A DNA stretch of 54,072 nt, taken from contig DASRSD010000080.1 of the NCBI GenBank assembly GCA_035656635.1, forward strand, positions 1 through 54,072. Direction: 5' to 3'. This document shows positions 1 to 54,072 of the stretch, one piece after another (position 1 is the stretch's first letter; every line of letters starts with the position of its first letter). A model generated the notes under the pieces. The model had not been told where the DNA came from, did not search any database, and saw nothing but the letters and a program-made list of their open reading frames with translations. The position numbers were made by a program, and so were the translations under genes. This stretch comes from Pirellulales bacterium (GTDB lineage Bacteria > Planctomycetota > Planctomycetia > Pirellulales > JADZDJ01).

Positions 1-651
1 ATTAAAGGCAATGTAAACATTTGATCCCGAGGAGCCCAGTGTGGCGGCGCCTGTCAAGGCCACCGCGGTCCCCGTGTTCGCGGCCCCGCTGCTTTCGATG
101 ATCGTACTGCCCGTGTAGGTGCTGGCGCCGGACAAAGTGAGCGTGCCCGTATTGCCGCTCAGGCTTTTAATGATCAATCCCGTCGTATTGTTCGTGCCGG
201 TGCTGCTGTTGAAAGCGCCCGCGATCGGAGCGCTAATGGCTGCGCTGACCCCTGTGCCAATGCTGATCAGCGGATTGGCCACGTTCAGCGTCAGGGTATC
301 GCTGCCGCTGGCGGCGATCGTATAGCTTGCCCCGGTACCGGGGTTATTAAATGTGAGACCTGCGGCATTCACTGTGCCGGAGCCATCGTCGATGGTAACG
401 GTGTATGGGGCAGTTCCATTGCCGGCGCCAAATAGCGCCGTGCTGACACTATCCCACACGACGTCGGAAGTGCCAGTGAACCAGAAGATGTTGGTGGGAA
501 GGGTATCCCAAAAGTTGCTGCCATCGGTGACCGGAGGAACGCCATCGCTATCCCAAGTAAGATTCGCGGCTTTTGCCCGGAACGCGGCAATGGCACAGAC
601 AACGCTTACAAGGCAGATCAACTTACGCAGATTGCGGACGGTAGTAAGCAT
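1..651 (-). CDS. Autotransporter-type beta-strand-repeat surface protein, N-terminal part (cut by window edge)
   Basis: The minus strand is open from an ATG at 651 to base 1, 217 codons without a stop, so the gene continues outside the window. The protein starts MLTTVRNLRKLICLVSVVC, a signal peptide, with a likely cut near AFRAKA. The mature part is rich in Gly, Ser, Thr and Asn. It contains TLTLSGASTYTGSTIIES (about residues 169-186), which is the form of the passenger-associated beta-strand repeat found in autotransporter-like proteins. An earlier unit reads TWDSDG...NFWDT, also typical of these proteins. AGAAGG lies about 9 nt upstream of the ATG. The protein is probably exported and folds as a beta helix. 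Whether it ends in a PEP-CTERM or beta-barrel domain cannot be seen. Confidence 0.8.
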   Translation of the reverse strand, partial: MLTTVRNLRKLICLVSVVCAIAAFRAKAANLTWDSDGVPPVTDGSNFWDTLPTNIFWFTGTSDVVWDSVSTALFGAGNGTAPYTVTIDDGSGTVNAAGLTFNNPGTGASYTIAASGSDTLTLNVANPLISIGTGVSAAISAPIAGAFNSSTGTNNTTGLIIKSLSGNTGTLTLSGASTYTGSTIIESSGAANTGTAVALTGAATLGSSGSNVYIAFN

Positions 652-1026
652 TTCCGTTTTCCTTCTGTAGAGATAATTTCGCGGCACAATGTTTGGGCAC
701 AGCTAGTAGCGGCTGATCCGATGGAGGCGGCAGCTTTCTCGGCACGATGCCTTGATAGCGCTTAGAAAACTCCCCGGAACCCAACTGCCCGAATTATATT
801 TCGGTTCTCGCCAGTCACAATGAAATTGCGGGCTTTTGCGTGTCGCCATTTTGTACGACGCGCCGACGCGCGCCGCTTGCGCTGTCGTCCAAAAGGATGA
901 CACGCCTTAGTAGGTGCCTGATGCTGATGAAATTATTTCACGGTGGCAGTGGCCTGCCTTGATACTCGCCCGAGCGGAGAGGATGATATAAGAATCTCTC
1001 ACACTTGCCCGTTGGACCGGAATGCC
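652..1026. other. Intergenic region between divergent genes
   Basis: This stretch separates the minus-strand beta-repeat gene from the plus-strand sensor kinase and must hold promoters for both. No clear promoter, hairpin or RNA was recognised. A 66-codon minus-strand ORF (703-903) has Arg/Ser/Cys-rich composition and no recognisable feature, and is not called. Confidence 0.4.
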
Positions 1027-4000
1027 ATGCAGGCGCTGTTCACCGTTTCCCAAACGTGCCGACTTCGCACGATCGCACTGTTTGCCTTGCTCATTACGAG
1101 CCGCGCCGCCGGAGCACCCACAGATTGGAATGTTCGCGTTTGGCAGCCGAACGACGCTTCGCCAAACTCCAAAATCTCCGGAGTAGTCCAAACCCAGGAT
1201 GGTTATCTTTGGGTGGGCACTCCTACCGGTCTATCGCGCTTCGACGGCGTGAAATTTGAACAGTGCCCTCTTACCATTCCCTCAGAGAGTGAAAAGGAAC
1301 GGGTTGCTGCAATCACAAAGACGCATGCCGGCGGCCTGCTTGTAGCGTCTGAGACGGGTCGGATCATTGAAATGGATTTTGGCAGGCCGCCAAAAATCTT
1401 AGGGCACTTGCCAAATTTCCAGCCGGAAGATGTGGTGGAAGACGGGCAGCAGGCCATTTGGGTGAGTTCACGCGCCGGGCAGCTAGCGCGAATTTTAGAC
1501 CAAAAGATCACAGAATTTAGCGCTCAAGACGGGGTACCGAATGGCCGTTCCACTTGCAATTTAATAGTTGATATCAACGGCTCAATTTGGTTTGCCAAGG
1601 GAGCCCAGATCGGCATCTTTCGTGATGGTCGTTTTAACGTGCTGGCAAAGTTACCGCAGCAGGCGCAGTTGACCGCTGCGCATCGCGGCGGCGTGTGGAT
1701 CACCAGCGACTTTGCGCTTTCGCACTGTGACGAGAACGGAGATCTTGAAGATCACGGTTCGTTCAAACCAAAACATGCGATTGGAAATTCGCTGGTAATG
1801 TTGGAAGATCACAACGGCGCAGTCTGGATTGGAACTTCGGCTTACGGTTTGTTTCGCTATGACGGAAAGACATTCGAAAATGTGCCAACTTCCTTTCATC
1901 GCATGACCAGTTTGACCGAAGACAGCGATGGAAACTTATGGGTTGGAACCCAGGGTGGTGGTCTAAATCGTGTGCAACCAAGGGCCATTATGCTGGAGGG
2001 AGGCGAGACCGGTTTAATGTCGCAAACCGTCATGTCGCTTTGCGAAGATACGGAAGGCACGTTCTGGGCCGCCATGCAGGATGGAAGTCTTAAGCGGCGC
2101 ACGGACGGCCAATGGATTAATGCTTCGCTGCCGAACCCGTGGTCGGATGAAGCAGTAATTAGCGTCGCGTCCGACCGAGACGGCAAAATATGGGTCGGAG
2201 GACAGAACGGAAGATTATTCAATTTGCAACACGATCATTGGGCCAGCTATTCCAAATCGGACGGATTGGCAGCGCAAACCATCTCTAAAATGCTGGTGAC
2301 CAAAAATGGCGATTTATGGATTGTTGCACAAACGCCGGACACATTACAACGCGTACGAGCCGGCAAGTTTCAAACATTCACGTTGCCTGCCCTCGAGTTT
2401 CATGTTCGCGCTCTGGCAGAAGACGGCGATGGAAACATTTGGATTGCATCGGAACGCGGCAAGCTTTGGCGAATTACAAACGATAATGTGTTCGACGAAA
2501 CTAGCCGCTTACCGAAAGGCTTTGTGGGTATTCTATGCCTATATGCCAATAACAATGGAACCATTTGGATCGGTACGGCACAATCAGGACTTTTTCAACT
2601 CCAAGATGGAAACGTTAAGCGAATCGACACGCGTCAGGGGCTTTATAGCAATTGCATCGCCCAAATTATTCCGGACGAGCGCGGCTGGGTATGGTTCGGC
2701 GCCAGCAACGGCATTTTCAAAGTCCGTGAGCGCGAGTTAGCCGACGTTGCCGATGGAAAACAAACGCGCTTACGCTCTATGCACTATGGCCTGGAAGAAG
2801 GATTACCCACGCTACAAACCACCGTCGCGCGCTGCAACGCGGTTCGAGGTCATGACGGTCATTTATGGCTCATCATGGGGCCGGCACTGGTCACGATTTC
2901 GCCGGAAAAAGTTCGCGAACAGTTGCAGCCGCCACCGGTGATTTTGGAAAAAGTGTTAGTAGACGACAATCTGGTGGCTTCATATGCCGGCGTCTTTCCA
3001 TCGACCACCACGGTCAATCTCGATCAGCCAACCAACCCCGTGCAACTTCCGCCGGATCACCATCGGGTGCAATTCGATTTCACGGCCCTAAGCTTCAATG
3101 CTCCTTCCAACGTGCAATTTCAATATCAGTTGCAAAACTTTGACGACCGCTGGATCGACGGTGGCGCGCAACGGGAAGTAACGTACTCCCGGTTGCCGCC
3201 GGGCGATTATCAATTCGCCGTGCGGGCTTGTAACAGTGACGGCGTGTGGAACGAAGCCGGCGCTAAGTTGGCGTTCACCGTGGTGCCCGGAATTTTACAA
3301 ACCACTTGGTTTCGATTGGGGGCCGTGGGCTTGTTTACCACGGCAGTGGTGGCGCTGGCGCGTTATATTTCGTTCCGCCGCTTACGCGCGCAGGTTCGAA
3401 GCCTCGAACGCCAAACCGCAATTGATCGGGAACGCACCCGCATCGCGCGCGATTTGCACGACGAACTCGGCGCCGGATTAACCAGTGTCGCCATGCTGGG
3501 TGATATGGCGCTGCGTCATCGCGCCAACGAAAATGAAGTTCGCGCTTATGCGCAGCAAATTACCTCCACCTCCCGGCAAATCATGAAGTCGTTGGACGAA
3601 ACGGTGTGGGCCGTCCATCCGCGCAATGATACGCTGGAACACTTGCTAAATTACCTGGGCAAATATGCTCTGGAATTTTTGGATTCGGCCGATGTTCGGT
3701 GCCGGATGAACTTGGTTGAGGATGCCCCCCGGGTACCCGTCACCGCGGAAGTTCGGCATAACGTGTTGCTAGTGGTGAAAGAAGCGCTGAACAATGTCGT
3801 GCGGCATTCGCACGCCAGCGAAGTGCGAATTCATGTGGGCGTCAATGGAAAATCTTCGTATTTATCCATCGAGGACAACGGCTGTGGGTTCAACGGCGCA
3901 ACCGAAGATGTGCTGGCCGACGGACTCCACAACATGCGGCAACGAATGGCAGATATCGACGGCCGCTTTGAAATTAACAGCGAAAAAGCCAGCGGCACGA

Positions 4001-4038
4001 AAATTTTCCTCAGTTTCCCTTGCCGCTCGGCAAATTAG
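1027..4038 (+). CDS. Two-component sensor histidine kinase with periplasmic beta-propeller and Y_Y_Y domain
   Basis: The 1003-residue protein senses a periplasmic signal and phosphorylates a response regulator. From the chosen ATG it starts MQALFTVSQTCRLRTIALF, a signal peptide; the reading frame is open further up to 943, but that stretch does not look like protein. Many blades follow with the signature WVGTPTGLSRFDG, WIGTSAYGLFRYDG, WVGTQGGGLNRV and WIGTAQSGLFQL. These are two-component regulator propeller repeats. A Y_Y_Y domain (about 680-760, ending in SRLPPGDYQFAVRACN) precedes one membrane segment (WFRLGAVGLFTTAVVALARY). The cytoplasmic part has a HisKA_3 domain with IARDLHDELGAGL (phospho-His near 811) and an HATPase domain with NNVVRHSHA and DNGCGF. 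It sits 13 nt before the response regulator. Unlike the one-piece Bacteroidetes hybrids, receiver and output are on a separate protein. Confidence 0.93.
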   Translation: MQALFTVSQTCRLRTIALFALLITSRAAGAPTDWNVRVWQPNDASPNSKISGVVQTQDGYLWVGTPTGLSRFDGVKFEQCPLTIPSESEKERVAAITKTHAGGLLVASETGRIIEMDFGRPPKILGHLPNFQPEDVVEDGQQAIWVSSRAGQLARILDQKITEFSAQDGVPNGRSTCNLIVDINGSIWFAKGAQIGIFRDGRFNVLAKLPQQAQLTAAHRGGVWITSDFALSHCDENGDLEDHGSFKPKHAIGNSLVMLEDHNGAVWIGTSAYGLFRYDGKTFENVPTSFHRMTSLTEDSDGNLWVGTQGGGLNRVQPRAIMLEGGETGLMSQTVMSLCEDTEGTFWAAMQDGSLKRRTDGQWINASLPNPWSDEAVISVASDRDGKIWVGGQNGRLFNLQHDHWASYSKSDGLAAQTISKMLVTKNGDLWIVAQTPDTLQRVRAGKFQTFTLPALEFHVRALAEDGDGNIWIASERGKLWRITNDNVFDETSRLPKGFVGILCLYANNNGTIWIGTAQSGLFQLQDGNVKRIDTRQGLYSNCIAQIIPDERGWVWFGASNGIFKVRERELADVADGKQTRLRSMHYGLEEGLPTLQTTVARCNAVRGHDGHLWLIMGPALVTISPEKVREQLQPPPVILEKVLVDDNLVASYAGVFPSTTTVNLDQPTNPVQLPPDHHRVQFDFTALSFNAPSNVQFQYQLQNFDDRWIDGGAQREVTYSRLPPGDYQFAVRACNSDGVWNEAGAKLAFTVVPGILQTTWFRLGAVGLFTTAVVALARYISFRRLRAQVRSLERQTAIDRERTRIARDLHDELGAGLTSVAMLGDMALRHRANENEVRAYAQQITSTSRQIMKSLDETVWAVHPRNDTLEHLLNYLGKYALEFLDSADVRCRMNLVEDAPRVPVTAEVRHNVLLVVKEALNNVVRHSHASEVRIHVGVNGKSSYLSIEDNGCGFNGATEDVLADGLHNMRQRMADIDGRFEINSEKASGTKIFLSFPCRSAN

Positions 4039-4051
4039 GAGGCACTCCACG

Positions 4052-4678
4052 ATGACCATTACGGTATCCATTGTCGAAGATCACGAATCTACCCGCAAAA
4101 GTTTACGGGCTCTGCTTGCCGAATCGGGTTTGAAACTTTTGGCGAGCTATCCGACCGCGGAAGAAGCGCTAGTGGGCATTCCGAAAAACCCACCTCAAGT
4201 GGCGCTGGTCGATATTAACCTTCCTGGCATGGATGGCATTGAATGTGTCCGTCGCTTAAAGGCCAATTTGCCGGATTTGGAAGTGCTGATGCTTACCACT
4301 TATGACGAAACCGATTTAATCTTCAATTCGTTGCGCGCCGGCGCAAACGGCTATGTGCTGAAAAGTGCTCCTGCTGCTGAATTAATGCATGCCATCGAGC
4401 AAATTCACAGCGGTGGTTCTCCCATGTCTATGCCGATCGCGCGGAAAGTGGTTGGTTATTTTAGCCAGATTCGCAAGAAAAACCCCGAAGTGGAGAAGCT
4501 CAGCAAGCGGGAATATGAGGTGCTGTCGCTGCTTGCCGAAGGATATCGCTATAAGGAAATATGCGCAGCACTAAATATCAGCATGAGCACGGTGCGCACC
4601 CATATTCGCCGCATGTATCAGGCTTTGCAGGTCGAATCACGCACGGAAGCAACCGTGAAGTTCTTACAGCGGTTATAG
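4052..4678 (+). CDS. NarL/FixJ-family response regulator
   Basis: This 208-residue DNA-binding regulator is the partner of the kinase just upstream. The start is fixed by AGGAGG at 4037-4042, 9 nt before the ATG; the open frame reaches back to 3794, but only inside the kinase gene. Residues 1-120 form a receiver domain: acidic pair ED near residues 9-10, phospho-acceptor Asp54 in ALVDINLPGMDG, and the conserved Lys in NGYVLKSA. Residues about 143-208 form a LuxR helix-turn-helix (LSKREYEVLSLLAEGYRYKE, then STVRTHIRRMYQAL). The target genes are not evident from the neighbourhood. A tRNA gene in the opposite direction follows about 90 nt downstream. Confidence 0.95.
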   Translation: MTITVSIVEDHESTRKSLRALLAESGLKLLASYPTAEEALVGIPKNPPQVALVDINLPGMDGIECVRRLKANLPDLEVLMLTTYDETDLIFNSLRAGANGYVLKSAPAAELMHAIEQIHSGGSPMSMPIARKVVGYFSQIRKKNPEVEKLSKREYEVLSLLAEGYRYKEICAALNISMSTVRTHIRRMYQALQVESRTEATVKFLQRL

Positions 4679-4771
4679 AGCTCGTCGCAGGTTTATCTGG
4701 TATCCGATTACTCTACTATCGCTACCGGGCTTACTTTCAAATCCCTTCGACCATCGCCGCATTCCCTTTAG

Positions 4772-4853
4772 CGGAGGGCACGGGGCTCGAACCCGCAACC
4801 GGTTTCCCGGCACCACATTTCCAGTGTGGCCGCTAACCATTCGCTTACCCTCC
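4772..4853 (-). tRNA. tRNA-Ser (anticodon GGA)
   Basis: The reverse complement gives an acceptor stem GGAGGGT paired to GCCCTCC with discriminator G. The anticodon stem-loop is CCACA-CTGGAAA-TGTGG with anticodon GGA (reads UCC and UCU). A long variable arm (CCGG-GAAA-CCGG) is typical of class II tRNAs. The T arm is GCGGG-TTCGAGC-CCCGT. The 3' CCA is not encoded. Confidence 0.95.
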
Positions 4854-5308
4854 GAAACCACTTACATTCATAATCTTACATCGTTTGCGGTTTCTCGCAA
4901 ACCGGCAAAATAAAGCTGCCGTTACAGCCAACCTCAACCAATTGACGCTGCAACTTGCATTGTGGTTAACAATGAGTATTGGGGCGAACGAATCGGCGCA
5001 CTCTTAAGGCTTCGGTTGGATAATTAGCCGTTGTACGTCGGCCGCCCGAATGCGCGAGCCTGCCGCGCGGCATACCATTGGGCAAAGCAGTTCAGCGACA
5101 CGTTGCTGGTCAAAATGCTTGCTAGCAATTCTTTGAGTTTGATTGATAAAGGGAACGCAAACTTGTCCGTAACAGGTTTGCAGTTCATGTTTGGCAAATA
5201 TTGAGCCGAACTCCCAAAGATAGGAACGTAATTGTTCCTTTGGTGTCAATCTGCGTCTGCAGTCTACGCACGCTCGTCTGACGCAATATCGGCTTTTGGG
5301 GGGCACTT
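4854..5308. other. Intergenic region
   Basis: This stretch lies between tRNA-Ser and the glycosyltransferase gene. GGGGGG at about 5297-5302 is the probable ribosome-binding site of the next gene. A 100-codon minus-strand ORF (5004-5306) was looked at but has no recognisable motif and would start inside the leader of the downstream gene, so it is not called. No RNA or clear hairpin was seen. Confidence 0.4.
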
Positions 5309-6871
5309 ATGGCGTTGAGAGATATTGATGCGCAGTTGCCGATCGCCGCGGCAGTAGAAAAAGATCCGGCAATTCGATGGGTTTGGATCATTCTTTTAGT
5401 CCATTTGGCAGCCTGGACGATCGTCCCCACTTTGGCCAATCGCAACTTGACATTCGATTCAATCGAAATGTGGTTTTGGGGACAAAATAGCCAACTCGGC
5501 TATTCCAAGCATCCACCACTTCCCGCTTGGTGCGCCCACGCGCTCACGAGTGTATTTGGAAAGCAGGAAATTGTCCTGTATTTTGGAGGACAATGTGCTG
5601 TAGTGCTGGCGATGTGGGGAGTTTGGAAACTAGCGCGACATTGGTTGTCGTCATCATTGGCATTGTTGTCGCTTTTACTGCTGGAATCGTGCTACTTTTT
5701 CAACTGGAAAACGGTTCAATTCAACAACAACACGCTAAATCTGCCTTGGTGGGCTCTATCAGCACTTATGTTCCACGCTGCATTAATGCAGAACCGGCGC
5801 AGAGATTGGGTTGCCACCGGCGTGTTCTTGGCGCTGGGCATGTATACGAAGTATGACATTGCTTTCTTAGGATTGTCGATGGTGGCCTTGTTGGTTGTCC
5901 ATCCTGGGGCTCGACCATTATGGCGCACCGCCGGACCGTATCTGACTGCATCGACAACATTGATTCTGATCGCGCCCCATTTAATTTGGACGGTGTCATC
6001 GCATTTTCCCACCATTCAATATGCGATGAACCGTTCGCAGCATGCTGGAGGATTTTTAGACCATATAGTTAATCCGCTGACATTCCTCCTCTCACAAACA
6101 GCAGCGGTTGCGCCCGCGGCACTATTGTTATGGCCAGCGCTAGGGCAAAAATGGAAATTGCGCGACTGGAATTCTGATCAGTCTTATGTCCGCTCTTTTG
6201 CACTGTTCATTGGGATGGGCCCCTTCGGTTTATATTTGCTGTTGTCTGCAATCACAGGGGCGAAGTTGTCTCCAGGCTGGGGCGCGCCGTTATGGATGTT
6301 TTGGCCTCTGTTGTTGTTAACCTGCTTCGAATTCAGCAACGACCCTATTAAACTGCGCTGGGTACTATACCGGGCCACAATGGTGGCAACGTTGTTTCCA
6401 ATTGCCTTCGTTGCCGAGCGGTTCATTTCACCCTATGTGTTGCAAAACTGGTCTCATGCCGCATTTCCTGGACAAGAACTGGGGGCTGCCGTGCAGCAAG
6501 CTTGGCACGGAGAATACGCCACTACCTTACCGTGGGTTGGGGGTGATTGGTGGCTGGCTGGAAATGCATCTTTTTATTCAGAGGATACCCCGTGCATATA
6601 TGGCGATTTGGATCGCCGAGTTAGTCCTTGGGCAAGTGACGAAAAACTTCGGACTGCAGGTGGAGTACTCGTGTGGTCTGAAGATTCCAAGCATCCTGGT
6701 CCACCTGCCGACTGGCAGCAGCGTTTTCCGGAAATGCATTCATTGGGCGTGATCGAAATACCATATCACACCTCAGCCAAGGTCTCGCCAGCGCGCTTTG
6801 GCATGGCACGAGTGCCGCCAGCAAATCAAGTAGAACTGGCGAACAAGCTTGATCAACCATTGCGCCGGTAG
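5309..6871 (+). CDS. ArnT/PMT-like glycosyltransferase (lipid-linked sugar donor), integral membrane
   Basis: This 520-residue membrane protein belongs to the dolichyl-phosphate-mannose mannosyltransferase / ArnT superfamily (PMT_2 type). It moves a sugar from a polyprenyl-phosphate carrier to protein or lipid on the outer side of the membrane. After the first membrane segment (WVWIILLVHLAAWTIVP) comes the family's acidic loop and proline motif, FDSIEMWFWG followed by GYSKHPPLPAW. About ten more hydrophobic segments follow, then a soluble C-terminal part of about 130 residues. The start ATG is preceded by GGGGGG about 8 nt upstream. It stands alone between a tRNA and rho, so the acceptor is unknown. 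Lipid A modification is possible since kdsA is present, but this is inference. Confidence 0.85.
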   Translation: MALRDIDAQLPIAAAVEKDPAIRWVWIILLVHLAAWTIVPTLANRNLTFDSIEMWFWGQNSQLGYSKHPPLPAWCAHALTSVFGKQEIVLYFGGQCAVVLAMWGVWKLARHWLSSSLALLSLLLLESCYFFNWKTVQFNNNTLNLPWWALSALMFHAALMQNRRRDWVATGVFLALGMYTKYDIAFLGLSMVALLVVHPGARPLWRTAGPYLTASTTLILIAPHLIWTVSSHFPTIQYAMNRSQHAGGFLDHIVNPLTFLLSQTAAVAPAALLLWPALGQKWKLRDWNSDQSYVRSFALFIGMGPFGLYLLLSAITGAKLSPGWGAPLWMFWPLLLLTCFEFSNDPIKLRWVLYRATMVATLFPIAFVAERFISPYVLQNWSHAAFPGQELGAAVQQAWHGEYATTLPWVGGDWWLAGNASFYSEDTPCIYGDLDRRVSPWASDEKLRTAGGVLVWSEDSKHPGPPADWQQRFPEMHSLGVIEIPYHTSAKVSPARFGMARVPPANQVELANKLDQPLRR

Positions 6872-6910
6872 AGCACAATCGGTTGAGTGCCGTTGAGTAC
6901 AGTTTGCAGT

Positions 6911-8230
6911 TTAATCCACACCCGCTTTGGCGCCGGCAATCAGACTAATGAACTCACGATTCGTTTTGAACTTTGCCAACTTAGTTGTGAGCTGTTCCAT
7001 GGCATCGACATGATGCATGTTAGCCAGTGTGCGCCGTAACATGGTGACGGCATGCAACGTTTCCGCGTCAAGCAGCTTTTCTTCGCGGCGGGTACCCGAT
7101 TGAGTAATGTCCAAAGCCGGCCAAACGCGACGGTCGGCGAGCTTACGGTCGAGCACCAATTCCATGTTGCCGGTACCTTTGAATTCCTGAAAAATCGCTT
7201 CGTCCATGCGGCTACCGGTGTCGATCAGTGCTGTCGCCGCAATCGTGAGCGAGCCCCCTTCCTCGAACAACCGAGCAGTGGCAAATAATTTTTTGGGAAT
7301 ATCGAGGGCGCGAATATCTAACCCGCCTGTGGCGGTACGATCGCCGCGAGTCACTTTGTTAAACGCTCGGGCCATGCGGGTAATAGAATCCATCAACAAG
7401 AACACATCTTTACCCATCTCAGCCAGCCGTTTGCAACGTTCAACGGCAATTTGTGCCAAGCGAACATGGCTTTCGACATCGCGATCGAGGCTACTAGCAA
7501 TCACATCGCCATTCACACTGCGCCGCATGTCAGTGACTTCCTCCGGCCGCTCGTCGATGAGTAGCATCACCAATTTCATGTCCGGATAGTTTTGCGAAAT
7601 CGCCTGACTTATTTGCTGCAGCAGAATGGTTTTTCCAGTGCGTGGTGGTGCGACTATCAGAGCTCGCTGACCTTTTCCAATCGGCGTCAGCAAATCAATT
7701 ACGCGAGTCGTAATCGGCTGCTGACCGGTTTCCAATTGCAACCAGCTCTCTGGATTGATGGGCGTAAGTTGGTCAAAGTCCTTAACGTTCGGATAATCTT
7801 CCGGTTTCATTCCGTCGACATCAAGGATTTCCTTCAGCCGCGGACCCTGTTGGCGGCGGCTGTGTTGCACCATCCCGTTCACCAACACTCCCTCGCGGAG
7901 GCGGAATTTCTCGATCATAGTGCCTGGAACGAACGGATCCGTACGTTCCCGAGATAGATTATTGGCGATGCTGCGTAAGAATCCATAACCATTGGGATGC
8001 AGCTCAAGAACGCCAGCGCCCGGTTCAGGCGGTGTAGTATCGGAACCTTCGGGAAATTCAATTTCAGGCAATGGCGCACGAGGGCCAGGATCATTGCCGT
8101 AGCGACGGTAGCCACCGCCTCCATATCCCCCTGGGCGTCCGTTCATGTTTCCGCCACGACCACCACCGCCCCCGCCCCCGTAGTAACCTCGGCCTCGCCC
8201 ACGACCACCCTTATTACGCTTCTTTCCCAT
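6911..8230 (-). CDS. rho: Transcription termination factor Rho with Gly/Arg-rich N-terminus
   Basis: Rho is the hexameric RNA helicase that ends transcription at Rho-dependent sites. The 439-residue protein has the OB-fold RNA-binding part (VLELHPNGYGFLR, residues 74-86), a Walker A motif APPRTGKT (194-201), Walker B VFLLMDSITRMARAFN, and the Q/R-loop end with GTRREEKLL. The first 50 residues are unusual: MGKKRNKGGRGRGRGYYGG, then runs of Gly, Arg and Tyr like an RGG box. This replaces the small helical N-terminal domain of E. coli Rho. The RGG part may help bind RNA or promote condensation (inference). The ATG at 8230 has only GGTGAG as a weak ribosome-binding site. Confidence 0.97.
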   Translation of the reverse strand: MGKKRNKGGRGRGRGYYGGGGGGGRGGNMNGRPGGYGGGGYRRYGNDPGPRAPLPEIEFPEGSDTTPPEPGAGVLELHPNGYGFLRSIANNLSRERTDPFVPGTMIEKFRLREGVLVNGMVQHSRRQQGPRLKEILDVDGMKPEDYPNVKDFDQLTPINPESWLQLETGQQPITTRVIDLLTPIGKGQRALIVAPPRTGKTILLQQISQAISQNYPDMKLVMLLIDERPEEVTDMRRSVNGDVIASSLDRDVESHVRLAQIAVERCKRLAEMGKDVFLLMDSITRMARAFNKVTRGDRTATGGLDIRALDIPKKLFATARLFEEGGSLTIAATALIDTGSRMDEAIFQEFKGTGNMELVLDRKLADRRVWPALDITQSGTRREEKLLDAETLHAVTMLRRTLANMHHVDAMEQLTTKLAKFKTNREFISLIAGAKAGVD

Positions 8231-8437
8231 AGCTCACCCTGAAAGGAAACCTCACGAAGCGCTGATCCCAGCGCTGGGGTTGGAACGCCTCCAACACTTA
8301 CAGACTGGACGCACAACTTTAATCCAGCCAATGGTCCGCTACGACAGATGCATCATTCTCAATCTGCCATTGGAACAAAATAGATAAAAATACTGCAAAA
8401 CGATACGAAAATCAGTTTTTGGCCGGGCGGACGCGCT

Positions 8438-8599
8438 TCACAGAATCGCGTTGCCTAGCCATGCAAAGAGCGTTAGCTCCGGGCCAATGTGCATAGCCCC
8501 CAACAAAAGTGTGCCCAACAGTACGAACACCTCTGATAACTGCTTTGCAGGTCTCCGGCCAACGCGGTCAAAAACAGGTCGCCAAAAAATGAGTACTGA
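8438..8599 (-). pseudogene. Possible remnant of a small membrane protein
   Basis: Reading the minus strand from just after a TAG at 8602-8600 gives 53 residues to a TGA at 8438. They include VFVLLGTLLLGAMHIG and ELTLFAWLGNAIL, a helical-hairpin-like pattern, preceded by FDRVGRRPAKQLSE. There is no ATG start before the hydrophobic part; a GTG exists at its beginning. The sequence upstream in the same frame is closed by stops. This could be a degraded gene end or a very short real peptide starting at the GTG. Function unknown. Confidence 0.25.
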
Positions 8600-8874
8600 C
8601 TACGAAAGGTCGTTGCTAGCACTCACGACAACAACAGCAAAGCAGCGGACAGAACTAGAATTTTATGTTCCTCGCGCCGAATTCCTGGTCGCGAGAAGCG
8701 GCCGCCAGAATCATCTTTACGGCCAGCTGCGCCTATATTAATAGGCAGAAACTTTAACTGCGCTCAATCATATTCATTGTTCAGCCTGTGTCAAGCGGTG
8801 GATTAAGCAAGCCTAGAGAATTTAGGGAATTAATCGGCCGTATGTTCAATGCGGCCATTTTTATCATTTTTCAT

Positions 8875-8894
8875 CGGTTTTCAGCTGAAAACCG
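8875..8894. promoter_or_regulatory. Perfect 20-bp palindrome (possible operator or stem-loop)
   Basis: CGGTTTTCAGCTGAAAACCG reads the same on both strands with no central spacer. It lies 140 nt upstream of the thioredoxin-fold gene. A dimeric regulator could bind it, or it could form a hairpin in RNA. Its role is inferred from symmetry only. Confidence 0.4.
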
Positions 8895-9034
8895 GCAATC
8901 TCCTCTTGCTCGGTAATTTTCATATAACCGGATTGCTTTCCCATCCGATAACCACGAGGGGGAGCGCTATCGACACGCATTAACCTAACAGCTCAGTCCT
9001 ACTTTTAACGACAAAGCCTAGGGGGGGTTCAATC

Positions 9035-10429
9035 ATGTTCCGAAGGCCTGGGAAACATACTGCAATTGCGAGCGTATTCATGGGCTGCTTGGTCTGGTCG
9101 TCTTGGGCTCAGTGTGCTTCGTCAAAAGGAATCCTCTGGCAAACGAATTTGGAACAGGCAAAGCAGATTGCCGCGCAGACCAATCGCCTTATCTTAGTGC
9201 ACTTTTGGTCGCCTTCGTGTATCGCCTGCAAACAATTGGAAAAAAATGTTTTCTCGCTACCACAGGTGCAGCAGGCTATTCAAGCCCGGTTTGTACCGGT
9301 GAAAGTCAACGCTGACGATTGGCCAACTACGACGAAACAATATGGCATAACTTGCCTCCCGACTGACCTTGTCATTACGCCTAGCGGTCAAATTGTTGGA
9401 CGAATGGTAAGCCCGCCGACTCCTGACGAGTACATGCAAAAGTTGGCGGTTGTTGCAGGCGCTGTGAACTCTGTCGCTGGCGCGCCTGCCACAGCGCCGA
9501 TCGCTGGCGCAAGCCAAGTGGGCAGCTCGATGAATTCAGTAAGTGCATCAGGGTGGGTGCTGGCCAATTCGAGCCTTTCGCCCGGATACACTTCAGGTTC
9601 CGTCGCAGCAACTCTGCCGGCCGGAAATATGCCGGCTGCAGCGCCGAACGCGGCGTGGGGCGCTCCAGCAGCAAATCCAGCGAGTGTATCGATACCCGCC
9701 GTGCCCGCCTATTCTGACAGCCGGTATGCGGAGTACTATCAACATTTTTCGTCATCTTCGAATGGGGTAAACGGAGGTATTCCTGCCGCCAGCACTTCAT
9801 CGGTGTCTGTCAGTCCGTCGATTGTCGCACCGGCGGGCCTTGCTCATCCGGCGTACGCGCCGCCGGCATACTCGCCCCCTACTTATTCGCCACCAACCGT
9901 GCCTCCGACTAATTATCGATCCACCGCTTATGGTCCATCTGCGGCTGCGAGCGCAGCGGCCACTGCACAATCGGCTCCTGTGCCCAATTCCAACATCACG
10001 ACCGCGGCAACGGGCGGACCTTCCTCCAGCCAGGCAACTGCGCAGTTCACCGCTACAGTGCCGCCGTTGGCTTTAGATGGCTACTGTCCCGTGACGCTCG
10101 TAGAACAGCAGCGTTGGCAAGTTGGCGATCGGCGTTGGGGTGTGATTCATCGTGGCCGCACATACTTGTTCACTGGGCCAGAGCAACAAAAAAGATTTCT
10201 TGCAGATCCGGATCGCTACAGTCCCGCAATTTCTGGCCAAGACGTCGTAATGGCTATTGATTATGGCCAAGACGTCAGCGGCAAACGTGCACTGGGCATC
10301 TCATATCAAAACAGGATTTACCTGTTTTCCAACGAGGCCTCGCGACAAATTTTTAGCCAGAACCCCAAGCGTTACGTTGCCGAAGTTCTTCAGGCCGAAA
10401 GCCCAAATTCGACCACGACACTACGTTAA
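9035..10429 (+). CDS. Secreted thioredoxin-fold protein with C-terminal tandem YHS-like units
   Basis: The 464-residue protein has a signal peptide (GKHTAIASVFMGCLVWSSWA), then a thioredoxin-like domain at about 30-150. This carries the redox pair in SPSCIACK (Cys62, Cys65) and the cis-Pro region TCLPTDLVI. Residues about 150-350 are a low-complexity Ala/Pro/Ser linker. The last 110 residues hold two related units. The first is YCPVTLVEQ...GRTYLFTGPEQQKRFLADP; the second is YQNRIYLFSNEASRQIFSQN. Both resemble YHS domains, which can bind metal, though only the first keeps the Cys. Family knowledge suggests a periplasmic thiol or metal role. The substrate is unknown. GGGGGGG precedes the start. 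Confidence 0.8.
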   Translation: MFRRPGKHTAIASVFMGCLVWSSWAQCASSKGILWQTNLEQAKQIAAQTNRLILVHFWSPSCIACKQLEKNVFSLPQVQQAIQARFVPVKVNADDWPTTTKQYGITCLPTDLVITPSGQIVGRMVSPPTPDEYMQKLAVVAGAVNSVAGAPATAPIAGASQVGSSMNSVSASGWVLANSSLSPGYTSGSVAATLPAGNMPAAAPNAAWGAPAANPASVSIPAVPAYSDSRYAEYYQHFSSSSNGVNGGIPAASTSSVSVSPSIVAPAGLAHPAYAPPAYSPPTYSPPTVPPTNYRSTAYGPSAAASAAATAQSAPVPNSNITTAATGGPSSSQATAQFTATVPPLALDGYCPVTLVEQQRWQVGDRRWGVIHRGRTYLFTGPEQQKRFLADPDRYSPAISGQDVVMAIDYGQDVSGKRALGISYQNRIYLFSNEASRQIFSQNPKRYVAEVLQAESPNSTTTLR

Positions 10430-10621
10430 CTGGCCAGCAGGCAAGCACATTGGTTCCGGTTGTATCGTCTGTAATACCGGAAAACTTTCTTCAGCCGGCC
10501 AAGTCTTTGGCGGCAATCAGCGTCGTCTGATTATACTGAAGTCATCCCGCCAGTTCTCGCGGGAGATTGGCCATGTTGGGGCGTACGAGGCATCCCACTT
10601 CTCTTTTCCGAGCGCGAAGCC

Positions 10622-12115
10622 ATGAAGGCCGAACATCGGGTTTCCTGTATGGCAACGGGGATGATGATGAAACTTGATTGGCGGCATTGGTCGGCGGTGG
10701 TCACCGCAACGGTAATTGGATCTTTTTTGACAGGCGTAATGGGATTCTCGTCCGCTGCTGCAGCTCCGGCCGATCAACCCTCCAGCTTGGCTCCGGCGCG
10801 CGAGCAACCTGTTACTCCCAATGCCCCGCCGGCCGATACAGGCACGCGGCCACTTGCCGGGCCGCCGAATCCGTTCAGCGAAACAGCCCCGTCGCTCACC
10901 GCCCCGCAAGCACAAGGTACACCGGGTCCAGGCCGATCTTCGTTGGCGCAACCTGCTCCACTGCAGGGTCCCCTGGGCGCACCAGAAAATAATACTTCTC
11001 AGCCGCCTTCCTCCGGTCCACCAAATCCGTTTGGAGCTCCCACGCCTCAGGCAACAACTCCGTCTGCTCCGGCCGCCGCAGAAGGCGCTGGCCGATCATC
11101 TCTAACTCAACCGGCTCCATTGCAAGGTCCCTCGGGTACTCCGGGCAATACCGAGCCGGCAAAACCGGAATCGCAGGGTCGCATGCCCGGTGCCAATCCG
11201 TTTGAAACCGCGCCTTCTACGGAAACAAAGGCGGAACAACCCAACACGACGCCGTCAACTCCCTCAACGTCTGCAGCGCCCTCAACACCGTCCAAGGAAC
11301 AACATGCGGAAACTCCGTCACCCTCGACCGAACCGTCTTCAGAAGAGACTTACACGCCAGCTCAACAAGCCGTCAAAGCCGGCATCACTTTGCTGCAACA
11401 AGAAAAGTATGACGAGGCACTACAACATTTCGATGAAGCAATAAAATTGGATGCCAGCGAAGGCGCCGCGTATTTCTACAAGGGAGTAGCCTATCGGATG
11501 TTGAATCGGTTTGATGACGCTATCGATGCCTTTACGACAGCCATTGATCTCACCACCGATGATTTGGATGCTCAAGCGGAAAACTATCTACGTCGCGGCA
11601 TCGTTTGGCTGTATAAGGGAGAATACGGAATTGCTTGGCAAGATTTTGACCAGGCTGCAGTGTTTGCTCACGACGAAGATCCCCGTCCTGACTTCTGGAA
11701 AGGATTGGCGCTGGCCCGACAAGGTAAATGGCTGGAAGCGGCAAACTCATACGCGATTGCCCTCGAGCACGACGACCATTACGCACCAGCATTTGTTAAC
11801 CTTGGCCTAACATATCTTGCCCTGAACGAACCAAAAAAATCCATCTACTGCTTCGATCAAGCGGTGCGATTAGATTCGCACAATGCTGCGAATTATTTCA
11901 AGCGCGGCATTGCGCAAGTACGTGCGGATCGGCCGCAAGATGCAGTTGATTCATATACTCAAGCAATTCGCCTGAATCCCAATTATGCCGAAGCATACTT
12001 AAATCGCAGTGTGGCTAATGGCTATTTGGGCAACCAAGAACAAGCAGACAAAGATCGAGCCGCGGCTATCAAAATCAACCCGGATATCGAAAAGCAATTG
12101 ACAAGTACGGGTTAG
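10622..12115 (+). CDS. Secreted Pro/Ser-rich TPR protein
   Basis: The 497-residue protein has an N-terminal membrane or signal segment (WSAVVTATVIGSFLTGVMGF). A proline-rich region (about 45-240) follows, with an imperfect internal duplication GRSSL.QPAPLQGP.G.P. Five or six tetratricopeptide repeats (about 245-490) end the protein, such as GAAYFYKGVAYRMLNRFDDA, PAFVNLGLTYLALNEPKKSI and YFKRGIAQVRADRPQDAV. TPRs bind partner proteins; the partner is unknown. The start is uncertain: later ATGs at 10649 and 10661-10667 sit nearer the signal segment, and the last has GGGG just upstream. It converges on the STN gene across an inverted repeat. Confidence 0.8.
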   Translation: MKAEHRVSCMATGMMMKLDWRHWSAVVTATVIGSFLTGVMGFSSAAAAPADQPSSLAPAREQPVTPNAPPADTGTRPLAGPPNPFSETAPSLTAPQAQGTPGPGRSSLAQPAPLQGPLGAPENNTSQPPSSGPPNPFGAPTPQATTPSAPAAAEGAGRSSLTQPAPLQGPSGTPGNTEPAKPESQGRMPGANPFETAPSTETKAEQPNTTPSTPSTSAAPSTPSKEQHAETPSPSTEPSSEETYTPAQQAVKAGITLLQQEKYDEALQHFDEAIKLDASEGAAYFYKGVAYRMLNRFDDAIDAFTTAIDLTTDDLDAQAENYLRRGIVWLYKGEYGIAWQDFDQAAVFAHDEDPRPDFWKGLALARQGKWLEAANSYAIALEHDDHYAPAFVNLGLTYLALNEPKKSIYCFDQAVRLDSHNAANYFKRGIAQVRADRPQDAVDSYTQAIRLNPNYAEAYLNRSVANGYLGNQEQADKDRAAAIKINPDIEKQLTSTG

Positions 12116-12121
12116 CTTACT

Positions 12122-12255
12122 TGAGGGGACGCCGAGAGGCAGAGGCGCAGAGAAACAGAGAAGCAGGCAGGCAGTGCTGGAATCAACTGCGGAACAGATG
12201 AGGTGCCAGCGCGCTGACTGTAATTGCTTTCCTGCGTCTCTGCCACTCGGCGGTC
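12122..12255. repeat. Inverted repeat of the GAGACACAGAG type, between convergent genes
   Basis: Left arm 12131-12155 (GCCGAGAGGCAGAGGCGCAG...) pairs with right arm 12228-12253 as an imperfect inverted repeat of about 25 bp around 70 nt. It resembles the outer arms of the two longer elements at 42915 and 45625. It lies between the 3' ends of convergent genes and could act as a two-way terminator. Confidence 0.6.
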
Positions 12256-12305
12256 CTGTGGAAAGCCAAAACAATGTCGCTCGCATAAACACTGCGGCAG
12301 TGTTT

Positions 12306-13472
12306 TCACTTGGGCTTTATTTCGAACACGTTATCGTGCTGAACATATTTCAGTCCAACAGGTTCAAGTACTGCGTGCAGTAATTCATCCGCCGAAACCT
12401 GTTTCACGTCTACTTTGACTTTTGTTTCAAGCGAGATTCCTGCAGCCGCAATTGCAGGGCGGTCGAGTTGAATTTCCACGCCCATTTGCTTGGCCAGTGC
12501 TTCTAGTAGTTCGCCAACCGGCAACTCGACTCGCAATGTGTAGACTTTTCGGCCTTCACTTACATTGGAGCGATGTGCTGTGCGCCCGGATAACATATCG
12601 TTGACTGCTTCTTGATCTTCTTGCCGTCCGCGTACCATTAGCTTGCTGCCTATAACTTCGATTTGCGCATCTGCCAACATTTTGATTTGCCGTAATTGAG
12701 CTGCGACTTCCGACACTCCAGAAACCGAATAGCTGCGTTCGATAACTGGCTTTTCTGGCATCGAAACAATCTGCAGTGAAGTTCCATCGGCAGTCGGTTC
12801 ATAGGTAAAATCAAACTGAGCTAGAACGATCGTCAATCGTTGTGGCAGTGTAAGTGGTGGTAAATCTGCTGCAGCCCAAAGATCGGCCGGAATTCGATCA
12901 AGCCCGTTAATTTGTACGCCATTTTCATTGCCTAAGGCTGCTAACAAATCGTGTGGAGCGGAAAGAGCTGGCCACTTCCAAGGTTTAGCTTGTGTCCAGC
13001 GTAATCGCTCGGTTGGGGACAGGCGACTGGCTTCGTCGCTTCGCAGAGCGGCAAGGGTGCGTAGCCGCAAAACCGTCGAGATAGGCCCAAAATAGGCCAC
13101 CGGGCCTAACATCGTGACGCCCATTTGCAGCCGGGACGCAATTCGCCCCAGCGCTTCGAGTAGCGGTACGTCTTCGAAAGCAAGTTCTATTTTCTGATTC
13201 GGGTCAACCCGACGGTCGAGCACTATGGCTATTTTTTGTGTCTTGGAAAGGCTCTCTAAAGCCTTACGAATCGGTAGATTCGACCAGGCAATGCCGACTC
13301 TCTGCGCTAATGCCTGATGCAGCGATCCATCAGTAAGCCAATTGTTTTCTGCTGCCGCAGACTGTGAATTCGCGAATTTAAAGAACCCGCCAGATAGCAT
13401 GCTTGGCAACAAAAGGAACATACACGCTAATAGCGGCATTACCTTGGCCATGAAAGCCCTTCTTGTTCGCAT
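12306..13472 (-). CDS. Secreted STN (secretin/TonB N-terminal) domain protein
   Basis: The 388-residue protein starts MRTRRAFMAKVMPLLACMFL, a signal peptide; a few codons further upstream open only with TTG. After it comes a segment like the STN fold: SNLPIRKALESLSKTQKI, then the turn into PLLEALGRIASRLQ. A second copy of this logic occurs near the end, ELLEALAKQMGVEIQLDRPA followed by DELLHAVLEPVGLKYV. Between them is a region with LPQRLTIVLAQFDFTYEPT and a BON/secretin-like IEVIGSKLMVRGRQEDQEAV. STN domains sit at the periplasmic side of secretins and TonB receptors. No barrel part is present here, so this is a stand-alone form of unknown job. Confidence 0.7.
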   Translation of the reverse strand: MRTRRAFMAKVMPLLACMFLLLPSMLSGGFFKFANSQSAAAENNWLTDGSLHQALAQRVGIAWSNLPIRKALESLSKTQKIAIVLDRRVDPNQKIELAFEDVPLLEALGRIASRLQMGVTMLGPVAYFGPISTVLRLRTLAALRSDEASRLSPTERLRWTQAKPWKWPALSAPHDLLAALGNENGVQINGLDRIPADLWAAADLPPLTLPQRLTIVLAQFDFTYEPTADGTSLQIVSMPEKPVIERSYSVSGVSEVAAQLRQIKMLADAQIEVIGSKLMVRGRQEDQEAVNDMLSGRTAHRSNVSEGRKVYTLRVELPVGELLEALAKQMGVEIQLDRPAIAAAGISLETKVKVDVKQVSADELLHAVLEPVGLKYVQHDNVFEIKPK

Positions 13473-13644
13473 AGACGCCCGGCACAATCGAATGCAAGCG
13501 AGAAAACCGCTTCTGTACCTCGAACAATCTAAAACCTTTTTACCGATTTCTCTCTTTGCCAGTTTAATTCACTGAGGAGCGTAATTACACTGGAGTTCAG
13601 AGCATTGATTTTCGGTCTTCGCGGTTTCTTCCGGCAGGTGCAGA

Positions 13645-14310
13645 ATGGGCGATCCAACCATCCGCCGACCGATTTTAGCCGAGCTTTACGAGCAGTTTCT
13701 TGCCGACCGCGATCAAGCGGCCTTTATTCACCGCGTGGCCGAACGCTATCACGGTGCTACACTAGAACGCTTGGTTTTGCATTCATCACGCTGGGTTAGG
13801 AGAGGCGCGGTCTTAGCCTTGGGGGCAATCGCCGACTTCTCCTCCAATACGGTTTTAGGGCACGCTTTGGTAGATCCTGATCGAGGTGTCAGAATTCTGG
13901 CAGAAACTGCCATTCGAGCTGTTTGGTGCCGTGATGGGTCTTGGAATCAACAACAGGAATTAGCCCGAGTCATTGGACTCAACGCTGCGGAAAAGCATGA
14001 TGCAGCTCGAACTGCCGCCAGCCGACTAATTGAAGATAATCCCAGGCTGGCCGAGTCCTGGAATCAACGGGCGATTGCCAATTTTGCAATCGAAAGGTTT
14101 TTAGAATCGGTTTCCGATTGCCGCCGCACGCTGGATCTTAATCCATTCCATTTTGGCGCTGCAGCCGGCTTAGGACAGTGCCACATGCAGTTGGGTGATC
14201 ATCAGAATGCGCTCGATACTTTTCGGCACGCACTGAAAATTAATCCATCTATGGAAGGTGTGCGCGTCAACGTAACGTATTTGCAAAAACTTCTGGGGAA
14301 GAAACTGTAA
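13645..14310 (+). CDS. HEAT-like and TPR repeat protein
   Basis: The 221-residue protein has no signal peptide and is probably cytoplasmic. The N-terminal half has HEAT-like helices (SSRWVRRGAVLALGAIADFS, DPDRGVRILAETAIRAVW). The C-terminal half has two or three TPR units (LAESWNQRAIANFAIERFLE, FGAAAGLGQCHMQLGDHQNA). AGGTG lies about 5 nt before the ATG. It is divergent from the STN gene (172 nt between starts) and about 250 nt before glpD. It is probably a protein-binding scaffold; the partner is unknown. Confidence 0.75.
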   Translation: MGDPTIRRPILAELYEQFLADRDQAAFIHRVAERYHGATLERLVLHSSRWVRRGAVLALGAIADFSSNTVLGHALVDPDRGVRILAETAIRAVWCRDGSWNQQQELARVIGLNAAEKHDAARTAASRLIEDNPRLAESWNQRAIANFAIERFLESVSDCRRTLDLNPFHFGAAAGLGQCHMQLGDHQNALDTFRHALKINPSMEGVRVNVTYLQKLLGKKL

Positions 14311-14560
14311 TCAAACGCGCGGTGTCCTGCCTAAAAACGCGGACCCGAGTATTCACCGGATATGCTGTCCTACTCTGTGGTGAAATGCCTGTCCGAATGG
14401 CAGTGATAAATGCCGGCGGCTGGTAATCGCTTCGAGTCTATCCGCTTCCGCATTTCACTCCCGTCGAATTAACGCGGACTGGGCTGGATACAGCAACAGA
14501 CCAAGTGGTATCCTGTAACCGCAAAGCAGGAACAACTTCTCAGCCATCTGTTGCACGGTG

Positions 14561-16159
14561 ATGCCCAATCCTGTACTTATTCTCGGCGCTGGCATCAATG
14601 GGGCAGCCCTGGCACGCGAATTGGCGCTGAATGGCGTTGATGTAGTACTCGTCGACATTCATGACATTGCGGCAGGGGCAACGTCTTATTCGTCACGGTT
14701 AATTCATGGCGGTCTACGATACTTAGAATATGGTGATTTCGCTTTGGTCCGCGAATCGCTTGGCGAACGCACACGGTTGCTCCGGTTGGCGCCGCAGTTT
14801 GTGCGGCCGTTGCGGTTGTTCATTCCAGTACAGAATCGATTCGGCGGGTTCATTTCTGCGGCTCGAAAGTTTCTCGGTTTGAAAGGCCGTTTGCATTCCG
14901 GAAATGCGCAGCATCGCGGATTGTGGACCGTACGCTTCGGCTTGTGGCTGTACGATCGTTACGCCCGCGATCCAACTTTGCCGAAGCACAAAACGCATCG
15001 AGCTAACTCCCCGGCGGTTGTTCCGGTCGATCAGGCAACCTTTGGCTGGGTATGTTCATTTTCCGATGCACAAGTAGTTTTCCCAGAGCGATTCACCCTG
15101 GCGCTTTTGAACGATGCGCGGAACATCGCCGCACAAGCGGCAACTAAGTTTCGCGTATTGACGTATCATGAGGCCACATTGGCCGACCATACAGCGACGA
15201 TCCGTCGGAAAGATTCCTTGCAAATCGTGGAACAATTTCAGCCATCGGCAATTGTCAACGCTACCGGAGCGTGGGTCGATCACACGCTCCAATCGCTGAA
15301 AGTTCCCTCCAAGCTATTGATGGGCGGCACCAAGGGAAGCCACTTTGTCACCGGCAACCCTCGTTTGCAACAATTACTCGGCGGCCGCGCCGTGTATACC
15401 GAAGCGGGCGATGGCCGCCCCATTTTTATCCTCCCGTTTGATTTGCCGTTTTTGAATGGCACGCTTGTGGGCACTACGGACGAACCCTTTCAAGGCGATC
15501 CCGCCACCGCGATTGCCACCCAGCCGGAACTGGAATACCTGGTGGCGGCCGTTAACGAAGTATTTCCTCAAGTGCATTTGTCCCTCGACGACATTGATTT
15601 ACATTATGCCGGCATCCGGCCATTGCCTTTCTCCGACGCATCCACACCCGGGGCCATCTCGCGGCGCCACTGGATGGAACCAAACCCGAATTGCGAAGTG
15701 CCACTATATTCCATCATCGGTGGCAAACTTACCACGTGCCGTTCGCTGGCGGAGGAAGCTGCCGGGGAAATTCTCAAGCGATTGGGAATGTCGCACCTGG
15801 CTAATTCCAGCGAGCGACCCATTGTAGAAAGCGAGCCTCTCTTCGCCGTAAGGCGCCCCGGCGACGTTTCCGGGTCGAATCGTCCCCCCGAGAACAACAT
15901 TCCGTTGCTGCACGGAACCCAAATTCCGCTGGACGTTGTCCGAAAAGTCATCCGCGAGGAATGGGTAACGACTTTGGATGACTTGGTTGAACGACGATTG
16001 ATGCTGTTGTACCATCCGCAATTATCGCGGGAGTGCCTGAACCAACTGGCCGATTTGCTCATCGAAGCAGAGTTGCTCACCGTGGCTGAAAAAGCGGATG
16101 TCGGCGCCCGCATTGCGGAACGACTTTTATCACATTTCGGTAAACGAGTGCTGCCGTGA
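14561..16159 (+). CDS. glpD: Aerobic glycerol-3-phosphate dehydrogenase (FAD)
   Basis: GlpD oxidises sn-glycerol-3-phosphate to dihydroxyacetone phosphate and passes electrons to the quinone pool at the membrane. The 532-residue protein has the FAD dinucleotide fold right at its start ([20 protein letters not shown]). The GlpD signature follows ([20 protein letters not shown]), then the substrate region FVTGNPRL...[10 protein letters not shown] and [11 protein letters not shown], and the end [15 protein letters not shown] with a C-terminal helical domain. A GTG directly precedes the ATG and could also start. It overlaps glpK by 4 nt (GTGA), so the two are co-transcribed for glycerol use. Confidence 0.95.
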
Positions 16160-17661
16160 GCCAATCGCACAGCAAAAAGTTCGTCCTGGCGATCGATCAA
16201 GGCACCACCTCCAGCCGGGCAATTCTGTTCGCCCACGATGGTCGGCCGGTTGCCGTCGCGCAGCAAGAGTTTCCACAAATCTTGCCGCAGCCCGGCATTG
16301 TCGAACACGATCCGGAGGCCATTTGGAATTCGCAATTGGCCGTGGCCCGCGAAGTCATCAAAAAAGCAAACTGCGCGGCCGCCGACATCGCCGCGATTGG
16401 CGTCACCAATCAGCGCGAAACGACGATTCTTTGGGAGCGCGATACCGGCCGGCCTGTCAGCAACGCCATTGTTTGGCAAAGCCGTGTGAGCGCACCCATT
16501 TGCGAGCGATTGAAAGCCGACGGCGCGGAACCGCTGGTGCAACAAAAAACTGGTCTCGTCATTGACGCATATTTTTCCGGAACGAAGATCAAACATCTGC
16601 TCGACACCGTCACCGGTTTGCGCCAGCGCGCCGTTGCCGGCGAAGTGCTGTTTGGCACCGTCGATTCGTTCTTGATCTGGCGACTCACCGGCGGCCAGCG
16701 GCACATTACCGACGTGACCAATGCCAGCCGCACCATGTTGTTCAACTTGCACACGCTGTCCTGGGATGACGAGCTGCTCAAATTGCTCGAAGTGCCGCGA
16801 GCCATGCTGCCGGAAGTGCGCTCCAGCAGCGAAGTTTATGGCGAAACTTCCCCCGAGCTCTTTGGCGCGCCCATTCCCATTAGCGGCTGTGCCGGCGATC
16901 AGCAGGCGGCCACGTTTGGCCAGGCGTGCTTTGAGGTCGGGAGCGCCAAAAACACTTACGGCACAGGCTGCTTTATGCTGCTGAACGTGGGGCCCAAGCC
17001 GGTGAGCTCGCGGAATAAACTGCTGACGACCGTAGGTTGGCAAATCGGGGAGAAAACTACTTACTGCCTGGAAGGTTCCGTGTTTGTGGCCGGGGCGGTT
17101 GTCCAATGGCTCCGCGATGGACTGAAAATCATCAAAACCAGTGCGGAAGTCGAACCTCTGGCTGCTAGCGTGCCTGATGCCGGCGGCGTCGTGTTCGTGC
17201 CGGCGTTTGTGGGGTTGGGTGCGCCACATTGGGATCCCTATTCCCGCGGCGCTATTTTTGGGATGACCCGCGGCACCACGGCGGGGCATATCGCTAGGGC
17301 GGCACTGGAATCGATGGCCTTTCAATCCGCTGAAGTGTTGCACGCCATGGAACAAGATGCTGGCATTAAGCTCGGGAAGCTGAAAGTCGACGGCGGGGCG
17401 AGTGTGAACAATGCCCTCATGCAATTCCAGGCCGATCTGCTGGATGTCCAGGTTGTTCGGCCCGTCGTGGCGGAAACGACGGCCTTGGGAGCCGCTTATT
17501 TGGCCGGATTGGCGGTCGGGTTCTGGAAAAACTTGGACGACGTGGCTCGCAACTGGGCGCTGGACCGTTGCTTTGAACCGGCGATGTCGCAAGACCAACG
17601 CGCCGGCCGCCAGGCAATGTGGCGACGGGCAGTCGAGCGAAGCTTGCATTGGGACGAGTGA
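16156..17661 (+). CDS. glpK: Glycerol kinase
   Basis: GlpK phosphorylates glycerol with ATP to glycerol-3-phosphate, the substrate of GlpD next door. The 501-residue protein shows FGGY-family motifs: [17 protein letters not shown] at the start, [17 protein letters not shown], the substrate motif [19 protein letters not shown], and the C-terminal ATP-site signature [20 protein letters not shown]. The start is a GTG overlapping the TGA of glpD, typical of translational coupling. No glpF transporter or regulator gene is adjacent. Confidence 0.97.
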
Positions 17662-18213
17662 ATGAAGCTGCCTGCGAAAGGCAAGCGTAGATCGGCTTTC
17701 CAAGTTTCGCCAGTTTGCCGAGTCTTCCACGCAATTTCTCGCGCGCGGATTTAATTTCAAATTTTTCGCGAACTTGATTCATAAACATCGCAGCTTTCGA
17801 TAATTGCCTACTCTGTCGCTACGTGCATTCAATTTGCTTTTCTCTTTTAGCAGCGCAACGCAAATTGACGGTGAAATCTTACGTCCACTAGTCGCATTGA
17901 ATGTGAATGTGAAAATTCTGCACAGTATAGCAAAACATTGTTCTGGCCCGGGGGCTTGAGAGGCTGTTTTTCGGTTGTTAGCCTCCATCGAACAAACGGG
18001 CAGTTTGCGAAGAGTTTTACGGCTGACCGTTACCGCCAGTTTTGGATCCCACCGGTTTTGATTCCCACCCTGACTCGCCGCCGGCTTGCTTTCGAGCAAA
18101 GTGGAGCTATCGGCCAACCACCAACCGTTTTTCCGTCGCCGACCGTGCCAGGAAGCAGCCGCCCCGGCTGCCCCGGTTGGCAGTTTGTTGTTCGTTAGTA
18201 AGGAGGCGTAATC
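17662..18213. other. Intergenic region
   Basis: This 552-nt stretch separates glpK from the heme-motif protein. Open frames crossing it on the minus strand are the antisense shadow of the next gene. AAGGAGG at 18199-18205 is the strong ribosome-binding site of the following CDS. No other signal was recognised. Confidence 0.4.
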
Positions 18214-19647
18214 ATGCACAGTTTGTTGATTGCACTGATGGCCTTGGGCGTTTCGGGGCTGGCTGCTGAAAAAGCACCGGCCCAGGCCGAAAAGACTCCG
18301 ACCGTGGCCCCTGCCCCGTCGACGGCTGCTTCGGCCAAATCGAGCGCGGCTCCGGCTCATTCGGCGGCAGCCCCAGGCCCAGCGAGTGCCACCAGTACCA
18401 CTTCGGCAAGCGTCGCCAGTTCGACGTCTGCCGCTAAATCTGCTTCCAATTCCACAGCGTCCACGAAGTCGGCCAGCACGCCGGCTTCCGGCACACCCGC
18501 ATCCAGCGGCTCCGCCCGGCTGATGTCGGATGAAAAAGAGCAGCGGCTGCGCAAGATGTTGCCGCGGGTCGATAATCCCGAGCTGCAAAAAATCCTCCAA
18601 GACCCGCGGTTGATTCTGTACACCGAGCAGGAAATGCCCCGGGCCTTTCAAGATTGGAGCGGCAATTTGCAGGGCGTGCATTCGGCGTACTACAACATTT
18701 CCGCCAACGGCTCGGAGCCGTACGGGAACGGCAATCGAGAATTTCCCTGGGGCAGTCCCGCCGGCACCCAGCGCACCAGCGGCGTAGAAGCGTTCCGCTT
18801 TGTTTGGTTGCCGCGCGATGAAAAAGATCGCCCGCACCCCATCGTTTGGTTTCGCAAGCGGCTTCGCGGCGATACCAACGAGGGCTACGCTTGGACGTTC
18901 CCTGTCGGCGCCGTCGTGGGCGAAGCACTGGCAATGACCGGCCCCGATGGTTACGCCTACACCTTCGAGGTACGCACTCGCACTCGCAATTACGGCGCGT
19001 GGGATGTCGACGTGTACCGTCCGTTCCCCACCGCCGCTGATTTGGCCGCGCGCATCAAAGAGCTGCGTCCCCATTGGCAGGACGAGCCCAAGCTGGCCAC
19101 GGCCATCAAGCAGTTGGAAGAGCCCGGCGAAATGAAGGTGCTGCAACTGGCCGATAAGCAACCGGCCCGACATGTGTTCAAGCAAACCATGGGCGTCGAT
19201 TCGCTCCCCACGTTGGCCGACGACAAACTCGTGGGCCAATTGCTCGCCGGCAGCACATTCCGCTCGGCCTTGGGCGAAGTGTGGCGGCAATCTCCCAGCG
19301 GCGTGAAAACGTATGCTCCCACCACCAGCGCCGCGTTCCAAATTGTGCCGGCCAAGTACGATGCTGGTTTCGTGCAGGTCGATCAGACCAGCTGCATGCG
19401 GTGCCACGATTCGGCCGCCAAGCCGGTTTCCGATTTCAATCCCAACCGCGATTGGTACGGGCATATCCGCGGCAGCGACGCCATTCTTTCGTTCCATCCG
19501 TTCGCGCCGGAATCGGTCAGCGACAACGGCTTCGGCCGGCCGGTGAAAATGCGGGCGGAATTCGAACGCACCGGCGTCATTGCCAAGTACGATCCGGCGC
19601 AACACCCGGCCAAGCTGTATCAAACTTTGGACGTGCTGCAACCGTGA
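18214..19647 (+). CDS. Secreted protein with a single CxxCH heme-binding motif
   Basis: The 477-residue protein has a short signal peptide (MHSLLIALMALGVSGLAAEK). A low-complexity Ala/Ser/Thr/Pro stretch follows to about residue 105, then a compact domain to the end. Near residue 394 it has SCMRCHD, a c-type heme site (Cys394, Cys397, His398). The likely sixth ligand is not obvious. Other segments (WFRKRLRGDTNEGYAWTFPV, YGAWDVDVYRPFP) match no enzyme I recognise. The start is fixed by AAGGAGG 8 nt before the ATG. A rho-independent terminator lies 80 nt downstream. A periplasmic electron-transfer or redox sensing role is inferred from the motif only. Confidence 0.75.
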   Translation: MHSLLIALMALGVSGLAAEKAPAQAEKTPTVAPAPSTAASAKSSAAPAHSAAAPGPASATSTTSASVASSTSAAKSASNSTASTKSASTPASGTPASSGSARLMSDEKEQRLRKMLPRVDNPELQKILQDPRLILYTEQEMPRAFQDWSGNLQGVHSAYYNISANGSEPYGNGNREFPWGSPAGTQRTSGVEAFRFVWLPRDEKDRPHPIVWFRKRLRGDTNEGYAWTFPVGAVVGEALAMTGPDGYAYTFEVRTRTRNYGAWDVDVYRPFPTAADLAARIKELRPHWQDEPKLATAIKQLEEPGEMKVLQLADKQPARHVFKQTMGVDSLPTLADDKLVGQLLAGSTFRSALGEVWRQSPSGVKTYAPTTSAAFQIVPAKYDAGFVQVDQTSCMRCHDSAAKPVSDFNPNRDWYGHIRGSDAILSFHPFAPESVSDNGFGRPVKMRAEFERTGVIAKYDPAQHPAKLYQTLDVLQP

Positions 19648-19726
19648 TGGGCTCCTAATGAAGTGAATCTGAGATGGGCAACTGTGAAATGCAACTGAGA
19701 TGGGCAACATGATGGGCACGTTCAGC

Positions 19727-19756
19727 CCCCCGGTCGCCGTCGACCGGGGGTTTTTT
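19727..19756 (+). terminator. Rho-independent terminator
   Basis: A 10-bp stem CCCCCGGTCG / CGACCGGGGG (19727-19736 and 19741-19750) with a CCGT loop is followed directly by six T. It ends the transcript of the heme-motif gene. The same CCCGGTCG...CGACCGGG core recurs at 20029 and 21920. Confidence 0.88.
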
Positions 19757-20028
19757 CATGCGCCGAAAAGCGATACGGGTTCGATTGATCGTGTGCAGAT
19801 TGCGTGCGAAATCCTTTTTACCGTGGATTTTTTCTTTCGCGACAAAAGTATGGAAACTGTCACCACCCAAGCCAATTCGACTTTGAAAATTCGCAGATGT
19901 TTGTCGGCGGGTGTGTGACATAAAGATGCTGGTTGTGTCAAAAGGAGTCAGGGTTCAGGAAGCGGAGTTCAGAGGGCAGGCGACAGTTGTCGGTAGTCAT
20001 TGATTTGCGTTCCAGCACGACTATTTAG

Positions 20029-20049
20029 CCCTCGGTCAATGACCGGGGG
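20029..20049. repeat. Hairpin of the CGGTC/GACCG family
   Basis: CCCTCGGTC (20029-20037) pairs with GACCGGGGG (20041-20049) around a 3-nt loop, with one G-T pair. It is preceded by TTAG. It resembles the terminator at 19727 and the hairpin at 21920 but lacks a T run. Confidence 0.55.
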
Positions 20050-20466
20050 CCAACGGTGGACAGGAATCACGAGTCAGAGATCAGTGATCGGCCGGACTGT
20101 CCGCAGCCCGGTAGTTTCGCACTCAAAAGGCACATTTTACCAAACGAGTGGCCCAATTTTGGGCAAAAAAAATTATCGGCAAACCGATCACGTGCTTCGC
20201 GTTGTTTCGCCGCATCGGGAACAAACCGTGGATCTGCCGGAATCAGCGCGATCCAGTTATCAGACATGCTGCCATTTCCTGATATACCTAATGACCGGAT
20301 TCACTTACCGGGCCACCGGCTGGTTGAGTCGCTACAGGATTATCGGTTACCGGGGCAAAACGGATTTTTCGGGCAAAGCCATGTTGCCTGGCGGTTCACT
20401 GTAGCCTAACTGCAGACAAGCGCGTGGCCGCGGGCGATGGTGACGAAGATTTTTTGATTGCAATAT

Positions 20467-21555
20467 CTAGATCGTTGCATGCCCGGCACCCATGCCCGAT
20501 ATTCTTCGCATGGCCATGGATAAGTGGCCTGGGTTGGTTGCTTGGCGGAGGGCCTCAGTGCCAGATATTGCATTTTCCCTGTACATCTTCGCCAGGTGTT
20601 GATCGAATGTCTGCATTCCCGATTCGCCGGTAGCGATGTAATCTCCCAACTCGGCCAGCCGGTTTTCAAATATCAGCTTTTGCGCGACAGCACTGCCGCG
20701 CAGGATTTCCACGGCCGGTCGGAGATTGCCTTCGCGTGTGGGAATTAACCGCTGTGAGATGATTGCCTCGATGGAGCTAGCGAGTTGCCCGAGCAGCAAC
20801 TTATGCTCTGCGGGAGGAAACATGGCGATGATGCGTTCGATGGTTTGAGAGGCCGTTGCGCTGTGTACGGTGGAAAACACCTGGTGACCCGTGTCGGCAG
20901 CCTGCAAAGCAATCCGCAAGGTTTCAACGTCGCGCAACTCGCCGACCAAAATCACATCGGGGTCTTGCCGCAACGCTTGGCGCATGGCTTGTGCAAAGGA
21001 TGGTGTATCCCCACCGACTTCAAGCTGAGAGATCATCGACTTCTTGTGGGTGTGCACGTATTCTATCGGGTCCTCGATGGTAATAATCTTGTTCCGTAAG
21101 GCACCGTTGATTAGATCGATCATGGCTGCCAGCGTCGTGCTCTTACCGCTGCCGGTTGTGCCAGAGAGAAGAGTCAGCCCGCGTTCCGATCGAGCAATAT
21201 CTTTGACGACAGCCGGCAGATTCAGTTCGTCAAGCGTGGGAATGGTTGTGCGGATAACGCGAATCACAATGGCGGGCGAGCCCAGCGTGCGATATGCGCT
21301 GCAGCGAAAGCGGGCTAAGCCTTCAACCACGTAAGAGAAATCCAGTCCCTGCGTGATGGCTGCATCCAAAGAACCTGCCACGGCGGCGGGCGCAATCGCC
21401 GAGACCACTCCGGCAATGTCTTCGTGCGTTAGCAAGGGACCCTCCACGAATCGCGCCTCGCCGGCGAGCCGTATCATGGGAGGAGAACCGGCCTGAAAAT
21501 GCAGGTCGGAGGCGCCTTGCTGGACTGCGAATCGAAGTAGGATGTCGAGTTCCAT
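20467..21555 (-). CDS. PilT-like secretion/retraction ATPase
   Basis: The 362-residue protein is a type II/IV secretion ATPase of the PilT/PilU branch, which powers type IV pilus retraction at the inner face of the membrane. It has the N-terminal ASDLHFQAGSPPMIR motif, Walker A SGTTGSGKST (131-140), the Asp box ITIEDPIEYVH, Walker B VILVGELRD and the His box STVHSATA. The C-terminal part has the usual NRLAELGDYI...MQTFDQHLAKMY. No other pilus gene is nearby, as is usual for pilT. No clear ribosome-binding site precedes the ATG. Whether it acts as PilT or PilU cannot be told here. Confidence 0.92.
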   Translation of the reverse strand: MELDILLRFAVQQGASDLHFQAGSPPMIRLAGEARFVEGPLLTHEDIAGVVSAIAPAAVAGSLDAAITQGLDFSYVVEGLARFRCSAYRTLGSPAIVIRVIRTTIPTLDELNLPAVVKDIARSERGLTLLSGTTGSGKSTTLAAMIDLINGALRNKIITIEDPIEYVHTHKKSMISQLEVGGDTPSFAQAMRQALRQDPDVILVGELRDVETLRIALQAADTGHQVFSTVHSATASQTIERIIAMFPPAEHKLLLGQLASSIEAIISQRLIPTREGNLRPAVEILRGSAVAQKLIFENRLAELGDYIATGESGMQTFDQHLAKMYRENAISGTEALRQATNPGHLSMAMRRISGMGAGHATI

Positions 21556-21590
21556 AGGAGATGTGCCAGCATTTTCTCTGAGGTGTTGAA

Positions 21591-21845
21591 CTATTTGCCG
21601 GTAAACTGCCGTTTTGAAACGATATGGGTATACGAATGGTCTCCGAGCATTCTACGGACAAAGGGAATCGGAAATTCCCAAAGACTCCGCCGCGTCCATC
21701 GAACGTCGATCAGGCGATTAGCTGAATGAACCCATTCAGTCCGCCGGTCCACGATACCCTTTTGCCATGCTAAACAGGCAGAGGCAACCGCGACCAATAA
21801 AACGGTTGCAAAGAGCGTTCGCAAACTAAAACGGGGCAGTTTCAT
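21591..21845 (-). CDS. Small membrane protein, 'FSLRTLF' type
   Basis: The 84-residue protein begins MKLPRFSLRTLFATVLLVAV, one membrane helix preceded by a basic FSLRTL box. It ends in a short soluble tail (VDRRTEWVHSANRLIDVRWT and on). This layout is common among planctomycete small proteins of unknown role. There is no Shine-Dalgarno site. TACAAT followed by ACGGGG directly abuts the ATG, so the transcript may be leaderless. It is one of a row of similar genes on the minus strand. Confidence 0.7.
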   Translation of the reverse strand: MKLPRFSLRTLFATVLLVAVASACLAWQKGIVDRRTEWVHSANRLIDVRWTRRSLWEFPIPFVRRMLGDHSYTHIVSKRQFTGK

Positions 21846-21919
21846 CCCCGTATTGTAGCAAAGAGGTGTGAAGATTGGCTGAGATGTAAATTATCTACGA
21901 GCGCGCAACGGATGGTTAG

Positions 21920-21939
21920 CCCGGTCGGCCACGACCGGG
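21920..21939. terminator. Hairpin CCCGGTCG-GCCA-CGACCGGG
   Basis: A perfect 8-bp stem with a 4-nt loop lies between two minus-strand genes. It is preceded by GGTTAG. It belongs to the same family as 19727 and 20029. No T run follows in either direction, so termination is uncertain and it may simply be a dispersed repeat. Confidence 0.5.
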
Positions 21940-21957
21940 ATTCCGATGGCATGTGGT

Positions 21958-22320
21958 TCAGGATTCCGAGTCGGGTAATGTATCGGGAACCACCGGAACG
22001 ATTATTTTGCCCTCGTGCTCAATCGCGATGCGGTGTGCACTGTCCAGCTCCGGAAATAGCTTCCGCGCTTTGTCGATGCAAAGATCGCTGACCTGTAAAT
22101 AGGCGACGCCATCGGGTCCAAAAATTCGCAGCGGCCACGATGGTTCTATCGGCTCCCACTTGTACATCCAGCCTCGCAACCAATAAACATCGTCTTGGGC
22201 GAGGAAATTCTTCCTCTGGCGAATCCAATCAAGCTGATAGCAAATCCAGCCACTCGCGACGGCAATTAGACCGGTGATTACCAACAATGTACGCAGGCTA
22301 AATTGAGACCGAACTTTCAT
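21958..22320 (-). CDS. Small membrane protein, 'FSLRTLL' type
   Basis: The 120-residue protein starts MKVRSQFSLRTLLVITGLIA, a basic FSLRTL box with one membrane helix, then a soluble domain of about 85 residues (WMYKWEPIEPSWPLRIFGPD, CIDKARKLFPELDSAHRIAI). Function unknown. TACAAT and GCGGGGT sit directly before the ATG, as in the neighbour at 21845. An in-frame ATG lies 9 nt further up, inside that box, and is less likely to be the start. Confidence 0.75.
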   Translation of the reverse strand: MKVRSQFSLRTLLVITGLIAVASGWICYQLDWIRQRKNFLAQDDVYWLRGWMYKWEPIEPSWPLRIFGPDGVAYLQVSDLCIDKARKLFPELDSAHRIAIEHEGKIIVPVVPDTLPDSES

Positions 22321-22534
22321 ACCCCGCATTGTAGCAGAGGGGCGATTTGAAACCGAACGTTGGCGTGTTGGCCTAGGACACTACCGCCGCCGGCAGGTCA
22401 ACCGCCGTGGCGGGGTCCATTTTTGCTCACGATTCATTTTGATAGCCGAGTGGTGAATCAAAATTACTGCCGCCGGAATAATCTTCGGCGCTAGAAGGCA
22501 TCTTGCCCCGAAATTTTTGCAGCCGGCCGAAAAT

Positions 22535-22759
22535 TCAGTTTCGCCGCTGACGCTTCCACCATTTCCGGACCGCAATGATTCCCCAGATGCACTCGACAAT
22601 TCCGAACGGCCACGCGCCTTGCAGGAAGCCATAGGCGGAGCCCATCCAGCACGCGCCTGCAAATGCTAAAATAAACCAGGGCGACTGCTCTTCGACGGTA
22701 TAGAAGGCCACATCAGCACGACGGCAACGAGGCCGAATAGGGTTAGAGAATTTATGCAC
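22535..22759 (-). CDS. Small two-helix membrane protein
   Basis: The last 55 residues read SPWFILAFAGACWMGSAYGF, LQGAWPFGIVECIWGII, AVRKWWKRQRR. They match a small conserved membrane protein seen in many bacteria (remembered from family patterns, no name certain). The start is doubtful. The GTG at 22759 gives 74 residues with a poor N-terminal part; a GTG at 22711 gives a more normal 59. TATAATGCGGTG lies at the upstream end, like the neighbouring genes. From its ATG another frame gives a short peptide with a membrane helix (INSLTLFGLVAVVLMW) that runs out after 32 codons. So a frameshift between a first helix and this domain is possible. Confidence 0.6.
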   Translation of the reverse strand: MHKFSNPIRPRCRRADVAFYTVEEQSPWFILAFAGACWMGSAYGFLQGAWPFGIVECIWGIIAVRKWWKRQRRN

Positions 22760-22870
22760 CGCATTATAGCCGTCGGTGGAGAATTAGAGTTACTGCATCT
22801 AGAACAGGCTTTGCTCGAGAATTTAATCTGTCCCGAAATTTGGCGACCGCGCAACCACCGTCAGAAGGCA

Positions 22871-23152
22871 CTAGCGCCAGTGGGCCAGCGCGGCCCACAC
22901 GATGAACTGGGTCATTATTCCCAGGCACGCGCCACGAATGGGATAGCGCCACGGCAAGCCCAGCCCGGCGCCAATCCATAGCCCGGCGGTCATCCAGGCG
23001 ATCAGCCAAAAGTTCATGCGGTCCAGCGACAGCTCTGCTGGATATGTTGGATGCGCAAAGTAAAAACGGCCCAGCGGGCTCATAAGCACGGCCAGGCCCA
23101 AAGCAATCAGGGCGACACTCACCAGCAGGCGTTGCAAAGAAAATTGCACCAT
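22871..23152 (-). CDS. Membrane protein, 'FSLQRLL' type
   Basis: The 93-residue protein starts MVQFSLQRLLVSVALIALGL. Three probable membrane helices follow, including FWLIAWMTAGLWIGAGLGLP and ACLGIMTQFIVWAALAHW. The chosen ATG at 23152 aligns with the FSLRTL starts of its neighbours and is directly preceded by TACAAT and GCAGGGC. The open frame reaches 8 codons further, but those codons are the promoter-like block itself. Function unknown. Confidence 0.7.
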   Translation of the reverse strand: MVQFSLQRLLVSVALIALGLAVLMSPLGRFYFAHPTYPAELSLDRMNFWLIAWMTAGLWIGAGLGLPWRYPIRGACLGIMTQFIVWAALAHWR

Positions 23153-23234
23153 GCCCTGCATTGTAACCGCTGGCAACGGGCTTCGTCGGCAGAATGGTTA
23201 GCCATCAGCACATTCGCCAGGTCGCCAGTAAAGT

Positions 23235-23459
23235 CTACCGCGGGCGGCGCGATTGATCTGGCTCCGGCGTAGGATGCCCGGGGAACGATTCCGGCTGCCG
23301 GGGGTCGGAAAACCGAGTGGGAGTGTGCGATTTGGCAGATCCCTCTTTCGATTCCAAAAAGATTTTGGCTTGCCTGATTAACCGGGCGACACGGTCGAGG
23401 TGAGATTTAATTTCCTGCTGCAGCCGCTTGATATCCTTGTTATTGAAGGAGGAATTCAT
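23235..23459 (-). CDS. Small hypothetical protein with a helical N-terminus
   Basis: The 74-residue protein begins MNSSFNNKDIKRLQQEIKSH and continues LDRVARLIRQAKIFLESKE, a charged amphipathic helix that could form a coiled coil. A Pro/Ser-rich tail of about 35 residues follows. No family was recognised. The upstream frame opens only with TTG, so the ATG at 23459 was chosen. No strong ribosome-binding site is seen. Confidence 0.5.
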   Translation of the reverse strand: MNSSFNNKDIKRLQQEIKSHLDRVARLIRQAKIFLESKEGSAKSHTPTRFSDPRQPESFPGHPTPEPDQSRRPR

Positions 23460-23474
23460 ACTCAGGCGTTTCAA

Positions 23475-23857
23475 ACCCGACCAGGCTGGTCCAGTTTGTC
23501 ACAATTTCAGGGCCTAAAAATGCTCGAACCACACTTTTTGGAACGCGGTAAGAAGCGAGCAATTTTTGGACCTGTTGAGCCGAAGGACCCGTCGGATCGA
23601 AAGAAGCAAAACCCATGAAGTTGACCCCGGCGTGGCCGCCGGAACTAAGCGATGATCCGATTCGGCGCGGGCGCCGGGGCTAAGCGAAAGTGAATTTGGA
23701 ATGGGTGCCGGGGCTAAGCGGCCGCTCCGCCAGCGCGGCTAAACGTTGGTTAAGCAGGACTCCCAAGCAGAGCCCGGGACTAACTGACGTTGAACCCTGC
23801 GTGCCTCGGTCACACACGATGCAATCGTGTGCCAGCCGGAGTCCCATGCCAACCGGG
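23475..23857. repeat. Intergenic region with degenerate GCCGGGGCTAAGCG direct repeats
   Basis: Between about 23635 and 23790 the motif GCCGGGGCTAAGCG occurs in full twice and in altered form at least three more times (CCGGAACTAAGCG, CAGCGCGGCTAAACG, GCCCGGGACTAACTGACG). Spacing is irregular. Plus-strand ORFs over this area are antisense to the desaturase. No gene is called. Confidence 0.55.
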
Positions 23858-24823
23858 CTATTCCGGCTTTTGCCAGGCGGGGACTTTGTGGACCACGTTC
23901 CAGGCCAGGCCGCATTTTTCCAGAGCGCAAATGGCATAGTAGGTGAGATCGACTTCCCACCACTTATGGCCGTGACGGGCCATGCGCTGGTAAGCGTGAT
24001 GGTTGTTGTGCCACCCTTCGCCCCAGCCGAGCAGACCCACCCACCACAGGTTTTTGCTGTCGTCGGTGGTTTCGTAATTGCGGTAACCCCAGATGTGCGT
24101 GGCGGAATTCACAAACCAGGTGATGTGGTACACCCACACCATGCGGACGAACATGCCCCACACCACAAACGACCAGGCGGTGTACGAATTCCAAAACACG
24201 TAGCCGACGGTCCACATGGCGCCGCCCAGCACGAAGAACCACAGCAAAAAGGTTTTATCGAGAAAGCGGATGACGGGATCTTTCACCAGGTCGGGAGCGT
24301 AATGCTGGCCCATTTCGTCGTGCCACTTGCGGCCGAAGTTGGGCATGAACCACAGCATGTGGCTCCACAAGCCGCCATCGCGGGGAGAATGCGGATCGCC
24401 TTCCTTATCGCTATACGCATGATGCTTGCGATGGTTGGCCACCCAAATAACGGCCGAGCCTTCGCCCGCCAACCCGCCGAGAAAAGCGATCAGCCATTTC
24501 ACCGGCCGATAAGTTTGAAAACTGCCGTGCGTCAGCAGCCGATGGTAGCCCAAGCAAATGCCCACCCCGCCGGTGAGCCAGTACATGCCGAAGAATAAGC
24601 CGAGGGCCTTCCACGTGAACAAGAAGGGGGCGGCCAGCGCGCCGGCGTGCACGATGGAAAACCAAATGATGGTGCCCCAATCGAGGCCCCCCTGCCATGG
24701 GTCGACCGTTTGCAGCGGCTTGGAAGCCCGGTGCTTGTTATCTGGTTGTCTGGCGTCTGGTGTGGCAGCAGGAAGTGCAATCGCGACACCGCTTGGTTCG
24801 ACGGGATCGGCCAGTAGCGACAT
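23858..24823 (-). CDS. Fatty-acid (acyl-CoA) desaturase, delta-9 type
   Basis: The 321-residue membrane enzyme puts a double bond into acyl chains with a di-iron centre and O2. All three histidine boxes are present: HRLLTH, HRKHH and HNNHH. Hydrophobic pairs lie between them (FLFTWKALGLFFGMYWLTGG, FVVWGMFVRMVWVYHITWFV). GEGWHNNHHAYQRMARHG is typical of the soluble-electron-donor delta-9 class. The start MSLLADP is chosen because AAGGA lies 9 nt before it; the frame continues 10 codons up. The first 45 residues are a poorly conserved tail. The electron donor is not encoded nearby. It would adjust membrane fluidity. Confidence 0.93.
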   Translation of the reverse strand: MSLLADPVEPSGVAIALPAATPDARQPDNKHRASKPLQTVDPWQGGLDWGTIIWFSIVHAGALAAPFLFTWKALGLFFGMYWLTGGVGICLGYHRLLTHGSFQTYRPVKWLIAFLGGLAGEGSAVIWVANHRKHHAYSDKEGDPHSPRDGGLWSHMLWFMPNFGRKWHDEMGQHYAPDLVKDPVIRFLDKTFLLWFFVLGGAMWTVGYVFWNSYTAWSFVVWGMFVRMVWVYHITWFVNSATHIWGYRNYETTDDSKNLWWVGLLGWGEGWHNNHHAYQRMARHGHKWWEVDLTYYAICALEKCGLAWNVVHKVPAWQKPE

Positions 24824-25061
24824 GAGTAGTTCCTTGAATGGCGTTGGCGGCAACGCGTTTTTGTGGCGCAGGGAAGGAATTGCGGGGGAGTAAATGTTTA
24901 GACGGGCCGTTTCGGGCGACCGTCACTTTGATCGACTAGATTGTAGGGATTTAACGACTTTCGATTGTCATGGATGCGCACCGCGATTGTAAAAGTTGTG
25001 TAAAAGCTGGTGCGGCAGCGTGAAAAAGGGGGGAAAAACCGCTAAGCCGCTAGCGATTGGG

Positions 25062-25092
25062 GAATGACCGATGACCAAGCACCAATGACCGA
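25062..25092. repeat. ATGACCAAGCACCAATGACC dispersed repeat
   Basis: The text AATGACCGATGACCAAGCACC followed by AATGACCGATG recurs with small changes at 33830-33857 (opposite strand) and 35518-35554, and in part at 50134-50197. All four copies lie between genes. Confidence 0.6.
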
Positions 25093-25105
25093 TGCAGGCA
25101 AAATA

Positions 25106-25235
25106 GCCGCGAATGAACCAGATAAAATGACCGCAAATGAACGCGAATCGGAAGACGATTTAAGAAAAAATCGTCCCATTTGCCTTGCATTAAAACCCCT
25201 CTGCTTGATTCGCGTTTATCCGCGTGTATTTGCGG
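25106..25235. repeat. Inverted repeat of the CCGCAAAT...ACGCGAATC family
   Basis: Left arm 25131-25149 (CCGCAAATGAACGCGAATC) is inverted relative to 25207-25235, whose complement reads CCGCAAATACACGCGGATAAACGCGAATC. The right arm ends one base before the stop codon of the S9 peptidase gene. A related piece lies inside the repeat at 45661-45695. The rest of the 24824-25235 gap shows nothing else. Confidence 0.65.
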
Positions 25236-27554
25236 CTACTCTTTGGCTTTACTTGCCGCGCTGGATTGATCGCCGGCGGCCGGAGCCTTGGGCATGGCGG
25301 CCAGTGCAGCCTTGAGGCCGGGCACGTCGGTGGCGCCGGTGGGAACGGTAATCGTGGAGCCTTCAAAGGCAGTGCCAATAGGCTCATACCGGCCCCCCAA
25401 AATTTTTGCCAGAAACGCTTCCGACACGGCGTTAAACGCCATTTCGTTTTCCGGCCGCGCGAAGCCGTGCCCTTCGTCCGGGAACAACACGTACGTGACG
25501 GGCAATTTTTTGGCCTGCATGGCTTTGACGATTTGCTCCGCCTCGCGCACATTCACGCGCGGATCGTTCTGGCCCTGGCCAATAAGCAGCGGCCGCTTGA
25601 TTTGATCGACCTTGGAAAGCGGCGAGCGCTCCCACAGGAATTTTTTGCCTTCTTTGGTCGTGAAATCGCCGATGCGGTTTTTCAAATCTTCAATGGCTGG
25701 TTCCCAATACTTGGGAATGCTTTCGATGAGCGTGTTCAAGTTGGACGGGCCGACTTCGTCGATGCCGCAGGCGAACACGTCGGGCGTGAATGTGAGCCCC
25801 ACCAGTGTGGCGTAGCCGCCGTAGCTGCCGCCGAGGATGGCCACTTTTTTGGGATCGGCAATTTTTTCTTTCACGGTCCAATCGACGGCATCGAGCAGGT
25901 CGGTGTGCATTTTGCCCGCCCATTCGCGGTTGCCGGCGTTAAAGAATTTTTTGCCAAAGCCGGTGCTGCCGCGATAGTTCACGCTGAGCACAACGTAGCC
26001 GCGGTTGGCCCAAAGCTGATGCTCGGCGTTCATGCCCCATTCATCCCGAGCGTTGGGTCCGCCATGCACGTCCAGCACCATCGGCAGGGGTTGGCTGGGC
26101 CGGCCGGTGTGCTTGGGATCGCTCCCTGGCGGCAGCGTGAGATACGCCACCATCTTTAAGCCGTCGCGGGTGGGAATAATGACCGAGTGCATTTTTTGCA
26201 GCGGCAAATCGGCCAGCTCCGGCCGGATGGCAAACAAGAATTTCGGCTGCTTGGTGTCGCGGTCGTACAGGTAGTAGCGCACCGGGCCGTCGTCGGGCAG
26301 AAGCGCGGCCAGCCATTTGCGATCGTCCAAGGTGGTGCTGACGATTTTAATATCGTTATCCCCTTCGCCCAGCTTCTGGAGGCGGTGGAAATCGTCTTCC
26401 ACTTCTTTATCGAAGAATTGCCACTTAGTGCGATCATACACGGTGGCCACGGCCTGAATGGTGTTTTCCGTGGGGTGCGACATCACGCCGTCGATTTCGC
26501 CCTGCGTGCCGGTGGCAATTACTTTTTCGGCGCCGGTTTTCAAATCGATGGTTTTCAGCTCGCCGGTATCGCTCTTGCGGCTGTCGATGAGGTACAGCAC
26601 GTCGCCGGCTTTGTTGAAGCCGGCCAGACTGGTCGTTTCGTTATCATCCTTGCCGATTTTCAAAAAATCTTTCCAGCCTCCTTTGCCGTCGGGCTCCTGA
26701 TACAGCGTGCCGCCATCGGGAGTCATTTTTTCCGCAAAGCGAACTTTGTAATCTTCATCGACGACAAAGCCGGCGAAGTCGGGATTTTTTTGCAGCAGCT
26801 TTTTCTCGCCCGTAGTGATGTTCACCAGATACAAATCGTGATAGCGCGGATCGCGATCGTTTAGGCCGATCACCACATGTTCTGGATCGCGCCAGCTCAC
26901 TTCCGCAATTTCGGCCCGCACTTTTTTCTTTTGTCCTTTTTCGTCGACGGCGTTGGCCGGATCGAGCGGGGTAATATCCTTCACTTTGCCGGTGTCGAGG
27001 TTGACCGCGAACACATGGAAGTTTTCGTCTCCCTTGTCGTCCATCGCATACAGAAGATGCTTGTTGGTGTAGGCCCAGAAGTAACCTTCGACGGGTCGAT
27101 CTTTTTCGTGCGTCACTGCTTTGGCAGCATCGGGATTTTCCAGCGTGCCCACGAACACGTTCAGCACCCCTTCGCCATCGTCATTTTTCACCGGCGCTAA
27201 ATAGGCGAGCCGTTTGCCGTCGTGGCTGATGCGGGCCATGGCTTTGTCGGGATTGCCGAACAGCACGTCGCGGGGAATGAGCGGGGCCACTTTGTCCAAG
27301 GGATGCGGCTCGGCGGAAGTGACTTTGGGGACGGCTCGCTTTGCCGCGGCGCTGGGTGCGCTTGCGGCGCCTGCCGGTGGAGTGGCGAACTCGGCCAGCG
27401 AATTGATGGCACCGCTCGTTTCAGGCCCGCCGGCCGAACTGGGCGAGCAACCCAGGCTGTATCCAAGGGCAAGGATGGCGACACCAACGGCCGCAAAGCC
27501 GCATTTACGAGTCCCGCGCAGTTTGGCACAACGCACCATCTCAGCAGGCAGCAT
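25236..27554 (-). CDS. Prolyl-oligopeptidase-family (S9) peptidase, probable lipoprotein
   Basis: The 772-residue protein starts MLPAEMVRCAKLRG, then a hydrophobic stretch AAVGVAILALGYSLGCSPSS. The Cys after SLG suggests a lipoprotein, although position -3 is not standard. Residues about 90-480 are a seven-blade propeller region (DEKGQKKKVRAEIAEVSWRD, YHDLYLVNITTGEKKLL). The C-terminal third is an alpha/beta hydrolase with the nucleophile in GGSYGGYATLVG, acidic QNDPRVN and the His in DEGHGFARPE. It cleaves short peptides outside the cytoplasm. The start is set by AGGAG 10 nt before the ATG; the frame is open further to 27959 without protein-like sequence. Its promoter region is shared with comEC. 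Confidence 0.92.
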   Translation of the reverse strand: MLPAEMVRCAKLRGTRKCGFAAVGVAILALGYSLGCSPSSAGGPETSGAINSLAEFATPPAGAASAPSAAAKRAVPKVTSAEPHPLDKVAPLIPRDVLFGNPDKAMARISHDGKRLAYLAPVKNDDGEGVLNVFVGTLENPDAAKAVTHEKDRPVEGYFWAYTNKHLLYAMDDKGDENFHVFAVNLDTGKVKDITPLDPANAVDEKGQKKKVRAEIAEVSWRDPEHVVIGLNDRDPRYHDLYLVNITTGEKKLLQKNPDFAGFVVDEDYKVRFAEKMTPDGGTLYQEPDGKGGWKDFLKIGKDDNETTSLAGFNKAGDVLYLIDSRKSDTGELKTIDLKTGAEKVIATGTQGEIDGVMSHPTENTIQAVATVYDRTKWQFFDKEVEDDFHRLQKLGEGDNDIKIVSTTLDDRKWLAALLPDDGPVRYYLYDRDTKQPKFLFAIRPELADLPLQKMHSVIIPTRDGLKMVAYLTLPPGSDPKHTGRPSQPLPMVLDVHGGPNARDEWGMNAEHQLWANRGYVVLSVNYRGSTGFGKKFFNAGNREWAGKMHTDLLDAVDWTVKEKIADPKKVAILGGSYGGYATLVGLTFTPDVFACGIDEVGPSNLNTLIESIPKYWEPAIEDLKNRIGDFTTKEGKKFLWERSPLSKVDQIKRPLLIGQGQNDPRVNVREAEQIVKAMQAKKLPVTYVLFPDEGHGFARPENEMAFNAVSEAFLAKILGGRYEPIGTAFEGSTITVPTGATDVPGLKAALAAMPKAPAAGDQSSAASKAKE

Positions 27555-27995
27555 CGGTGAAAACTCCTGTGGTGAAAAATCGGACCTTCGTGCAACACTC
27601 CGGAATACCCGGCTAGGACCGCTCAACATAGCCGATAGCTGCGGCGTTCGCCAAGGCGAAGTGCGCGCACCCCTCCCCGCCCGAACATCGCAGCTTTTCA
27701 TGCTTCCTACGCACGCGGCCAGCCGCCGGTTTTGGAAGCACCCTGCTCCGCCGCGGCAATTGCTGGAGAATTGCCTATCTGCCAGCCGGTCGGCCGTCAG
27801 CCGGTAGTGATGCATTTTGAAGTGAACTGCATTGGGTGGCCGGGGTCGAGTGCCGCCGAGCCCCTGGAATGCTGCCCGCTGGGGGCTCCTTTCGGTCGAC
27901 CCCAGCCACCCTGCCGGGCTATGCACAAATTGTCCCCACAGCCGCCAGCCGCAATTCATTCCCGAAATGGCTGCAACCTGTTACATTTCCGGTTT
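27555..27995. other. Intergenic region between divergent S9 peptidase and comEC
   Basis: This 441-nt stretch is open on both strands, which inflates both neighbouring frames, but the translated sequence is Arg/Pro-rich and unlike either family. AGGAG for the S9 gene lies at about 27565. Nothing else was recognised. Confidence 0.4.
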
Positions 27996-30578
27996 ATGAG
28001 CCTGTCGCTGGCACCGCCGGTCCACATTCGCAAGCGGATTGCATTGCCGCACACAGCGGCTTTCTTTGGGCTTCAGGCGGCGCCCTCGTCGCGGCGGCGG
28101 CCAGCGCCCTATCAGCCGTTGGTGTTGGTTCTGGGCGCAGCTTGCGCGGGAATTATGACCGATCGCTGGCTGGGCGTTACCGCTGCAATAGTCTTTGGGT
28201 TGTGGTGGATTTTAGGAGTGACGTCATTGACCGCATGGTGGCGGTGGCGCCATCACAACCGGCAGGTTGCGGCGATGGCAGCGCTCAGCATTTCGGTTCT
28301 TGCCGCCGCAGCAGCCTGGCATCATGCCCGTTGGAATTTGTTTGCGGCCGACGAGCTTGGCCTGGCGGCCACAGAAACGCCGCAACCGGTATGTGTTGAA
28401 GCGGTGGCCGCCAGCGCGCCGCAAACGGTTCCCGCCCCGCAATTCGATCCGCTGCGTAGCATCCCCGCCGGCTTGCAAATGCGCTGGCTGGTAGATGTCG
28501 TGCAAGTGCGCAAAGGCGCGCAGTGGCAAGCGGCTTCCGGCCGCGCGCAGGTTTCGCTGGAAGGAGAATTGCACAACGTGCAGGCGGGGGATCGGCTGCG
28601 CATTTTTGGAGAGTTGGAAGCGCCGCTGCCGGCGGGCAATCCCGGCGAGTTCGATTCGGCACTGTACGAACGCTCCCGGCGCGAGCTGTGCATCATTCGC
28701 GTGAAGAAGCCGGAATGCGTTGCGACGCTACAGCAGGGTTCGCTCTGGAATCCGGCTCGCTGGATCAGTGCGGGGCGGCGCTTTGGCGATCAATTGTTGT
28801 GGGGGTATTTATCGCGGGAAAAGGCCGGCCTGGCAGCGGCGGTGTTGCTGGGACAGCGCGAGCAAGTCGATCAAGAAACCAACGAGGCGTTTCTGGAAAC
28901 CGGCACCATTCACATCCTGTGCATCGCCGGGCTGCACGTGGGAATTCTGGCGTGGCTGTTGTTCGCGGTATTTAGCACGGGCTGGCTTTCGCGCCGGACG
29001 GCATTGCTGTGCGTGATGATGATCACTGGCGCGTACATGCTTGTGACCATGGCCGAACCGCCCGTCATGCGCGCCACGCTGCTGGTATGGATTGTGTGCC
29101 TTGGCACGTGGCTGGGACGGGCACGCATTGGGCTGAATAGTTTAGCGCTGGCAGGAATTGTGGTTTTGGTGTTCAATCCAGCCGGCTTGTTTCACACGGG
29201 CGTGCAGTTGTCGTTTCTTTCTGTGGCGGTGCTAATGTGCGCCGGCCAGCGGATGTTCGGCGCGCGGCGAGAAGATCCGTTGGATCGATTGATTGCCGAC
29301 ACCAGGCCCTGGCCGCAGCGGGCGTGGCGGCTTAGCGGCCAACGGGCGTGGCAAATATTTGTCTTGGGCGCCGTGCTGTGGTTGGCGATCACGCCGCTGG
29401 TGATGGCCCGGTTCCATTTGATTGCACCGTCGGGCTTGATTCTCAACGTCTTGCTCACCCCGGTGGTAATGGTGGCGATGTTAGCGGGCTTGGGCGTGCT
29501 ATTTTTTGGCGCTTGGCTACCCCCCTTGGCTTCAGTGTTTGCCTGGGTGTGCAACGGCAGCTTGAGTGTTTTGGAAAGCACGGTGAAATGGTTTGCGCAC
29601 TTGCCTGGCGGAAGGTTTTGGGTGGCCGGACCCGGCGATTGGTGGCTGGTTTTGTTTTACTTGGGCGTGGCGGCGGTTGTGCTGTTGCCGCACAAATTGC
29701 CGCCGCTGAGGTGGCGCGCGGCATTTGCTGCCGGCTTGTGCGGCGTGGGTTTAATCGGCGCGCTGCCGGCGCAGGCCAATCAGCACACGCTGCGGTGCGA
29801 TTTCATCGCCGTCGGACACGGCGGCGGCGAGCTGCTGGAATTGCCCGACGGAAAAACGCTCCTCTTCGATGCCGGCCGAATGGGCGCGCCCTTGGGCGGG
29901 GCACGATCGATCAGCGCGTTCTTATGGTCGCGCGGAATTACGCACTTGGATGCCGTGGTCCTCTCGCATGCCGACACCGATCATTACAATTCGCTCCCCG
30001 AATTGCTGCAGCGGTTTTCCGTCGGGGTGGTGTATGTGTCGCCGGTCATGTTTCGCGAAAAATCCAAGGCGCTGCGCACTTTGAAAGACAGCATCGAGCA
30101 ATCGGGCACGCCGCTGCAATACGCCTTTGCCGGCGACCGGTTGAAGTTGGACGAGGGGGTAACCATCGACGTGCTGCATCCGCCTCCGCTGGGCGTGGTG
30201 GGATCGGACAATGCCAACTGCCTGGTGCTTTCGATTGGATATGACGGCCGGCGGATTTTATTCACCGGCGATTTAGCGCCGCCGGGAATGGATTTGGTCA
30301 TGAACGGCGATCCAGTGCCTTGCGACGTGCTGCAAGCTCCGCATCATGGCAGCGCCTACAGCGAGCCGGAATATTTTGCCGATTGGACTGCGCCGAAATG
30401 GGCCATTATTTGCGGCAGTAATTTAGATGGCCGCATTGCCCGCCCGATTTACGAAGCCCATGGCGCCACGGTGCTGAACACCGCCGAAGTGGGCGCGGTG
30501 ACCGTGACGGTGGGCAATGGCCAGCTCGGCGTGCAAACGTTCCGGCAGCCGAAGCCTGCCCACGGAAGCGGACTTTGA
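27996..30578 (+). CDS. comEC: ComEC/Rec2-family DNA uptake channel
   Basis: This 860-residue inner-membrane protein passes single-stranded DNA into the cell during transformation. It has N-terminal helices, an OB-like outer domain (about 150-240, LRIFGELEAPLPAGNPGEFD) and the Competence core (LGQREQVDQETNEAFLETGT, HILCIAGLHVGILAWLLFAV). A C-terminal metallo-beta-lactamase domain follows, with SHADTDHYN, LFTGDLAPPG and LQAPHHGS. The usual DVGQGD opening of that domain is replaced by AVGHGGG. The ATG was chosen where the protein starts MSLSLAPPVHIRKR; the frame reaches back to 27732 without similarity. A lone comEC and a PilT-like ATPase in one window suggest possible natural competence. Confidence 0.93.
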   Translation: MSLSLAPPVHIRKRIALPHTAAFFGLQAAPSSRRRPAPYQPLVLVLGAACAGIMTDRWLGVTAAIVFGLWWILGVTSLTAWWRWRHHNRQVAAMAALSISVLAAAAAWHHARWNLFAADELGLAATETPQPVCVEAVAASAPQTVPAPQFDPLRSIPAGLQMRWLVDVVQVRKGAQWQAASGRAQVSLEGELHNVQAGDRLRIFGELEAPLPAGNPGEFDSALYERSRRELCIIRVKKPECVATLQQGSLWNPARWISAGRRFGDQLLWGYLSREKAGLAAAVLLGQREQVDQETNEAFLETGTIHILCIAGLHVGILAWLLFAVFSTGWLSRRTALLCVMMITGAYMLVTMAEPPVMRATLLVWIVCLGTWLGRARIGLNSLALAGIVVLVFNPAGLFHTGVQLSFLSVAVLMCAGQRMFGARREDPLDRLIADTRPWPQRAWRLSGQRAWQIFVLGAVLWLAITPLVMARFHLIAPSGLILNVLLTPVVMVAMLAGLGVLFFGAWLPPLASVFAWVCNGSLSVLESTVKWFAHLPGGRFWVAGPGDWWLVLFYLGVAAVVLLPHKLPPLRWRAAFAAGLCGVGLIGALPAQANQHTLRCDFIAVGHGGGELLELPDGKTLLFDAGRMGAPLGGARSISAFLWSRGITHLDAVVLSHADTDHYNSLPELLQRFSVGVVYVSPVMFREKSKALRTLKDSIEQSGTPLQYAFAGDRLKLDEGVTIDVLHPPPLGVVGSDNANCLVLSIGYDGRRILFTGDLAPPGMDLVMNGDPVPCDVLQAPHHGSAYSEPEYFADWTAPKWAIICGSNLDGRIARPIYEAHGATVLNTAEVGAVTVTVGNGQLGVQTFRQPKPAHGSGL

Positions 30579-30631
30579 TATATTGAATTGTCGATCTGGG
30601 CCAGCGGCGATTTTTTGCGAAAGGAAAATTC

Positions 30632-31132
30632 ATGATGAGCACTGTCCTCTCCACTGCGCAGGTGAACAGCGCCAAAGTTACTGGTCGGCGGGAATTGCAT
30701 TTCAGCAAACTGGCGGACATTCAGACGGACGCCGAGAATTTGGCCGCGCGGCCGGTGCGGCAGTTGGGCAACTGGCAATTGGGATATGCGCTGGCGCACC
30801 TGTCTGGAGCGATGAAAATTTGTCTTGATGGCGCGAATTTCAAGGTGCCGTTTTACATTCGCTGGTTTGCGCCGCTGCTGAAGAAAAAGATCATCAGCAG
30901 CCCTATGAAACCAGGATTTAAACTACCTGAGAAAGCGGCCGAAACCTTGATGCCCAGCGGCCCGGTGTCGACGCAAGAAGGCTTGGACGATCTGCGGAAA
31001 ACCATTGACCGCTTGAACCGAGAGCCCCAGCGACAGCCTAGCCCCGTGTTCGGTCCCATGACCCACGAAGAATGGGACCAACTCCACCTCCGCCACGCCG
31101 AACTGCACCTGAGCTTTTTCGTGCCGGAGTGA
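30632..31132 (+). CDS. DUF1569 family protein
   Basis: The 166-residue protein matches the DUF1569 pattern, a DinB-like four-helix fold. It has GRRELHFSKLADIQTDAENL, NWQLGYALAHLSGAMKI, KPGFKLPEKAAETLMP, and the end GPMTHEEWDQLHLRHAELHL. The spaced His residues could bind a metal as in DinB-type enzymes; the reaction is unknown. AAAGGAAAA lies about 6 nt before the ATG. It follows comEC by 53 nt and may be co-transcribed with it, though no functional link is known. Confidence 0.85.
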   Translation: MMSTVLSTAQVNSAKVTGRRELHFSKLADIQTDAENLAARPVRQLGNWQLGYALAHLSGAMKICLDGANFKVPFYIRWFAPLLKKKIISSPMKPGFKLPEKAAETLMPSGPVSTQEGLDDLRKTIDRLNREPQRQPSPVFGPMTHEEWDQLHLRHAELHLSFFVPE

Positions 31133-31144
31133 TGGTCAATGACA

Positions 31145-31387
31145 TTACTGCTGTCTGGCACTGCGGGCGCACTCCGCGAGAAATTTCCAAGTGGATTCCG
31201 GCCACACAGCGGGGGGTGCCGGCGGAAAACTCATGGCTTTTCGGCTGGCTTCCAGTCGGGCAACGCCACGGCAGGCTAAGTGCAAAAACTCACCCCGCTC
31301 GGCGAGCGACATATTGCGAATCCGCTCCAGATCTCGCGACTCCAGAGCGGCAATGGCTGTCGTATTCAGTGGTTCGTGAGAATTCAT
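31145..31387 (-). CDS. Small hypothetical protein overlapping the 3' end of murA
   Basis: The 80-residue protein reads MNSHEPLNTTAIAALESRDL, then NMSLAERGEFLHLACRGVAR, and ends PPAVWPESTWKFLAECARS. The pattern 'SLAERG..L..ACR...ciEASR...G.PP..P..WPeSTW.F' resembles small planctomycete proteins that I cannot name. Its first 98 nt overlap the end of murA in another frame. Either murA has gained a non-homologous tail or the two genes overlap and are coupled. Function unknown. Confidence 0.55.
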   Translation of the reverse strand: MNSHEPLNTTAIAALESRDLERIRNMSLAERGEFLHLACRGVARLEASRKAMSFPPAPPAVWPESTWKFLAECARSARQQ

Positions 31388-32735
31388 TCGAAGCGCTTGA
31401 CGGCTCGTGAGCAGCAGAAGTCAATCCATCAGAAGTATACCACGCGTCGGCCACAGCTTCGATTTCCGCGCCCAGTGATTGCAGCTTTTTCGGCAGGGCT
31501 TCGTATCCGCGGGCCAGGTGATGGGCATGGTGAATCACGGTGCGGCCGGGCGCGGCCAAGCCGGCCAAAACCAGTGCAGCCCCGGCACGCAAATCGGAGG
31601 CGAAAACTTCCGCGCCGCTGAATTGCTCCACGCCCGCGGCCGTGACGGCGTTTCCAGTCTGCTGAATGCTTGCCCCCAGCCGATTCAATTCGTCCACGTG
31701 GCCAAAGCGCTGGGGGAATACGCAATCGCAAATGGTGCTGCTGCCGTCGGCAATGGCCGCCAGTGCGGTCAGCGGGGCTTGCAAATCGGTCGGCACGCCA
31801 GGATACGGCAGGGCCGAAAAATGAAATGGCTGCGGACGGTCGGAAATGGCGGCGCGAATCCAGTTTCGTCCCACGTCGACCATCACGCCAGCATCATCGA
31901 GCACCGCCAGCATGGCTTCCAAATGATCGGGCCGGCAACCGCGCACGGTGACATCGCCGCCAGTGATCGCGCCGGCCAACAGCAGCGTGCCGGTTTCTAT
32001 GCGATCGGGAATTACTCGATAGCCGGCGGCGCCGGTGCCACCGAGTTGCTTGACCCCTTGAATGTGCAAGGTGGATGCGCCCAGGCCATCGATGCGTGCG
32101 CCCAGGCCGATGAGGAATTTGCCCAGATCGATAATCTCCGGCTCGCGGGCAGCGCCGTGAATAATGGTTTCGCCACGGGCCAGCGTGGCTGCCATCAAAA
32201 TGTTGGCGGTGCCTGTGACCGTGGGGCCGTACAGACCGGCGAGATTCATTTCGGCGCCGTGCAGAAACTTGGCTTCGGCAATAATGTAGTTGTGATCGTA
32301 CCGGATTTTGGCGCCCATCGCCGCCAGGCCTTGCAAATGCAAATCGACCGGCCGCGCGCCAAGGGAACATCCGCCGGGAAGCGCCACCACCGCCCTGCCC
32401 CGCCGCGCCAGTAATGGACCCAGCACGCAAAAGCTGGCCCGCATGCGATCGACCAATTCCGCATCGGCGGTAACGGGAGCCGGATCGACGGTATGTAAAT
32501 GCAGTGTGCCATCCGCATGGCGTTTAGCTTCCACGCCGAGGTGGCCCAGCATGAGCGCCAAGGTGTTTACATCGGTCACGTCGGGTGTGCCAGCCAGCTC
32601 CACCGGCTCGTCGGCCAAAATGCTAGCGGCCATGATTGGCAGCGCGGCATTTTTAGAACCGGCCGCGGCCAGCGACCCGCGCACCGGGCAGCCGCCGTGA
32701 ATGGAAAGAACATTGGAACGGGTGTTGTCGGTCAT
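31290..32735 (-). CDS. murA: UDP-N-acetylglucosamine 1-carboxyvinyltransferase
   Basis: MurA adds enolpyruvate from PEP to UDP-GlcNAc, the first committed step of peptidoglycan synthesis, in the cytoplasm. The 481-residue frame has GSKNAALPIMAASILADEP, the active-site loop ALPGGCSLGARPVDLH with the PEP-binding Cys (the fosfomycin target), SDLRAGAALVLAGLAAPGRT and the end ARGYEALPKKLQSLGAEIE. Usual MurA ends near there, at about residue 430. The last 50 residues (from YTSDGLTSAAHEP) look unrelated and overlap the next ORF. It is last but one in the rpmE-prfA-prmC-murA cluster. The presence of MurA supports a peptidoglycan wall in this planctomycete. Confidence 0.96.
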   Translation of the reverse strand: MTDNTRSNVLSIHGGCPVRGSLAAAGSKNAALPIMAASILADEPVELAGTPDVTDVNTLALMLGHLGVEAKRHADGTLHLHTVDPAPVTADAELVDRMRASFCVLGPLLARRGRAVVALPGGCSLGARPVDLHLQGLAAMGAKIRYDHNYIIAEAKFLHGAEMNLAGLYGPTVTGTANILMAATLARGETIIHGAAREPEIIDLGKFLIGLGARIDGLGASTLHIQGVKQLGGTGAAGYRVIPDRIETGTLLLAGAITGGDVTVRGCRPDHLEAMLAVLDDAGVMVDVGRNWIRAAISDRPQPFHFSALPYPGVPTDLQAPLTALAAIADGSSTICDCVFPQRFGHVDELNRLGASIQQTGNAVTAAGVEQFSGAEVFASDLRAGAALVLAGLAAPGRTVIHHAHHLARGYEALPKKLQSLGAEIEAVADAWYTSDGLTSAAHEPSSASNEFSRTTEYDSHCRSGVARSGADSQYVARRAG

Positions 32736-32755
32736 TGATGCCTTCCGTGGCTATT

Positions 32756-32804
32756 CCGGCGATACCATCGCCGGCTTTGTGCAAACACTGGCGATGCCAT
32801 CGCC
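32756..32804. repeat. Two tandem hairpins, GGCGAT-NCC-ATCGCC
   Basis: CCGGCGAT-ACC-ATCGCCGG (32756-32774) is followed after 15 nt by GGCGAT-GCC-ATCGCC (32790-32804). Both continue CGGCTTT, so a unit of about 21 nt is directly repeated. They lie between prmC and murA and could reduce read-through or stabilise mRNA ends. Confidence 0.65.
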
Positions 32805-32808
32805 GGCT

Positions 32809-33771
32809 TTATGATTTTTTGGCCTGCACCACGCGCGGGTGGCTGGCCGAATCTTTGAGTGTGGGGCCGAGCTCGAAGCCGCCGTGCTGCGAAATGATTT
32901 CGCGCACCGCCGGTTCGATCATCGGACTCACTTCCAACAGCAGCCAGCCGCCGGACTCCAGGCGATCGGCTGCTTGCGGCACCAGCCGTTGGATGACTTC
33001 CGTTCCACGCGGTCCGGCAACCAAAGCCTGCCGTGGCTCAAAATTGCGTACCGAGGGGGAAAGTGTAGCAAATTCCGCTTCGCTGACATACGGCGGATTG
33101 CTGGCAATGAGGTTAAATTTTTGTTCAGACGGCAGCGCTGACAGCAAATCGGACACGATGAATTCAATGCGGTCAGCGACATGATGAGCGGCGGCGTTTT
33201 GACGGGCAACTTCCAGCGCCGCGGCGCTGGCATCGACGGCGGTGATGTGGGCCGTGGGCAAATGCTTGGCCGCGCAAATGGCGATGATGCCGCTGCCGGT
33301 GCCAATGTCGGCGATGTGCACTCCCTCTCCCTGGATGGGAGAGGGTTGGGGTGAGGGTGCTGACTTGTAATGCGATTCCCCCTCACCCTCCCCTCTTCCG
33401 CCAGGGGAGAGGGTTTTGAAATCGGACTCGGCCAAATCGAGCAAGCGCACCACCAGCGTTTCGGTTTCCGGGCGCGGAATTAACACATCGGGAGTAACGC
33501 GAAACGAAAGCGAAAAGAATTCGCGCTGGCCGACTAAGTACGCCACGGGAGTTCCTTCGGCGCGGCGGCGGACCAGTTCGCGGAATGCAGTTCGGGTGGG
33601 GTCGTCCGCTATTTCGGCGAAGGCGGTGTATAAATCGATCCGCTTGCAACCGCGGGCCGTGGCCAGCAGTACTTCAGCATCGAGCCGGGGGGAATCGGAG
33701 CCCTGCTGCTTCAAATAATCTGTCGTCCAAGTCAGCAACCGCCCGATGGTCCAAGATTCGGATTGAGACAT
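32809..33771 (-). CDS. prmC: Peptide chain release factor N5-glutamine methyltransferase with repeat-derived insert
   Basis: PrmC methylates the Gln of the GGQ motif in release factors with S-adenosylmethionine. The 320-residue protein has the N-terminal helical domain, VLIPRPETETLVVRLLDLAE, the SAM motif VHIADIGTGSGIIAI, and the substrate motif NPPY (225-228). Residues about 119-150 (FKTLSPGGRGEGEGESHYKS and APSPQPSPIQGEG) do not belong to the family. They are encoded by a palindromic dispersed repeat and sit in the linker between the two domains, just before the SAM motif. The reading frame is kept, so the enzyme is probably still active. It follows prfA, its substrate gene, by 84 nt. Confidence 0.95.
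   Translation of the reverse strand: MSQSESWTIGRLLTWTTDYLKQQGSDSPRLDAEVLLATARGCKRIDLYTAFAEIADDPTRTAFRELVRRRAEGTPVAYLVGQREFFSLSFRVTPDVLIPRPETETLVVRLLDLAESDFKTLSPGGRGEGEGESHYKSAPSPQPSPIQGEGVHIADIGTGSGIIAICAAKHLPTAHITAVDASAAALEVARQNAAAHHVADRIEFIVSDLLSALPSEQKFNLIASNPPYVSEAEFATLSPSVRNFEPRQALVAGPRGTEVIQRLVPQAADRLESGGWLLLEVSPMIEPAVREIISQHGGFELGPTLKDSASHPRVVQAKKS
33321..33413. repeat. Palindromic dispersed repeat inserted in frame in prmC
   Basis: Three stems can be drawn: CCCTCTCCC-TGGAT-GGGAGAGGG (33323-33331 / 33337-33345, perfect); GGGTGAGGG (33349-33357) with CCCTCACCC (33380-33388); and an imperfect CCCTCCCCT...AGGGGAGAGGG arm to 33413. It is the type of repeat that encodes 'PSPQPSP..GEG' peptides in many genomes. 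Confidence 0.85.
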
Positions 33772-33829
33772 CAGTCGCTGCCCGTTTCCGCTCCCTCACG
33801 GTCGCGGCTCTATGGTTTTATCGTTCCGA

Positions 33830-33857
33830 TCATTGGGTGCTTGGTCATGGGTCATTT
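33830..33857. repeat. ATGACCAAGCACCAATGACC dispersed repeat (inverted copy)
   Basis: ATTGGGTGCTTGGTCATGGG then TCATTTA lies between prfA and prmC. It is the reverse complement form of the repeats at 25062 and 35518. Confidence 0.5.
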
Positions 33858-34929
33858 ATTCAACCGTTCCCATCAGTTGGCGCTGTTCTTGGCGGTCGTG
33901 ATCTAACAGCGCTTGAATCACGGGATCCAAATTGCCGGACAAGATGTTGTCGAGCTTGTAGAGCGTGAGATTGATGCGGTGATCGGTCAGGCGGTTTTCG
34001 GGAAAATTGTAGGTGCGAATGCGCTGGCTGCGGTCGCCGGAGCCGACTAAGGTGCGGCGGTGCTCGGCGCGCTTGGCGTGTTCCATTTCGCGCTTGCGCT
34101 CGTAGAGCCGTGTTTTCAACACACGCAGCGCTTTGGCTTTGTTTTTGTGTTGGCTTTTTTCATCCTGGCATTGCACCACGAGGCCCGTTTCCAAATGCGT
34201 GAGCCGCACGGCCGATTGGGTTTTGTTGACGTGCTGGCCGCCGGGGCCGCTGGCGTTGAATAAATCGAGCCGGTAATCTTCCGGCCTGATGTCGATTTCC
34301 ACATCTTCCGGCTCGGGCAGCACGGCCACGGTTGCGGCAGAGGTGTGAATGCGCCCCTTGGCTTCCGTTTCCGGCACGCGCTGCACCCGGTGGCCGCCGC
34401 TTTCGTATTGCAAGTGCCGGAACGCGGCGTCGCCGTCGACGCCCAAAATAATTTCCTTAAAGCCGCCCAGTTCCGTCGGGTTCATGTCCAAGAGTTCGAC
34501 TTTCCAGCCGTGATCTTCGCAGTAGTGCTTGTACATGTCGTACAAGTCCCGGGCGAACAGCGCGGCTTCCTCGCCGCCGGTGCCGGCGCGAATTTCCATG
34601 ACGCAGCGATTGCGGTTGGCGTCTTCGCCGCCGATGGTCATATCCAAGAGCTCGTCCCACAGTTTTTCGCGCTCGGCCCGCAGCGTAGGCAATTCCGATT
34701 CGGCCAGTTCGCGCAGGTCGGCATCGGCGCCTTTGATCATTTCGTTGGTGTCGGCAATTTGCTGGTTCAACTCTTTGAAGCGGCGATATTTCGTCGCCAA
34801 CCGATTTAACGTGCCGTGCTCGCGGGCAATGGCGCCCACGCGCGCAGAATTGGCCAACACTTCCGGATCGGACAATTGCCGTTCCAGTTCGATGAAGCGC
34901 GCCAATTTTTCGTCCAGCATTTCGCGCAT
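33856..34929 (-). CDS. prfA: Peptide chain release factor 1
   Basis: RF1 ends translation at UAA and UAG on the ribosome. The 357-residue protein is of normal length. It has the N-terminal coiled coil ([20 protein letters not shown]), the RF1-type segment [20 protein letters not shown], the catalytic GGQ in [19 protein letters not shown], and the C-terminal [20 protein letters not shown]. The GGQ Gln is the target of PrmC, encoded next. A second ATG 9 nt inside (MLDEKLARF) is a possible start. It sits in the rpmE-prfA-prmC-murA order known from other bacteria. Confidence 0.97.
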
Positions 34930-34950
34930 GGCGAATTCACCAGATTTATT

Positions 34951-34975
34951 TCACCACAGAGACACGGAGGCACGG
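34951..34975. repeat. Single arm of the CACCACAGAGACACGGAG repeat
   Basis: TCACCACAGAGACACGGAGG matches the outer arm of the repeats at 42915 and 45625, but no partner arm is seen between rpmE and prfA, so this is a solo copy. Confidence 0.6.
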
Positions 34976-35074
34976 GGCAGTTACGAACAGGTAGCAAATC
35001 GCTTGGCGCAGCCAGCCAGTGATTGCAATTACTGGGCTTAACCATTGCACAGATAGGCAATTAAAGAAAGAGCG

Positions 35075-35341
35075 CTAAGATTCCGCGGCGGCGGGCTCGG
35101 GCGCCGGGGTTTCTTTTTTCTTCTTTTTTTGCAGGCTGGCGTAGCCGGCCGTGAACTTGCTCTTGAATTTTTCGATGCGGCCGGCCGTGTCGATAAATTT
35201 CAGCTTGCCCGTGTAGAACGGATGGCAGACGTTGCAAATATCGACCTTCAACTCCGGCACGGTGCTGCGTGTGGAGAAGCTGTTGCCGCAGCCACATTTG
35301 ACCACGGTGTTCATGTATTTGGGATGAATGTCTTTTTTCAT
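35075..35341 (-). CDS. rpmE: 50S ribosomal protein L31
   Basis: The 88-residue protein of the large ribosomal subunit starts [20 protein letters not shown]. It is the zinc-binding form, with Cys16, Cys18, Cys36 and Cys39 (the last two in [13 protein letters not shown]). The C-terminal tail is extended by a Lys run ([18 protein letters not shown]), longer than usual for L31. First gene of the rpmE-prfA-prmC-murA cluster. The Cys form and Zn-free paralogues differ in zinc limitation; only this form is seen here. Confidence 0.96.
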
Positions 35342-35517
35342 GATCGTCCGTCCCGGCGTTGGCCTGCTTCCCGCGAATTTAGCCGACCGCTTTTGCAGAA
35401 CGCCGCGCCTGAAAGTGCAGCCCGGCTTGTGTACGGGCCACGATGTTTGAAAACCAGCGAACCTAAAATCTTATCGTAAGAACCATGTAACGGCAAGGGC
35501 GCTGCGGTCCGGGCCGA

Positions 35518-35554
35518 ATGAATGACCAAATGACCAAGCACCAATGACCAATGG
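35518..35554. repeat. ATGACCAAGCACCAATGACC dispersed repeat
   Basis: AATGAATGACCAAATGACCA then AGCACCAATGACCAATG, the closest relative of the copy at 25062. It lies in the 271-nt gap between the lipoprotein gene and rpmE, in which no gene is seen. Confidence 0.6.
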
Positions 35555-35612
35555 CTCAGCCCCAGCGAACAAGCATCATTAGTAAGCCGAAAAGCAGCGA
35601 AGTTGAGTTGGT

Positions 35613-37487
35613 CTATTTCTTTGGTGAATTGGCCGGAGGCTGAGCTGGCTTTTCAGATTTCTCGCTCGTTTTTTCTTTCAGACGGGCCGCGCGCAACCGG
35701 TTGCCGTAGCGCTGCGGCGATTTGTCGGCTTCGTACAGTTTAATTGCTTCGGAAACTTTGCCTTGTGCTTCTGCCGAGCGGGCCAAGTTGTAGCGAGCGC
35801 CGTTGGTCCAGGGGCCGTCAGGATACGCATCAAGCGTCATCGGACCGAAGAATTGGGACGCGGTCTGATAATCTCCCTGCTCGAATGCGACAATGCCCAA
35901 CCAGTAAGCTGCGTCGTCGCGCTTTTGCTGAAAGGCGGCGGCGAATTCGGGCGTTAGCACTCGGCCGGGGGAAATTTCAATATGATTGCGCACCATTCGA
36001 TTGACGTCGTCGAGCTGTTCCTGGGTCGGCAAGGCGCGCAGGTAATAATACTTGGCGCCGTTCTCCATAATTTCGCTGAGTTCCCCGCCTTGCTCGCCGG
36101 CCGGACGCGGCTGACGATCGGCCCCACCAAACAGGCCCCGCAGTTGCATGTAACGGCCCAAGCGCAACGGCAGCACGGTGCGTTCTTTGCGGCGCGGAGT
36201 CTGTTCCTCGTCGGGCTGTTGTAGCTGCCGCCGCGATTGCTCCGGATCGGCGAGAATGGTAAACGGCATATTCTCCAAGCCGGCTGCCTGTTGCACCGGA
36301 ATCGAGACATTGCGGCGCTGCTCCAAGACTTCATACGGCTGGGTCCACAGTTTGATTTGATCGATATGTTTCACTCCGCGCAGCTTCTCGGCCAATTCCG
36401 TGGGCGAAAAGCTAAGCACCAGCCGATCGTGTCCGGTCAGGTGTGATTCCAACATTTTCATCCGCGGCTCCAAATAGCCGGGCGAGGCTTCCATGAGCAC
36501 CGTCACTGTTTGCAAATCGGCCGGCTTGCGCGGATAAATGCGGTCGCCGGGAACATCCATTTGCTTGAGCACCGCGGGGTCGGCCGCCGCCTGCGACAGC
36601 GTGGCTACGCCCTTGCCACCCGGGCCGGGGATCGGCAGCCCATAGCTGAAATCGAACAAATACAATTCCCCCTCGCTTAAAAGCGCCGTAACCCAGGGAC
36701 GCGGCTGGTCTGGGTTGCGCGGATCGGGAGTGGCCAGCAGCACCACGTCTAAACCGCGTTGTCGGGCCAGCAACATGAACAACCAGGCCCGCCCCAGCGG
36801 CGTGGCGGTTCCGAAGTAAGCGTTTTCCACAGGCTGTTCCAGAGCCACCCATTGCTCAAGAGGCAAGGCATCGGCTGCAGGGGGCGCTTCGATTTGAATG
36901 TTCCGCACGGTCCAATCGAACAGCGCTTGGGCGACGGAAACGTCGTCGAGCTTTTCCGGCTGGATAGCATTGGCAATGTCGCGCAGCACCGCCGCCTCGC
37001 GCAGAAAGTTGCCATCGTAGGCTGGGTCGAACGGCTCATCGTTCAAATGCCGAACAACATGTAGTTTGAGCAGCGCTTCGGGCAACGCCGCGAGCAGCGA
37101 ATCGTGCTTGTCAGCGAGAAAAGCGTTTTCGTCATCGGTTGTGGCCGGGGCCTGGGGTTTGTTTTCAGATGCGCCGGGCTGAACGCCTCGCGCCAGCCGT
37201 CGCCACTGGTTGAAGCGCTCGACCAGTTGTGCAGCAGCTTGGGCATCGTCGTCGAATTGCTCCGGCGAATTCAACAGACCAACGGCGCTTTGCAGCAACT
37301 CGCCCCGATATTGCGATTGCCCGGCCAGCGGCGTGGCCACGTTCGTCGCCGGTGCCGGGGAAGAGGAAGACGCGGAGGGCCCAGCCGTTGCGCCGCATCC
37401 AGCCGCGACGGCCGTGCAGCCAATCAGCGACAACCGCATTGCCATGCGAAAAAATTTGCTGCCGCGTTGTGGCTGGTTCTCGGCCAT
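35613..37487 (-). CDS. Lipoprotein with TPR-like C-terminus (planctomycete hypothetical)
   Basis: The 624-residue protein has a signal sequence FRMAMRLSLIGCTAVAAGCG; the Cys after AAG would be the lipid site. A Ser/Ala/Pro linker follows. The middle (about 100-300) has VSVAQALFDWTVRNIQIEAP and RAWLFMLLARQRGLDVVLLA, then WVTALLSEGELYLFDFSYGL, which resembles transglutaminase-like folds that check processing of a peptide; the catalytic Cys is not evident. The end has TPR-like helices (AAYWLGIVAFEQGDYQTASQ, ARYNLARSAEAQGKVSEAIK). It starts 8 nt after kdsA, so the two genes form an operon. The role is unknown; an envelope job is inferred. Confidence 0.7.
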   Translation of the reverse strand: MAENQPQRGSKFFRMAMRLSLIGCTAVAAGCGATAGPSASSSSPAPATNVATPLAGQSQYRGELLQSAVGLLNSPEQFDDDAQAAAQLVERFNQWRRLARGVQPGASENKPQAPATTDDENAFLADKHDSLLAALPEALLKLHVVRHLNDEPFDPAYDGNFLREAAVLRDIANAIQPEKLDDVSVAQALFDWTVRNIQIEAPPAADALPLEQWVALEQPVENAYFGTATPLGRAWLFMLLARQRGLDVVLLATPDPRNPDQPRPWVTALLSEGELYLFDFSYGLPIPGPGGKGVATLSQAAADPAVLKQMDVPGDRIYPRKPADLQTVTVLMEASPGYLEPRMKMLESHLTGHDRLVLSFSPTELAEKLRGVKHIDQIKLWTQPYEVLEQRRNVSIPVQQAAGLENMPFTILADPEQSRRQLQQPDEEQTPRRKERTVLPLRLGRYMQLRGLFGGADRQPRPAGEQGGELSEIMENGAKYYYLRALPTQEQLDDVNRMVRNHIEISPGRVLTPEFAAAFQQKRDDAAYWLGIVAFEQGDYQTASQFFGPMTLDAYPDGPWTNGARYNLARSAEAQGKVSEAIKLYEADKSPQRYGNRLRAARLKEKTSEKSEKPAQPPANSPKK

Positions 37488-37495
37488 AAAATAAT

Positions 37496-38326
37496 TCAGT
37501 CCAGTTTCTCGACCGTCTCATGGATGCGCAACATTCGTTCGAGCAATGCAGCGAATTGATCTAACGGAACCATGTTCGGGCCGTCGCTGGGAGATTTGTC
37601 GGGCTCGGGATGCGTTTCGAAAAACAAACCGTCTACGCCCATAGCGGTGGCCGCCCGGGCCAGTGGTTCCACCATCGCCCGATTGCCGCCGGTTTTCGCG
37701 CCCAAGCCTCCCGGCTCCTGCACGCTGTGCGTGGCATCGAACACGACAGGCACGCCCAGCGATTGCATTTCGGGAATGGCGCGCATGTCGTTCACCAAGC
37801 GTCCGTAGCCGAAGAACGTGCCGCGCTCGCACAGTAAAATATTTTGGCAGCCGGCCGATTCCAACTTGGCGAGGGCATGCTTCATATCCCATGGGGCGAC
37901 GAACTGCCCTTTCTTCACGTTGACGGCGCGGCCGGTTTGCGCAGCAGCCACAAGCAAATCGGTTTGCCGGCACAAAAAGGCGGGAATTTGCAGCAAATCG
38001 CAAACTTCGGCCGCCGGAGCCGCCTGGTGCGATTCGTGAATATCGGCAGTTACGGGCAAGCCAGTTTCAGCTTTCACCTTCGCCAAAACTTCCAAGCCCG
38101 CTTCCAGTCCCTGGCCGCGGAACGAGTTGGCGCTTGTGCGATTGGCTTTATCGAACGAGGCTTTGAACACCAATTGCACGGGCAAGCTCTGGGTGATTTT
38201 TTTCAGCCGTGTGGCGATGGAGAGCGTCAATTCCGGCGTTTCGATGACGCACGGGCCGGCGATCAACAGCAACGGTTGGCCGCGGCCGCAGCGATAGGGT
38301 CCGATGATGGCAGGTTGGTTCGGCAC
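37496..38326 (-). CDS. kdsA: 3-deoxy-8-phosphooctulonate (Kdo-8-phosphate) synthase
   Basis: KdsA joins arabinose-5-phosphate and PEP to Kdo-8-phosphate, the inner-core sugar of LPS, in the cytoplasm. The 276-residue protein has [70 protein letters not shown], and [16 protein letters not shown]. The start is a GTG. It implies an LPS-type outer membrane. It is followed 8 nt later by the lipoprotein gene. Confidence 0.97.
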
Positions 38327-38480
38327 AGAAACCGCCTATGATTTTCGTAGCGAATTCTCAGCAGAGTTCGACGCCGATGAGCATAACAATTTAGCCAACA
38401 GCAATAAACCGCAGACGAGCCAGCCCGAAATGACAACGTCGGTTTGCTCCGAACCGCTTAGGGGTTCCCGTGCCGCACGA

Positions 38481-39635
38481 CTAATCTATTTTAATTGAAG
38501 CTGGCGGCCAATTTTCCGGCACAAGCAAGCACAATCGCTGCGGAACAATTTCGATCGTTAACGGAAGCATGCCGCCGGGGTCGCCATCCAGCTCGTAAGG
38601 AACTGGCTGGTCCGATTCAATTCGAAAACGCACGCCGCACCCGGTGATGCACTCCGGCAATTCTGGATGCCGGCCGCGCACAATTGCCCCCAAATATTTT
38701 AAACCGGCCAGTAAGCCGCCGTGCTGAAAAGTACACCAATCGAGCTGGCCGTCGCAACCGTTGGCGGCGGGCGCAAAATTCAATCCCCCGGCATAGCGCG
38801 AGATGTTGAACACAAATGCCCAGCGACACGCAATCGGCTCCAACCAACCGTCATTTTCCACTTCGGAGGCGGCCGTGCTCCCGGCCAACGCCGCAGCCTC
38901 GGTAGTGGCCCGTTGCGGCCAGCTGTGGTCCATCAATTCGCCTCCCAGGCCCGCGCTGTGCCGCTCGGCATAGTCGTTGCCGGCCGAGGGGATCGGACCG
39001 GCAACGACGCCGCTTGCCCCTACTTCTCTATTGCGCACTTCGCTGTTCCGGGCGCAGTACACCCGCAGGGGCGGGTACTGATAATTACGAATGGCCTGCC
39101 AAATTGGTTTGGCATAGGCCCAGCCACGAATGTTACCTGTTCGGGCCGAATGGACTCGGTGAACCACTTCCGCATCGAATCCGATGCCAGCCATCAGCAA
39201 AAACAGTCGGCCATTGGCCCGGCCGGCATCGAAAAATCGCACATGTCCCTGGGAAATGATGTGTGCCATCCGTGTCGGATCGTGGGAAATGTCCAAGTAA
39301 CCGGCCAGTAAATTCGCGGTTCCCATCGGGAAAATGGCGATCGGCGTACTCGGCGAAGTGCGGTTGGCAATTTCGGCCGCGGTACCGTCGCCGCCGGCGG
39401 AAACAATGGCCCGCAGTTGGCCGCCGGCCTGCAGGGTTGCGGATTCGCTGGCGAGTTCATTGAGCGAATCGATCCGTCGGGGCTCCAATTGGCGGCTGGA
39501 TAATTCGCGGCAAAGCTGTTCCAGGGCCGCTCGTCGACTGCCGCTGCCGGCCGTCGGATTGGCAAATACCAGCACCGTTTTGGCCGTGGTCGGAAGCGGC
39601 TGCGGCGTTGGTGTTTGATCGCTCAAACTAATCAC
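38481..39635 (-). CDS. Diacylglycerol/sphingosine-kinase-like lipid kinase with internal insert
   Basis: The 384-residue protein belongs to the DAGK catalytic-domain family (YegS/LCB5 type), which phosphorylates lipid hydroxyl groups. It has VLVFANPTAGSGSRRAALEQ, the nucleotide motif IVSAGGDGTAAEIANR, FPMGTANLLAGYLDI, and the second-domain motifs FVFNISRYAGGLNFAPAA and PVPYELDGDPGG. Between YPPLRVYCA and RWAFVFNISRYAGG there are about 75 residues where relatives usually have about 15, a Ser/Ala/Gly-rich insert. The start is GTG. Substrate unknown; membrane lipid turnover is likely. Confidence 0.88.
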   Translation of the reverse strand: MISLSDQTPTPQPLPTTAKTVLVFANPTAGSGSRRAALEQLCRELSSRQLEPRRIDSLNELASESATLQAGGQLRAIVSAGGDGTAAEIANRTSPSTPIAIFPMGTANLLAGYLDISHDPTRMAHIISQGHVRFFDAGRANGRLFLLMAGIGFDAEVVHRVHSARTGNIRGWAYAKPIWQAIRNYQYPPLRVYCARNSEVRNREVGASGVVAGPIPSAGNDYAERHSAGLGGELMDHSWPQRATTEAAALAGSTAASEVENDGWLEPIACRWAFVFNISRYAGGLNFAPAANGCDGQLDWCTFQHGGLLAGLKYLGAIVRGRHPELPECITGCGVRFRIESDQPVPYELDGDPGGMLPLTIEIVPQRLCLLVPENWPPASIKID

Positions 39636-40230
39636 CCAATAAGCAGTGGACAGGCCCTCTGCGGCGAATCGAGCTCCGTGGGAATCTCAGTTCGGGACAC
39701 CAGATTGAAGCAGCTCGAGCAAGGTCGAGTTATAACGAACCGCTGCAGCTTACTTCAGTAATATTCGACAGGTGTTGCAAGTCGATCCGCCCCGGCGAGC
39801 GCGAAAATATCCACGAAATTATTTTATGCAATTATCGTAACTCATTAAATATGCTGTGGATATGGCGAATCGAAAGGCCCCAATGCGACCGGTTGCCAGC
39901 ACAGGCGGCACGGTGGTTGCATTAAGTCAACACCGTTTGGCTCCGCCAACATCAATTTGATGGCCCGCGGGGTCTCTGACGGGTTTGGCTAGATGGTTGC
40001 CTTGCCCCTGACCATCTGGCACGGTCAATGCGTCATTGACACGTCAGGGACCCCGATTTTTTTGCGCTCGCCTAATTCGATCCTAGGCGACTCTTTTTCG
40101 CGCCAATTCTTCCACTTTTTCCGTCCAAACGGCGTGCTAGCCTTGTATAGTCTTCGGGTTTGCCCTCGCCCACATCCTAGGGATGCCGCAGACGAAGATC
40201 GTTTGAAACCACGTCATCACTTTGCCGAAC
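39636..40230. other. Long intergenic region between divergent genes
   Basis: This 595-nt region separates the lipid kinase (minus) and the FliL-like gene (plus). No ORF is convincing. Its central part, 39904-40063, is highly structured and is listed as a candidate RNA. Confidence 0.5.
39904..40063 (+). ncRNA. Candidate structured RNA: hairpin plus three-way junction ending in T7
   Basis: Stem A: GGCGG (39904-39908) with CCGCC (39943-39947), enclosing ACGGTGGTTG (39910-39919) with CAACACCGT (39928-39936, one bulge). Then outer stem B: GGGGTCTCTGAC (39969-39980) with GTCAGGGACCCC (40043-40054), one mismatch. Inside B lie hairpin C (39988-39997 with 40011-40020, 10 bp with one G-T) and hairpin D (GTCAATG 40024-40030 with CATTGAC 40034-40040). 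GA and seven T (40057-40063) follow, which makes B a terminator-like end. It could be a small RNA, a leader of the gene at 40231, or a copy of a dispersed palindromic element. No known RNA family was recognised. Confidence 0.5.
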
Positions 40231-40971
40231 ATGGCCGAAGCCCCTAAAGAAAAAACGTCTGCCGATGCGCCTGCTAAAGCCCCGGCTGCCAAGCCGTGGT
40301 GGAAATCGGCAAAGATAGGCCGCTGGCTAGTGGCAATTGTCGTGGGTTCGTTGGTGGTGCACACCGTGATTTTTGTGATCTTGCGAAAGTCGGCTGCCAA
40401 GGCGCCCGTTCAGCCGGAATTCACGGTCGGCACTTTTTCCGTGATGGCAGGCGATAGCGGCGATCGCACCGTGCCCGGAAAATTCGATTTGCACGTGCGG
40501 TTTCTCGACGATTTGGATGCTGCCGCCCGCACGCGCATGACCTCGCACGAATTCCGAGTGCGCGAGAGCATTGAAGGGCTGTTGCGAAACGCCCATGGCC
40601 TGGAATTTGACGAGCCGGCGCTGGGCCGGTTGAAGCACCAAATACAAGAAAGCATTGATAACGCGATTGACCTGCGAGCCGTGGCTGAAGTGATGATTAC
40701 CGACATGACCGTGCCGATGTTGGACCAAGCACCGGGCGTGGCTCCGGCCGTTGGACCCAGTGCGGCCTCCGCCGCAGTACCAAGTGCAGCGGGCAGAACT
40801 GCAGTGCTGGCCGCGCCGGCTGCAACCAGCGCCCCCTTGCACACTGCAGTGCCCACAGCGGCGCCAAATGCGAGTGACGGCGCCTCGATTGCATCGCCGG
40901 CCGAAACTGCCGCCCAGAGCACGGTTTTATCGACCGGCGGCGGCCGCTCGAAAAACACCCTCGGCTATTGA
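40231..40971 (+). CDS. FliL-like single-pass membrane protein
   Basis: The 246-residue protein has a short charged N-terminus, one membrane helix (WLVAIVVGSLVVHTVIFVIL), and a periplasmic domain (about 70-165). That domain has FDLHVRFLDDLDAAARTRM, RESIEGLLRNAHGLEFDEPA and VAEVMITDMTVPML. The order of strand, helix with Arg, and final 'V..V.iTd..V' strand resembles FliL, the flagellar stator partner, but this is pattern matching only. A Pro/Ala/Ser-rich tail of about 80 residues ends it. No flagellar genes are adjacent. The ATG at 40231 is used; the frame opens 9 nt earlier with TTG. Confidence 0.6.
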   Translation: MAEAPKEKTSADAPAKAPAAKPWWKSAKIGRWLVAIVVGSLVVHTVIFVILRKSAAKAPVQPEFTVGTFSVMAGDSGDRTVPGKFDLHVRFLDDLDAAARTRMTSHEFRVRESIEGLLRNAHGLEFDEPALGRLKHQIQESIDNAIDLRAVAEVMITDMTVPMLDQAPGVAPAVGPSAASAAVPSAAGRTAVLAAPAATSAPLHTAVPTAAPNASDGASIASPAETAAQSTVLSTGGGRSKNTLGY

Positions 40972-41051
40972 CGGCCCGGAGGGCATCTTCTACGGTGTTT
41001 TTAGAGGAACTGGCGGATTTTCGCTCCGCTTACAATCAACAGAGTTTCATT

Positions 41052-41124
41052 GCCGGCCTAGCTCAATTGGCAGAGTGACGCATTCGTAATGCGTAGGTTC
41101 CGGGTTCGATTCCCGGGGCCGGCT
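41052..41124 (+). tRNA. tRNA-Thr (anticodon CGT)
   Basis: A 73-nt cloverleaf: acceptor GCCGGCC with GGCCGGC and discriminator T; anticodon arm ACGCA-TTCGTAA-TGCGT with anticodon CGT (reads ACG); T arm CCGGG-TTCGATT-CCCGG. The 3' CCA is not encoded. Confidence 0.97.
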
Positions 41125-41128
41125 TCAA

Positions 41129-41169
41129 CCCAAGTTTTGGCTCAACACGGCCCAGAGCTTGGGTTTTTT
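41129..41169 (+). terminator. Terminator after tRNA-Thr
   Basis: CCCAAG (41129-41134) pairs with CTTGGG (41158-41163) and is followed by TTTTTT (41164-41169). The loop is long, 23 nt. It starts 5 nt after the tRNA. Confidence 0.65.
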
Positions 41170-41404
41170 CTTGGTCTAAGCTTCCCCCCACAGACGGACT
41201 AACGCGGATCAGGTTACCCCCCAATAAGGGAAACGGGGTTTTCTCGCCGGCCTACTGCCAGAAATCAAACGGCCAGTTCCTGTTCCAGCCGTTCTACTTA
41301 GCGACAGGGTAAAGTATATTTAAGGACAGGCGGCCGAGCATTGCCGACAAACCGCGCGCGTGGTTTGCCGCCGGCAGCATCGGCCTTTTGGTACAAGTCC
41401 CCAC

Positions 41405-42907
41405 ATGGCCATTCGCGATCATCTCGTTCTATTTCTCAATGGAAATCGACACGAGGTTTACGGCAGCGATTGCTTCCTCAGCCTCAGCGATTTTCTCCGC
41501 TACCGTCGCGGGCTGACCGGCACCAAAATTGTTTGCTCCGAAGGAGATTGCGGCTCCTGCACGGTGCTGGTCGGGCAGCCGGAGGGGGAAGCGCTTCGGT
41601 ACCGGCCCATCGATTCTTGCATTCGGCAAATGTTCCAGCTCGATGGCGTGCATGTGGTTACGGTAGAAGGAATTGGCGGGCTGAGCGCTCGTCTTGGTAA
41701 TCCTCCAGCAAGCCATTCCCACGAGCCGCGTCTGACTTCCGTGCAGCAAGCCATGGTGGAATGCCACGGCTCGCAATGCGGCTTTTGCACCCCCGGCTTT
41801 GTGATGGCCATGCACGGCGTGTGCGAAACGTGCAATGGCCATGCCGCCAGCGAAGAACAGTGGCGGCATGAACTGACGGGCAATTTGTGCCGCTGTACCG
41901 GATACACAACGATTTTGAAAGCAGGTTTGCAGGCTGTGGCGGCCGGGACTTCGACGCTGAACGATTTGTATCCGCCGGCGGCAATGTTGGAACAACTGAG
42001 TGCGCTCCGCAATGACGTACTCGATTTGCAGTTCGCAGATGGTGGAATGCAGCGTCGCGCCTATGGCCCCACGACGATTGACCAGGCCGTAGCGTTTCGA
42101 CGAGAAAATCCGCAAGCAAAAATTATCGCCGGGGCGACCGACGTCGGCGTGCAATTGAACAAACGGGTGATTGCGCCAGCCACGTTTTTAGATTTGAACC
42201 GCGTGGTGGAGTTGGAAGAATTGGCCGTGGAATCTATCGCGGGCACCCGCCAAATTGTGGCGGGAGCACGGGCTACGTGGACGCAATTGCTGGAGCTGTG
42301 TCGCAGCGAAGTGCCGGAGTTCGCGGAAATTGTGTCGGTGTTTGGCTCGCCGCAAATTCGGCACGTGGGAACGATCGGCGGGAACATCATTAACGCATCG
42401 CCCATTGCCGATTCGCTGCCGTTTTTGTTCGTCATGGAGGCGGAGCTGGAGTTGGCCGGGCCGACGGGGCGCCGCACTGTGAACATCAATCAGTTTTATC
42501 ACAGCTATAAGAAATTCGATTTGCGGCCAGATGAACTGCTGGTGAGCATTCGCATTCCCCTGCCCTGTCCCGGCGAATTGCTGCGGCTGTACAAAGTGTC
42601 GCGGCGGCGCGATTTGGATATTTCCACATTCACAGCTGCCCTGCGCCTGGAATTGGCTAGTGAAACGATTTCGCACGCGGCCTTGGCCTATGGGGCCGTG
42701 GGGCCAACTGTGCTGCGGCTGCGAAAGACCGAACAATTCCTAGAGGGGCGAGCGATCACGGCAGAAACGATGGCAGAAGCCGGCGACGTGGCCGTGGCCG
42801 AGATTACGCCCATCAGCGATGTGCGCGGCAGCCAGGATTATCGTTTTCAGTTAGCGCGCAACGTGCTTTTGAAGTTTTATCACGAACATGAAATGGCGTC
42901 GGTCTAA
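41405..42907 (+). CDS. xdhA: Xanthine dehydrogenase small subunit (2Fe-2S and FAD)
   Basis: This is the electron-carrying subunit of a molybdenum hydroxylase that oxidises hypoxanthine and xanthine. The 500-residue protein has a plant-type ferredoxin centre (Cys44, Cys49, Cys52 in CSEGDCGSC; Cys72). The second cluster domain has Cys125 and Cys128 in CGFCTPG and Cys162 and Cys164 in CRCTGY. From about 225 comes the FAD domain (AKIIAGATDVGVQLNKR, IGGNIINASPIADSLPFLFV, DELLVSIRIPLPC). The start MAIRDHLVLFLNG is chosen by family fit; the frame opens 15 codons earlier. xdhB follows after a repeat of about 210 nt. Confidence 0.93.
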   Translation: MAIRDHLVLFLNGNRHEVYGSDCFLSLSDFLRYRRGLTGTKIVCSEGDCGSCTVLVGQPEGEALRYRPIDSCIRQMFQLDGVHVVTVEGIGGLSARLGNPPASHSHEPRLTSVQQAMVECHGSQCGFCTPGFVMAMHGVCETCNGHAASEEQWRHELTGNLCRCTGYTTILKAGLQAVAAGTSTLNDLYPPAAMLEQLSALRNDVLDLQFADGGMQRRAYGPTTIDQAVAFRRENPQAKIIAGATDVGVQLNKRVIAPATFLDLNRVVELEELAVESIAGTRQIVAGARATWTQLLELCRSEVPEFAEIVSVFGSPQIRHVGTIGGNIINASPIADSLPFLFVMEAELELAGPTGRRTVNINQFYHSYKKFDLRPDELLVSIRIPLPCPGELLRLYKVSRRRDLDISTFTAALRLELASETISHAALAYGAVGPTVLRLRKTEQFLEGRAITAETMAEAGDVAVAEITPISDVRGSQDYRFQLARNVLLKFYHEHEMASV

Positions 42908-42914
42908 GTCAATA

Positions 42915-43125
42915 TTTTACCACGTAGACACAGAGACACGGAGAAGAGTGGGTCTGAACTATCCGGATTCAGACAAGACAAAACCTGAAAATTATTAGGA
43001 AGCCGAGAAACCAGGAAAGAGAATAAGGATGTTGCTTATGTCAGTTCCATGCGTTCCTTTCCTGCATTCCTGACTTCCTTATAAGTTTCTTTCCCGCTGT
43101 CTCTACTGTGTCTCCGTGGTGAAAT
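42915..43125. repeat. Nested inverted-repeat element between xdhA and xdhB (copy A)
   Basis: Outer arms: 42915-42946 (TTTACCACGTAGACACAGAG...) inverted at 43100-43125 (CTCTACTGTGTCTCCGTGGT...). Inner arms: about 42991-43023 (ATTATTAGGAAGCCGAGAAA...) inverted at 43055-43088. The second full copy is at 45625-45852. It carries no ORF. Confidence 0.8.
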
Positions 43126-43144
43126 CAAACTGGTTGTGAACTTT

Positions 43145-45682
43145 ATGCCTCACGTTGGCAAACCCATTCCGCACGATTCGGCTGTTGGTCATGTGACCGG
43201 AGCGGCTCCGTATATTGACGACATGCCGGCGCGCGTCGACGAGTTGCACGTGGGCTTTGTCGGCAGCCCGGTGGCGAGCGGGTTGATTGAATCGATCGAT
43301 TTATCCGCTGCCCGAGCGCTGCCCGGCGTGGCGGCCCTATTCACGGCCGATGATTTGCCGGGGAAAAACATTTTCGGCGCGATTATTTGCGACGAGCCGG
43401 TGCTGCCGAAAGATCGAGTGCTGTACGTCGGCCAGCCGGTGGTGGTGGTGGCGGCGGAATCACGCGCGGTGCTCGAAAAAGCGCGGCGGCTGGTAAAAAT
43501 CAACGTGACCGCCAGCGAGCCGATTTTGTCGATTGAACTGGCTGTAGAATTGAAGCGGTTCATTGGTCCGGCGCGAAGGATTGCCTGGGGCGATGTGGAC
43601 GCGGCAATGAAAACGGCGCCGCATCGATTGTCCGGCGTGTTTCATAATTTGGGGCAGGAGCAATTTTATTTGGAATCGCAGGCGGCGCTGGCGTATCCCG
43701 GCGAACAAGGGGAAATGGTGGTTTACAGTTCCACGCAGAATCCCACCGAAACGCAGCATGTGGTGGCCGAGGCGCTGGGTCTGCACATGCACCAGGTGGT
43801 CTGCATTTGCAAGCGCATGGGGGGCGGCTTCGGCGGCAAGGAAACGCAGGGAAGCATACCGGCGGTGATGGCCGCGCTGGTGGCGCAAAAAACTGGCCGC
43901 TCCGCCCGGGTGATTTACAACAAAGACGACGACATGTGCTCCACCGGCAAGCGGCACGCCTACCGGGCCGAGTGGGAAGTGGGCTTTGACGACGACGGCC
44001 GCATTTTAGCTTACCGAGTGCAATATTATTCCGACGGCGGCGCGGCGGCCGATCTTTCTACTTCGGTGATGGAACGGACGATGCTCCACACCGACAATTC
44101 GTATTACTTCCCGAATATCGAAATCCGGGGTCAGGTGTGCTTTACCAATTATCCGCCCAACACGGCCTTCCGCGGCTTTGGCGGCCCGCAAGGCATTGCC
44201 GCCACGGAGAACATGATTCATGAAGTGGCGGGCTACTTGAAATCTCGCGCCTCAGGGTTAAATAGTGCGGCACACAATGGTGAGGCGCCGCACGATGGAC
44301 AAGCCAACGGCAAGATCCACCACGACGGCCAAATTATTCTCGCAGGTGCCACTGCTGGCTTGCCCAGCAGTGGGCGGTCGATCAACAGCTTGCACGTGCA
44401 GGTCCAAAACCTGTATGGCACCGAAGACCGCAATATTACGCCCTACGGCCAACTGTTCAAGAAAAATCATCTGCCGGAAATATTGGCGCAGTTGGCCAAC
44501 ACCAGCGAATACCAGCGCCGGCTGAAAGAAATTGAAGCAACCAACCAGACCGACCGGCTATGGTTGCGTGGGCTGGCGTTGTCGCCGGTGAAGTTTGGGA
44601 TTTCGTTCACCACGAAATTTTTGAATCAAGGCAACGCGCTGGTCAACGTATATCACGACGGCACGGTGCAGGTTTCCACCGGCGGCACGGAAATGGGGCA
44701 AGGGCTGTATGTGAAAGTCCGGCAACTGGTGGCCGACGAGTTTGGCCTGCCGCTGGAACGCGTGGTGGTGATGGCTACGTCGACCGAAAAAAATATCAAC
44801 ACCTCGCCCACCGCCGCCTCAGCCGGAACCGATTTGAACGGCGCCGCCGCCGTGAACGCTTGCCGGCAAATTAAATCGCGAATGGCCATGTTCGCCGCCC
44901 GGCAGTTGGCTTCCACCGAGTTGGGCTTGAGCGAATCATCCAATAGCATCGCCTTTGAAGATGGCCAGGTGTTTGACGTTCGCCATCCACAGCGGCGCAT
45001 TCCGTTTGGCGAATTTTGCAGAATGGCCCGGCGAGAACGGGTCGATTTGGGCGCCCGTGGGTTTTACGCCACGCCGGGGGTCGATTTCAATCGCGAAACC
45101 GGGTGCGGCAATCCATTCTTTTATTTCACGCAGGGAGCGGCGGTGGCGGAGGTGAAAATCGATCGCTTCACCGGCGAGTTGACCGTGCCGCGCGTCGACA
45201 TGCTAATGGATATTGGCCGATCGATTAATCCCGGCGTGGACATGGGGCAAATCATTGGCGGGTTTATCCAAGGCATGGGCTGGGTGACCGGCGAATGCCT
45301 GGTGTACAACGAGCGCGGAGAGTTGCTGTCGCACTCGCCGACCACGTACAAAATTCCGGCCGTGACCGACGTGCCACCGGTGTTCAATTGCGACTTGTTT
45401 CCCAACGACGATAACACGGAAAACGTAGCCAGCAGCAAGGCGGTGGGTGAGCCGCCGTTGATGCACGCCACGTGCGTGTGGACGGCGGTGAAGCATGCGC
45501 TCGGTTGCGTTTCGCAGGCTGTGGCCAGCGAACTGCGCTTGCCGGCGACGGGGGAAGAAATTTTGCGCTGCTTAACGCTGGTTCAGCCGCGGCGACCGGC
45601 CAGCACCAAAACCGCCAATGGAAGTTTCACCACAGAGACACAGAGACGCGGAGAGGAAATGGCCGCGAATCAACGCAAATAA
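43145..45682 (+). CDS. xdhB: Xanthine dehydrogenase large (molybdopterin) subunit with insert and repeat-derived tail
   Basis: This subunit holds the molybdopterin cofactor where purines are hydroxylated. The 845-residue protein starts with VGKPIPHDSAVGHVTGAAPY. It then has GGGFGGKETQGSIPAVMAAL, PNTAFRGFGGPQGIAATENM, GTEMGQGLYVKVRQLVADEF and the active-site Glu region AVGEPPLMHATCVWTAVKHA. Two oddities are visible. Residues about 365-418 are an insert where relatives have the short helix before NLYGTEDRNITPYGQ; part of it is coded by a palindrome (44349-44373). The last 19 residues, SFTTETQRRGEEMAANQRK, are coded by a dispersed repeat. A GTG 9 nt before the ATG is an alternative start. Confidence 0.92.
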   Translation: MPHVGKPIPHDSAVGHVTGAAPYIDDMPARVDELHVGFVGSPVASGLIESIDLSAARALPGVAALFTADDLPGKNIFGAIICDEPVLPKDRVLYVGQPVVVVAAESRAVLEKARRLVKINVTASEPILSIELAVELKRFIGPARRIAWGDVDAAMKTAPHRLSGVFHNLGQEQFYLESQAALAYPGEQGEMVVYSSTQNPTETQHVVAEALGLHMHQVVCICKRMGGGFGGKETQGSIPAVMAALVAQKTGRSARVIYNKDDDMCSTGKRHAYRAEWEVGFDDDGRILAYRVQYYSDGGAAADLSTSVMERTMLHTDNSYYFPNIEIRGQVCFTNYPPNTAFRGFGGPQGIAATENMIHEVAGYLKSRASGLNSAAHNGEAPHDGQANGKIHHDGQIILAGATAGLPSSGRSINSLHVQVQNLYGTEDRNITPYGQLFKKNHLPEILAQLANTSEYQRRLKEIEATNQTDRLWLRGLALSPVKFGISFTTKFLNQGNALVNVYHDGTVQVSTGGTEMGQGLYVKVRQLVADEFGLPLERVVVMATSTEKNINTSPTAASAGTDLNGAAAVNACRQIKSRMAMFAARQLASTELGLSESSNSIAFEDGQVFDVRHPQRRIPFGEFCRMARRERVDLGARGFYATPGVDFNRETGCGNPFFYFTQGAAVAEVKIDRFTGELTVPRVDMLMDIGRSINPGVDMGQIIGGFIQGMGWVTGECLVYNERGELLSHSPTTYKIPAVTDVPPVFNCDLFPNDDNTENVASSKAVGEPPLMHATCVWTAVKHALGCVSQAVASELRLPATGEEILRCLTLVQPRRPASTKTANGSFTTETQRRGEEMAANQRK
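44349..44373. repeat. Palindrome CCACTGCTGG-CTTGC-CCAGCAGTGG inside xdhB
   Basis: A perfect 10-bp stem (44349-44358 / 44364-44373) with a 5-nt loop lies in the middle of the XdhB insert and encodes about TAGLPSSG. It looks like a dispersed palindrome caught in a coding region. Confidence 0.7.
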
Positions 45683-45852
45683 ACGCAAATGCGGCAAAGA
45701 ATTTATAAGGAAGCCAGGAATGCAGGAAAGGGAATTAACGGTTAAGCTACATCAGCCATTATCAATGAATACTTCTTGTCTGGTTTCCTGGCTTCCTAAT
45801 TGTTTTTCATGTTTTGTCTTCTCTGCTACTCCGCGTCTCTGCGGTGAATTTT
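45625..45852. repeat. Nested inverted-repeat element between xdhB and xdhC (copy B)
   Basis: Outer arms: 45625-45657 (TTTCACCACAGAGACACAGA...) inverted at 45820-45852 (TCTCTGCTACTCCGCGTCTC...). Inner arms: 45701-45733 (TTATAAGGAAGCCAGGAATG...) inverted at 45779-45805. Between the arms on the left is a piece of another repeat (45661-45695, CGCGAATCAACGCAAATAAA...). The xdhB stop codon lies inside the element. Confidence 0.82.
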
Positions 45853-45869
45853 AATTAATTGATTTACCC

Positions 45870-46727
45870 ATGGCTGTTCCGCACGAGTTTGTTGAAAAAC
45901 TGGCTGAGCTTTCTTCCGCGGGGCGGCCGTTTGCGGCGGTCACGCTGGTGGAAACCGTCGGCAGCACTCCCTCGGATGCCGGCACGAAAATGCTGATCGA
46001 TACGTCGGGCCTCGTGTTCGGCACGGTCGGCGGCGGAAAGGTGGAAAGCAAAGCCATCGGGCATGCGCAGGAGTTGCTCAATCATGCGGCCAACGGCTCG
46101 CCGACTTGTGCGCTCGTGGAGTGGAACTTGCAGCGCGATGTGGGCATGACCTGCGGCGGCGTGGTGAAGCTGTTGTTTGAAGCGTACAACTTCCACGAGT
46201 GGCGGATCGTGGTATTCGGCGCCGGCCACGTAGCCCAGGCGCTGGTGCGGTTGCTGCTGCTCTTGGAGTGCCGCTTAATTTGCATCGATCAGCGGGAAGA
46301 ATGGCTGGCCAAGCTGCCGCATTCCCCCAAGCTGCGCACGGTGTTGCTGCCTGAGCCGCGAGATTTTGTTTCCGAATTGCGGCCGGAAGATTACGTCATT
46401 TGCATGACTATGGGACACAAGACCGATCGGCCGATTTTACAAGCGATTTTGGAACGCAATCTCCCTCGCCCTTTGGGAGAGGGCCGGCGTGAGGGTGCCG
46501 CAATTCTCTCGCAGAATTTCCAGTTGCCCTATCTCGGTGTTATCGGCAGCCAGGCCAAGCGCAAAGTGCTGGTGCGGGAGCTGATCGAAGCGGGCATGGC
46601 AAAAGATTTGGCCGAACAGTTCCGCTGCCCCATCGGATTGCCGCTGGGCACGAATCAGCCGGGCGAAATTGCGGTGAGCATTGCCGCCGAATTCATCCAA
46701 TGCCGCGATGCGGTGCCAAAATCCTGA
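45870..46727 (+). CDS. xdhC: XdhC/CoxI-family molybdenum hydroxylase maturation factor
   Basis: XdhC binds molybdenum cofactor and helps its sulfuration and insertion into XdhB. The 285-residue protein has the N-terminal XdhC/CoxI domain (AAVTLVETVGSTPSDAGTKM, GTVGGGKVESKAIGHA, MTCGGVVKLLFE with the conserved Cys), then a Rossmann part (WRIVVFGAGHVAQALVRLLL, YVICMTMGHKTDRPILQA) and the end LGVIGSQAKRKVLVRELIEA. Residues about 198-210 (NLPRPLGEGRREG) are an insert coded by a palindromic repeat of the same family as that in prmC. It lies 17 nt after the repeat that separates it from xdhB. Confidence 0.9.
   Translation: MAVPHEFVEKLAELSSAGRPFAAVTLVETVGSTPSDAGTKMLIDTSGLVFGTVGGGKVESKAIGHAQELLNHAANGSPTCALVEWNLQRDVGMTCGGVVKLLFEAYNFHEWRIVVFGAGHVAQALVRLLLLLECRLICIDQREEWLAKLPHSPKLRTVLLPEPRDFVSELRPEDYVICMTMGHKTDRPILQAILERNLPRPLGEGRREGAAILSQNFQLPYLGVIGSQAKRKVLVRELIEAGMAKDLAEQFRCPIGLPLGTNQPGEIAVSIAAEFIQCRDAVPKS
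46461..46499. repeat. Palindromic dispersed repeat inserted in frame in xdhC
   Basis: CCCTCGCCC-TTT-GGGAGAGGG (46463-46471 / 46475-46483, one mismatch) is followed by CCGGCGTGAGGGTGCCG. It matches the first stem and the GTGAGGGTGC part of the repeat in prmC (33323-33360) and is a shortened copy. Confidence 0.75.
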
Positions 46728-46800
46728 AGAACCAACGCCCATGCGGGAAAACGCAAAACTTTGGCCCTGCCTCCGGCCATAGCCTGATCTATATTTGGGT

Positions 46801-46986
46801 ATGACGGTGCGCAGAATTTTAAAAAGCGTTTCTCGATTGGCGACGTTTGTCGGCGCTACGCTGGTGGGCCTGTTGATCATTGCTTGGCTGCGCGGCACAT
46901 CAGATATCTTTGCCGGCGTGAAAGTTGCGCTGTTCAACATTTCTGTGCACCTGCGCGACTGGTTCAGCGGCTGGCATTTCGGGTAA
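46801..46986 (+). CDS. Small single-pass membrane protein
   Basis: The 61-residue protein MTVRRILKSVSRLATFVGAT continues LVGLLIIAWLRGT, one membrane helix behind a basic N-terminus, and ends in SVHLRDWFSGWHFG. Function unknown. TATATT lies 5 nt before the ATG with GGG between, so the transcript may start at or near the start codon. It stands between xdhC and the alpha-CTD-like gene. Confidence 0.5.
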   Translation: MTVRRILKSVSRLATFVGATLVGLLIIAWLRGTSDIFAGVKVALFNISVHLRDWFSGWHFG

Positions 46987-47114
46987 AAACGGTCATCAAG
47001 TTTCCCGCACCACGCTGGATGCCCATCAACCACATTCGTTGGACAGTTTGAATCGCGCCCTTAGCTTGGGAGCGGACTGCATCTGCCGAAATTCGCCCAC
47101 GCCGGCCGTAAATT

Positions 47115-47150
47115 TAGCCACGCAGGTACCACCACCGTCAGCCACGCAGG
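47115..47150. repeat. Direct repeat AGCCACGCAGG (two copies)
   Basis: AGCCACGCAGG occurs at about 47115 and again at about 47138, upstream of the alpha-CTD-like gene. The 23-nt spacing, about two helical turns, could suit a regulator, but this is only a guess. Confidence 0.3.
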
Positions 47151-47235
47151 GATTGCCCGAGGCAGGCCTGGTTTGGTACATTATGAGATTCGATATGTCG
47201 GCGAGTTTTCAAAACCGCAAGCCGGAGTGGAAGTT

Positions 47236-48576
47236 ATGTCTATCGGAATGGTCGGGACTGCACCGGGAATAAACATCAAACAAATTGCCCTGGGGAATGG
47301 AACGTTTGGGCCGCGCGAAGTGGAGCAAATGATGGGGGCTTTAAGCGAGGATCCAGGAGCCCATCGGTTGTTGCGCGAAGCGGTAGGAGAAGTCGAAGAC
47401 AGTGAAGACCGCAGTCCGGCCGCCGCTGTGCGCTTGGGCGTTTGTTACTTTCTGTTGGGCCGTTACAACAGCGCCGTTGAAACATTGAAAAAAGGCGATG
47501 GCGGCGCGCTGGCTTTGTTCTATTTGGCACGTACCCAGGCTGCGCAGCATTTACACGAGCAGGCGATGGAATCCTATCAAGCCGCCGCCCGAGCCGGCTA
47601 TGACGCCGACGCTTGCGCCTTGGCCCGAGCAGATGTATTGCGTTCCGCCGGCAACCCGAAAGGGGCGCTGGAGGTGCTCGACAAGCTTTCCGGCGCCGTG
47701 GAGCAAACGGCAGAATATTTATTTCAGCGCGGGGCAACGGTCTCGGCCATGTCGGGCAACCCTAGTGAAGTGGTTGCTTTGTTTGAACGGGCCGTTGCGA
47801 ACGATCCGAAGCATGCCGGCGCGTTGTTCGGCTTGGCGATGGAAAACGATCGCCACGGCAACGACGACACGGCCATCGATTTGTACGAGCGCTCCGTAGC
47901 CCGGTATCCGGCGCATGTCGGCTCGCTGTTGAATCTGGGGGTGTTGTATGAAGATCGCAATCTATACGACCGCGCCTTGCAATGTTATCAGCGGATTTTG
48001 GATGTGTTTCCCAATCATCCGCGCGCCCGGTTGTATCTGAAAGACGTGAACGCCTCGCGCGACATGTTCTACGATGAAGACGAGCGCCGCCGCCGCGATC
48101 GGCTCAGCCAGGTGCTCAGCGTGCCGGTGACCGATTTCGAGCTTTCGGTGCGCAGCCGCAATTGCCTGCAAAAGATGGGCATTATGACGCTCGGCGAGCT
48201 CGCCAAAACCACCGAGAACGATTTGCTCAACAGCAAAAACTTCGGCGAAACCTCGCTCGTGGAAATTCGCGAAATGATGACAGCCAAGGGGTTGTCGCTG
48301 GGGATGTTTGCCAAAGAAGCGGCGGTGCCGGAGCCCATTTACGAGCCGGAAGTTGTTACGCCCGACGAGCAGGCCTTGCTGGAGCGGCCCATTACCGATC
48401 TGCAGCTTTCGGTGCGGGCCCGCAAGTGCATGGTGCGCTTGGGCATTAATACCGTTGGGGAATTGGTGCGCCGGACCGGCGACGATTTGCTGGAGTGCAA
48501 AAACTTCGGCGTCACCAGCCTGAACGAAGTGCGCGAAAAACTCACGGCCAAGAATCTGAAGCTGCGCGGCGATTGA
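47236..48576 (+). CDS. TPR protein with two C-terminal RNA polymerase alpha-CTD-like domains
   Basis: The 446-residue protein has TPR-type helices at about 60-280 (AAVRLGVCYFLLGRYNSAVE, AGALFGLAMENDRHGNDDTA, VGSLLNLGVLYEDRNLYDRA). It ends in two similar domains of about 60 residues. The first (about 295-355) is VTDFELSVRSRNCLQKMGIM ... NSKNFGETSLVEIREMM; the second (about 384-444) is ITDLQLSVRARKCMVRLGIN ... ECKNFGVTSLNEVREKL. Both match the helix-hairpin-helix fold at the end of the RNA polymerase alpha subunit (compare 'LELSVRSxNCLK', 'LLxxKNFGxKSLxEI'). That domain binds UP-element DNA and activators. No RpoA N-terminal domain is present. The start ATG has GGAG upstream; the frame opens 21 codons earlier. 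Confidence 0.88.
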   Translation: MSIGMVGTAPGINIKQIALGNGTFGPREVEQMMGALSEDPGAHRLLREAVGEVEDSEDRSPAAAVRLGVCYFLLGRYNSAVETLKKGDGGALALFYLARTQAAQHLHEQAMESYQAAARAGYDADACALARADVLRSAGNPKGALEVLDKLSGAVEQTAEYLFQRGATVSAMSGNPSEVVALFERAVANDPKHAGALFGLAMENDRHGNDDTAIDLYERSVARYPAHVGSLLNLGVLYEDRNLYDRALQCYQRILDVFPNHPRARLYLKDVNASRDMFYDEDERRRRDRLSQVLSVPVTDFELSVRSRNCLQKMGIMTLGELAKTTENDLLNSKNFGETSLVEIREMMTAKGLSLGMFAKEAAVPEPIYEPEVVTPDEQALLERPITDLQLSVRARKCMVRLGINTVGELVRRTGDDLLECKNFGVTSLNEVREKLTAKNLKLRGD

Positions 48577-48625
48577 TGCCCGGCAAGCCTGGCCGGGCCG
48601 TGGAATATCACGTGAAGGAGGGTGC

Positions 48626-48994
48626 GTGAAATTCGCTCGTTGGACGCTTCGTCTGGCCGGCATCTACGGACTGATTGTGCTCGTGCCGCATTATTTCATG
48701 GAAGGGCACATTAACGAGCAGCATCCTCCCGCCATTGGCCATCCGGAGTTCTTTTATGGCTTTTTGGGCGTGGGAATTGCCTGGCAAATTGCATTTTTAA
48801 TCATGGCGCAAGATCCGGTGCGCTTCCGCCCGATGCTGCTTCCCTCCGTACTTGAAAAATTCAGCTTCGGCATTGCGGCGGTAGCATTGTATTTCCAACA
48901 GCGCGTGCCCGATGCCATGTTGGCTGCCGGCATCATCGATCTAATGTGGGGCGTGCTGTTCATCATTGCCTGGCGGCTGCTGCGTGCGAAATAA
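48626..48994 (+). CDS. Small membrane protein
   Basis: The 122-residue protein has three or four membrane helices ([74 protein letters not shown]). The start is a GTG with an excellent ribosome-binding site, AAGGAGGG, just upstream. No family is certain; the size and layout recall DoxX-like or other small uncharacterised membrane proteins. It precedes tgt by 10 nt, so probably the same transcript. Confidence 0.75.
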
Positions 48995-49004
48995 TGCACT
49001 CCCC

Positions 49005-50138
49005 ATGAGCCAGCCGCCGTTTTCATTTCGGGTCCATTCGGTCGACGCGGACTGCGCCGCACGGCGGTCGACATTCACCACGCCGCATGGGCCGGTGGAA
49101 ATGCCCGCCTTCATGCCGGTGGGCACGCAAGGCACGGTAAAGGGGCTGGAGATCGACATGCTGCGCGCGACCGGCGCACAAATGATTTTGGCCAACACGT
49201 ATCACTTGGCGCTGCGGCCGGGCGAAAAAATTGTGGAGCAACTGGGAGGGCTGCACCAGTTTATGGGTTGGGACGGCCCCATCCTAACCGACAGCGGCGG
49301 CTTTCAGGTGTTCAGCCTGGCGGCGAATGTGAAAATTACGGAGCAAACCGCCGCGTTTCGCTCACATCTGGATGGCAACCTCGTGGAGCTTTCTCCGGAG
49401 CGGGCGGTGCAAATTCAAGAAGCACTGGGGAGCGACGTGGCCATGGTGCTGGATCACGTCGTGGCGCTGCCCAACGAAACGCACATTTTGCACGACGCCA
49501 TGCAGCGCAGCATTCGCTGGGCCCAGCGCGCCCAAGCGGCGCATCGCAGAGCCGATCAGGCCCAATTTGCCATCGTGCAAGGCGGCCTGGATGTAAAGTT
49601 GCGCATCGAGTGCACCGAAGCACTGCGGCAACTCGATTTTCCCGGTTACGCGGTGGGCGGATTGAGCGTGGGCGAACCCCCGGAAGAAATGTACCGTATT
49701 CTGGAAGAAAGCGTGCCCGCATTGCCTGACGATAAGCCGCGGTATTTGATGGGCGTGGGCCGGCCGCAAGATTTATTGGAAGGCATTGCGCGGGGCATCG
49801 ATCTGTTCGATTGCGTATTGCCCACGCGCAATGGTCGCAATGCGATGGCCTTCACCAACACCGGCACTTTGCGAGTGCGCAATCAAAAATTTGCCGACGA
49901 TCCGCGACCCCTGGAAGAAGGTTGCCCCTGCCCTGCCTGTCGCCGCAGCCGCGGTTATTTGCGGCACTTATTTATGGCGGACGAAATGCTGGGGCCCGTG
50001 CTGCTCACGGCGCATAACATTACTTTTTATCAACGCTTGCTCGCCGAAGCACGCCAGGCAATTGCAGAGAATCGGTTTGTGGAGTTTAAGGCCGCGAAAC
50101 TACTGCGCTGGAGCAACGGCGGCTTTGCAGATCAATGA
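49005..50138 (+). CDS. tgt: Queuine tRNA-ribosyltransferase (TGT)
   Basis: Tgt swaps guanine 34 in tRNAs with GUN anticodons for preQ1, a step of queuosine synthesis in the cytoplasm. The 377-residue protein has [51 protein letters not shown] with the catalytic Asp region, [20 protein letters not shown], and the zinc site [17 protein letters not shown]. The [11 protein letters not shown] was chosen as the family start; the frame opens 13 codons earlier inside the preceding gene. It is followed by yajC and secDF, a common bacterial order. Confidence 0.97.
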
Positions 50139-50197
50139 CCCGTGGTCCCAAATCAATGACCCGTGTGAAGAATAACAATTTGGTCATTGGCATTTAG
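50134..50197. repeat. Degenerate ATGACC repeats downstream of tgt
   Basis: AATGACCCGTG occurs twice (near 50135 and 50154), then AATTTGGTCATTGGCATTT, an inverted piece of the same family as at 25062 and 35518. The first copy overlaps the tgt stop codon. Confidence 0.45.
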
Positions 50198-50317
50198 CTC
50201 CGCCACTTCGTGTTGTCATTCGGCATTGCTTTCCCCTGCCCTTCCCCTATACGCCGCAAAGGCTTAAGATACGCAATTCGCCCTGGACTACCGGGCGATT
50301 TCCATTCCGTGTCACCC

Positions 50318-50722
50318 ATGGGGAACCCCGTGCCGACCGCCGTTTATAGCTGTGTAAATTTTGTACTGCTGTTGGCTGCTGACGAGAAAGCTCCCGCCGC
50401 CGGGGGCGGCGCTGCCGGGTCGCAGGGCGGAAGCATTGTGCAAATGATGTTTCCGCTGATTCTGATTTTTGTGCTGTTTTACTTTCTGATGATGCGCCCC
50501 GAAAAGCGCAAGCAAGCGGATCATAAAGCCCTGCTGGAAGCGCTAAAAAAGAACGATCGAGTGGTCACCATTGGCGGCATTTATGGGGTCGTGGCGAACG
50601 TGCAACGGGATGCCGATCGGGTAACCATTAAAGTCGACGAGACCACCAATACCAAGCTGGATGTCACGTTTGGCGCCATCGCCCGGGTGGTGGTCGAGCA
50701 AAGCGAAACAGAAGCGAAGTGA
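50318..50722 (+). CDS. yajC: Preprotein translocase subunit YajC
   Basis: YajC is a small helper of the SecDF complex in the inner membrane. The 134-residue protein has one membrane helix, IVQMMFPLILIFVLFYFLMM, followed by the family motif RPEKRKQADHKALLEALKKN, then DRVVTIGGIYGVVANV and a beta-rich end. The frame opens earlier, but the ATG at 50318 (MGNPVPTAVY) is the first one with a plausible N-terminus. secDF follows 104 nt downstream. Confidence 0.93.
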   Translation: MGNPVPTAVYSCVNFVLLLAADEKAPAAGGGAAGSQGGSIVQMMFPLILIFVLFYFLMMRPEKRKQADHKALLEALKKNDRVVTIGGIYGVVANVQRDADRVTIKVDETTNTKLDVTFGAIARVVVEQSETEAK

Positions 50723-50826
50723 CCAAAATCGAAAGCAAATCACCACGGAGGGAAATCGAACGCTGAGTCGAAAGAACCTGGCTCACGCTCTTCTCTCCGT
50801 TGCCTATCAAAGGATTGGAACACGCC

Positions 50827-53800
50827 ATGTCGACGCTTCACTCCATGATTGCATTGTTCGCCCAAGCTACTGCACCGGCTGCCGCGGCGGCAACTTCGGC
50901 TGCGGCGGCTGCCGGGCCATCGATCCCCTGGTATCACCAGGCGTGGTTTGGCTTTTTAATTGCCCTGGTGGTAATTATTATGCCCTTCCTGCTGGGGCAA
51001 TCGATCGCCAAAAAAATTCGGATGAACGATTATGCCTGGAAGATTGGGCTGCTGATCTTTGCAATCACGGCCGGCATTGCCATTTGCCTGGTTGGCTGGC
51101 CCCCGCGTTTGGGCATCGATTTAAGCGGCGGCGTAATTTTGGTGTACGAAGTCGATCAATCGAAAACTAGCACGGTCAATTTGCCCGATGTCGCCGATCA
51201 AGTTCACAAAGAATTGCAAGATGCCGGGTTCACTTCCACGGTGGGCTCCAACGAGGACTCCGGGCAATTGGAGGTAACGCTGCCGGGGGCCGATCCCGCG
51301 GAAACGGCCAAAGTGGAGCAGCAGATTTCCAAAATCCGCTTGGCCGATGCGGAATTGCTAGTGGAAGCCCGACCCATTCGAGCCGGCCAGCAAGTGCTGG
51401 TGTATGGCGTGCGCAACACGCGCACGGTCGACATGGACCGGCTGACCTCGGCCATCGGCAAGCGTGTGAATCCCGGCGGACAAAAAGAAGTGACCGTGCG
51501 CCGCATGGGCACCGACCGGGTGGAAGTTATTATTCCGCAGGCCGAGCCGGCGGAAGTTGATTTGATTAAAGATAAAATCAGCACGGCCGGCGCCATGCAG
51601 TTCCGCATTTTGGCCAATCCGGCTGCGCCTAAGCATCGCAAGTACATTGAGCTGGCCGACCAGACGCCGGGGCATGATGTGAAAATGGTCAACGCCGATG
51701 GCCAAGACGAAATTGTCGGCCAGTGGGTGCCGGTCGACTCGACTCAGCCGGAGTTCTCCAACGAATCGATGTTGAAGGAACCCTCCACCATCGCTCGGCA
51801 AAATAAAAAGGGAGAATGGGAACGATTGGTCATTGTCAGCCCTGGCGACGTGGACGGTCACTATCTGTCCCGCGCCGCGCCGGCCAGTGACACGGAATCG
51901 GGACGGCCGATGGTGTCGTTCTCGTTTAATTCTGAAGGAGCGGGCCTGTTTGGTGATTTGACCGGCACCCATTTGCCGGATCCCAACGGCACGCTGGCCT
52001 ATCAGTTGGGCATTGTGCTGGATGGTGTCTTGAAATCGGCGCCCTCCATCCGTGGAAGAATCAGCAACCAGGGACAAATCACGGGCAATTTTACGCCGGA
52101 ACAAGTGCAGTTTTTGGTCGACATTTTGAACGCCGGCAGCTTGCCCGCCGCGCTCAGCAAAATTCCCGTCTCGGAATATTCGGCCAGCGCGCAATTGGGG
52201 ACCGACACCATTAAGGCCGGCGCGTGGTCGATGGGTTTGGCCACCGTGGCGGTGCTGATTTTCATGCAAATTTATTACCGCTTCTGCGGCCTTGTCGCCA
52301 ATTTGGCGGTGCTGATGAATTTAGTGCTGGTGATGGCGGTGATGATTCTCATTAAAGCCCACCTCACGCTGGCCGGCTTGGCAGGCTTGGTGCTTAGCGT
52401 TGGTATGGCCGTGGATGCCAACGTGCTCATTTACGAGCGCATGCGGGAAGAACAGGAGCGCGGGGCGGCGCTGCGGATGGCCATTCGCAATGGGTTTGGC
52501 CGGGCCATGACCACCATTATCGACTCGCACTGCACAACGCTAATTACCGGCATTGTGTTGTTTGTGATTGGAACCGACCAATTGCGCGGCTTTGCCACTA
52601 CGCTGGTGTTAGGTTTGCTTTTGAATTTGTTCACCGCCGTGTATTGTTCGCGGATTGTGTTCGACGTTGCCGAGCGTCAACACTGGCTGAATAAATTAAG
52701 CATGATGCACATTTTCGGCAAAACGCAATTCGATTTTGTGAAATGGATGCCGCGGTGGATGACGATTTCGGTCACGGCCATTGTCATTGGCATGGGAGCC
52801 GCCGTATGCCGCGAAGCAGGATTGCTGGGGGGAGCCGGCTTGTTCGGCATCGACTTCACCGGCGGCACCGCTGTGCAAGTGGTATTCAACAAGCCGACAG
52901 ACATTAAATTGGTGCGCGAAAAGGTAACCCAGGCCAAATTGCCCGACGTTTCCGTCAGCGCCGTGGCCAGCAACGACACGGCTGAGCACGACACGCACTT
53001 TAACATTGATACATCGTATCAAGGCGAGAAGGGAACAGAAAAATCGAATGTTGAGGCGATTAAAGCGCTCAAAGATAAATTGAAGAGCATTTTCTCCGGC
53101 GAGCTGAAAATGTATTCGATGGAAATTGCCTCGGTCGCGCCGGCATCGTCGGAAAATACTTCGGCCGCAGCGACGGACGCCAAATCCGAGGACGAAAGCG
53201 CCGGCACCAAAGATTCCGGGGCCAAAAATTCGGAAACTAAGGACGCGGGAGCAAAACAGGCCGCCCCCAAAAATGACGCCGCTAAGCAAGCCAGCGGCAA
53301 AGACGCGACTTCGAAAAATGCCGCTGGAAAAGATGCCGCCAAAGATCAAGACTCTACTCCGAAAGAAGCAACGGCTTCGGAAATCGGCACGGTCGCCAAA
53401 CTCCACTTTCCCGATGGCATCAATTACGTTTCATTGGAAACCATGCTGAATGATGCCCGCACGGCTGCCCAACTGCCGGAAGCGGTGTTCGATTTATCGA
53501 GTTCCGATCCAGATTACACCCCGGGCAGCAGCATCACGGTGAAAGATTGGACGGTGCGCGCTTCATTGCCGCGCGAGCAAACCGAGAAGCTGCTCGGCAA
53601 CGTGCGGCAACAACTTGCCGAGACACCGGTGTTTCCCACGGCCAACAACATTGGGGGCAAAGTGGCCAGCGACACCGAAACCACCGCGTATTACGCGCTG
53701 GGCATAAGCAATATTCTGGTGGCCGCGTATATTTGGATCCGATTTCAGAATTTGATTTTCGGCTTGGCGGCCATTGTGGCGCTGATTCATGACGTCTTTA

Positions 53801-54072
53801 TTGCCGTGGGCGCGCTGGCGTTAAGTTACTGGCTGGCGGGTCCGCTCGGTTTTTTGCAGGTCGACCCATTTAAAATTAGTCTGGAGGTGGTGGCCGCCCT
53901 GCTCACCATCGTGGGTTACTCTATCAACGACACTATTGTGGTATTCGATAGAATTCGCGAAATTCGCGGGAAAAGTCCCGATCTCACTGCGAACATGATT
54001 AACCAGGCGGTCAACCAAACATTGTCGCGGACCATTTTGACTTCCGGCACTGTGTTTTTGGTGACGTTCATT
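50827..54072 (+). CDS. secDF: SecDF fusion, protein-export membrane protein (cut by window edge)
   Basis: SecDF uses the proton gradient to help preproteins cross the membrane at SecYEG. From the ATG at 50827 the frame is open for 1082 codons to the window end. The SecD half starts near WYHQAWFGFLIALVVIIMPF, with LGIDLSGGVILVYEV, and GIVLDGVLKSAPSIRGRISN, SGGxxAlxx-like NAGSLPAAL and helix VGMAVDANVLIYERMREE. The SecF half begins near QFDFVKWMPRWMTISV with FGIDFTGGTAVQVVFNKP and has GYSINDTIVVFDRIREIRGK. The SecF periplasmic loop carries an Ala/Lys/Asp-rich linker of about 85 residues (780-865) absent from most relatives. An extra pair of helices at the start precedes SecD's own. The last membrane segments lie outside the window. 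Confidence 0.95.
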   Translation, partial: MSTLHSMIALFAQATAPAAAAATSAAAAAGPSIPWYHQAWFGFLIALVVIIMPFLLGQSIAKKIRMNDYAWKIGLLIFAITAGIAICLVGWPPRLGIDLSGGVILVYEVDQSKTSTVNLPDVADQVHKELQDAGFTSTVGSNEDSGQLEVTLPGADPAETAKVEQQISKIRLADAELLVEARPIRAGQQVLVYGVRNTRTVDMDRLTSAIGKRVNPGGQKEVTVRRMGTDRVEVIIPQAEPAEVDLIKDKISTAGAMQFRILANPAAPKHRKYIELADQTPGHDVKMVNADGQDEIVGQWVPVDSTQPEFSNESMLKEPSTIARQNKKGEWERLVIVSPGDVDGHYLSRAAPASDTESGRPMVSFSFNSEGAGLFGDLTGTHLPDPNGTLAYQLGIVLDGVLKSAPSIRGRISNQGQITGNFTPEQVQFLVDILNAGSLPAALSKIPVSEYSASAQLGTDTIKAGAWSMGLATVAVLIFMQIYYRFCGLVANLAVLMNLVLVMAVMILIKAHLTLAGLAGLVLSVGMAVDANVLIYERMREEQERGAALRMAIRNGFGRAMTTIIDSHCTTLITGIVLFVIGTDQLRGFATTLVLGLLLNLFTAVYCSRIVFDVAERQHWLNKLSMMHIFGKTQFDFVKWMPRWMTISVTAIVIGMGAAVCREAGLLGGAGLFGIDFTGGTAVQVVFNKPTDIKLVREKVTQAKLPDVSVSAVASNDTAEHDTHFNIDTSYQGEKGTEKSNVEAIKALKDKLKSIFSGELKMYSMEIASVAPASSENTSAAATDAKSEDESAGTKDSGAKNSETKDAGAKQAAPKNDAAKQASGKDATSKNAAGKDAAKDQDSTPKEATASEIGTVAKLHFPDGINYVSLETMLNDARTAAQLPEAVFDLSSSDPDYTPGSSITVKDWTVRASLPREQTEKLLGNVRQQLAETPVFPTANNIGGKVASDTETTAYYALGISNILVAAYIWIRFQNLIFGLAAIVALIHDVFIAVGALALSYWLAGPLGFLQVDPFKISLEVVAALLTIVGYSINDTIVVFDRIREIRGKSPDLTANMINQAVNQTLSRTILTSGTVFLVTFI

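Follow-up and report, generated by a model that had tools for sequence, protein, structure and literature searches.

Judged by its sequence, the DNA at positions 33321-33415 of the window (the whole stretch of 54,072 nt of a Pirellulales genome that was analysed) is an inverted pair of the BoxC/PIT/TM_ECO intrastrand-triplex repeat, inserted in the gene prmC. Very probably this pair is a selfish element that is tolerated in a disordered linker of PrmC, and copies in other genes are tolerated likewise. Features of the window are listed below, with scores from R1, a covariance model made from the repeat copies of this planctomycete's own genome.

32809-33771, minus strand: prmC (release factor glutamine methyltransferase), the host gene; open reading frame of 320 aa
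33321-33413, minus strand: in-frame coding insert, PrmC residues ~119-150; not in the same-genus orthologue
33321-33360, plus strand: BoxC/TM repeat unit 1 in prmC; R1 61.6 bits, E 5e-11
33361-33376, no strand: 16-nt spacer with inverted units on both sides; the gap between the two R1 matches
33377-33415, minus strand: BoxC/TM repeat unit 2 in prmC; R1 52.4 bits, E 8e-9
45855-46724, plus strand: xdhC-like open frame, host of the second copy in the window; XdhC_C and XdhC_CoxI domains
46461-46498, plus strand: single BoxC unit in xdhC, in frame, LPRPLGEGRREGA; R1 42 bits, E 2.6e-6

Structure of the prmC insert

The prmC product matched the PrmC_N and methyltransferase domains of Pfam, and the insert lies in the linker that joins the N-terminal and methyltransferase domains. 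Unit 1 consists of CCCTCTCCC-TGGAT-GGGAGAGGG-TTG-GGGTGAGGG plus flanks, and on the coding strand it yields the peptide APSPQPSPIQGEG. Unit 2, which is inverted relative to unit 1 and reads as KTLSPGGRGEGEGE, is degenerate, with a shorter second loop and an altered stem base. A perfect 9-bp stem with a 5-nt loop was found at 33323-33345 and a second stem of the 9-bp type, with one mismatch, at 33391-33413; three such stem-loop motifs were present, against 0.02 expected from shuffled windows, and a 103-nt stretch of prmC folded 5.25 standard deviations better than its shuffles (z -5.25). The first-pass annotation had described one palindrome with a perfect 9-bp stem-loop; the stem-loop stands, but the single palindrome resolves into two inverted units separated by 16 nt. 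It had also counted about 32 extra PrmC residues (119-150), and here the insert itself is real, while the net gain over the same-genus PrmC is 22 residues, the same-genus linker itself holding another repeat. Against relatives with short linkers the extension is larger than 22 residues.

Identity and distribution of the repeat

The published BoxC/PIT/TM_ECO pattern is CCCTCNCCC-N3-6-GGGNGAGGG-N3-GGGNGAGGG (PMC4666352), and unit 1 fits it exactly. R1 recovered all eight published TM_ECO sites tested in four stretches of E. coli MG1655 (E<=5e-7), and the inverted two-unit layout of the prmC insert recurs in the E. coli hrpB-mrcB pair. The earlier suggestion that the PrmC peptide is of a type made by a known class of dispersed palindromes thus acquires a family name. 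An Rfam search with the prmC repeat returned only chance microRNA-like matches far under the cut-off.

BoxC/PIT/TM_ECO repeats have been reported from E. coli and from over 260 genomes, and TM_ECO oligonucleotides form triplexes in vitro (Holder 2015, PMC4666352). The E. coli and planctomycete repeats share the pattern, the unit size, the inverted pairs and the lack of a known mobiliser, but they differ in location: all 23 copies of E. coli K-12 are intergenic (PMC4666352), whereas about 70% of the copies examined here lie in genes, in frame. Intergenic location was treated as a habit of BoxC and not as a defining trait.

Two other kinds of repeat were considered. GTAG/CGTC REPs also occur within genes as single units or dimers (2013, PMC3733652), their hosts include uvrA, DNA polymerase I, helicases and tRNA synthetases, and a location in flexible linkers has been proposed for them (PMC3733652). 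Those repeats are tagged, and the GTAG families are linked to RAYT genes; the planctomycete consensus instead has GGGTGAGGG beside the stem and no such tag, and none of the 20 RAYT (Y1_Tnp) loci examined is flanked by the repeat, so that identity as a GTAG/CGTC REP, or as a REPtron, was rejected. Rickettsia palindromic elements (RPEs) occur as in-frame insertions in numerous housekeeping genes that are unrelated to one another (Ogata 2000, via PMC10969869), a trait also found here, in 39 genes. By description the two behave similarly, but RPEs are about 150 bp long and belong to an intracellular alphaproteobacterium, while the planctomycete repeat is a short triplex-type unit used in several frames, and it was placed in a different family, BoxC.

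The own genome contains 61 copies by R1 (E<=0.01) and gave 32 BLAST matches, so the whole-genome search proposed for the prmC element turned up about 60 others; the same-genus genome had 78 R1 matches. At least one copy was present in 35 of 58 genomes sampled from the order and in 68 of 294 sampled from the phylum, a patchy distribution.

Copies within genes

A copy was called coding-like when it sat 20 or more residues within a long open frame whose G+C by codon position was codon-like. Set against intergenic copies, a comparison the first-pass annotation had recommended, 43 of the 60 own-genome copies at retrieved loci were coding-like, in stop-free frames, by a test that relies on open frames and is biased toward in-frame cases by an element that is itself stop-free. 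Random positions were coding-like at 73%, near the share for the repeat. The 43 copies are spread over 39 genes, 35 of them with Pfam domains, including those for PrmC, XdhC, LeuRS (two copies), GltX, DNA polymerase I (PolA), UvrA, UvrD, PurH, MoeA, TrpE, a NuoG-like protein, AroB, GcvPB and ClpB, among others. The xdhC copy is the shorter one recognised earlier in the window and proved to be one in-frame unit. Among the copies outside genes there was no clear case of an out-of-frame gene interruption.

If two thirds of genic insertions were purged, about 47% of copies would be expected to be coding, against the 72% seen (p 9e-5), which speaks against a tolerated selfish repeat; the excess may be due to quicker decay of the copies between genes. 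Coding copies had lower model scores than other copies, and so are more diverged (p 4e-4), which is consistent with longer survival. The use of frames was uneven, with those rich in P, S, G and E favoured (chi-square p 4e-5). For the same-genus genome, of which a part was sampled, coding-like copies numbered 29 out of 49, as compared with only 8 of the best-scoring copies from 29 other relatives; the high coding share was thus seen mainly in this genus, with the proviso that choosing copies by score may have biased the sample.

Insertion history

Alignment with the same-genus genome revealed empty sites. In gltX the insertion is clean, amounting to exactly 42 nt, and the BoxC unit is missing also from the same-genus xdhC, uvrA, yjeF and prmC. 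Both species share the copies found in gcvPB, in a radical SAM gene and in an acyl-CoA dehydrogenase gene, so that a copy can evidently persist. Since some copies are common and others missing, BoxC had been inserting before the two species separated and continued to do so afterwards; for any single site, loss of the copy by the sister species is the less likely alternative. The alignment with related PrmC sequences that the first-pass annotation had asked for showed close relatives without this linker, so that the outcome named there as refuting its reading did not occur, and the idea that the family can seed protein extensions is supported, most copies being in frame in genes and several missing from same-genus orthologues. 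Same-genus matches to the ClpB-like, CHAT and short-chain dehydrogenase hosts share 29-49% identity; being probably paralogues, they were left out. No target-site duplication could be read with confidence at the aligned empty sites. In both species a gene for an M56 peptidase (L004 in the own genome, L201 in the same-genus genome) has a BoxC unit, at roughly matching positions but in opposite orientations, which suggests separate insertions or an inversion.

Repeats in the PrmC linker of several lineages

In the same-genus genome the PrmC linker holds, in frame, a copy of a repeat that is unrelated to BoxC, CCGCTCCCTNACGGTCGCGGCTC. This repeat has about seven copies per genome, and both species have one immediately upstream of prmC. 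BoxC units were found in the equivalent linker of a PrmC from Phycisphaerae (L261, 37 bits) and, in degenerate form, of one from Pirellulales (L242), where the score of 15.9 bits is weak alone and the genome has 122 copies. In a PrmC from Nitrospirae (L284) the linker is occupied by a C-rich hairpin repeat (PPNPPLLKGG...SPLWKRGGRGDF), likewise as an inverted pair; that genome gave 66 matches to the repeat, many being one place counted on both strands. That pair resembles the BoxC pair in its hairpin-plus-third-strand form, its position in the same linker and its dispersal in the genome, but it belongs to another sequence family and another phylum.

The other long PrmC linkers examined had no such palindromic repeat, which indicates that this linker tolerates additions generally. 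Two of these (L269 and L305) are very long, Ala/Gly/Pro-rich and tandem-like or charged and helix-like, with no palindrome.

Further repeats lie around prmC. A second dispersed repeat, CCGCTCCCTCACGGTCGCGGCTC, occurs at 33788-33810 of the window, directly upstream of the gene, and a related copy is in frame in the same-genus PrmC linker (L187:9877-9897). Near three copies of this second repeat is a Y1_Tnp-like match (G000 contig C120, 28259-29626, partly L224), possibly forming a transposase-repeat unit with them. Downstream of prmC, at 32757-32815, two hairpins of the GGCGATGCCATCGCCGGCTTT type resemble sequences beside other copies (e.g. L009) and may represent another dispersed family.

Predicted effect on host proteins

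An AlphaFold2 model of PrmC (31 sequences) had a mean pLDDT of 91.6, with values of about 50 at residues ~121-150 and about 97 elsewhere, and its best structural match was E. coli PrmC (2b3t, TM-score 0.95 by target). The insert is therefore predicted to be disordered and the PrmC fold to be intact; at the other hosts disorder seems probable from the composition of the peptides. Between the two species dN/dS was 0.18 for prmC, 0.10 for xdhC, 0.06 for gltX and 0.05 for gcvPB, the value for uvrA being left out as the apparent product of an error in frame or alignment. By these ratios prmC, xdhC and gltX are under purifying selection. The ratios and the predicted fold support working host proteins, and we infer that PrmC still works.

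Mechanism and alternative explanations

BoxC is a dispersed hairpin-plus-third-strand DNA repeat, an inverted pair of which most likely entered the interdomain linker of prmC after the split from the same-genus relative. The insert would have survived through its multiple-of-three length, the lack of stops in the frame used, and a disordered peptide rich in Pro, Ser, Gly and Glu in an exposed linker, and an equivalent process would have put copies into about 38 other genes. We infer that the repeat is mobile and essentially selfish, and the surviving genic copies are presumably mostly those in tolerant linkers. Repeat copy number was correlated with the count of Y1_Tnp genes (rho 0.61, 58 genomes, not corrected for kinship), yet no repeat adjoined any of 20 Y1_Tnp loci from six genomes, the sole match being the copy in gltX, at a distance of about 1 kb; since no repeat flanks a Y1_Tnp gene among those examined, RAYT was not adopted as the mobiliser.

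It is improbable that the insertions were kept because their peptides are useful, for example in PrmC domain motion or partner binding. The gcvPB and radical SAM copies common to both species, with their similar peptides, would suit such a role, as would the uneven use of frames and the fact that the PrmC linker was struck in several lineages. Against it, the hosts are functionally unrelated, differing frames and orientations are in use, many copies are lineage-specific, the repeat families in the PrmC linker differ between lineages, and tolerance of disorder accounts for the frame use.

Stable hairpins within genes are structures that a ribosome might bypass, and in that respect they suit removal of the element at the RNA or translation level, by bypass or splicing, leaving a normal protein; but open frames and multiple-of-three lengths would be needless for bypass, and we regard this explanation as very improbable. 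Hardly credible at all is that the linker is ordinary low-complexity coding DNA which came to look palindromic by convergence. PrmC linkers are indeed variable and at times long without a repeat (L269, L305), but the DNA matches a genome-wide repeat over about 38 nt per unit (E down to 5e-11), its copies occur in both orientations and several frames, and these other copies and the empty sites contradict convergence. Tolerance of a selfish BoxC pair is the reading that we prefer.

Significance

Rickettsia and the tagged REPs already provide examples of in-frame palindrome insertion (PMC10969869, PMC3733652), and in the open-access papers searched there was no prior report of it for BoxC. The present case extends it to BoxC in planctomycetes, indicating that core enzymes can take up a widespread repeat, one viewed as intergenic, and not be destroyed by it, and that small DNA repeats can lengthen housekeeping proteins. 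The empty and filled sites provide material for finding the BoxC mobiliser, and the PrmC linker, one site with differing repeats across several lineages, is a natural experiment. A tentative extension, possible rather than probable, is that BoxC repeats are protein-compatible mobile DNA and linkers of the PrmC type recurrent safe harbours, so as to form a continuing source of linker sequence; it joins the claims that most frames are stop-free and that the frames used encode disordered peptides. If it is true, BoxC repeats would keep supplying new linker sequence in free-living bacteria.
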